From Desulfovibrio sp. (lineage in GTDB: Bacteria > Desulfobacterota > Desulfovibrionia > Desulfovibrionales > Desulfovibrionaceae), in contig JAQVYA010000013.1 of NCBI GenBank assembly GCA_028708865.1, positions 1 through 35,041 of the forward strand: a DNA stretch of 35,041 bases. The letters are read 5' to 3'. This document shows, in pieces, positions 1 to 35,041 of the stretch. The notes under the pieces were generated by a model. The model was not told the DNA's origin. It saw only the letters and a program-made list of their open reading frames with translations, and ran no database searches. The position numbers were made by a program, and so were the translations under genes. Each line of letters starts with the position of its first letter. Position 1 is the stretch's first letter.

Positions 1-1
1 G

Positions 2-769
2 GGACGTATTGCATTATTTTTCGGTTTGGCCTGTCTGGTGGGCTTTGTTCTCTGGGAACGGCGAACCCCTTCCCCGCTGCTGGATCTGAAGATGATCCGC
101 ACCAACCGTCCCTTTGCCTTGGGCTGCCTGGTCCAATTCATCAACTACGCGGCATCGTTCAGCTTTACATTTCTTATGAGTTTGTACCTTCAATGCGGAC
201 GAGGCATCAGCGCCTACGAGGCCGGGACCATCCTGGTTGTGCAGCCTCTGGTCCAGGCCGTTCTTTCTCCGTATTGCGGGCGACTGGCCGACAGGCATCC
301 TCCCCACCTCATCGCCACCCTGGGAATGGCCGTGGTCACAGTGGCTCTTGGCATTTCCGCCACTTTTGACCAAACAACATCCAACCCGACATTCTACGCC
401 ATGCTGGCATTACTTGGCGTTGGGATCGCCCTGTTTTCTTCTCCCAATGCCGCAGTGATCATGGGCAGCGTCCGCAAGCAAGAATTCGGTGTGGCCTCTG
501 CCATGACCGCGGGAATGCGGACTTCCGGCATGACCACAAGCATGATTCTGGTTTCGCTGCTGCTGGCGCACACGCTGGGCAACAACGCGGTCAGCCCGGA
601 AAATTTTCCTCAATATCTTGACGTGATGCGCTTTTTGCTCACGGGTTTCACCGGCCTGAGCGCCTTTGGCGTATTTCTCTCCCTCAAGGGATCGCTCAAT
701 CGGACTTCCCAAATCGGTCCGGCCAGGTCAGAGCAAAACTCCGCGTCGAAAAAAAACAAAGAAGATTAA
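2..769 (+). CDS. MFS drug/solute exporter, C-terminal part (5' end outside window)
   Basis: The frame is already open at base 2 and no convincing start lies inside the window (the first possible start is an unsupported TTG at 26), so this is the C-terminal part, about 255 residues, of a longer protein. It has alternating hydrophobic segments and a cytoplasmic-loop motif of the form GRLADR near residue 95 of the visible part, typical of the major facilitator superfamily. The pattern of helices before and after this loop resembles the 14-helix DHA2 (EmrB/QacA) drug:proton antiporters, but the substrate cannot be read from sequence. The C-terminal tail is hydrophilic and lysine-rich. Its TAA stop overlaps the stop of the convergent methyltransferase gene by three bases. 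Confidence 0.8.
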   Translation, partial: GRIALFFGLACLVGFVLWERRTPSPLLDLKMIRTNRPFALGCLVQFINYAASFSFTFLMSLYLQCGRGISAYEAGTILVVQPLVQAVLSPYCGRLADRHPPHLIATLGMAVVTVALGISATFDQTTSNPTFYAMLALLGVGIALFSSPNAAVIMGSVRKQEFGVASAMTAGMRTSGMTTSMILVSLLLAHTLGNNAVSPENFPQYLDVMRFLLTGFTGLSAFGVFLSLKGSLNRTSQIGPARSEQNSASKKNKED

Positions 770-1605
770 AATTGAACCAAGGCATTGCCCGCCAGCCGAG
801 GCTCCCACGACAAGACGGCCCAACGCACCAACGGCCGCGACGGCAACAACCATCCGCCCGGCACGGGTTCCAGGATCCGCCCCAACCATTCCCGCAACCG
901 GTCCTCTTCCGTGGAATCCATATCACGCACCATCCAGCTCAGTTCCTTCAGCGCCTCATCCAAGCTGTCAAACCTTTCCCGGGGACGAGTTTGCGTAAAG
1001 GTCACCTCTGCACAAATCCCCATGGTGCGCAACAAATTGACCACAATAATATAATCCGGCCCAGGATTGAACTCCCGCCCAACCGCCTCCAAAACCCGTC
1101 GGTCATGAGGCCCGTCCCCGGCCATAACCGTCAGCACCACTTTTTTCTTTGCGTAGTGGTTGGCCTTTTGCAGGCTGGCGCGTAAGTCTTTCACGAGTAA
1201 CGAGCGCGACCCGAGCACCACGTCATGGGCACCTCCCACCTCGGGTACCTCCCAATCCGATTCCCAGCCCGCATCTGCGATACGGATATTCTTGATCCCT
1301 TCGGACGCGCACTGTTCCTGCAACAGCTCCCGCATGCCCGTTGAGGGATCCGCCGCAGTCACCGACTTCACCACTCGGGAGAGCGGCACGGCAAGGGTCC
1401 CGGCGGCGCAGCCCATGTCCAGCACGGTCCAATCAGGTTCCGGACGCATAATCTCCTGCAATTGGCGGGGATAATCCCCCTTTGAGGCCGCCTTGCTGAA
1501 TTCCTTGGCTCGCTTGTCCCAGTTGCGGGGGTTACGTCGCTGCTCATGTCGCTTAGGCTGTCCGGCAAGCCAAAGCGCATTCCAATCCACAGTGGTCCAA
1601 TCCAT
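766..1605 (-). CDS. Class I SAM-dependent methyltransferase
   Basis: This 279-residue protein carries the glycine-rich SAM-binding motif VLDMGCAAG (residues 61-69), followed by an acidic residue at the end of the next strand (AADPSTG, D86) that would contact the ribose. That marks a Rossmann-fold class I methyltransferase. The N-terminal 55 residues are basic and tryptophan-rich. The substrate is unknown: nothing in the C-terminal half identifies a small-molecule, rRNA or protein target. The ATG at 1605 is preceded by an AGGGGG run at suitable spacing. The gene appears monocistronic, faces the MFS gene and shares the TTAA that provides both stop codons. Confidence 0.8.
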   Translation of the reverse strand: MDWTTVDWNALWLAGQPKRHEQRRNPRNWDKRAKEFSKAASKGDYPRQLQEIMRPEPDWTVLDMGCAAGTLAVPLSRVVKSVTAADPSTGMRELLQEQCASEGIKNIRIADAGWESDWEVPEVGGAHDVVLGSRSLLVKDLRASLQKANHYAKKKVVLTVMAGDGPHDRRVLEAVGREFNPGPDYIIVVNLLRTMGICAEVTFTQTRPRERFDSLDEALKELSWMVRDMDSTEEDRLREWLGRILEPVPGGWLLPSRPLVRWAVLSWEPRLAGNALVQF

Positions 1606-1707
1606 GGCGTCCCCCTAGAAAAAAGTTACATAAATTTAAACAAAATAGGCACTAAGGATACGGTATTTGAATTCATATACATGGTCAAGCCGACCCGGCC
1701 CAGGCCA

Positions 1708-1734
1708 CAAAAAAGGCGGCCCGAGGGCCGCCTG
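1708..1734 (-). terminator. Intrinsic terminator of the ssb operon
   Basis: A perfect GC-rich inverted repeat, AGGCGGCC / GGCCGCCT (1714-1733, four-base loop), is followed on the minus strand by a run of six T residues. It lies about 25 bases after the ssb stop codon, as expected for a Rho-independent terminator. Confidence 0.85.
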
Positions 1735-1757
1735 AAATTCCAGAACATCTTTCACGA

Positions 1758-2273
1758 TTAAAAGGGCACATCGTCCATGCCGCTGGCTTCGGACGGGAAT
1801 GCAGGACCAAGGTCCTCCTCTTCGTAACCGGGGCCGCGCTGCTGCGCAGGCTGCTGATAGCCACTCTGATTTTGCTGGGGGCCTCCCCGGCGCTGTCCCT
1901 GTCCCTGTTGCGGCCCGCCATATTGACCAGCGTCCTGCCTGCTGTCCAGGCCCTGAACGTTGTTGGCCACAATTTCAGTGGTATACCGATCCTGCCCGTT
2001 CTGATCCTGCCATTTCCTGGTTTGCAATTTTCCCTCCACCAGAACAAGTCGTCCCTTGGAAAGGTAATTGCCACAAAACTCCGCAGTCTGCCGCCAGGCT
2101 ACAATGCGATGCCACTCGGTGCGCTCCACTTTTTGCCCGGAATTGCGGTCACGATATCCTTCGTCCGTGGCCATGGTAAAGTTGGCCACGGCCTGCCCGG
2201 ATTGTGTATACGAAAGTTTGGGATCCTGGCCCAGTCGTCCCACCAGGATGACTTTATTCATGCTGCCAGCCAT
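1758..2273 (-). CDS. ssb: Single-stranded DNA-binding protein
   Basis: A 171-residue SSB. Residues 5-110 form the OB fold, opening with [14 protein letters not shown] and including the WHRIVAW and [16 protein letters not shown] segments typical of bacterial SSB. A Gln/Gly-rich disordered linker follows, ending in the acidic tip DDVPF that recruits replication and repair partners. It coats single-stranded DNA in replication, recombination and repair. The ATG at 2273 is chosen because AAGGAG sits 9 bases upstream; an internal ATG at 2261 would also give an intact OB fold. The gene lies 43 bases downstream of the small unknown gene and probably shares its transcript, ending at the terminator at 1708-1734. 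Confidence 0.97.
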
Positions 2274-2316
2274 CTATCGGTCTCCTTGGAATTTGTTGCG
2301 TTGCATAACAGGCGGT

Positions 2317-2661
2317 TTACATGTTTTTGGCTGACTTTTCCAGTTCGCCAAGCGCCTCTTCCAGCTCCTCGCTCAATTGGTTGGCATGAGTAGGGTTCCA
2401 GTCGCCAAGGGCGGCCTCCAGGCTGGAAATTAGAGCGTCAAGATGTTCCGGCCCGTCCCCCAGAGCGGCGACAGCCTCCCCGGACAACAGTCCCAAACGC
2501 TTTTTCTCTGCCAGGGTCTGACCCAATTCCAGAACGCCATAGTTCGCTCCGGCAACGCGTCCCTGATCCCAAGCCAACCCGCAAAGGGCCGGCCACGCTG
2601 CGGCCACCTGGTTTTCATCGTACGTGTACGCGGAAACCCTAATTTGCAAAATTCGACCCAT
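2317..2661 (-). CDS. Conserved-looking protein of unknown function
   Basis: A 114-residue soluble protein that I do not recognise. It begins MGRILQIRVSAYTYDENQV and is rich in Ala, Leu and Glu, with a likely helical C-terminal half (residues 75-114, many Glu and Leu). It has no signal peptide or membrane segment. The start at 2661 is chosen over a longer frame beginning at 2736 because its ATG overlaps the stop of the preceding gene in a TAATG junction, with GGAGG just upstream. This implies translational coupling to the biotin/lipoyl-like gene, so the two products may work together. ssb follows in the same direction. Confidence 0.75.
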   Translation of the reverse strand: MGRILQIRVSAYTYDENQVAAAWPALCGLAWDQGRVAGANYGVLELGQTLAEKKRLGLLSGEAVAALGDGPEHLDALISSLEAALGDWNPTHANQLSEELEEALGELEKSAKNM

Positions 2662-3347
2662 TAACCCTCCTCTTCCCATTCGCTTTGCACCCGGGCCACC
2701 ACATCCTGAATCATGGTCAGTTGATCCTCGGGACAAATGCCAAGCAATGGCTCCCCAGCATCCACATTGTCGCCGCGATGAAAATACACAGCGTAGATCA
2801 ACCCTTCAGGCCCACTATACGAAAGAGGCGTTTCCCGCTTCATTCTAGAAACAATGAACATTTCCATCCCGTCCGTAACCTTGACGGAACGTTTGCCCGA
2901 GACTTTCAATTTTTGATCCAGTTCAGGGACAAAATAATACTTGGCCCGCTCCGGCGCCCGGAACAAAAACAACGCCTTCTGCAAAATAAGATCAATGACC
3001 TCTTTACGCGACAAATAGTGCCGCACGGTCATCAGCGGAGTCCCTGCTTCAACGAACTGGCCCTCCAGTTCGCTGCGGACGTCAACCACTTCGCCATTTT
3101 CCGGAGCGTGCAACGGCTTTTTATTGCGTTCGCGCGTCAATTCCAAAAGCAGTGTGCCTGGCTTTTCCAACCAGGTCCCGCGTGGTGCCCGGACTTTGTC
3201 CCCGGCCTGAAGTCCGGCAAAACCAACCACGCCGGTATGTGGTGCCTTGATTTCAATGTTCTTGTATGGAGAGGCTTTGATTTCTTCCAAAAGTTCTTTG
3301 ACGTTCAGCACTGGTTGCGCTTCCTTGTTGGGAGTGATCACTTGCAT
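2661..3347 (-). CDS. Biotin/lipoyl-attachment-like domain protein
   Basis: 228 residues with at least two segments resembling the flattened beta-barrel of biotinyl/lipoyl carriers and HlyD-type adaptors: residues 33-68 (IEIKAPHTGVVGFAGLQAGDKV...), residues 78-110 (HAPENGEVVDVRSELEGQFVEAGTPL) and a C-terminal repeat near residues 183-205 (IYAVYFHRGDNVDAGEPLLGI). I see no canonical MKM biotinylation site or the usual modified-Lys context, so whether a cofactor is attached is doubtful. The start is uncertain: the ATG at 3347 has a poorly spaced AAAGG, the GTG at 3341 is better spaced, and the frame stays open and protein-like upstream to about 3462 without any start codon. It is coupled to the downstream gene by a TAATG overlap. 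Confidence 0.7.
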   Translation of the reverse strand: MQVITPNKEAQPVLNVKELLEEIKASPYKNIEIKAPHTGVVGFAGLQAGDKVRAPRGTWLEKPGTLLLELTRERNKKPLHAPENGEVVDVRSELEGQFVEAGTPLMTVRHYLSRKEVIDLILQKALFLFRAPERAKYYFVPELDQKLKVSGKRSVKVTDGMEMFIVSRMKRETPLSYSGPEGLIYAVYFHRGDNVDAGEPLLGICPEDQLTMIQDVVARVQSEWEEEG

Positions 3348-3519
3348 GCCTTTGGTGAACGCTTCATAGAAGCTTGGCCCATCCGGGTCAAGGCCAGCCG
3401 CCCGAGCGTAGAATGAATTCGGGCTGCAAGGATGATAAAGGGAATGGGAAAAGGGCGCTCAGACGAACTTTCCCGATACGAAAATATATACGCTCCAAGG
3501 TCCTGGGAAGAGTTTTTCC

Positions 3520-3909
3520 TCACTCCTCGCCACGGGCTCTGCGCAAGCGGATGAGGCGCTTTTGCACCTCCAGGACCAACTTGTCGAGCTTCAGGGCCTG
3601 CTGCCGTTTCAGGCCATCAAAAGTCAGACCCGTGATACCGTTTTCCAGTACCCGGACAACGGTGGCTTCCACATCCCCCAGAAACAATTTTCTATTCAGG
3701 TACAGCGATACCGTATACCGTCCGTTCTCCTGAAACCCAGCCTCAGAATCCTGCACAGCGAACCCCGAAGCACTGATGTCCTTGACTTCCAATACTAACC
3801 CATCAGCATGGAATTTCACTTCCAGGCCGGGCACACGAGTACGAAAGGCCTGCCGGGCACGATCTTCGTTTTCCCCGAAAGATATGTCGAAATCCATTGA
3901 CTTTCCCAT
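3520..3909 (-). CDS. PilZ-domain protein, probable c-di-GMP effector of the flagellar motor
   Basis: A 129-residue single PilZ domain. It carries both halves of the c-di-GMP binding signature: an RxxxR motif (R19-Q-A-F-R23) and a D/NxSxxG motif (D44-I-S-A-S-G49). A basic helical tail follows (residues 105-129). PilZ proteins bind cyclic di-GMP and change motility, polysaccharide export or gene expression. The gene starts 12 bases after the motB stop, so it is almost certainly the third gene of a motA-motB-pilZ operon. That suggests a YcgR-like brake or modulator acting on the stator, although it lacks the N-terminal YcgR domain. It is preceded by GGTGAGG. Confidence 0.88.
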   Translation of the reverse strand: MGKSMDFDISFGENEDRARQAFRTRVPGLEVKFHADGLVLEVKDISASGFAVQDSEAGFQENGRYTVSLYLNRKLFLGDVEATVVRVLENGITGLTFDGLKRQQALKLDKLVLEVQKRLIRLRRARGEE

Positions 3910-3921
3910 GGCCTCACCAGT

Positions 3922-4680
3922 TTACGGACCTGTTACCCGCTTTTCAAGGATGAATTCCACCCGCCGATTCTTAGCCCGGTTTTCTGCCGAGGTGTTCGGC
4001 ACAATGGGATTCAACGACGCGAGCCCGGTGGCCGTCAACCGGTTGGCCTCAATGCCCTGCTCCAAAAGAAAACGCAACACATTGACGGCTCGCAGAGCCG
4101 AGACCTCCCAATTGTCCTGGTACACACGCCCCGTGGGCTGCGTATCGTCTGTGTAACCACGGATGTTGATGACCTGATCCGGGTGCTGCACAAAAAAGTC
4201 CTTCATTGCCAGCATGATTTTCTCTCCAAGGGGAGAAAGCCTGACCTGTCCCGGTTTGAAAAAAACATCCCCCGGAGCGCGCAAAGTGATTACCCCGTTC
4301 TCAAAAGTCGCGGAAACCACCCCTTCGATGCCCTTTTCCGTTTGCAGGGCTTTCACCTCGGAAAAAACCTTGCGCTGCGACTCAATGATCTGCCGCTGCA
4401 TGAGGACCTGATCCAGCAACACTCCCGCCTCTTCCTGGGTAATGCGGCTGGTGGCGATCTGTTCCATCTGGCCGGAAAGAGCCCGCGTCACCGAACTGAA
4501 AGTCTCGGAAAACTTTTCATCGTCCAAGGTGGACATGGAATACAACAAGATGAAAAACACCAGCAGCAGCATGCAGAGGTCGGCAAAGGTGGTCAACCAT
4601 TCCTGGCCCTCGTTCTCGTCCGTCGGTTCCGGTGCCAGCCCCACATCGCTGTAGGAAGATTCGGAATCCCTCCCTTTCAC
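3922..4680 (-). CDS. motB: Flagellar stator protein MotB
   Basis: 252 residues with one N-terminal membrane helix (about 34-52) and a C-terminal OmpA-like peptidoglycan-binding domain (about 130-245, including INIRGYTDD and NRRVEF). The proton-conducting aspartate is visible as D34 in TFADLCMLLL. MotB anchors the MotA/MotB ion channel to the cell wall. The start is set at the GTG at 4680: GGAGG lies 8 bases upstream, it falls just after the motA stop, and residues read upstream of it are out-of-frame motA sequence. A short plug-like helix follows the membrane segment. A chemotaxis-style OmpA protein is the alternative, but the adjacent motA decides the call. Confidence 0.95.
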   Translation of the reverse strand: MKGRDSESSYSDVGLAPEPTDENEGQEWLTTFADLCMLLLVFFILLYSMSTLDDEKFSETFSSVTRALSGQMEQIATSRITQEEAGVLLDQVLMQRQIIESQRKVFSEVKALQTEKGIEGVVSATFENGVITLRAPGDVFFKPGQVRLSPLGEKIMLAMKDFFVQHPDQVINIRGYTDDTQPTGRVYQDNWEVSALRAVNVLRFLLEQGIEANRLTATGLASLNPIVPNTSAENRAKNRRVEFILEKRVTGP

Positions 4681-4681
4681 A

Positions 4682-5431
4682 TCAACCTCCGCGTTCCTTG
4701 GGTGCCAGGAAGGACGAAAGCTTCTCATACACCAGCATGGGGTTGTTGTTCTCCAGGATGGACCGGGCCCCTTCAAAAATAATTTCCAGGTTGAGCTGCT
4801 CCTGAAGCGTTCTGGCCTTGAGCTTGGCCTGGATGGGAATAAAGATCATGGTCGCCAAGAGCGAACCGTAAAAGGTCGTTAAGATTGCCACGGCCATGGC
4901 CGGACCAATGGAGGTGGGATCGTCCAGGCGGGAAAGCATCTGGATAAGTCCGATCAACGTCCCCATCATCCCAAAGGAAGGAGCCAGCCCGGCAAGTCGC
5001 TTGAACACATCCTGGGCCACTTGGTGCCTTCGGCGCATGGCATTGATTTCTATGCGTAAGGTATCATGGATAAGCTGTGGATCGGCGTTGTCCGCGATGA
5101 GTTGGCAGGACTTTTTCAACACCACGTTTTCCGTTTGCACATTTTCCAAGGCCATGAGTCCTTCGCGGCGACTGATTTCAGCCACCTTGACCATGATGTT
5201 GATCACATCCCGGGCCTTGACCTTGCGGGCGCCGAAAACCTTGATGCCCGCGTAGAAGGCCTGCACAATCTCTTCCAGAGGGAACGCCACGGTAATGGAG
5301 GCCAGTGTTCCGCCAATCACGATCATCATACCGGGCAGGTTGATGAAAACATCCACGGCTCCGCCAAGAAAAATGGCACCCACCACAAGGGAAATACCAA
5401 CGATCAGCCCGAATAGAGTCGCTATATCCAT
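4682..5431 (-). CDS. motA: Flagellar motor stator protein MotA
   Basis: 249 residues with four membrane segments: two near the N terminus (about 3-24 and 33-50) and two near residues 149-167 and 178-200, separated by a large cytoplasmic loop carrying the rotor-contacting charges. The conserved LAPSFGMMGTLIGLI motif (residues 149-163, with Pro151) is the MotA/TolQ/ExbB signature; the partner MotB next door makes this MotA. The ATG at 5431 is preferred because the protein begins MDIATLFGLIVG as in the family; the upstream extension to 5482 is unlike coding sequence. It is first in the operon with motB (1-base gap) and pilZ, and lies behind a sigma-28-like promoter at 5504-5531. Confidence 0.95.
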   Translation of the reverse strand: MDIATLFGLIVGISLVVGAIFLGGAVDVFINLPGMMIVIGGTLASITVAFPLEEIVQAFYAGIKVFGARKVKARDVINIMVKVAEISRREGLMALENVQTENVVLKKSCQLIADNADPQLIHDTLRIEINAMRRRHQVAQDVFKRLAGLAPSFGMMGTLIGLIQMLSRLDDPTSIGPAMAVAILTTFYGSLLATMIFIPIQAKLKARTLQEQLNLEIIFEGARSILENNNPMLVYEKLSSFLAPKERGG

Positions 5432-5503
5432 AAAATGAAGCCTGTCCTTGTTTCCGTTGCCGTGCTCGCGCACACTCCGCAAGGCCTGGAGGGCCTGTCT
5501 GCG

Positions 5504-5531
5504 CTATCGGCCATTTTTTCAATAAACTCAA
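5504..5531 (-). promoter_or_regulatory. Sigma-28 (FliA)-type promoter of motA-motB-pilZ
   Basis: On the minus strand the sequence TTGAGTTT (5531-5524) is separated by 12 bases from GCCGATAG (5511-5504). The flagellar sigma-28 consensus is TAAAGTTT, about 11 bases, then GCCGATAA; this site matches 6 of 8 and 7 of 8 positions. The implied transcript start is about 65 bases before the motA ATG. Confidence 0.6.
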
Positions 5532-5693
5532 GGAGTGCATGTACTTTTTCTTCAAAAAGAAGACTCACTCTTTCCGCTTTATACAGGAAAAATGGGGCAG
5601 TGCACAACCCGAGAACGCGGCACTGGCGCGTATTTCCCGGGAAAAGCCGTTCTTGCGTCGGGATGTCGGCTTTTCCCTTTCGCGATGCCCTGC

Positions 5694-5721
5694 TAAACTT
5701 CGTGACGCCATCTGCCGATAA
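5694..5721 (+). promoter_or_regulatory. Sigma-28 (FliA)-type promoter of the FlgO-like gene
   Basis: A perfect sigma-28 -10 element GCCGATAA (5714-5721) is preceded by TAAA (5694-5697) with 16 bases between, the same spacing as in the divergent motA promoter. The implied start of transcription is about 30 bases upstream of the ATG at 5760. Confidence 0.7.
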
Positions 5722-5759
5722 CACCGTTGAGATCCGTAACCCTCAACCCTGGACCATCC

Positions 5760-6488
5760 ATGAACACACGGCCGCGTTTCCCCTTTCACCACCACACCGG
5801 GCGTTTCCCGGCCAAGCGATATAATCGCCTGCGCGCGCTTGCCCTGCTTTTGCTCGTGCTGTGCTGCGCTCTGACGGCATGCACATGGAACAAGGCCAAA
5901 CGTCAGTACGACCGGGCCGCTCATTTCGTTTTCGACGTCGGCCCCACCACGGCCCCGCTGCACGAAGAGGACAAGACCTCCATCATCGACCTGAACTATG
6001 AAGCCGGGGACGAAATCGTTTCGGATCTGAAAAATGATTTGCCGCGCTTCGTCCCCATCGTGGTCCATAATTTCCAAAATCTGGGCCGTCCTGACGATCC
6101 CTCTCCCTTCGGGTATGTGGTTGCCGAGCAAGTGGCTGCACGGCTTACCCAATGGGATTATCATGTGGTTACCCAAACGCCCGGGCCCCAACCGGCGGAA
6201 AAGGACACGGGAGACGGAGCCAGGGCAAATACGGAATCCACTCCAGAGACGCTTCCGGCCCAAGACCCCGACGAAATCCAGTGGCCATCCCATGCGGACC
6301 TGCAAGGCAGTTACCTGATCGCCGCAGATGTGATCTACCTTTCCGCCAACATCTCCGCAGGGGCCTCTGGTGCGGTGCTGGCTGGCTGGCAATGGACCCT
6401 GCCGGTAAACCAGAACACCATGACCCTGTTGCCGCAGCTTCGTCGGCCAGAAGGCGGGCTGACCCCCAGCGTACGCACCCAATTTTGA
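5760..6488 (+). CDS. FlgO-like outer-membrane lipoprotein
   Basis: 242 residues with a basic N terminus, a hydrophobic stretch (about 25-40) and a lipobox LTAC (C41), so it should be a lipoprotein. Residues 75-145, containing YEAGDEIVSDLKNDLP and GYVVAEQVAARLTQWDY, resemble the FlgO domain, a family of flagellum-associated outer-membrane proteins. A Pro/Thr/Glu-rich insert (about 148-180) precedes a C-terminal segment with LQGSYLIAADVIYLSANI. Placement opposite motA and a sigma-28-like promoter support a flagellar role. The ATG at 5760 is used; an in-frame TTG at 5727 would only lengthen the basic N terminus. The ribosome binding site is weak. Confidence 0.75.
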   Translation: MNTRPRFPFHHHTGRFPAKRYNRLRALALLLLVLCCALTACTWNKAKRQYDRAAHFVFDVGPTTAPLHEEDKTSIIDLNYEAGDEIVSDLKNDLPRFVPIVVHNFQNLGRPDDPSPFGYVVAEQVAARLTQWDYHVVTQTPGPQPAEKDTGDGARANTESTPETLPAQDPDEIQWPSHADLQGSYLIAADVIYLSANISAGASGAVLAGWQWTLPVNQNTMTLLPQLRRPEGGLTPSVRTQF

Positions 6489-6510
6489 ACGCCAAGCTTG
6501 GCACGGCCAG

Positions 6511-6541
6511 AAAAAAAACCGCCTTTCACAGGCGGTTTTTC
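6511..6541. terminator. Bidirectional intrinsic terminator
   Basis: AACCGCC / GGCGGTT (6517-6523 and 6531-6537) forms a 7-bp stem with a 7-base loop, flanked by eight A residues on the left and five T residues on the right. It can end the FlgO-like transcript on the plus strand and the kor transcript on the minus strand. Confidence 0.88.
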
Positions 6542-6566
6542 ATTGATACCGACAAAGGGCAAGCCA

Positions 6567-7178
6567 TCAAATATCGGAACCTTCGCGCTCCTCTGGTTTG
6601 CCCTTCCAAATTTCCGGCTGCTCACCAAACTCCCGTTTCGCCTCACGGTGCCCCAGGTTGAAGGCCTTGGTATTCACGTCGCGAATCTTGGCCGGCAAGG
6701 CGCTCTGCAAAGAGCTGCGCATGATACGCTGCTCCACAAAGGGAAGCAGGTAGCTGATGGCCCCCAAGACAATAGTATTCATGGCCTGCACGATTCCGAC
6801 CTTGGACGCGGCCATTTCCGTAAACGGCAATCCCAGGTACAGATTGGTCGGCGGCTGGCGCACTAAGTCCGTCTCCAGAACAAGGATGCCACCCGGTTTG
6901 AGGAAAGAATAATACGCGTTGCAGGCCTCCTGAGAAAGCGCCACAAGAAGGTCCAGGCTTTGCGCCTTGGGATAGCTAATCTTGCCTGAACTGACCACCA
7001 GATCGCAGCGGCTGGAACCGCCCCGGGCTTCCGGCCCATAACTTTGAGTCTGGGTGACCTGATAGCCATGCCCCAAGGCCAGCCCAGCCCCCAACACGCG
7101 CCCCAGGGTGATGATTCCTTGACCGCCCAGACCGGAAAGCCGAATTTCAAACCGTTCCAGGTTCACGCCTTGCTTCAT
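6567..7178 (-). CDS. korC: 2-oxoacid:ferredoxin oxidoreductase, gamma subunit (KorC type)
   Basis: 203 residues of the 2-oxoacid:acceptor oxidoreductase gamma family, starting with the nucleotide-fold motif SGLGGQGI (residues 15-22) and continuing with SYGPEARGG, a family hallmark. In KorABCD-type enzymes this subunit completes the CoA-binding half of the complex that converts 2-oxoglutarate plus CoA to succinyl-CoA while reducing ferredoxin. Its ATG overlaps the korB stop in an ATGA junction, so it is translationally coupled. It is the last gene of the operon, with the shared terminator at 6511-6541. The C-terminal 25 residues are charged and probably disordered. Specificity for 2-oxoglutarate rather than a branched-chain oxoacid is inferred from subunit layout. 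Confidence 0.9.
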   Translation of the reverse strand: MKQGVNLERFEIRLSGLGGQGIITLGRVLGAGLALGHGYQVTQTQSYGPEARGGSSRCDLVVSSGKISYPKAQSLDLLVALSQEACNAYYSFLKPGGILVLETDLVRQPPTNLYLGLPFTEMAASKVGIVQAMNTIVLGAISYLLPFVEQRIMRSSLQSALPAKIRDVNTKAFNLGHREAKREFGEQPEIWKGKPEEREGSDI

Positions 7179-8014
7179 GACTTCCGCCCCCGCATCTTCT
7201 CTTTGAGCGCATAATACTGTTCTTCCAGGCCGGGCGCGTCGTTATCCACAAACACCCCAATGGGGAACCGGTCTTTTTGTCCGGTTTCGTCCAGTTCCGC
7301 ATACCGCTCCACGGGCGTAGCGCTCTTTTTAAGCCATTTATACATATCCACGGCACCCTTGAACTTATTTTTCCGGCCGTATTGGGTATGGCAGGGGGAC
7401 ACCACCTCGACCATGCTGAATCCCGGGTGCTGCAAAGCCTGGATAAGAAGCTTGTCCAGCTGCTGCGCGTGGAACGAAGTGCCCCGGGCCACAAAGTTGG
7501 CCCCGGCAGCGCGCGCCAACTCGGCCACATCGAAGCCCTTTTCCAGTTGGCCGTAAGGTGATGTCATGGAAAATGAACCATGCGGCGTGGTGGGCGAACA
7601 CTGGCCCCCGGTCATGCCGTAAATGTTGTTGTTCAGGACCAGAGCCGTGATCCCGATGTTGCGGCGAGCCGCGTGAATCAAATGGTTGCCGCCGATGGAC
7701 AAGGCATCCCCGTCGCCCATGAGGCAAATAACCTTGAGGTGCGGCTTCGCCATTTTGATGCCTGTGGCAAAGGTCAGGGCGCGGCCGTGCGTGGTATGCA
7801 CCGTGTTGAAGTCCACATAGACAGCCAAGCGTCCGGAACATCCGATACCGGCCACGATGACCACGTCATCTTTTTCCAGCCCCAGACAATGCACACTGCG
7901 GATCAGGGCCCCCAAAGCGATGCCATGACCACATCCCGGGCAAAGCACATGGGGAAATTTCTTGTTGTGCCGCAGATACTTATGAATAATATGGTTCCCA
8001 ATAACTTCGGACAT
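7175..8014 (-). CDS. korB: 2-oxoacid:ferredoxin oxidoreductase, beta (thiamine-PP) subunit
   Basis: 279 residues. The thiamine diphosphate-binding motif GDGDALSIGG ... NNNIYGMTGGQ (about residues 99-138) is clear, and the CPGCGHG motif near residue 24 is typical of KorB/IorB-type beta subunits. It binds thiamine diphosphate and decarboxylates the 2-oxoacid together with the alpha subunit. The length matches short beta subunits of the four-gene KorDABC layout. It starts two bases after the korA stop with AGGTG upstream. The segment SPTTPHG is the metal/diphosphate loop seen in 2-oxoglutarate-type enzymes. Confidence 0.93.
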   Translation of the reverse strand: MSEVIGNHIIHKYLRHNKKFPHVLCPGCGHGIALGALIRSVHCLGLEKDDVVIVAGIGCSGRLAVYVDFNTVHTTHGRALTFATGIKMAKPHLKVICLMGDGDALSIGGNHLIHAARRNIGITALVLNNNIYGMTGGQCSPTTPHGSFSMTSPYGQLEKGFDVAELARAAGANFVARGTSFHAQQLDKLLIQALQHPGFSMVEVVSPCHTQYGRKNKFKGAVDMYKWLKKSATPVERYAELDETGQKDRFPIGVFVDNDAPGLEEQYYALKEKMRGRKS

Positions 8015-8016
8015 GG

Positions 8017-9168
8017 CTACACCTGCATGATCGCCTTGAGGATTTCCGAGGGCGTGATGATCTGGCCGTCAACGCGGTTCAGGGCGCGCACTGTGGCCCT
8101 GCCGTTGTTCACCCGTTTCACCTCGCGTGAGATCTGCCCCATGTTCATCTCCGGCACCACCAAGGCCCGGGCATGCCCCATGACCTTTTCGGTGGCGGCC
8201 CGGGGATACGGGAACAGCGTCTTGAGCTTGAGCAAGCCTGCCTTCACCCCCCGCTCCCGCGCCTGCTCCACGGCGTATTCAGCAGATCGGGCCACTGAGC
8301 CGTAAGCCACCACGCACACGTCGGCGTCGGCGCAGAGGTATTCTTCGTACAGCGAAACCTGAGGCAAAAACTGGTCAATCTTGCGGAACATCCGTTCCAT
8401 AAGATCCGCCACTTCTTCGGGGCGGGAGGTCGGGAATCCGTTGGGATCATGCGTCAGTCCCGTAACGTGAAAACGGTACCCCGAGCCGATGGGCGGCATG
8501 GGCGGCACTCCACGCACTGTCTCCTCGAACGGCTTGTACCACTCCGGCGGCATGGTCGGCACCACCCGATTAAAGACTTCGTATTCATCCTCGCGGGGGA
8601 TGGTGATTTTTTCTCGCGTATGGGCTGTGATTTCGTCCAGCAAAAGTACCACCGGGGTCCGGTACTTCTCGGCCATATTAAAAGCCGTGATGGTCATTTC
8701 CAAACATTCCTGAACATTGGAAGCCGAAAGCACGATCATGGAATGATCGCCATGAGTGCCCCAACGCGCCTGCTGTACATCCCCCTGGGCCGGACTGGTG
8801 GGCAACCCAGTGGACGGGCCACCGCGCATTACATTGACCAGCACCAGGGGGGCTTCCACCATACAGGCATATCCGAGGTGCTCCTGCATCAGGGAAAACC
8901 CAGGCCCGGACGTGGCGGTCATGGCCTTGCATCCGGCCAGGGAAGCGCCGATCACCGCCCCCATGCTGGCAATCTCGTCTTCCATCTGGAGGAAAACGCC
9001 GTTATCGTTTTTTGGCAGGCGCTGTGCCATGACCTCCATGATTTCACTGGAAGGCGTGATGGGGTATCCGCCATAAAAAGAGCACCCTGCAAGCAAGGCC
9101 CCTTCCACTACGGCCTCGTTGCCGAGTGCAAACAGTTCCTTCCGCTTTTTCTTTCTGCCCGCTGCCAT
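8017..9168 (-). CDS. korA: 2-oxoacid:ferredoxin oxidoreductase, alpha subunit
   Basis: 383 residues. The N-terminal pyrimidine-binding domain has the signature GGYPITPSSEIME (about 33-45) and the ATSGPGFSLMQEHLGYA motif of KorA/PorA proteins. The C-terminal part (about 265-380) is the transketolase-C-like domain (CADADVCVVAYGSVARSAEYA). With KorB it forms the decarboxylating core. A lysine/arginine-rich stretch, RKKKRKE, follows the start. The ATG at 9168 has GAGGCGGTGAG upstream and lies 11 bases from the korD stop. Confidence 0.94.
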   Translation of the reverse strand: MAAGRKKKRKELFALGNEAVVEGALLAGCSFYGGYPITPSSEIMEVMAQRLPKNDNGVFLQMEDEIASMGAVIGASLAGCKAMTATSGPGFSLMQEHLGYACMVEAPLVLVNVMRGGPSTGLPTSPAQGDVQQARWGTHGDHSMIVLSASNVQECLEMTITAFNMAEKYRTPVVLLLDEITAHTREKITIPREDEYEVFNRVVPTMPPEWYKPFEETVRGVPPMPPIGSGYRFHVTGLTHDPNGFPTSRPEEVADLMERMFRKIDQFLPQVSLYEEYLCADADVCVVAYGSVARSAEYAVEQARERGVKAGLLKLKTLFPYPRAATEKVMGHARALVVPEMNMGQISREVKRVNNGRATVRALNRVDGQIITPSEILKAIMQV

Positions 9169-9179
9169 GTCTCACCGCC

Positions 9180-9401
9180 TCACTTGGGGCACCGTTCGAT
9201 TTCCGTAACCACAATGGCGAAATCGGGACAGTGCAGTTCGCAGAATCCGCAATGGATGCAATCTTCTTCACGCACAACCCGGGCCTTTCCCTGGCCGTCC
9301 AGTTCAATGACCTTGGCCGGGCAGAAGGCAACACATATGCCGCAGCCCTTGCACCAGTCCGGGTAAATGGTGACCTTGCTGTTTCCTTTCTCCTTGGCCA
9401 T
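9180..9401 (-). CDS. korD: 2-oxoacid:ferredoxin oxidoreductase, ferredoxin-like delta subunit
   Basis: A 73-residue dicluster ferredoxin with two CxxCxxCxxxCP motifs (C17, C20, C23, C27 and C48, C51, C54, C58), so it should carry two [4Fe-4S] clusters that pass electrons from the thiamine site to soluble ferredoxin or flavodoxin. The ATG at 9401 is used because it directly precedes the compact domain and has GGTGGGG upstream; the frame continues to 9500 without features. It is the first gene of korD-korA-korB-korC. Confidence 0.9.
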   Translation of the reverse strand: MAKEKGNSKVTIYPDWCKGCGICVAFCPAKVIELDGQGKARVVREEDCIHCGFCELHCPDFAIVVTEIERCPK

Positions 9402-9608
9402 GACCCCACCTGAAAAAAGGTTGATGAACAATCTTGACCGTGAAACCGGCCTGCACCACGTGTTCAAACGCCCGTACAACGCTGTTCCAACGGTTGCCAA
9501 ACTAACGGATATACGAATCGGCCACTACCACCATTATAGGGCCTTTGCAAACGCTTTCAAAAATTTGAAGGAGTACCCTGTTTTTTCAACAGGGCAAAGC
9601 AGCATGAA

Positions 9609-9649
9609 ATTAAAAAGAAAAATGACCCGACCTTGCGCAAAGGGCAGGG
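9609..9649 (-). terminator. Possible terminator of cbiC
   Basis: A short imperfect stem (CCC with GGG, then CCTT with AAGG, 9626-9649) is followed on the minus strand by a T-rich stretch (ATTTTTCTTTTTAATTT). It lies about 27 bases after the cbiC stop. The stem is weak; a second hairpin, CCCTGTT / AACAGGG near 9577-9597, has no adjacent T run. Confidence 0.4.
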
Positions 9650-9675
9650 CCCGGCAGCCAGGGACTTCGGTTTCC

Positions 9676-10347
9676 TCAAGAACGCAGCGCCACGTCGGCC
9701 AAGGCATTGACCACACAGGCAGCCAGGGCTGAGCCGCCTTTGCGGCCCTGGATGGTCACAAAAGGTACGCGGTCCTGCGCCTGAAGCAACTGCTTGGACT
9801 CCGCCGCATTGACGAACCCGACCGGCATCCCCACAACAAGGGCCGGACAAGTCGCTCCAGAATGAATATGCTCCAGCAGCCGCATCAACGCGGTAGGGGC
9901 ATTGCCGATCACCCAGATGCGCGGTGCCGAATCGGCCCGTTGGACGTCATGCTCCAAAATCATGTCCACGGCGGCCCGTGCCCGGGTGGTGCGCTCTCGC
10001 TGAGCCCGTTGAGCCACCTCGGGATCGGTCATCAGGCATTCCACCACACAACGCAAAGGCTCCATACGCCGCATGGGGATGCCGACACGGGCCATGTGCG
10101 TATCCGTAACGATACGGGTCCCTCCAGCAAGAGCCTGCACCCCGGCCTCCACGGCCCGAGGATGAAAACACACCAAATCCAGCAATTCGAAATCCGCGGT
10201 GGTATGGATCATACGGCGCACCACTTCCCATTCCACACCTTGGAACGGCCGCGGCTCCGGTACTTCCCGATCAATAATCCCCAAAGAAGATTGTTCGATC
10301 TCCATGGGTTTTTGAGCCGAATGCAGTTGAACTTTCTTGTTACTCAT
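9676..10347 (-). CDS. cbiC: Precorrin-8X / cobalt-precorrin-8 methylmutase
   Basis: 223 residues of the CbiC/CobH family, which moves a methyl group from C11 to C12 of the corrin ring to give hydrogenobyrinate or cobyrinate in cobalamin synthesis. The catalytic histidine sits in RRMIHTTADFE (H48), and the family motifs GGTRIVTDTHMARVGI, GNAPTAL and GMPVGFVNAAESK are all present. Sulfate reducers use the anaerobic, cobalt-early route, so CbiC is the likelier name. No other cobalamin genes lie in the window and no cobalamin riboswitch was seen upstream. Confidence 0.93.
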   Translation of the reverse strand: MSNKKVQLHSAQKPMEIEQSSLGIIDREVPEPRPFQGVEWEVVRRMIHTTADFELLDLVCFHPRAVEAGVQALAGGTRIVTDTHMARVGIPMRRMEPLRCVVECLMTDPEVAQRAQRERTTRARAAVDMILEHDVQRADSAPRIWVIGNAPTALMRLLEHIHSGATCPALVVGMPVGFVNAAESKQLLQAQDRVPFVTIQGRKGGSALAACVVNALADVALRS

Positions 10348-10382
10348 GCGCTATTTGTATTCCGGGATTCCCAGTACCACAA

Positions 10383-10424
10383 GAAAAACCGCCCCTGTCC
10401 AAATTCTCGAACAGAGGCGGAAAA
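10383..10424 (-). terminator. Terminator of the amino-acid ABC transporter operon
   Basis: CCGCC-CTGT pairs with ACAG-GGCGG (10389-10398 and 10411-10420, one mismatch), followed on the minus strand by TTTTTC. It lies about 55 bases beyond the last permease stop. Confidence 0.7.
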
Positions 10425-10476
10425 CACTTTGCCGGTCCAGGCAGACCAGAACGACAAAAATTCTTATTCCGTGGGC

Positions 10477-11217
10477 TTACCGATCTCTGGCCTGATAGCG
10501 GGATAATTTTTTCTCCAGGCGACGGCTATAGGAAGTCAACACATAGCAAACCACGAAATACAAGATCGCAATGGTAATGTAGATTTCAAAAGAAATCTTG
10601 GTTTCCCGATTATCCACCTGCACAGCCGTGCGCATGAGTTCGTTCACCCCGATAATGTAAGCCAAGGAGGTATCCTTAGTCAGCGATACGAATTGGTTTA
10701 CAAAGGACGGAATCATATTGCGCAAGGCCTGTGGCAAAATCACATACCGCATGGCCTGCACGTGAGACAGCCCGGAGCCGCGTGCGGCCTCCATCTGGCC
10801 ACGCGGCAACGCGTTGACCCCCGCCCGGACAATCTCGCCGATGTACGCCGAGGTAAAGACGATAAAGGCGATGAGCGTACTGTGGAAGGCTGGCAGCGTC
10901 TGCCCCATAAGAATGGGGGCAAGAAAGAAAAACCAAAATATCAGCATCAGCAGCGGGGTGCCGCGAATAGCTTCAATATAAACGATAGAGGTGTATTTGG
11001 CGAACCTGTTCCTCGAGATACGCATCAGACCGGCCCCAAGGCCAAGCCAAAACGCCCCCAAAATCCCCAACACCGCCAAAACAATGCTGGCGGCCAGACC
11101 GCCCAAATTCTCTACATACGGAAACTGGTCGGTAAACTTGGCCGCTCCCCACAGGAAGTAGTCCAGGTTGTCCCAGATCAGTCCCCAATGTTCAGGTGCT
11201 ACATCCCAATACGACAC
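10477..11217 (-). CDS. Polar amino-acid ABC transporter permease (second)
   Basis: 246 residues of the HisM/GlnP-type permease family with about five membrane helices. The EAA loop that docks the ATPase is visible as EAARGSGLSHVQAMRYVILPQALRNMIPSF (in part near residues 143-170). The MRISRNR segment and the IYIEAIRGTPLLMLIFW motif are typical of glutamate/aspartate or glutamine importers. It forms a heterodimer channel with the permease encoded 12 bases upstream. Last gene of the operon. Confidence 0.92.
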   Translation of the reverse strand: MSYWDVAPEHWGLIWDNLDYFLWGAAKFTDQFPYVENLGGLAASIVLAVLGILGAFWLGLGAGLMRISRNRFAKYTSIVYIEAIRGTPLLMLIFWFFFLAPILMGQTLPAFHSTLIAFIVFTSAYIGEIVRAGVNALPRGQMEAARGSGLSHVQAMRYVILPQALRNMIPSFVNQFVSLTKDTSLAYIIGVNELMRTAVQVDNRETKISFEIYITIAILYFVVCYVLTSYSRRLEKKLSRYQARDR

Positions 11218-11229
11218 GTTCCCTTCCCC

Positions 11230-11997
11230 CTAGTATTTGACCTGAAGCATAAAGTGCTTGTTGTACATATTGATGGCGAACGAAACCACCAGCGAGATGG
11301 CTAGATAAATGAGCGTCGCCACAGTGAACCCCTCAAATGCAAGGCCGTGGTAGGACTCGATTTGCGTAGCCTGGTAGGTGAGCTCGGTCACTCCGAGCGC
11401 CATGGCCAGGGAGGAGTTCTTGATCAGGTTCAAAAACTGGGAGATGAGCGGCGGCACCACGATGCGAATGGCCTGCGGCATGATCACGAACCGGTAGGCC
11501 TGCAAAAAAGTCAGCCCCGTGGCGCGGGACGCTTCCAACTGATTTTTGGGGATGGAAAAAATTCCGGCTCGCAATTCTTCGGCAATGAACGCCGAGGTAT
11601 ACACGGCCAGGGCAATGATCACACTGACGGACTCGGACGAAAACAGCATCCATTCGCCCGTATATTCACCGCCGCCCAGGGTGAACGGCCCGGGAAACCA
11701 ATAGTAGAGCTGGTTGATCCAGTCATTGATGGAATCGGGAAGAATCACGCCCGCCCCGAAGTACCAGAAAAAAATCTGCACGAGCAGCGGGGTATTGCGG
11801 AAAAACTCTGTGTAGGCCACGGAAAACCAAACAAACGGCTTGAAACGCGTCATGCGCAGTACGCAAATGACGATGCCGAGAATCATGGCAAAGACGATGC
11901 CGATAAAGGAAACCTCAAGGGTGGTGACAAAGCCTTCCCAAAGCCATCGGCCCGGTTCTCCGGTAACGGTCGCTATCCAATTGAACTGGTACTGCAA
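11230..11997 (-). CDS. Polar amino-acid ABC transporter permease (first)
   Basis: 255 residues, HisQ/GltJ-like. The family motifs YTEFFRNTPLLVQIFFWYF (about 83-101) and the ATPase-docking EAA loop, EASRATGLTFLQAYRFVIMPQ (in part), are clear. The loop between helices (about 110-145) is longer than usual, with a Gly-rich periplasmic insert GPFTLGGGEYTGEW, as seen in GltJ/AapQ-type subunits. It follows the binding-protein gene after an intergenic stem-loop (12036-12063). Confidence 0.92.
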   Translation of the reverse strand: MQYQFNWIATVTGEPGRWLWEGFVTTLEVSFIGIVFAMILGIVICVLRMTRFKPFVWFSVAYTEFFRNTPLLVQIFFWYFGAGVILPDSINDWINQLYYWFPGPFTLGGGEYTGEWMLFSSESVSVIIALAVYTSAFIAEELRAGIFSIPKNQLEASRATGLTFLQAYRFVIMPQAIRIVVPPLISQFLNLIKNSSLAMALGVTELTYQATQIESYHGLAFEGFTVATLIYLAISLVVSFAINMYNKHFMLQVKY

Positions 11998-12035
11998 AGC
12001 TCTTGATCCATTGTTTGAAGTGGTTGCGGAAGGGG

Positions 12036-12063
12036 GCCGGAAGCGTTCGCAAACGCTCCCGGC
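12036..12063 (-). promoter_or_regulatory. Intergenic RNA stem-loop after the binding-protein gene
   Basis: In the minus-strand transcript GCCGG-G-AGCGUU pairs with AACGCU-U-CCGGC around a four-base loop, a 12-bp stem with one G-U pair. It is not followed by a U run. Position 20 bases after the binding-protein stop suggests a 3' stabiliser that favours high binding-protein levels. Confidence 0.6.
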
Positions 12064-12084
12064 TCACATTTCGCCATCAGTCGG

Positions 12085-12891
12085 CTACATGGGCCACTGC
12101 TCAATCTCCCAGCCAGCCGGGAGGTCGTAGCCCATCCACTTCTTAAAGAGCTTGTGGTAAGTACCGTCGAGCCACATCTCGTTCAAAGTTTTGTTAACAA
12201 AATCACGAAAATCAGAATCATTCTCAGGCACACCCAGTCCATACGGCTCGGCCGAGAAGAATTCACCCACGATGGCCCACTTTTCCGGATGGTCGTCTCC
12301 GGCCTTAAGTCCCGCCAGGATACCGGAGTCCGTGGTCACGGCCACAACCTTGCCCTGCTTCAAGGCCTGGAAGGCCTGGGGATACTCGTCATAAGAGATG
12401 ACGTGAGCCTTGGGCTGGGCGGTTTTGATGTTTTTCTCGGAGGTGGACCCTTTCACGGTGCCGACCTTCTTGCCAACCAAGTCGTCAGTGGAACTGATGC
12501 CGCCATCTTTTTCCACAAGCAGCTTCTGTCCATCCATAAAGTAGGTGATGGAGAAGTCGATCTTCTCGTCACGAGAGAACTTGTGCGTCATGGTGGCGGC
12601 CAGCAGATCAACGGACCCCTGGGCCAGCATGGGGATGCGGTTTTTGGAAGTCACGACCTTGAACTCCACGTCCACGCCCAATTTGGAGGCGATGTACCGG
12701 CAGATGTCCACGTCGAAACCAACCAGCTCGTTGGTATCAGGGGCCACAAAACCAAAGAGGTTGACGGAGTCCTTCACGCCGCAGATCAGGGTACCGCGTT
12801 CCTTGATCTCCTCAAGCTTGCCGGCGTTGGCAGCCGATACGCTGAAGACCAGCGCAAGCACCAGGGCAAGAACAACACTCATTCTCTTCAT
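12085..12891 (-). CDS. Periplasmic amino-acid binding protein (glutamate/aspartate type)
   Basis: 268 residues with a Sec signal peptide (MKRMSVVLALVLALVFSVSA, cleavage after ANA near residue 23). The mature part is a cluster-3 solute-binding protein: GTLICGVKDSVNLFGF, GFDVDICRYIASKLG and the ligand-binding segment AATMTHKFSRDEKIDFS. This resembles GltI/PEB1 proteins that bind aspartate and glutamate. The ATG at 12891 is preferred to that at 12897 because GGAGGG lies 6 bases upstream of it, whereas it abuts the earlier one. It is the second gene of the operon, 62 bases after the ATPase stop. Confidence 0.93.
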   Translation of the reverse strand: MKRMSVVLALVLALVFSVSAANAGKLEEIKERGTLICGVKDSVNLFGFVAPDTNELVGFDVDICRYIASKLGVDVEFKVVTSKNRIPMLAQGSVDLLAATMTHKFSRDEKIDFSITYFMDGQKLLVEKDGGISSTDDLVGKKVGTVKGSTSEKNIKTAQPKAHVISYDEYPQAFQALKQGKVVAVTTDSGILAGLKAGDDHPEKWAIVGEFFSAEPYGLGVPENDSDFRDFVNKTLNEMWLDGTYHKLFKKWMGYDLPAGWEIEQWPM

Positions 12892-12953
12892 ACACATCCC
12901 TCCTGACGAGTTAGGGGTTGACTACGCCGTTGTCACGGCATTGTTTGTTTCCT

Positions 12954-13682
12954 CTACAAAATCTCCTTCAAAAACTGCTGACTGCGTTCATGTTGCGGGT
13001 TCTTAAAAAATTCCGACGGAGTATTCTGTTCAATGACTTCACCGTAATCCATGAAGATGACCCGGTCGGCCACCTCGCGGGCAAAGCCCATTTCGTGCGT
13101 CACGCAAAGCATGGTTTTCCCTTCGCGAGCCAAATCTTTCATCACGTTCAGCACTTCATTGATCATCTCCGGATCCAGGGCTGAGGTGGGCTCGTCAAAC
13201 AACATCACCTTGGGCTCCATGGCCAAACCGCGGGCAATGGCCACACGCTGCTGCTGGCCGCCGGAAAGTTCGGCAGGATACTTATGGGCCTGATCGTGGA
13301 TGCCCACGCGGTGCAGCAATTGAAGCCCCAATTCATCGGCGGCCTTTTTGTCCATGCCCTTGACCTTAACCGGGGCGAGCGTGACGTTCTTCAATACCGT
13401 AAGATGGGGATACAGGTTGAATTGCTGAAAAACGATGCCGATTTCGGAACGCAAGGTGTTGATATTCACTTCGGGAGCGTGAATATCCCGCCCGTCGAAC
13501 ATGATCGTCCCTTTCTGGTATTCCTCGAGCCGGTTGATACACCGGATAAAGGTACTCTTGCCGGACCCGCTAGGCCCGCAGATGACAAGCACCTCTCCCT
13601 GCTCCACACTTTCATTGATGCCCTTAAGGACATGGAAATCCCCGTACCACTTGTGCAAATCATTTACTTCGATCATTGCCAT
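12954..13682 (-). CDS. Polar amino-acid ABC transporter ATP-binding protein
   Basis: 242 residues, GlnQ/GltL family. Walker A is GPSGSGKST (residues 36-44), the signature LSGGQ is at 139-143, Walker [14 protein letters not shown] starts at 159, and the H-loop is CVTHEMGFA. It powers uptake through the two permeases encoded downstream. The ATG at 13682 has GGAG 8 bases upstream. It is the first gene of ATPase - binding protein - permease - permease, and a long gap without genes precedes it. Confidence 0.95.
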
Positions 13683-14600
13683 AGAAAAAACTCCACGCTA
13701 CGAGATCTATTTTACCGCCCGCCGGCAGCCCTCCTGACCAAAGACTCAGGACCGGCAACGTTGTGACAGTTCAGATTAAAGACGAAACAATAAAGAAATT
13801 CCCTGAAAAGTCAAGCTTCAACGCTCATTTCAAGCCCCACTTTACTGTGCAGAACGAAATGAAATCCCGCTCAATACCCGGCCGCAGCAAACCAGTTTTT
13901 AACAATCGGGAATCCCATTCTTCGTTCCATTTTTCACCATTGTCTTTCTCGAAAAAACATATCCGTGTCTGATTTTTTGGCTGTTCCAACACAATCGCAA
14001 TGTTATTTTGAGAGCACGAGGACGCGATTTTCAGTCTCAGACCCCACCAGTCCCCCCACCGAGGGAGGCGGTACCCTCAAAAAAATACTTGGGCATGAAA
14101 GAAACGTATGTTCAGGATGTACCGTCCAAAGATTGCCAAACCGTCTTCATAAACATTGTTTTATTCACTTTGAACCGCTTTCACACCTGGGTCAACCCAG
14201 GGCTGACCGTCAAGCAACGCGGCAAAACAATGTTCACGATAAGCTTCCCCTGAACAAGTGACCAACCCAAAAGATTTTATCGTCAGAACCATGGCGTATA
14301 ATAGTGTTTTAGGGAACAGCCAACTTTTTTCCGACAAGCAAAACAAAAAATATTTCTTTGCCTCGTTCTCCTCCGGAATTTTGAAGCAAATTTCACCTCA
14401 AAAAGCAGCAAATCTTGCTCCCCTCCCTGGCCACCCAACGAGCTTACAGGCTGGATTTCTATTACAAACTGCTACGTTTTTTTCAGCAAGGCTCCTCTTC
14501 CTGCTTTCCTTTGCTTTTCCAATAGCGCGATTCGGCAAAGCAAAAAGCGACGCCGAAACGCCGCTTCCAATTCGAATTTGTAGTCGATCTCTACTACTTT
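13683..14600. other. Gene-poor gap upstream of the ABC transporter operon
   Basis: About 920 bases between two minus-strand genes. Base composition is clearly more A/T-rich than the flanks, and open frames here (for example 13763-13972 and 14258-14812 plus, 14161-14346 and 14398-14604 minus) lack ribosome sites and protein-like composition. Visible structure: CCTGGGT-CA-ACCCAGG at about 14186-14201, and overlapping inverted repeats around GAGGGAGGCGGTACCCTC near 14060-14078. The region should hold the transporter promoter, but I could not place it firmly. I see no tRNA, riboswitch or mobile-element signature. Confidence 0.5.
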
Positions 14601-15389
14601 TCAACGCCAGTATGAGCGAACACGCACCAGTTCCACGTCATCCCGGCAACGCTTCACGCAGTGAAGGAGCTGCTTTTTATCTTCGTTCACAACACAAAAA
14701 GAGGACAAGGTCTCCTGTGCCAAGCATTCTTGCCGAAAAGAAATGTCCATCTCGTAAAAATCATGGGCTTCAACCCAGAAATGCGGGACACTTTCCAAAG
14801 CCCATTCCATAAAATGCACATTGTTGACGTGTCCATTCACGTCCAGATCGCTCCGGCGTGAGATAATCTCAGCCGAATATTCAGCTGAACGCAACCGGGG
14901 TACGGTGCGCCCTTCAAAAAGCAGGGAGCGATAGGCATCCACGGGAAACGGTGCGCTTTCCTGGAGAGGAACCATGCGACGCTCCTCAAGGTCCATGTGC
15001 GCCCAGGCCGTGGTGCATCGTCCCACCTCGTCGCCCCCACGGTCCATGATTACAAAATCACGATAAGCCAGATACTTGTCACGTCCTGAAGGCCATGTCC
15101 TGATGCGTATATCTGTTCCAGGAAGAAGGGCACGTTCCAAACGCAAACGCATGCGGGTCATTACCCATGCCACGTTGGCTTCCAGCAGACTTTCCCTGCC
15201 ATACCCCAACAATTCGGCATGGTTCCAAGCCATTTCCTGTAAATAATTGGCCAGGGTACCCAGCCTGGCCTGCACCGCCGGCCCGCATTCATCCACACGG
15301 ATCCGAAAACTTCCGAGCAGGGTGCCATCCTGTTCTACGGATACATTGGCACCGTGACCTTCATAATTCAGTACGTTGTTGCTTTGCAT
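14601..15389 (-). CDS. Acyl-ACP thioesterase family protein
   Basis: 262 residues arranged as two hotdog folds, as in FatA/FatB-type acyl-ACP thioesterases. The first hotdog spans about 25-135 with LANYLQEMAWNHAELLG. The second begins near 170 with the catalytic-region motif DVNGHVNNVHFMEWALES (D183, N185, H187, N190). These enzymes hydrolyse acyl-ACP to release free fatty acids; bacterial homologues are found in anaerobes, some acting on medium chains. The ATG at 15389 has AGGAACAGGAA upstream at loose spacing. No neighbour in fatty-acid metabolism is adjacent, and no clear terminator follows. Confidence 0.85.
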   Translation of the reverse strand: MQSNNVLNYEGHGANVSVEQDGTLLGSFRIRVDECGPAVQARLGTLANYLQEMAWNHAELLGYGRESLLEANVAWVMTRMRLRLERALLPGTDIRIRTWPSGRDKYLAYRDFVIMDRGGDEVGRCTTAWAHMDLEERRMVPLQESAPFPVDAYRSLLFEGRTVPRLRSAEYSAEIISRRSDLDVNGHVNNVHFMEWALESVPHFWVEAHDFYEMDISFRQECLAQETLSSFCVVNEDKKQLLHCVKRCRDDVELVRVRSYWR

Positions 15390-15525
15390 AAAAAGACCAT
15401 TCCTGTTCCTGGCTTTGTTGGCAACCCTTGCGCCACCGGCTTCCGGCGAGAATTTTCACACGTCACTCAATGGAGATGAACATCTACGGCCAAAAGAAAA
15501 ACAGCGTCCATGGCGCCGATCCATA

Positions 15526-15555
15526 GAAAAAGGCCCGGCCAAAAGGCCGGGCCTG
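15526..15555 (-). terminator. Terminator of qrcABCD
   Basis: A perfect 10-bp stem AGGCCCGGCC / GGCCGGGCCT with a four-base loop (15531-15554) is followed on the minus strand by TTTTTC. It lies about 25 bases after the qrcD stop. Confidence 0.9.
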
Positions 15556-15580
15556 AGAACACAGGTGGTGCCGTGTCCAA

Positions 15581-16810
15581 CTAGGAGTTGAGTTCTCGTT
15601 CCTGAGGAAACACCGGCAAGTAGCGGTACGACAACGTCAAAACCAGCAGCCCGTAGGCCACAATCATCAGACTGGTGGCGTACTCCGACCAGTTCGGCGC
15701 ATACGTGTACCACTTGTCAAAAGGCATCACAGGCAGCGCCAGGGTCTGCACCGTGAATACATAGCGGTTGATCACGATTCCGGTGCAGTTCAGCAGTGCT
15801 GCGGTGTACAGCATCCACGGACGATTGCGGAACGCGGGCACGATGAGCATGATGGCCGGAACCAGTCCGCAAACAATCAACTCGGACCAGAACAGCCACT
15901 TCCCGTAAATTAGCCCGTAGAACATCTGATCAAAGGTAAAGCCCATACGGGGAAGCACGTCAGTAGCCCAAGCCCAGGTGTCCAGATACTTGAAGAACAA
16001 GTACAGGCAAAGCATGGAACCGGCGATTTTTCCCATAAGCGCCTTAACTTTGTATTCCACCAACTTCTTCCCCGTAACCTTTTCCATAATGGTGCAAATC
16101 AGCACGGTGAACACCGGGCCAGACGCAACAGCGGAAAGCACGAAGAGGAAGAACGTCCACGGCCAGATAAAGAACCCGTCGCGGTAAGCGTAGGGGCGGC
16201 CGATGAGCACACCATACATGCCACCCAGGGACCCCTGGTGGAAGGTGGAAAGGAAGGTGCCGATACCGGCGAACAACGCCATATGCACATGCATGTTGTG
16301 CGCCAGGGCATGGATGAACTTGTTCCGGTTCAACTGCTTCTGTTCCAGGATCAACGGAACGAATTCAATGATCAGCACGGTGCAGTAACAGGTGATACAG
16401 AAAATAACTTCCGTGAGCATGGAATGGACGTTGGGATGCCAGTAGCCAAACCAAGCACGGCCGGGCTGCCCGATGTCCATGGTCAGAATCAACATGGCAC
16501 CGGAGTAGCAGATGAAACCGACAATCACGGTAAGGTTAATGATTTTCTCAAGTTGCTTGATCTTGAGGATATACTTCAGGAAACCCGAGAAAAAGGCTCC
16601 CGCGCCCAGGGCAATGACCGCCAGGTCAAAGGTGATCCAAAGGGCGAACCCAAAGTAGTTGTCCATGGCCGTCACGCCGATCCCATTGTAAAAAATCAGG
16701 AAAGACGCGTAAACACCCCAAAGCAGCATGGCGCTGATGAAGCCGAGCCAAAGCAAATACTGGCCAAAGGAACATCGGGTGGCGCCTTCCGGGAAGAGCT
16801 TGCTATCCAT
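15581..16810 (-). CDS. qrcD: Menaquinone reductase, NrfD-like membrane subunit QrcD
   Basis: 409 residues with about ten hydrophobic membrane segments, belonging to the NrfD/PsrC family of quinone-interacting proteins without haem. In the Qrc complex this subunit holds the menaquinone site. The identity rests on the gene order cytochrome - molybdopterin-like - iron-sulfur - NrfD, matching qrcABCD. The ATG at 16810 has GGAGGAGGG directly upstream and is 12 bases from the qrcC stop. It is the last gene before the terminator at 15526-15555. Confidence 0.93.
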   Translation of the reverse strand: MDSKLFPEGATRCSFGQYLLWLGFISAMLLWGVYASFLIFYNGIGVTAMDNYFGFALWITFDLAVIALGAGAFFSGFLKYILKIKQLEKIINLTVIVGFICYSGAMLILTMDIGQPGRAWFGYWHPNVHSMLTEVIFCITCYCTVLIIEFVPLILEQKQLNRNKFIHALAHNMHVHMALFAGIGTFLSTFHQGSLGGMYGVLIGRPYAYRDGFFIWPWTFFLFVLSAVASGPVFTVLICTIMEKVTGKKLVEYKVKALMGKIAGSMLCLYLFFKYLDTWAWATDVLPRMGFTFDQMFYGLIYGKWLFWSELIVCGLVPAIMLIVPAFRNRPWMLYTAALLNCTGIVINRYVFTVQTLALPVMPFDKWYTYAPNWSEYATSLMIVAYGLLVLTLSYRYLPVFPQERELNS

Positions 16811-16822
16811 GGTCCCTCCTCC

Positions 16823-17662
16823 TTATTCGTGGCCCTGAGAGGCTTGTTTGACAGCGGAATTGTGGTCCCCGGCAGCATGGTTGTCACCCTGCTCACGGAC
16901 CCATTCACGCTTGCTCATGTAGTAAACCTGCGGATCCAGGCCAAGCTTTTCCAGCAGGCGGAAGCTATGGGGGCTCTTGGCCAACTGGGCCACCTTGTGC
17001 TCGGGGTTATTCAAATCGCCGAACACGATGGCCCCGGTGGGGCAGGCCTCCACACACGCGGGCACATAGTACCCTTCAGGCAATTCCATGGGATCAATGC
17101 CTTCTTCCCGGGCGCGATCCTTGGCCTTCATGTAGCGTGTATGGCAGAAGTTGCATTTCTCCACCACTCCGCGCGGGCGTACCGAGGCGTTGGGGGACAG
17201 GGTCTTGTCCATGCCGTCCGGCCAAAGCGGATCCCACCAGTTAAAGTACCGGGCATGGTAAGGACAGGCCGCCATGCAGTACCGGCAACCAATGCAGCGC
17301 GGATAGATCTGGCTGACGATGCCGCCTTCCTCGTTCTTATCCGTAGCCACGACAGGGCAAACCGGCACGCAGGCGGGATGCCCGCACTGCATACAGGGGC
17401 GGGGCAGGTACGCCACATCATGCTCGGGGAACGCCTTGCCGTTGTTCAGCTCATAGACGTTCAGCCAAGTGAGCGTCCGGAGCTTGTTGGAGGGATCATC
17501 CCGCTTGGTGGTCATCATTTGCAGATGGTTATGCGGGTCCTCTTGAGTCATGGGGGCGATATTGTTCTCGACTTGGCAGGACACCATGCACGCGCCGCAG
17601 CCCGAGCACTTGTCGATGTCGATGACCATGCCCCACTTGATTTTGAATTCTTTTACTTGCAT
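16823..17662 (-). CDS. qrcC: Menaquinone reductase, iron-sulfur subunit QrcC
   Basis: 279 residues of the DmsB/NrfC-like ferredoxin family, located on the periplasmic side in Qrc. Four cysteine clusters are visible: CSGCGACMVSC (C19-C29), CMQCGHPACVPVCP, CIGCRYCMAACP and the split CNFC ... CVEACP. These would give four Fe-S clusters linking the cytochrome and QrcB to the quinone site of QrcD. There is no Tat signal of its own, consistent with export together with the Tat-bearing QrcB. Starts 11 bases after the qrcB stop. Confidence 0.94.
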   Translation of the reverse strand: MQVKEFKIKWGMVIDIDKCSGCGACMVSCQVENNIAPMTQEDPHNHLQMMTTKRDDPSNKLRTLTWLNVYELNNGKAFPEHDVAYLPRPCMQCGHPACVPVCPVVATDKNEEGGIVSQIYPRCIGCRYCMAACPYHARYFNWWDPLWPDGMDKTLSPNASVRPRGVVEKCNFCHTRYMKAKDRAREEGIDPMELPEGYYVPACVEACPTGAIVFGDLNNPEHKVAQLAKSPHSFRLLEKLGLDPQVYYMSKREWVREQGDNHAAGDHNSAVKQASQGHE

Positions 17663-17673
17663 TTCGGTCCCCC

Positions 17674-19671
17674 CTACATTTTGGCAATGGTCACGGCAGA
17701 GCCGGTCCAGGCGGACCCACCAGACCCGGCACTCACTGTCAGGAGCTTATAGACATTGCCGCCTTTGCCCATGGAGAATTCGTCCCAGGCGGTGTGACCA
17801 AAGCCGAGCGGAGCGGCAACCACGCCGGGCATCACGCCCTCGTCCACATGCACCAAAGCCTGGCACTCCACGCCGTTGGCCGACAGCCGGACCTTGGAAC
17901 CGGCCTTGAGGCCGTTGGCCTTGGCGGTTTCAGAGTTGATACGGACAAACATCTGCTTGCCCTGAAGTTCGGTATCGCGGATCGTGGTCGGGTTATGCGG
18001 AGTCGTGGCCATGCTGGCGGAACCAATGTGCAATTGAGAGTAGGCATACAAAGCCAGTTGCCCGGAGGTCTTGTCCGCATCGGACAGGGCCGGCAGCCCC
18101 AGCCCCACGGAATAGGAACCTACGGTCCCCACTGCGGCCTCCGCAGCTTCGGCCTTGGCCTCCAGCACTTCCTCAAAGTTCTCGAACCCGAGGTCCAGCC
18201 CCATTTCCGCGGCCAAATCCAAGGCGAACTGCGGAGCGCCCATCACGTCCAGCGAAGGTTTGACCACCGGAGAAGAAGCCACATACGTGGTATTGGCCAC
18301 ACCAAACGGATTCACGAGATCGTCATACCGTTCAAAGGGGTGCGCCGCGGGGAGCACCAGGTCCGCCACGGCCGCAGTCTCGTCCTTGAACGTACTGAAT
18401 GCCACTGTGAATTCGGCCTTTTCCGCAATCTTCTCCCCATATTGCGGCAGTCCATACACCGGGTTGGCGTCGTAAATCAGACAAACCTTGGGAGCAAACG
18501 CCCCGGAGGCTACATCGGCAGGCAAATCCTTGGCAAAACGGGTGGGACGATCCAGCGCGGAGCCGAGCACGGGCTCCACTTCCGGCAGCGCCACCATGCC
18601 GCCCCAGGTATTCATGCGTCCCAGGAGCAGGTTTACGATGATGCCCGCAGCAGCCACAGCCGGGCTGCATCCATAATCCGCCACCACGACAGGGGCGGAG
18701 GCTCGCAGCAATTTTCCGGCCAACTCGGCCAGAGACTTCTTGCTCACCCCGGTCAGCTTCTCCACTTGAGCCGGAGAATACTTGGACGCCAGCAGGCTGC
18801 GCAACGCGGCAAAGTCACCGCTTTCCAGATACCGCCCCTCAGTGATCAGATTGTAGGCCAGCCCCAGCAGGAAGGCGCTCATGCCTTCGGGGTGCACCGG
18901 CACCCAGGAATCACAGACCGAGGAGGTGTGATTGCGGGCCGGGCCAGCGTATACATAAGTGGACTTAGCCTTTTCTCCGGCAGGATGACTTTCGGCAAAG
19001 GCGTTCATGTTGCTGACCGTGGGCCCCCAGGAGCTCAGGGCATCGGCCCCGGCAAACAGCACGAAATCCGATCCTGCGATGTCGTAACCGATTTGCCCCT
19101 CTCCCCCCATCAGGCCATTCCAGGCCCGGGTGGCCGCCATCTGCGGGCTGGGCATCATGTAGTAGTCATCACTGCCAAGTTCAGCCAGCAAGGCCGAGAA
19201 AACCTCGTTGCCTGATCCTGTATCGTCGCCGGAAATCACGGCAACGGAGGAGCCGGCGGCCCCGAGTTTTTCTGCGAGCAGTTTCTTGGCCTCGTCCCAG
19301 CTAACAGGCTGGTATTGCCCCTCGCCGGTACGGACCATGGGGCCCTGCACACGGGTGGGGCTGTACAGCAGGGGTACGGCGTCCGCACAGATGGGGCACA
19401 GCCCGCCCTTGCTCAGCGGATTGTCCTCATCCCCGGTGGTGGAATAAGGCTCACCGCCCACGGTTTCCACCCGCAGGGCGCAACCCGAAGGACACAGCTT
19501 ACTCACCGCCGGGACGCGTTCCTCGACCCCTTTTTTCAACGTCGGAATCCAGCCCCAATTCTGGGTCCAGATGGAAACGTCGTCCAAAGTCTTCCAGATC
19601 ACGGGGGTGACGAGCAGGCCCAGCGTGCCACCCACGGAGAATTGTATGAATGCTCTGCGATTCAAACCCAT
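17674..19671 (-). CDS. qrcB: Menaquinone reductase, molybdopterin-oxidoreductase-like subunit QrcB
   Basis: 665 residues. A twin-arginine signal with RRAFIQF at residues 5-11 and a hydrophobic stretch to about 24 shows Tat export. Four cysteines near the N terminus (C60, C64, C92, C95, spacing C-x3-C-x27-C-x2-C) could bind one Fe-S cluster. The rest is a DMSO-reductase-family fold shorter than true molybdoenzymes; QrcB proteins are known to lack the molybdenum cofactor, and I see no clear metal-ligand residue. The ATG at 19671 is chosen because AAGGGG precedes it and it directly starts the Tat signal; the frame runs on to 19734 as shadow of qrcA. Confidence 0.93.
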   Translation of the reverse strand: MGLNRRAFIQFSVGGTLGLLVTPVIWKTLDDVSIWTQNWGWIPTLKKGVEERVPAVSKLCPSGCALRVETVGGEPYSTTGDEDNPLSKGGLCPICADAVPLLYSPTRVQGPMVRTGEGQYQPVSWDEAKKLLAEKLGAAGSSVAVISGDDTGSGNEVFSALLAELGSDDYYMMPSPQMAATRAWNGLMGGEGQIGYDIAGSDFVLFAGADALSSWGPTVSNMNAFAESHPAGEKAKSTYVYAGPARNHTSSVCDSWVPVHPEGMSAFLLGLAYNLITEGRYLESGDFAALRSLLASKYSPAQVEKLTGVSKKSLAELAGKLLRASAPVVVADYGCSPAVAAAGIIVNLLLGRMNTWGGMVALPEVEPVLGSALDRPTRFAKDLPADVASGAFAPKVCLIYDANPVYGLPQYGEKIAEKAEFTVAFSTFKDETAAVADLVLPAAHPFERYDDLVNPFGVANTTYVASSPVVKPSLDVMGAPQFALDLAAEMGLDLGFENFEEVLEAKAEAAEAAVGTVGSYSVGLGLPALSDADKTSGQLALYAYSQLHIGSASMATTPHNPTTIRDTELQGKQMFVRINSETAKANGLKAGSKVRLSANGVECQALVHVDEGVMPGVVAAPLGFGHTAWDEFSMGKGGNVYKLLTVSAGSGGSAWTGSAVTIAKM

Positions 19672-19687
19672 TGCAGCACCCCTTTTC

Positions 19688-20440
19688 TTACTTGTGGCAC
19701 ACGTAGCAGGCGTTGCTTTGGTGCATCTGGGCATGGCACCGTTCGCACTGCCACATTTTCATGGTCATCTTGCTGTAGCCGGTCATCACGTTCTCCTGGA
19801 AGGGAGGCGTGTCCGAGCGAAGATGAATGTCCTCGAGGTGGCAAAGATTGCAATTGGTCCCGTCTTCGGCATCGGCCTCGGCGGCCTCGGCCTCACCGTG
19901 TCCGCCCTCCAGGGCCGCGACTTGGGCCATGGTCAGATCGGCGTGCGCCTTGTGTGAGAAAAACACGTTGTCCGGCTGGAACTGGTAGTTGTACCAAGGC
20001 ACTTCCTTGCCCTGCGCGAGATACTTGACGATGAACGCGCGCTCGGCCTGAATGTCCTCAGGCTCGGCGCTCAAGATCAGATAATCCAGCGCCTCAGGCC
20101 CCTCCTCCTGCTTGAGCACATCCTCAATGTTGTCTGGGCTGCCGGTGACCTCCGCCAAGGCATCCACCAGCTCCTGCGGGTCGCCAATGTCGTGACACAT
20201 GGCGCACTCTTCGTTCGTGGGGAATCCGGCAAAGGAGCCGTCCTCACGGAAGTAGTGACAGTCCTCGCAGAGCATTCCCTGCCCCTCCACGTGGGCCACA
20301 TGGCTGAAGCGGAACGGCTGTTCCTTGTCGACAAAGAGGATGTCGGGGAACAGCACCCACCCTGCGACCGCAACCACCAGGAAACCCAGCAGGAACGGAA
20401 GGGCTCCACCGTACTGTTTCGATGCTCTCATTTCCTCCAT
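19688..20440 (-). CDS. qrcA: Menaquinone reductase, multihaem cytochrome c subunit QrcA
   Basis: 250 residues with one N-terminal membrane helix (about 12-31), which anchors it facing the periplasm. Five CxxCH haem-binding motifs are visible: CEDCH (58-62), CAMCH (79-83), then CNLCH, CERCH and CYVCH in the C-terminal third; all ten cysteines are used by them. It takes electrons from the periplasmic type I cytochrome c3 and passes them into the complex. An acidic Ala/Glu stretch lies between the two haem groups. Start choice is uncertain: ATGs at 20452, 20440 and 20431 are all possible; 20440 is used because MEE precedes the helix directly and GGGGCAGG lies upstream. Confidence 0.9.
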   Translation of the reverse strand: MEEMRASKQYGGALPFLLGFLVVAVAGWVLFPDILFVDKEQPFRFSHVAHVEGQGMLCEDCHYFREDGSFAGFPTNEECAMCHDIGDPQELVDALAEVTGSPDNIEDVLKQEEGPEALDYLILSAEPEDIQAERAFIVKYLAQGKEVPWYNYQFQPDNVFFSHKAHADLTMAQVAALEGGHGEAEAAEADAEDGTNCNLCHLEDIHLRSDTPPFQENVMTGYSKMTMKMWQCERCHAQMHQSNACYVCHK

Positions 20441-20506
20441 AACCTGCCCCATCACTCCTAGAGTTTTTTGAAAAACCACAAAAAACGGCCAAATGAATTA
20501 CGTTCC

Positions 20507-20534
20507 TTTACGGCACAGCTCTTTTCCGTGTCAA
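20507..20534 (-). promoter_or_regulatory. Possible sigma-70 promoter of qrcABCD
   Basis: On the minus strand a perfect -35 element TTGACA (20534-20529) is followed after 16 bases by CGTAAA (20512-20507), a partial match to TATAAT. The implied transcript would start about 60 bases before the qrcA ATG. The rest of the gap 20441-20807 (about 370 bases) shows no gene; next to the rfbC stop there is a GC hairpin CCCC-GGACC-GGGG without a T run. Confidence 0.45.
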
Positions 20535-20807
20535 GAGAATATGAAAAATTTCACGAGGTTTCGATTCCTCGCCAGAAAACCAAAGCTCCATTGATTTCAG
20601 GCCATAGCGACAAACTCAATCTGGCGATACAGGCTTCCATAACGACCTTTGGACTGCGTATAACGTCCGGCCCATGCGGAGTTCATGCGCTTTGCCCCGT
20701 TGCCGGGAAACAGCCTGAAGTTTCCGTGAATTTTCAAACTCAATCGACGTTTCCACCTCCTTTTCAGCCCTCGTTTCCATACACGTATTACGCGCCCCGG
20801 TCCGGGG

Positions 20808-21383
20808 TCACGCTTCCTCATAATATATAAACGGCGTTGCAAGATCCCGCAGCAACGGCTGCCGCAGATCCTTCCCGGAGAGCACCGGCCCCTCCCCAGG
20901 CCACACCTTGGGCCAGGCCACGGCCAGGTCAGGATCATCCCACCGGATACCGCCTTCGGTTTCCGGCGCGTAGGGAGCGTCCACCTTGTACATGAACTCG
21001 GTACGCTCCGAGAGGGTCATGTACGCGTGGGCAAATCCAGCCGGAATGTACAGACGCAGGAAGTTCTCCGCGGATAAGCGCAATTGGCCCCACTGCCCAT
21101 AAGTGGGAGAGCCCTTGCGGATGTCCACAATCACGTCGACCACGGCTCCGCGCGTCACCCAAACCAATTTGCCCTGGGCCGCCGGCGGAGCCTGAAAGTG
21201 AAACCCCCGCAACACGCCAAGCCCTTTGGAAAAGGCGTGGTTGTCCTGCACAAAATCCCCAGGCAACCCCGCGCGCCGAAAGGCCTCACGGTTGAAGCTC
21301 TCCAGAAAAAAGCCGCGCTCGTCCCGAAAAACCTTGGGCTCCAGGACAAGCACTCCCGGAAACTCGGTTTGACTCACCCGCAT
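20808..21383 (-). CDS. rfbC: dTDP-4-dehydrorhamnose 3,5-epimerase
   Basis: 191 residues, the usual RfbC/RmlC length. It epimerises dTDP-4-keto-6-deoxyglucose at C3 and C5 in the dTDP-L-rhamnose pathway for surface polysaccharide. The catalytic histidine lies in LRGFHFQ (H62), and the tyrosine partner in RTEFMYKVD (Y132); FRDERGFFLESFN and YIPAGFAHAY are also family motifs. The ATG at 21383 has AAGGAGG at ideal spacing. No other rhamnose gene is nearby, so it is a stand-alone copy here. Confidence 0.95.
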   Translation of the reverse strand: MRVSQTEFPGVLVLEPKVFRDERGFFLESFNREAFRRAGLPGDFVQDNHAFSKGLGVLRGFHFQAPPAAQGKLVWVTRGAVVDVIVDIRKGSPTYGQWGQLRLSAENFLRLYIPAGFAHAYMTLSERTEFMYKVDAPYAPETEGGIRWDDPDLAVAWPKVWPGEGPVLSGKDLRQPLLRDLATPFIYYEEA

Positions 21384-21566
21384 GACAACCTCCTTGCCCA
21401 CCGCATCCCGTTCCCTTCCGCATAACAAAACAAGTGCGGAGTGCCAACGTTCCGGCATGTATCCCCTTTGAACACAAAGGACAAGCCGTGCCGGGAAAAA
21501 ACAACGACGTATTCCCTTTTGCCCGGCGCAATGCTATCCCTGCCCGAGAATGACGATGGAGCTTCC

Positions 21567-22058
21567 ATGAACACACTCGATATTATCTTCCTCGCCCTGC
21601 TGATCCTTCTTGGATTTCGCGGCCTGTTCCGGGGGCTAGCCCTGGAATTTCTGTCCATTGGTGCCGTACTGCTGGGCCTGCTGGCCGCTCGGCATCTTAG
21701 TCCGTTCGTGGCTCCGCACTTGGCCGTCCATATCGACAGCCCGGAAACCGTGGAAGCCGCCGCCGCTCTGGTAACATTCCTGCTGGCCGTCGGTCTGGTC
21801 TGGGTACTGGCCCGGATTCTTTCTGAAGCCCTCAAATTCAGTCCAGCCGGACCGGTGGACCGCGGCCTGGGCGCGGCCTTTGGCCTGCTGGAAGGCTACG
21901 CCGCCTGTTGTCTCCTGTTGCTCGCGGCCCGGGCCCTGGCTCCGCAAGCCGCCCTGGTGCGTGACTCCAGTCTGGCGCCCTTCCTGCTGCCCGGTTCACG
22001 GCTGCTCACGGCCTACCTCCCGGACGGTTTGGTTCGTCTACTGCAAGGCGGGTTCTAG
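21567..22058 (+). CDS. cvpA: CvpA family membrane protein
   Basis: 163 residues with four hydrophobic segments. It opens MNTLDIIFLALLILLGFRGLFRGL, the typical CvpA start with a conserved short charged turn after helix 1. CvpA proteins are inner-membrane proteins linked to envelope stress resistance and, in Escherichia coli, to colicin V production; the molecular function is not settled. The ATG at 21567 has TGGAG upstream. mazG follows 66 bases downstream on the same strand. Confidence 0.8.
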   Translation: MNTLDIIFLALLILLGFRGLFRGLALEFLSIGAVLLGLLAARHLSPFVAPHLAVHIDSPETVEAAAALVTFLLAVGLVWVLARILSEALKFSPAGPVDRGLGAAFGLLEGYAACCLLLLAARALAPQAALVRDSSLAPFLLPGSRLLTAYLPDGLVRLLQGGF

Positions 22059-22124
22059 CCTCCTCTGCAATCCGTTCCGCTGAGGCATCATCAACAGCAA
22101 CCCTCAACCCAAGACACACCAACA

Positions 22125-22931
22125 ATGACCACCAACGAATCGTTTACTAGGTTGCGAGAAGTCGTAGCCACGCTTACCGGTCCCGAAGGCTGCCCCTGGG
22201 ACCGTGAACAGACCCCGTTGAGCCTCTGCGACTATGTCGTGGAAGAAGCCTTTGAATTGGTGGATGCGGTCCGGTCCGACAACCCTTCGGAAGCCCGGGA
22301 AGAACTGGGAGACGTACTCTTCTTGTTGCTTTTCGTGGCCCATCTTTATGAGAAACAAGGGCAATTCTGCCTCCAGGACGCCTTGGACGAAGCCCGTGCC
22401 AAAATGGTCAGACGCCATCCGCATGTTTTTGCGGACACAGAATTCAAGGACCAAAAGGAATTGATGCGCACCTGGGAACGGATCAAGCGTTCGGAAAAAG
22501 AAGATGACCAAGGGACCCTGCCGGGCGTGTTCGACTCCTTGCCCAAGGGTCTCCCCCCTCTTTTGAAAGCCTATCGCATTCATTCCAAGTCGGCCCGGGC
22601 GGGATTCACCTGGCAGGACGATGCGGCGATGGAAAAACAGCTCGAAGCCGAATGGTGCGAGTGGCAGGAAGCGGACCGCTCCGGTGGCAAGGAACAACGC
22701 GAAGAAGAATTCGGGGACTACCTCTTTACGCTGGTGGAATTGGGGCGGCGCCGCGGTATCAAAGCCAATGCCGCTCTGGATTTTGCCAACCGCAAATTTC
22801 TCCGCCGCTTTTCCCGCATGGAGGAATTGGCCCGCTGCGATGGCAATGAATTGACGGACCTGCCCCAGGAACGCATGGAAGAACTTTGGCAGCAGGCCAA
22901 AAAAGAAGAAAATAAGGCTGACAAGCCCTAA
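22125..22931 (+). CDS. mazG: Nucleoside triphosphate pyrophosphohydrolase MazG
   Basis: 268 residues with two MazG domains. The first (about 20-120) opens with CPWDREQT and carries the metal-binding EEAFE (residues 40-44) and EELGD (59-63); the second (about 165-255) has a matching EEEFGDYLF motif. The enzyme hydrolyses (d)NTPs to NMP and pyrophosphate and cleans or tunes nucleotide pools. The length matches the full two-domain bacterial MazG. The ribosome site is weak, suggesting coupling to cvpA or modest expression. Confidence 0.95.
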   Translation: MTTNESFTRLREVVATLTGPEGCPWDREQTPLSLCDYVVEEAFELVDAVRSDNPSEAREELGDVLFLLLFVAHLYEKQGQFCLQDALDEARAKMVRRHPHVFADTEFKDQKELMRTWERIKRSEKEDDQGTLPGVFDSLPKGLPPLLKAYRIHSKSARAGFTWQDDAAMEKQLEAEWCEWQEADRSGGKEQREEEFGDYLFTLVELGRRRGIKANAALDFANRKFLRRFSRMEELARCDGNELTDLPQERMEELWQQAKKEENKADKP

Positions 22932-22935
22932 AGAT

Positions 22936-22982
22936 CCGGGACGAACAGGACGAAAATACGTAGAGGCGTTATTTTGTCCCGG
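22936..22982 (+). promoter_or_regulatory. Leader hairpin in front of the 22999 gene
   Basis: CCGGGAC (22936-22942) pairs with GTCCCGG (22976-22982); an alternative inner pairing joins AAAATA with TATTTT. The AAGGAGG ribosome site of the next gene starts immediately after. There is no T run, so it is more likely a translational or stability element than a terminator. Confidence 0.45.
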
Positions 22983-22998
22983 CAAGGAGGGGCGGACC

Positions 22999-23358
22999 AT
23001 GTCAAAAATTGACGGAACCGGGGCAGGCGGGATGACCGACTGGTCCATCATCGGTCAGCAACTGCTCAAAGATCCCTTGAGGGAAATGGGCAAACCCGGC
23101 GGCATGCTTCCCGACAGCAAGGCCATGCAATCCCTGGCCGACACGATCAGTCGGGGACTGGAGCTGAAGCTCACCAACCTGACGGGCAGCGCCCCCTTGG
23201 CCGACAAACAGACCATGGGAGCGGCCGTGGTAGCCCAGACGCTCAACACCCTCAACACGGACCCCATAACCGGAGCCAAAGACCCAAACATGGCCTTTCA
23301 GGAACAGGTGCTCGGCGCTCACGCCGGATTGGGCGGCATCGTCAACAGGAACGGATAA
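22999..23358 (+). CDS. Small protein of unknown function
   Basis: 119 residues, soluble, no cysteine, rich in Gly, Ala, Met and Asn/Gln; not recognised. The middle (about 45-90) reads as amphipathic helix (ADTISRGLELKLTNL, GAAVVAQTLNTLN) and the C terminus is Gly-rich. An excellent ribosome site (AAGGAGGGG, 8 bases) precedes the ATG, and a strong terminator follows, so the gene is real and likely well expressed. The composition resembles secreted or flagellar-axis accessory proteins, but that is only an impression. Confidence 0.75.
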   Translation: MSKIDGTGAGGMTDWSIIGQQLLKDPLREMGKPGGMLPDSKAMQSLADTISRGLELKLTNLTGSAPLADKQTMGAAVVAQTLNTLNTDPITGAKDPNMAFQEQVLGAHAGLGGIVNRNG

Positions 23359-23371
23359 CTCCGGGAATAAA

Positions 23372-23421
23372 AACGCCGAAGCCCCATTCCCTTCCAGCGG
23401 AAACGGGGCTTTCTCTTTTTT
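23372..23421. terminator. Intrinsic terminator between convergent genes
   Basis: AAGCCCC (23379-23385) pairs with GGGGCTT (23405-23411), followed on the plus strand by TCTTTTTT; on the minus strand a GTTTTTATT stretch follows. It can serve both the 22999 gene and the TPR gene ending at 23435. Confidence 0.8.
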
Positions 23422-23434
23422 GACGGGGACGAAA

Positions 23435-24064
23435 TCAATGGCACCGCCCCTGTTCCCTGGCCAACCGCCAGCCCTGGCAAAAACCCAAATCACAGGCCTC
23501 TTGCAACTCTCGACAGGCCCGGTCCATATCACCCTGTTCCCAGTAGGTCAGGCCGATCTGCTGACGCGCATCTCCGGCCGTGGGCTGGAGACGCAACACC
23601 GCCCGAAAGCTCCGAACCGCCTCTCGCGGCCGGCCAAGCTGACGCAAAACATGGCCGCGATTGTAGCGGGCATCGGCGTCCAGTGGGTCCAGCCGGGCGG
23701 CCTCGTCATAATCACTCACGGCCTTTTCGTAGTCCCCCATCTCCGCCCAGCAGGAGCCTCGATTGTACCATGCGTCCGTATCTCCCGGATGCAGAAGAAT
23801 AACCCGGCTGAAATCCTCCACTGCATCATGAAGTCGATCCAGTTCCACGTAGGCAGCGCCGCGATTGAGAAGCGCTTCGTAATCCTGTGGATTTTTTTCA
23901 ACGGCGTCAGAGTAGGCTCGCACCGCCTCCGAAATCCGCCCCTGGCTTTCCAACTCCAGGCCACGCAAAAAATCACCGTCTCCAGGGCCGAGGGCATAAG
24001 CCCTGGGAAGCAGGCAAAACAACGAAGAGAAGAGTATGGAGCAGATGATAAAAACGTAACGCAT
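23435..24064 (-). CDS. Exported tetratricopeptide-repeat protein
   Basis: 209 residues with a Sec signal peptide (MRYVFIICSILFSSLFCLLP, cleavage near ALG at about 25). The rest is TPR repeats in tandem: the visible repeats carry the W/Y-N-RG and A-hydrophobic-P pattern (ALLNRGAAYVELDRLHDA, AWYNRGSCWAEMGDYEKA, ARYNRGHVLRQLGRPREA), about five in all. The end, ACRELQEACDLGFCQGW, resembles cysteine-paired TPR/Sel1 ends, where a disulfide could form in the periplasm. It should be a periplasmic protein-protein scaffold with unknown partner. The ATG at 24064 is chosen for the signal peptide and the GGGGAA site. Confidence 0.85.
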   Translation of the reverse strand: MRYVFIICSILFSSLFCLLPRAYALGPGDGDFLRGLELESQGRISEAVRAYSDAVEKNPQDYEALLNRGAAYVELDRLHDAVEDFSRVILLHPGDTDAWYNRGSCWAEMGDYEKAVSDYDEAARLDPLDADARYNRGHVLRQLGRPREAVRSFRAVLRLQPTAGDARQQIGLTYWEQGDMDRACRELQEACDLGFCQGWRLAREQGRCH

Positions 24065-24164
24065 GCAAGATTCCCCGGCGGTCGGAAAAGACAAGAACAC
24101 CCGTACTGTCTACGTTTCCGGTCCGCCGGGGTCAAGCCCGAGCGTGCCCTGATGGGAATAAAGA

Positions 24165-24485
24165 TCAGGCAGCCTTGCGCTGCCGCATGGACATTTTACG
24201 AATATTGTTCTTCAAAGCGTAACAAAGCGGGTGATCCGAACCATATTCGGACCGGGCTCGTTGAAGCGCAAGCCGAAAGCAAACCGCAGCTTCCCGGCGC
24301 TTGCCCGCCATGAGATAGACGAGGCCCATATTCCCTTTGGAGTAAGATTCGAGCTGGCTACGATGGATCTCACGCGCCAGGCGCAGGGCCATGGAAAGAT
24401 TCAACAACGCCTGTTCCAACCGCCCCTCGTGGGCCGCCCGCATGGCCCGGCGGTTATAGTCTGCAATGGCTTTTAATTCCGGCAT
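24165..24485 (-). CDS. Small TPR-like cytoplasmic protein
   Basis: 106 residues containing helical repeats of TPR type (LEQALLNLSMALRLAREI and GNMGLVYLMAGKRREAAVCFRLALQRAR), very basic at the C terminus. It has no signal peptide. The ATG at 24485 has GGGAGG at good spacing and overlaps the end of the previous gene by 13 bases, so the two are co-translated. Function unknown; as third gene behind a flavodoxin it may act in the same iron-limitation response. Confidence 0.75.
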   Translation of the reverse strand: MPELKAIADYNRRAMRAAHEGRLEQALLNLSMALRLAREIHRSQLESYSKGNMGLVYLMAGKRREAAVCFRLALQRARSEYGSDHPLCYALKNNIRKMSMRQRKAA

Positions 24486-24918
24486 GCCATCCTCCCGCAA
24501 GCGCAGGCCGGGTCGCTCATGGGCCCTGTCGAAGGGGCGCATCGGCCCGCGCAGGCTTCAGTTACACGTTTATATTCCGCCACCTGAACTCCCAACACCT
24601 GCTGATAGTTGTTGTTCACGGTCCGGTAGAGCTTATTGTCCGTGCCAACCCGGCCCCGGATCAATCCCAAGGCCACACCAAAAGCATCCAATGCTTCCCG
24701 GCTTCGCCCTTCAGACTGCAATACCAGACCGAGGTTGTTGACGGCTTTGGCTTCCAGAACAGGCCCCAGGCCGTGTTCCCGGCTCATGTCCAAAGCAATA
24801 CGCAGTACTCGCTCAGCCAGTAAGTTTTCTCCTGCCGAGCACAATGCCATTCCGCCACGGCAAAGATCCCCCACCTTTCCGAGAATCCGGCATTTTCCCG
24901 AACAAGCACCGCCTGCCA

Positions 24919-24919
<1 letters not shown>
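24473..24919 (-). CDS. Cysteine-rich TPR-like protein
   Basis: 148 residues with a central TPR-like helical region (about 28-95, with NNLGLVLQSEGRSREALDAFGVAL) between two cysteine-rich ends: C6, C10, C20 and C27 at the N terminus and five cysteines within the last 27 residues, including a CxC. The nine cysteines suggest a metal or Fe-S site, but no standard motif fits. Its ATG overlaps the flavodoxin stop in a TGATG junction with GGAGG 8 bases upstream, so it is tightly coupled to the flavodoxin. It has no signal peptide. Not recognised as a named family. Confidence 0.75.
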
Positions 24920-25449
<530 letters not shown>

Positions 25450-25466
25450 TTAATTTCTATTTTTCA

Positions 25467-25495
25467 TAAAAAAAGCCCCGGACCACCCGGGGCTC
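25467..25495 (-). terminator. Terminator of the Hsp20 gene
   Basis: AGCCCCGG / CCGGGGCT (25474-25481 and 25487-25494, five-base loop) followed on the minus strand by seven T residues, about 35 bases after the Hsp20 stop. Confidence 0.9.
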
Positions 25496-25528
25496 ACAAC
25501 AAAAAACTAAAACTAAGAAATGATACGG

Positions 25529-26065
25529 TCACTCCAAAGGAATCCGTTTGGTCTGACCGCTTTGCACTTCCTTGCGCGGCAACGTAATTCGCACCACTCC
25601 ATTAAGATACCGAGCCTTGATTTGATCCGCATCCGCATCGTCGGGCAGGCTCAAAACACGCTGAAACGCTCCGTACCGACGCTCCATCCGGTAATAGCCC
25701 TTTTCCTCGCTTTCCTGCTCCTGCTTTTTCTCGCCGCGCAGAATCAAAGAATCTCCCTTTAACTCGATTTGAATATCATCCTGGTCCATGCCTGGAAGCT
25801 CCGCCGTGATCACGTATTCCTTCTCCGATCCGGCCACATCCACCCTGGGCTTGGCCACTGAGCCCCCCAAAAGGGAAGGCATCTGCGCGGCCCCTTGCCC
25901 AAACCGCTTGAGAGTCTGCTCAAGAAGGCGGTCCATTTCCGCCTGCATTGTGGAAAACGGATGACGCTGCTGGGGCTCCTCGCGACCGCGCTGTACGGGC
26001 AAAGCAGTCTGCTGTTCGTCCTCTTTCCGGAACCAATTCCAGGGATTCAGCTTGGTGAAATCCAT
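25529..26065 (-). CDS. Hsp20 / alpha-crystallin small heat-shock protein
   Basis: 178 residues. The alpha-crystallin domain covers about residues 72-172, with PRVDVAGSEKEYVITAELPGM at its start, GDSLILRGEKK in the middle and the conserved YLNGVVRITLPRK near the end; the last residues hold an I-P-L sequence resembling the I-x-I/L tail motif. The N-terminal 70 residues are Gln/Arg-rich and variable. Small heat-shock proteins hold unfolding proteins without ATP. The ATG at 26065 has a perfect AAGGAGG site. Monocistronic, with an inverted repeat upstream at 26083-26106 and its own terminator. Confidence 0.95.
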   Translation of the reverse strand: MDFTKLNPWNWFRKEDEQQTALPVQRGREEPQQRHPFSTMQAEMDRLLEQTLKRFGQGAAQMPSLLGGSVAKPRVDVAGSEKEYVITAELPGMDQDDIQIELKGDSLILRGEKKQEQESEEKGYYRMERRYGAFQRVLSLPDDADADQIKARYLNGVVRITLPRKEVQSGQTKRIPLE

Positions 26066-26160
26066 AACATCCTCCTTGAATTGATGTTTTACATAAATTA
26101 AACATCCAGCCCCACCCGTCAAGAGGTCTGGAAAAAGGACGTACACCATTTCAGCCCCAC

Positions 26161-26193
26161 AAAAAAACGGGACGGAACAAATGTTCCGCCCCA
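26161..26193 (-). terminator. Terminator of the transporter-ferredoxin-cysteine protein operon
   Basis: An 11-bp stem GGGGCGGAACA / TGTTCCGTCCC (one G-T pair, two-base centre, 26169-26192) followed on the minus strand by seven T residues, 30 bases after the stop of the gene at 26223. Confidence 0.9.
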
Positions 26194-26222
26194 AAGTAGG
26201 ATTGAGAGATCTGGAAAACGGC

Positions 26223-26855
26223 TCAGGACTCAGCGGCCACAATCCGTTCCAACACACTTTCCGCCTTGCAGGTATTGAATATACCGCAAAGGCACGGCCG
26301 GGTCAGCTTGCTGGCGGCCTTCTGAATCGTGGTTTTCCCCTTGCGAATGTCTGCCACAAGCTTTTCCACCAGACCGGGAGTGACCATGGCGTGACCGCAC
26401 ATGGTGCAGATGTCCAGGACAGGCCGGGGCGGCAGCTTATCCAAGGCGCCATAGACCCCCAGGCTGAAGTTGTAGGAATGGGGCGTGAGTCCCACCTTTT
26501 CCGCACATTCGCGGACATGGTCCAGCAATCCGGAAACCACAACGGAAAAACCGTAGTCCTTTTCCTTGATTTCCTTAAGCACTCCGGCCAGATCCTCGCG
26601 GTTACGGAAGACGGCGTGCACCATGGGCGCATCGTCGCAGGCGTTGACCTTGAGTTCTTCCGGCGTATTGTCCACCAGCAGGCCGATTTTCATGCCACCG
26701 ATGTTCACCGGATTGTATTTCTTGAATATATCGATGTATTTCCCATACTTTTCCACGACGTCGTCATTGTTGACCCCGCGGGCGGGCATGACCAGCACCA
26801 CGTAATCCATTTCCGGCTGCGCGGTATCCTTGATGCGATGAAGCGTATGCGACAT
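26223..26855 (-). CDS. Cysteine-motif protein of unknown function
   Basis: 210 residues, soluble, not recognised. The N-terminal two thirds alternate strands and helices (DYVVLVMPARGVNNDDVVEK, GGMKIGLLVDNTPEEL, GFSVVVSGLLDHVRECAEKVG), like a Rossmann-type or two-layer alpha/beta fold. The C-terminal third holds a CxxC (C150, C153) in ICTMCGHAM and a C-x-C-x5-C (C188, C190, C196) in PCLCGIFNTC, so a metal or Fe-S site is likely. It starts 37 bases after the ferredoxin-fusion gene with AGAGGA upstream and ends the operon. A CGGC-domain-like redox protein is a loose alternative. No function is assigned. Confidence 0.75.
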   Translation of the reverse strand: MSHTLHRIKDTAQPEMDYVVLVMPARGVNNDDVVEKYGKYIDIFKKYNPVNIGGMKIGLLVDNTPEELKVNACDDAPMVHAVFRNREDLAGVLKEIKEKDYGFSVVVSGLLDHVRECAEKVGLTPHSYNFSLGVYGALDKLPPRPVLDICTMCGHAMVTPGLVEKLVADIRKGKTTIQKAASKLTRPCLCGIFNTCKAESVLERIVAAES

Positions 26856-26892
26856 TGTTCTTCCTCTTGGTTGTCGGTTCCGCAGTGCAGGA

Positions 26893-27621
26893 CTACGCCT
26901 GGAACAACGGGCGGCCCAGCCCCATGTTGACCTTGGTGGAGGTATTTTCAAAGGTGATGCCCCGGTCGCGGATAATGTCCTCCGCCGGGCAGCGACCCTG
27001 TTCATCCGTAGCCGCGATCACGCCCACGCTGAAGACCGTGTCCACTTCCTTGGCCACCTCTTCAAACACCTTGAGGATCGGGTCCAGATTCTCAATGGCC
27101 AGTTTGAACTCCAGGATGCAGGATAACACTTTCTCGTTTTTAATGCTCGGTTCGAGCAACCCTTTCTCCTGGTCGATCAACAGCTTGGTGGTAGGATTGT
27201 TCTGATCGTAGGCCAGCACATACGGCGCAATGGCCATGGTGATCTTCTCCACATCGGCGAAACGCGCTCCCACCAGAGGACGGCCTGGCTCAACAGCCAT
27301 GGCGATATAATCCACACCGTAGACCAGTCCGGTCACGTCGTTGGTCTTGACTTCCTCGGTTCCTCGGCCCAAATGGCCCAGGTCGGTGTTCTCATGCTTG
27401 CCCAGCGGATCGCTGAAGGCCTTGCGGATGGAACGCGGCATTTGCAGGGCTTCCTGATATAAGGCACCGGTGGGACACTTGCTGGTACGCTGACAAAGGC
27501 AGCATTCCACACATTCGTCCTGGTCAATGACCACTTCTCCATCCACCATGCTGATGGCACCCACGGGGCAAAACGGAACACAGATGCCGCATGCCTTGCA
27601 CTTTTCGTAATCGATCTTCAT
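26893..27621 (-). CDS. Dicluster ferredoxin fused to an unknown domain
   Basis: 242 residues. The first 55 form a ferredoxin domain: a normal CxxCxxCxxxCP (C8, C11, C14, C18) and an altered second motif C37-x2-C40-C41-x-C43-x5-C49-P with one extra cysteine and two extra spacer residues. Residues 60-242 are a domain I do not recognise, with DVTGLVYGVDYIAMAVEPGRP, an Asn/Thr/Lys-rich loop and the end VNMGLGRPLFQA. The ATG at 27621 has AAGGAGTT upstream; the longer frame to 27852 is shadow of the transporter. It lies between the transporter and the cysteine-motif gene in one operon, so it probably passes electrons to whatever acts on the imported substrate. Confidence 0.8.
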   Translation of the reverse strand: MKIDYEKCKACGICVPFCPVGAISMVDGEVVIDQDECVECCLCQRTSKCPTGALYQEALQMPRSIRKAFSDPLGKHENTDLGHLGRGTEEVKTNDVTGLVYGVDYIAMAVEPGRPLVGARFADVEKITMAIAPYVLAYDQNNPTTKLLIDQEKGLLEPSIKNEKVLSCILEFKLAIENLDPILKVFEEVAKEVDTVFSVGVIAATDEQGRCPAEDIIRDRGITFENTSTKVNMGLGRPLFQA

Positions 27622-27679
27622 TTCAACTCCTTGAAAACGGCCGTTGCCGGTTATCGTACGTTCAGGGGTTTCGGGGCCG

Positions 27680-28981
27680 TCAGATGCCGATGCCCACGGC
27701 ACTGACCAGCAACCCGGCCAGTACGAGCACGATGGAGCCGCCGATGCGCGAGGCATAGGCCGAGTACGGCAGGATCTCCAGACGCTCGGCCGCGGCCAGG
27801 GTGGCCAGGTCACCGGTCTGAGCCATGTTGGCCATGCACAGTCCCCCAGCAATGGCGGATTCGATGGGATACAGCTTCAGCAGCATGCCGACGAATCCGG
27901 CACCGATAACGCTGCCAAGCACCGTGAGCAGAGCGATGGTCACGTAGGCCGGGTTGGACACCGCGGCGATGACCTGCGTCATGTCCATATATGCGATGCC
28001 AATGGGCACCAGGGCTGCAAAAAGCAGGTTCTTCACCCAGGTTTGGGACCAATGAATGGTGGAGACCTCCAGCTTTTCCGGCAGCATCTTTGCGGCTTTG
28101 GCCAGCGTGAGCAGCAGGATGAGCCAGACAAAGGTATGCACACCGGGGGCCAGGAAGCGATTGATGGCAAAGGCGGCCAGGAAGAAGGTCACGCTGATGA
28201 AAAAGCCCACGCCCAGCCCGTCAATGGTGATGGGAATGGCGTCGCGCTGTTTCTTCTCTTCGTCCAGGGAGGCACGCAACTCGGAGTCGTCGATCCGCAT
28301 GATCTGGCCGTACCCCGTAAGGGAAGGTATTTTCTTGCCCACTTTGTTGAGCACGATGGCAAAGAGGATGGCAATGATGTTGCCAAGCACCACGGCAGGC
28401 ATGACCACGGAAAGCATCTGCTCGGTAGTCATGGCCGCGGACTGGGAATAGATCTGGGACAGGGGCAATGCGCCGGCTCCCACGCCTCCGCCGATAATGG
28501 GCACGGCCAGCATCATCACGGCTTTTACCGCGCCGTACCCGGTCACCAGGCCGCCTAGAGCCGCCAGAGCGCAGCCGCACAAAATGGCGGCCACCACAGT
28601 AGGCAGAAACTTAAGCGTGGATTGCAGCAAAATGCGGCGGGAAATGGACAACATGGCGCCGCAAATAAGGAAGGTAATGAAGAAATTGAAAAAGCTCGGG
28701 GAAGCCTTCATAAATTCCTTCATGATTCCAATAGTTTCTGTCGGCAACAAGCCGAAGTAAATCATCAGGGCCGGCCCAAAGATACACATGATGGGCCCGC
28801 CACCCAGCCAGTTTTTAATGAACTTGACGCGGGTTCCCAGTTCTCCGAACACGATTCCCAGGATGAACATGAGCCCATAGGCACCCATTACGTCGTTGGG
28901 CAAATTGTGCGTATACACCAGGAGCATGACAAGCACTGTCCCGACGAGCACCACCGGCCATGTTAGGTTTTTGATGGTCAT
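27680..28981 (-). CDS. 2-hydroxycarboxylate transporter (CitS/2HCT family)
   Basis: 433 residues with about eleven membrane helices. The two re-entrant loop motifs of the family are visible: PIIGGGVGAGALPLSQIY (about residues 163-180) and AGGLCMANMAQTGDLATLAAAERLEILPYS (in part, near 390). Family members are symporters or exchangers for citrate, malate or lactate. The C-terminal re-entrant segment normally ends in an arginine or similar that binds the carboxylate. The ATG at 28981 has GAGGAG upstream. It leads an operon with the fused ferredoxin and the cysteine-motif protein. Confidence 0.88.
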   Translation of the reverse strand: MTIKNLTWPVVLVGTVLVMLLVYTHNLPNDVMGAYGLMFILGIVFGELGTRVKFIKNWLGGGPIMCIFGPALMIYFGLLPTETIGIMKEFMKASPSFFNFFITFLICGAMLSISRRILLQSTLKFLPTVVAAILCGCALAALGGLVTGYGAVKAVMMLAVPIIGGGVGAGALPLSQIYSQSAAMTTEQMLSVVMPAVVLGNIIAILFAIVLNKVGKKIPSLTGYGQIMRIDDSELRASLDEEKKQRDAIPITIDGLGVGFFISVTFFLAAFAINRFLAPGVHTFVWLILLLTLAKAAKMLPEKLEVSTIHWSQTWVKNLLFAALVPIGIAYMDMTQVIAAVSNPAYVTIALLTVLGSVIGAGFVGMLLKLYPIESAIAGGLCMANMAQTGDLATLAAAERLEILPYSAYASRIGGSIVLVLAGLLVSAVGIGI

Positions 28982-29683
28982 GAAGCGTCTCCTCACTGTA
29001 AAAGCCAAGAACAGCCGACCACAGGCGCGTTCCCGGTTTCATCCAGCATTTGGGCAGCGGGACGGAATTCCGGCCGTGGCCGGACTCCCGCTTTCAATTT
29101 TGCTGCCGCGTTTCATTTCAGTACAACGCCTACACACATCGGGAGCCCGATCTTTACCGCGCCGCGTCGATTCTGACGCGAAGGCATCGCCCCCCGGCCG
29201 GATATCCCTCCTGCCGTGCCGGTTAAACCGCCGCTCCCCTGACGGATTCTTTCACTCCAGACGGAGACATGGGCCCAATATGTCCATCCGTTTCATCTTG
29301 CGGACACACTAGCCGGACGATCTTCTTTTGTAAATAGAAAAAATCTTTTTTTGGACGAATCGGTATATTTTTTATTCTTTTTCCTTCTATAAGTCCTAAT
29401 CTTCCACCTTTGAGCACAATCCAGCCCCTCCCTGAAAGCCGGAAAGGAAGCCGCGCCCAAGATGACTCCCGCATTATTCCCTTCAACGATTTGGGGTCAG
29501 CAAAAAGTTAAGATATAATCACCTGAAATAAATATTTTTTTATTTCTTCGGTCGCGACACAAAAACATTTGTAAATGTAAATGCAAAAATAAGCTTCGAT
29601 TCGAAACAAAAAACGGCAAGAAGTCACGTTGAACTTCGAGCCGTTTCAAAAAGCGGAATACCCCGCACACATTACCAGGAGAG
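28982..29683. other. Long intergenic region upstream of the hydroxycarboxylate transporter
   Basis: About 700 bases without a supported gene; the frame 29223-29486 (minus) lacks a ribosome site and protein-like composition. The left part is GC-rich with a small hairpin TCCGGCC-GT-GGCCGGA (29069-29084). The right part (about 29310-29610) is very A/T-rich and holds two inverted repeats, GAAATAAA / TTTATTTC (29525-29546) and ACATTT-GT-AAATGT near 29565-29578. These could be regulator-binding or promoter elements for the transporter; a start of transcription could not be fixed. Confidence 0.5.
29606..29646 (-). terminator. Terminator of the Lrp-type regulator
   Basis: AAACGGC (29611-29617) pairs with GCCGTTT (29640-29646), with an inner GAAGT / ACTTC stem. 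The minus strand continues with TTTTTTG. It lies about 40 bases after the regulator stop. Confidence 0.75.
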
Positions 29684-30133
29684 CTACAGCAAATTCAATT
29701 CCGTCTTATAGCGTTGAAGCATGACACTGGCGTTGACGTTGTTGATTCCCTTGATGGGATAAATCTTACTGCGCAGGAAATCCGCCAGGTGATTGTTGCT
29801 GCGCAAAAGCGCGTGGGCATGGAGGCTCACATTGCCGGTCATCAGGTAAACCACCATGATTTCGTCAAGCTTGCTCAATTCACCGGCAACGCTTTCAATA
29901 AATTGCGGGTCCACTTCGATATCCAAGAACGCGGAGCATTCGTAGCCGATGGCGATATTGTCAATCAGTGGAATAAACTTTTTGATCACCCCGCGCTTAC
30001 GAAGCTTGTTGATCCGTTCCCGCGCCCCCACCCGGGAAAGATCCACATGCTGGGCAATCTGGGCAATGGGCATGCGCCCGTCCTCCATAAGTAGTTCAAG
30101 AATTTTTTTATCGATACTGTCCAACTCAGCCAT
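29684..30133 (-). CDS. Lrp/AsnC family transcriptional regulator
   Basis: 149 residues. The N-terminal winged helix-turn-helix (SIDKKILELLMEDGRMPIA to LRKRGVIKKF, residues 6-52) is followed by the RAM ligand-binding domain (about 65-145, with VYLMTGNVSLHAHALLRS). Such regulators sense amino acids and act as dimers to octamers. The ATG at 30133 has GGAGAG upstream. It sits between the hydroxycarboxylate-transporter operon and the oxoacid oxidoreductase-Ptb-Buk operon, either of which could be a target. An AT-rich palindrome AATTTAAATT just upstream (about 30148-30158) may be an autoregulatory site. Confidence 0.93.
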   Translation of the reverse strand: MAELDSIDKKILELLMEDGRMPIAQIAQHVDLSRVGARERINKLRKRGVIKKFIPLIDNIAIGYECSAFLDIEVDPQFIESVAGELSKLDEIMVVYLMTGNVSLHAHALLRSNNHLADFLRSKIYPIKGINNVNASVMLQRYKTELNLL

Positions 30134-30535
30134 GCGACATCTCTCCAAATTTAAATTCAATGCACAGCGCTCCACGCCGCTCCCACGGACATCTTCCCCT
30201 GCCCCTGGCGGTGTGTTCCCGTAAGCGCAACAGTTCAATCACCTTCCGTCCGCGTCGGACAACGAAGGCGGGAAATATCATTCTTCGTCGTATTCTAGAG
30301 AGAAAGACGTCATGAGGCAAACAGATTATCCCTCACGGAAAGTAAGCGCGGCAGGGGCTGAACCCGAGCGAAGAACTGATTTCCACACAGCGGAAACCAT
30401 GACAACGCCCTGAAGTCGCAAAGCGGGCCAGCGGCACGGATATACGCCATGCACCGCCGGCCCTTGTTCCAACAGTCCGAAAAAAAGGCCGCGTCCTGCC
30501 TGATGGTTGAACCCGGCCGGGCACGGGCTTCGATG
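30134..30535. other. Intergenic region between the Lrp-type regulator and ptb
   Basis: About 400 bases with no supported gene. It should hold the promoter of the regulator on the right-hand side of its ATG, including the AATTTAAATT palindrome, and the ptb terminator at 30480-30518. The frame 30333-30524 (minus) has no ribosome site and unusual composition, and is not counted as a gene. Confidence 0.5.
30480..30518 (-). terminator. Probable terminator of the oxidoreductase-buk-ptb operon
   Basis: GGCCG (30487-30491 in plus orientation) can pair with CGGCC (30514-30518); on the minus strand the second arm is followed by seven T residues. The loop is long (22 bases), so confidence is moderate. 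It lies about 18 bases after the ptb stop. Confidence 0.5.
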
Positions 30536-31459
30536 CTAGGAGCCTGCCCCCTGAGCTCTGGCCGCCACCATGGAGGCCAGGATGGACCGCATTTTGTCCT
30601 CGGTGGAGTCCGTGCGCGAAGTCATGATGATGGGGCTGTTGGCACCGGTCACAATGCCCGCAGTTTTGAGTCCGGCGATATGCACGAGGGCCTTGTGGGT
30701 CATGTTGCCCGCATCCAGATTCGGCGCCACCATGATATCGGCATTGCCCGCCACGGGTCCGGATATCCCCTTCAACTGCGCCGCTTGCGGAGAAACAGCC
30801 AGATCCAGGGCCAGAGGGCCGTCCACGTCCGCATCGCCGAAACGTCCCCGATCCCCCATCTTGGCCAGCAGGGCCGCATTCACGGATGACGGGATATCCG
30901 GATTGACCACTTCCAGCGGGGCAACAACGGCCACACGCGGCCGCGCACAGCCCAGGTTACGAGCTAGGTTCACGGCGTTTTGGACAATGGCTGCCAACTG
31001 ATCCAGATCCGGAGCAATGTTCACGGCGCAGTCACAAATCAACCGCAGCCGATCACCAGCAGGCTCCTCATAAATGGTGATCTGATTCAAAAGCCCGTTC
31101 TTGGGCACAATGCCCAGCTCCTTGTCCAACAAAGGACGCAAAAAATACGAGGTATGCATGTGCCCCTTCATTGGGGCAGCAAACTCCCCTGAGGCAACGC
31201 CCCGAGCAACGTATTGCCCGGCCTGTTTTCCGTCAGGCTGGTCCACGATCTCAAAGCCGTCCGGGGACTCTCCCTCACGATCCAGTAGGGCTGTGATCTT
31301 TCGGGCATCCCCTACCAGCACGGGCCGCACCACGCCGGCGTCCCGAGCACGCAGCACCGCCCTGAGGATCAATTCATCCTCGGGACAGGCCACACCAATG
31401 CGGGCCGGATGCGCATTTGCCTGCCAATGCTCCAGCATTTCATTAAACGAACAAAACAA
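30536..31459 (-). CDS. ptb: Phosphate butyryltransferase-type acyltransferase
   Basis: 307 residues of the phosphate acetyl/butyryltransferase family: PVLVGDARKI, MKGHMHTSYFLRPLLDKE, CDCAVNIAPDLDQLAAIVQNAV and PVAGNADIMVAPNLDAGNM are all family motifs. The length and the lack of an N-terminal extension fit Ptb rather than Pta. It converts a short-chain acyl-CoA plus phosphate to acyl phosphate, which Buk (next gene upstream) uses to make ATP. The TTG at 31459 is proposed as start: the AAGGAG beginning in the buk stop codon lies 7 bases upstream. The first ATG (31438) has no ribosome site and would cut 7 residues. Confidence 0.9.
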   Translation of the reverse strand: MFCSFNEMLEHWQANAHPARIGVACPEDELILRAVLRARDAGVVRPVLVGDARKITALLDREGESPDGFEIVDQPDGKQAGQYVARGVASGEFAAPMKGHMHTSYFLRPLLDKELGIVPKNGLLNQITIYEEPAGDRLRLICDCAVNIAPDLDQLAAIVQNAVNLARNLGCARPRVAVVAPLEVVNPDIPSSVNAALLAKMGDRGRFGDADVDGPLALDLAVSPQAAQLKGISGPVAGNADIMVAPNLDAGNMTHKALVHIAGLKTAGIVTGANSPIIMTSRTDSTEDKMRSILASMVAARAQGAGS

Positions 31460-31470
31460 TGGTATTCTCC

Positions 31471-32595
31471 TTAAGCACAAATTTGTTGTTCATGCTCCAC
31501 CTGCTCCGGCAACAACCCGGGAGCGCCGGAAAGTTCCCGACAGGGACGCACCCCGGTCAACGCCGCAAACGCTCCCAAGGCCAGGGACTGCATCTCGTCT
31601 TCCCCAGGATAGACGAACACTGGAGCGACAAAGCGAACCCGGTCGGCAATGGACTCGGTCACACGGCGGGAATGAGCGATGCCCCCCGTGAACAACACGG
31701 CATCCACTTGACCGCGCAACACCGTGGCCATGGCTCCGATCTCCTTGGCCACCTGGTAGCACATGGCCTCGAGGATATATTCGGCTCGGGCGTCGCCTCC
31801 TTCAATGCGGCGCTCCACCTCGATCATATCCGTGGTGCCAAGATGCGCCATGACCCCGCCTCGTCCGTTGATCTTCTCCAACAGCTCTTGTTTGGTGAAC
31901 CTTCCGGAAAAGCACAGCTCCACCAGGTCACCGCTGGGCAACGTGCCAGCACGGGATGTGGAAAACGGACCGTCCCCGTCCAACGCGTTGTTGGCATCCA
32001 CAAGGCAGCCCTGCTTATGGGCGCAAACGGAAATTCCGCCGCCCAGGTGCACGCCCACAAAGCGACTTTGTTCGTACACGAGATTCTGCTCACGGCAATG
32101 GCGCATGGCCGCCGCTTTCTGATTCAGGACATGGAAACTGCTCTGTCGCCGCAGCTCGGGCATGCCCGTCACCCGGGCCAACGGTTCAAACTCATCGGAC
32201 ACAGGAGGATCCACCACCATGGGCACGCAATTCCATTCCGCGCCCAACTCATGAGCCAGCACCACTCCCAGGTTGGTGGCATGCAGCCCCCAACGGCCGC
32301 TTTGCACGTCATCAAGCATCAGTTCGTTGATGCGATAGGCTCCGCTGGGCAGAGGCCGGGTCTGTCCGCCACGACTCACGATGGCGGTGAGGCTTTGTTG
32401 TTCGATGCTGTGGCGCTGCAAAAAATCCACGATCACGGCCCGACGCATGGGCCGCTGTTCCAGGAGCGATGCAAAGCGCATGATCTGCTCCTGCTCGTGC
32501 TGCACGGTTTCCCGTACCTGGAGGTCCTCGTCCAGATACCAGGCCATTTTGGTGGAAGTGGAACCAAAATTAATGGCCAAAATGGAGTGTTGCAT
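31471..32595 (-). CDS. buk: Butyrate kinase-type short-chain acyl kinase
   Basis: 374 residues of the acetokinase/butyrate kinase family. The phosphate-binding start is ILAINFGSTSTKMA (residues 5-18), and VGVHLGGGISVCAHKQG, NALDGDGPFSTSRAGTLP and DAVLFTGGIAHS are characteristic of Buk. It transfers phosphate from butyryl or branched acyl phosphate to ADP. The ATG at 32595 has AAGGAG upstream. It follows the oxidoreductase beta gene after a 143-base gap with a strong hairpin (32639-32671) and is followed by ptb after 11 bases. The order kinase then transferase is the reverse of the common clostridial ptb-buk order. Confidence 0.94.
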   Translation of the reverse strand: MQHSILAINFGSTSTKMAWYLDEDLQVRETVQHEQEQIMRFASLLEQRPMRRAVIVDFLQRHSIEQQSLTAIVSRGGQTRPLPSGAYRINELMLDDVQSGRWGLHATNLGVVLAHELGAEWNCVPMVVDPPVSDEFEPLARVTGMPELRRQSSFHVLNQKAAAMRHCREQNLVYEQSRFVGVHLGGGISVCAHKQGCLVDANNALDGDGPFSTSRAGTLPSGDLVELCFSGRFTKQELLEKINGRGGVMAHLGTTDMIEVERRIEGGDARAEYILEAMCYQVAKEIGAMATVLRGQVDAVLFTGGIAHSRRVTESIADRVRFVAPVFVYPGEDEMQSLALGAFAALTGVRPCRELSGAPGLLPEQVEHEQQICA

Positions 32596-32638
32596 GCGTA
32601 TTCTCCTTGACGGGTTGCCGGCGTCCGCCGCCTCCACG

Positions 32639-32671
32639 TGTCCATGGGCCCGCAATGACGGCCCATGGACA
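32639..32671 (-). promoter_or_regulatory. Intergenic stem-loop between oxidoreductase beta gene and buk
   Basis: TGTCCATGGGC (32639-32649) and GCCCATGGACA (32661-32671) form a perfect 11-bp stem with an 11-base loop. There is no T run, so it should not end transcription; it may separate the expression of the two halves of the operon. Confidence 0.6.
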
Positions 32672-32738
32672 TCTTATGGAGTGACGAGGGGTCGGTAGAT
32701 CCTCGGAAAGCGGACGCAGTGAATGTCGAATATGAAGG

Positions 32739-33647
32739 TCAGGAAGCCAGCTTGTTCAGCAGATTCCATTTACGAGTCACATCATCCTGTAACTGCTGGA
32801 TTTCTTCCTCAGTCAGATGACGGAACCGGCGTTGTCCGGCAATGAACTCGGACACGGGACGCGGCTTTTTCCCGGCGCGCAGAGACGGCCTGGAAATGGT
32901 AAACGTACCGTGGTCATATTCGAAAAGCGGGAAGTACAGCGATTCCACCGCGGCCCGGGCATATTGAATGCTCTGATCCGGCTTCACGCCCCATCCCGTG
33001 GGGCAAGGGCTCATGATATGCAGGTAGCACAGGCCGTCCTTCACTTCGGTGGCCCGTTGGACCTTGTTCACAAAATCCTGGACATGACTCGGGCACAGGG
33101 TGGCCACATACGCGGCATCCTGTGTAGCCAGCATCAGCGGCACATCCTTTTTGAACCCCACGTTGCCCCGGCTGTAAGGGCCGAAAGGCGAAGTGGACAT
33201 ATGCGCCCCGTGCGGGGTCGTGCCGCTTTTTTGAAAGCCCGTGTTCATGTAGCCTTCATTGTCGTAACAAAAGTATATGATGTTCTCGCCCCGCTCGGCC
33301 GCAGCGGACAAAGTCTGCAACCCTGAATCCACGGTGGCGCCGTCACCGGCGAACACTACGCAGTGCACTTCCGGATCGATTTTGGCGTACGCCTGCTTCA
33401 CTCCGGCCATCAGGGAAGCGCTGTTACCCAGCAAAGGCATGACCACCGGAGTTTTCATGCCGGTCTTCAATCCCCAGCCCGGAACGCCGACGCCGGCGAT
33501 GCATCCCGGAGGCACTCCCAGGACCGTCTTGGGGCCGAGCACCTTGAATGCGGTCCGCAGTGACAACTCCGCGGGACAGCCCTGACAGGCGGACAAGCCC
33601 GGGGAAACCAGGTCTTCATTATTCATAAGTGTATCCATCGTGCTCAT
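32739..33647 (-). CDS. 2-oxoacid:ferredoxin oxidoreductase, beta (thiamine-PP) subunit
   Basis: 302 residues of the pyruvate/2-ketoisovalerate oxidoreductase beta family. An N-terminal CQGCPAELSLR (C21, C24) and the thiamine diphosphate motif GDGATVDSG ... CYDNEGYMNTG (residues 101-137) are clear. The segment SGTTPHGAHMSTSPFGPYSRG is the loop shared by Por/Vor beta subunits. Coupling to buk and ptb argues for a branched-chain or broad 2-oxoacid substrate (Vor) rather than pyruvate, but this is inferred from context. The ATG at 33647 has GGGAGAAGAG upstream and is 13 bases from the alpha stop. Confidence 0.9.
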   Translation of the reverse strand: MSTMDTLMNNEDLVSPGLSACQGCPAELSLRTAFKVLGPKTVLGVPPGCIAGVGVPGWGLKTGMKTPVVMPLLGNSASLMAGVKQAYAKIDPEVHCVVFAGDGATVDSGLQTLSAAAERGENIIYFCYDNEGYMNTGFQKSGTTPHGAHMSTSPFGPYSRGNVGFKKDVPLMLATQDAAYVATLCPSHVQDFVNKVQRATEVKDGLCYLHIMSPCPTGWGVKPDQSIQYARAAVESLYFPLFEYDHGTFTISRPSLRAGKKPRPVSEFIAGQRRFRHLTEEEIQQLQDDVTRKWNLLNKLAS

Positions 33648-33660
33648 CTTCTCTTCTCCC

Positions 33661-34854
33661 TCAGTCTTGCAGCATGTCAGGTCGGAGCCAGACCGTGTCT
33701 TCCAGCGATTTGTCGTGTTGGGCGCATTCGTGCACCAGGTCGATGACCCGGGCCACATGGTCCTTGCGGATATCGGCTCCTCCGAGCCCCCCCACGGCGG
33801 AAAGGGTCGGCACGTTCAGACGCGCCTTGCCCAGGGCTCCAAGCACTTCCTGGTAAACAATGCCTGACGACCAGCCGAAATTGACACTCTTGTCCACCAC
33901 GCCCACGGCCTTGCGGCCAGCCAGCAATTCCCCAAGCTGGATAGAGGGGAAGGGGCGCAGGCAACGCACGCGGATCAGGCCCACTTTCCGGCCTTGGGAA
34001 CGGGCATCATCCACCGCATCCTTGGCCGCACCGCTGAGCGCTCCGATGACCACAAGCACCTCATCCGCATCCTCCAACCGGTAGGTATCCAATAGCCCGC
34101 CATAACTCCTCCCAAAAACCTCGGCGAACTTCGCGTCGGCCTGCTCAATCACGGACAGGGCCTGCTTCATGCTCCAGAGATGATCTTCGCGGTATTCCAT
34201 CATCAAATCGCCCGGCGTGTTGCCGTCCACCATGCACGGAGCGTTCACATCGAGCATCTGGCGGACATTGGGCGCAGGCAAAAAAGCGTCCACCTGCTCC
34301 TGGTCGGGCATGCTGACGACTGCGGACTGGTGGGAAAGGTAAAAGCCATCGTAGCAGACGTGCACGGGAATCATCACATCAGGATGCTCCGCGATCATGT
34401 ATCCTTGTATGATGCTGTCCAGAATTTCCTGGTTGCTTTCCGCGTAAAGATGGATCCATCCGGCATCACGCACGGAATGGGTGTCTTGCAGGCCGCTCCA
34501 GACCGTTACCGGGGAAATCATCTCGCGGTTGGCAATGGCCATGACCATGGGAATGCGGGCCGTGGACATGCTGAAATACGGCTCATACATAAAGGCCAGT
34601 CCCTGCCCGGAAGTGGCGGTAAAAACCCGCTCGCCCATCATGCCCGCCCCCTTGAGGATGCTCATGACGGAATATTCGGACTCCGGAGAGATGAACTCAC
34701 CGGACATTTCGCCGTTGGCCACCATGGCGGCCAGATACTCCACCACGGAAGACTGCGGGGTGATGGGGTAGCCGACCACACGGTCCACCTTGCAAAGCCG
34801 CACCGCATGGGCGGCACACTCGTTGCCAGTCAATGCATCACGTGTTTCCAACAT
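33661..34854 (-). CDS. 2-oxoacid:ferredoxin oxidoreductase, alpha subunit
   Basis: 397 residues of the PorA/VorA family. The N-terminal domain has VVGYPITPQSSVVEYLAAM (about 27-45) and FTATSGQGLAFMYEP; the C-terminal domain (about 255-390) carries VLVVIGALSGAAKDAVDDA and ends in the region that contacts the gamma subunit. With the beta subunit it forms the thiamine-dependent decarboxylating core. It differs clearly from KorA at 8017-9168, so two separate enzymes are encoded in the window. Six bases separate it from the delta gene; GGAG lies upstream. Confidence 0.93.
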   Translation of the reverse strand: MLETRDALTGNECAAHAVRLCKVDRVVGYPITPQSSVVEYLAAMVANGEMSGEFISPESEYSVMSILKGAGMMGERVFTATSGQGLAFMYEPYFSMSTARIPMVMAIANREMISPVTVWSGLQDTHSVRDAGWIHLYAESNQEILDSIIQGYMIAEHPDVMIPVHVCYDGFYLSHQSAVVSMPDQEQVDAFLPAPNVRQMLDVNAPCMVDGNTPGDLMMEYREDHLWSMKQALSVIEQADAKFAEVFGRSYGGLLDTYRLEDADEVLVVIGALSGAAKDAVDDARSQGRKVGLIRVRCLRPFPSIQLGELLAGRKAVGVVDKSVNFGWSSGIVYQEVLGALGKARLNVPTLSAVGGLGGADIRKDHVARVIDLVHECAQHDKSLEDTVWLRPDMLQD

Positions 34855-34860
34855 CTGCCA

Positions 34861-35041
34861 TTACTCCTGAACCCAATCGATTGCTTGTTTCGGACATTCC
34901 ACCCGGCAGATCCCGCACCCCTTGCAATAGGTCAGATCAATCTCGGTGGGGCCGTCCCCGCCGTTGTGAATACAGTTCACCGGGCAATACATGGCGCAAA
35001 TGCCGCAACGCACACAGTCCTCCTCGCGGATCACCGGGCGG
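34861..35041 (-). CDS. 2-oxoacid:ferredoxin oxidoreductase, ferredoxin-like delta subunit (5' end outside window)
   Basis: The last 59 residues of a dicluster ferredoxin; the frame is open to the window edge. Two cysteine motifs are visible, CVRCGICAMYCPVNC and CKGCGICRVECPK, each fitting one [4Fe-4S] cluster. The order delta-alpha-beta follows the Por/Vor operon pattern; a gamma subunit is not seen and would be expected further upstream, outside the window. Confidence 0.9.
   Translation of the reverse strand, partial: RPVIREEDCVRCGICAMYCPVNCIHNGGDGPTEIDLTYCKGCGICRVECPKQAIDWVQE

Follow-up and report, generated by a model that had tools for sequence, protein, structure and literature searches.

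A conserved ferredoxin fusion and cysteine protein pair linked to organic-acid metabolism genes

A 35,041-nucleotide stretch of Desulfovibrio sp. DNA (the window) carries adjacent genes for a ferredoxin fusion of 242 aa (FD) and for a cysteine protein of 210 aa that begins MSHTLHR (CYS), and sequence comparison indicates that the two proteins very likely constitute an obligate two-protein unit. This is because FD lies directly upstream of CYS on the same strand in 74 of the 75 CYS genes read in context (median gap 12 bp), and because the distance matrices of the two proteins correlate with r 0.885, compared with at most 0.143 in 2000 permutations. The single CYS gene without an adjacent FD sits at a contig end. 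The data favour an iron-sulfur pair that serves organic-acid metabolism and is connected with electron flow through ferredoxin and NAD.

The protein family appears to be undescribed, and counts as new within the reach of three libraries and a limited literature search. That search, which covered CODH contexts, a benzene-activation cluster, 2HCT, Ptb/Buk and TTT, returned no description of the pair, and no relative of FD or CYS of characterised function was found. Our preferred reading, held tentatively and at somewhat below even probability, is that FD and CYS may together form a single iron-sulfur protein, each contributing one subunit, in a family that has no name; its most likely function would be that of an oxidoreductase working on the imported acid or on the first product made from it.

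By profile search, CYS occurs in 29 of the 395 genomes sampled from the Desulfobacterota-like phylum, with up to seven copies per genome, and in 3 of 300 from the phylum to which one archaeal match belongs. The complete QrcABCD set of the window, taken together with its other genes, points to a sulfate reducer related to Desulfovibrionaceae, and the phylum name follows from that inference. A single-sequence search returned CYS relatives in the class of the window genome and in Bathyarchaeota, with FD adjoining in each; the wider scan relied on exact peptide patterns taken from a single sequence, and it says nothing on absence from other phyla. Plasmid and phage collections gave no match.

Sequence and predicted folds of FD and CYS

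FD (26893-27621, minus strand) begins with a 2[4Fe-4S] ferredoxin domain. Residues 1-60 match Fer4 over the cut-off and resemble clostridial ferredoxins, with [4Fe-4S] motifs at residues 8-18 and 37-49 and eight cluster cysteines, all of which are kept in 54/54 relatives. FD differs from such ferredoxins in the C-x5-C of its second motif (C37-x2-C40-x2-C43-x5-C49) and in always carrying about 180 extra residues of no known family. Further invariants among the 54 proteins are G87, K92, GRP at 113-115, K230 and G234. An earlier note on this DNA had described a ferredoxin fused to an unrecognised domain of this length, and Fer4 is indeed the only family named.

Both proteins had also been called unknown, and profile searches bear this out. 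Against Pfam, NCBIfam and PDB-chain profiles, neither the C-terminal domain of FD nor CYS was assigned a family, and the members scanned gave only scattered single-member matches. The best profile match shared between CYS members, PF22746, was found in 6/58 (best E 6e-4). One marginal match aligned residues 144-199 of glycerate kinase 2b8n with positions 37-92 of the FD C-terminal profile (E 0.003). Homology was not accepted at this value and the match is probably due to chance, though the ligand of that enzyme is a 2-hydroxyacid.

CYS (26223-26855, minus strand) is invariant at M1, R7, C153, G154, H155, C188, C190 and N194 in 58 proteins. The earlier note had singled out a CxxC motif (C150, C153) and a CxC-x5-C motif (C188, C190, C196). 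Three of these cysteines, C153, C188 and C190, stand as invariant; C150 and C196 vary among the 58 relatives. A single five-cysteine motif was therefore rejected, as two of its five members are not conserved.

Confident AlphaFold2 models of FD (pLDDT 90) and CYS (pLDDT 93) place a ferredoxin-like domain, beta-alpha-beta-beta-alpha-beta by strand and helix order, at about residues 101-205 in the C-terminal part of FD and at about 14-111 in the N-terminal part of CYS, where it precedes a C-terminal part that holds the invariant C153, H155, C188, C190 and N194. Common ancestry of the two domains was tried and rejected (hhalign probability <3%). The nearest solved structures have common ferredoxin-like folds and include the aspartokinase ACT domain and PII-like SbtB. 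This raises the possibility that the pair is a sensor or regulator, whose ACT/PII-like domains would bind the acid along with a redox signal and thereby modulate the transporter or the operon; the frequent position of the pair beside transporters would suit such a role. However, these matches are weak: Foldseek gave no E at or below 0.001, all Z were below 8 and many unrelated folds were tied, in searches with models of the whole proteins; the separate domains may still have a known fold. The predicted fold match points to no specific function or family. The operons also carry FadR or Lrp regulators of their own, and the archaeal copies of the pair do not lie beside transporters. A sensory role is, overall, the least probable of the explanations considered here.

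The transporter and catabolic genes of the window

In the window, the pair belongs to a minus-strand gene series running from a 2HCT-family transporter (27680-28981) through FD to CYS, with gaps of about 60 bp and about 40 bp, respectively. It closes with an intrinsic-terminator-like hairpin and T tract (26168-26193, minus strand). The strong terminator claimed previously is a good pattern match, with an 11-pair stem (26193-26168) followed by seven T. The claim of a 2HCT-type transporter is equally well founded, with a Pfam 2HCT match at E 9e-119 on the minus strand (28981-27680). Against the curated 2HCT profile, the protein scores 397 bits (cut-off 26.2) and covers positions 3-414 of 415, a whole-length likeness to CitS and other family members.

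2HCT proteins occur in 20/297 genomes of the class. In the single-sequence search only four of these 20 had a CYS match, namely the window genome, G182, G196 and G133, and in G133 the FD-CYS pair adjoins a TTT transporter. The three pair-linked 2HCT proteins form one long-branched clade with support 100/100, in a tree into which two loci were entered twice owing to overlap. They are further set apart from other copies by AQTG in place of GGTG in the second loop.

CitS coordinates citrate through Asn186, Arg402 and Arg428 (PMC4718727), whereas the pair-linked transporters have Val and Met at the first two positions and keep Arg only at the position of Arg428. Citrate is thus unlikely as the transported substrate, because two citrate-coordinating residues are absent from the carrier. 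The Met at the Arg402 position is common to other 2HCT copies of the class. The window transporter also scores below the NCBIfam ccs and CitS cut-offs.

The earlier note had described these three genes as a cassette with no enzyme for citrate, malate or lactate in the unit. The lack of an enzyme holds within 26223-28981 but not immediately upstream, where conserved minus-strand genes encode an Lrp/AsnC-type regulator (29684-30133), a phosphate butyryltransferase-like protein (Ptb, 30536-31480), a butyrate kinase (Buk, 31471-32595) and two subunits of a 2-oxoacid:ferredoxin oxidoreductase (OFOR). Buk scores over its curated cut-off, and its start is taken as the Met of MQHSILAINFGS; the start of Ptb is provisional. 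The OFOR beta subunit (32739-33740) is PadI/VorB/PorB-like, and the alpha subunit (33661-34860) is closest to phenylglyoxylate dehydrogenase PadG; both starts are provisional. POR_N, PFOR_II and TPP-binding domains are all present across 32739-34860. The closest relatives of this OFOR are the phenylglyoxylate dehydrogenase subunits, below that family's cut-off, and its subtype is unsettled because no equivalog cut-off is reached. The remaining subunits would lie past the window end.

OFOR alpha and beta, Buk, Ptb, Lrp, 2HCT, FD and CYS occur together in three genomes, those of the window, G182 and G196. Gene order in G182 is that of the window. In G196 it is OFOR alpha-beta-2HCT-FD-CYS-Buk-Ptb in one direction, with Lrp divergent; OFOR alpha-beta is preceded there by an OFOR gamma subunit and a small match to ferredoxin. 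The window cassette is part of a larger catabolic module. The idea of a self-contained three-gene system was abandoned, since the unit includes catabolic enzymes and almost every other copy of the pair lies without 2HCT.

Together, OFOR, Ptb and Buk would, by the established chemistry of their families, convert a 2-oxoacid to a carboxylate with ATP gain. The step left over in the window pathway is that from hydroxyacid to oxoacid, and the preferred oxidoreductase would fill it. The diverged 2HCT carrier would import a 2-hydroxycarboxylate, which FD-CYS would convert to a 2-oxoacid; OFOR would then oxidise this to an acyl-CoA, from which Ptb and Buk would make ATP. Substrate may bind close to both a putative metal site in CYS (C153, H155, C188, C190) and the Arg/Lys/Glu motifs conserved in the C-terminal domain of FD. 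Electrons would travel via the two [4Fe-4S] clusters of FD and reach free ferredoxin or, in loci that have a CooF/FNOR module, that module and NAD. Oxidation of a 2-hydroxyacid with ferredoxin as acceptor is, however, thermodynamically uphill, which counts against this reading.

The same DNA had earlier been suggested to encode a redox module acting on, or sensing, the transported acid. A redox module is a reasonable description, given the lack of a known family, the conserved unit and the links to carboxylate transporters and to ferredoxin and NAD redox genes; the choice between acting on the acid and sensing it is not settled by sequence.

Neighbourhoods of the pair in other loci

Importers of several kinds (TTT, TRAP, MFS, ABC Liv-type and 2HCT) lie within 6 kb of the pair in 30/65 loci, compared with 2/20 other stretches (Fisher p 0.003). 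These counts come from 65 loci that include related genomes, and so are not independent, and from 20 hand-picked control stretches of the same genomes, searched with families drawn from the pair loci themselves. Within the same distance, FNOR was found in 20/65 loci, CooF-like proteins in 19/65, CODH-like proteins in 18/65, FadR-type regulators in 14/65 and AOR in 7/65, each against 0/20 controls. Other neighbours named by profile are a GlcDF-like fusion and tartronate semialdehyde reductase-like, DHDPS-family, PanB-like, aldehyde dehydrogenase and CaiB-type proteins. The neighbouring enzymes are diverse across loci, and no single chemistry is therefore evident. This diversity counts against the oxidoreductase reading, as do the copies that lie apart from transporters and enzymes. 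Such copies are found in Bathyarchaeota (L010-L012) and at L110 and L112; in Bathyarchaeota, two tandem FD-CYS pairs occur with no transporter or clear enzyme adjoining (L010:2094-4921; L115).

The redox enzyme adjoining the pair also differs by locus, being AOR, the GlcDF-like fusion, aldehyde dehydrogenase or OFOR. Alongside the fully conserved ferredoxin part of FD, this suggests that the pair could instead be an electron-transfer adaptor that links substrate dehydrogenases (OFOR, AOR, GlcDF-like, the FNOR module) to the electron carriers of the cell. Set against this are L017 and L080, where only the pair and a transporter are nearby, and the many conserved charged residues of FD-CYS that fall outside the cluster ligands. 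In addition, the OFOR of G196 seems to have a ferredoxin of its own, since the small ferredoxin match there is separate (L014:12546-12680, between OFOR gamma and alpha). We consider an adaptor unlikely, though the most probable of the rival explanations.

Some neighbours hint at other chemistry. DHDPS-family aldolases and tartronate semialdehyde reductase-like proteins, together with KDG kinase-, KDPG aldolase- and altronate dehydratase-like ORFs recognised only by eye in L074 and L094 that would suit 2-oxo-3-deoxy acids, are consistent with a hydroxyacid dehydratase or epimerase. In such an enzyme C153, C188 and C190 would hold a metal or [4Fe-4S] site that serves as Lewis acid, maintained or activated by the ferredoxin part. 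The three invariant cysteines of CYS could accommodate a cluster that has an open site, by analogy with Fe-S hydro-lyases. H155 could, however, complete a four-ligand site with no open position, and the strict retention of two full electron-transfer clusters and the recurrence of NAD-linked redox genes also argue against this chemistry. We rate it as somewhat less likely than an adaptor role.

Returning to the preferred oxidoreductase, the FNOR genes of pair loci point to its possible coupling with NAD, as their nearest match is PadH, through which phenylglyoxylate dehydrogenase is linked to NADH. Both the window OFOR and these FNOR proteins thus resemble Pad subunits, with the same type of electron carrier, but, apart from the generic ferredoxin domain, neither FD nor CYS matches an OFOR subunit. 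CODH-fold proteins (about 490-575 aa) stand beside FNOR and CooF-like genes in L015, L016, L062-L064, L066, L067, L075 and L076, as well as in L079, L082, L083, L101, L103, L106 and L107, and the CODH-like context recurs across several distinct clades in the tree of the pair. This arrangement resembles the Ni-CODH/FNOR gene clusters described in the parts consulted of two accounts (PMC6344411, PMC13056359), and those parts make no mention of the pair. The likeness does not extend to the CODH-like protein itself, whose score of 187 bits falls far short of the cut-off of 478. Most copies appear to lack C-cluster cysteines in an alignment read by eye, to a degree that varies by locus (L062 keeps most). 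CO oxidation by these neighbours was rejected on both grounds.

A broader proposal, somewhat doubtful at present, is that FD-CYS represents a new class of two-subunit iron-sulfur enzymes in bacteria and archaea, with an expansion into many substrate-specific paralogues in the Desulfobacterota-like phylum. Such enzymes might catalyse the entry step of anaerobic hydroxy- or oxo-acid breakdown, with possible NAD coupling via a CODH-fold relay whose active site is largely lost. If the pair is an enzyme, this would explain organic-anion use by many uncultured anaerobes that lack an annotated entry enzyme. It would also provide a function for a large family without a name, which reaches seven copies per genome, and hint at what degenerate CODH-like proteins do. 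The 2HCT cassette is a small pathway that lends itself to testing, since its importer and downstream steps are defined.

Minor observations were made in other loci and elsewhere in the window. Two FD relatives, L110:3878-4723 (plus strand) and L112:5977-6867 (minus strand), have by eye an N-terminal twin-arginine and cysteine signal-like sequence (RRDFLLGSAAG...AGC), which suggests possible export; the adjoining CYS proteins show no signal sequence by eye. A second OFOR in the window (6567-9524, minus strand) is of KorCBA type, with gamma, beta and alpha subunits assigned by profile, and a small ORF in this region (9180-9524) had no profile match at the threshold used. The window also encodes a complete QrcABCD menaquinone reductase complex (15581-20497, minus strand), with all four subunits over their cut-offs.
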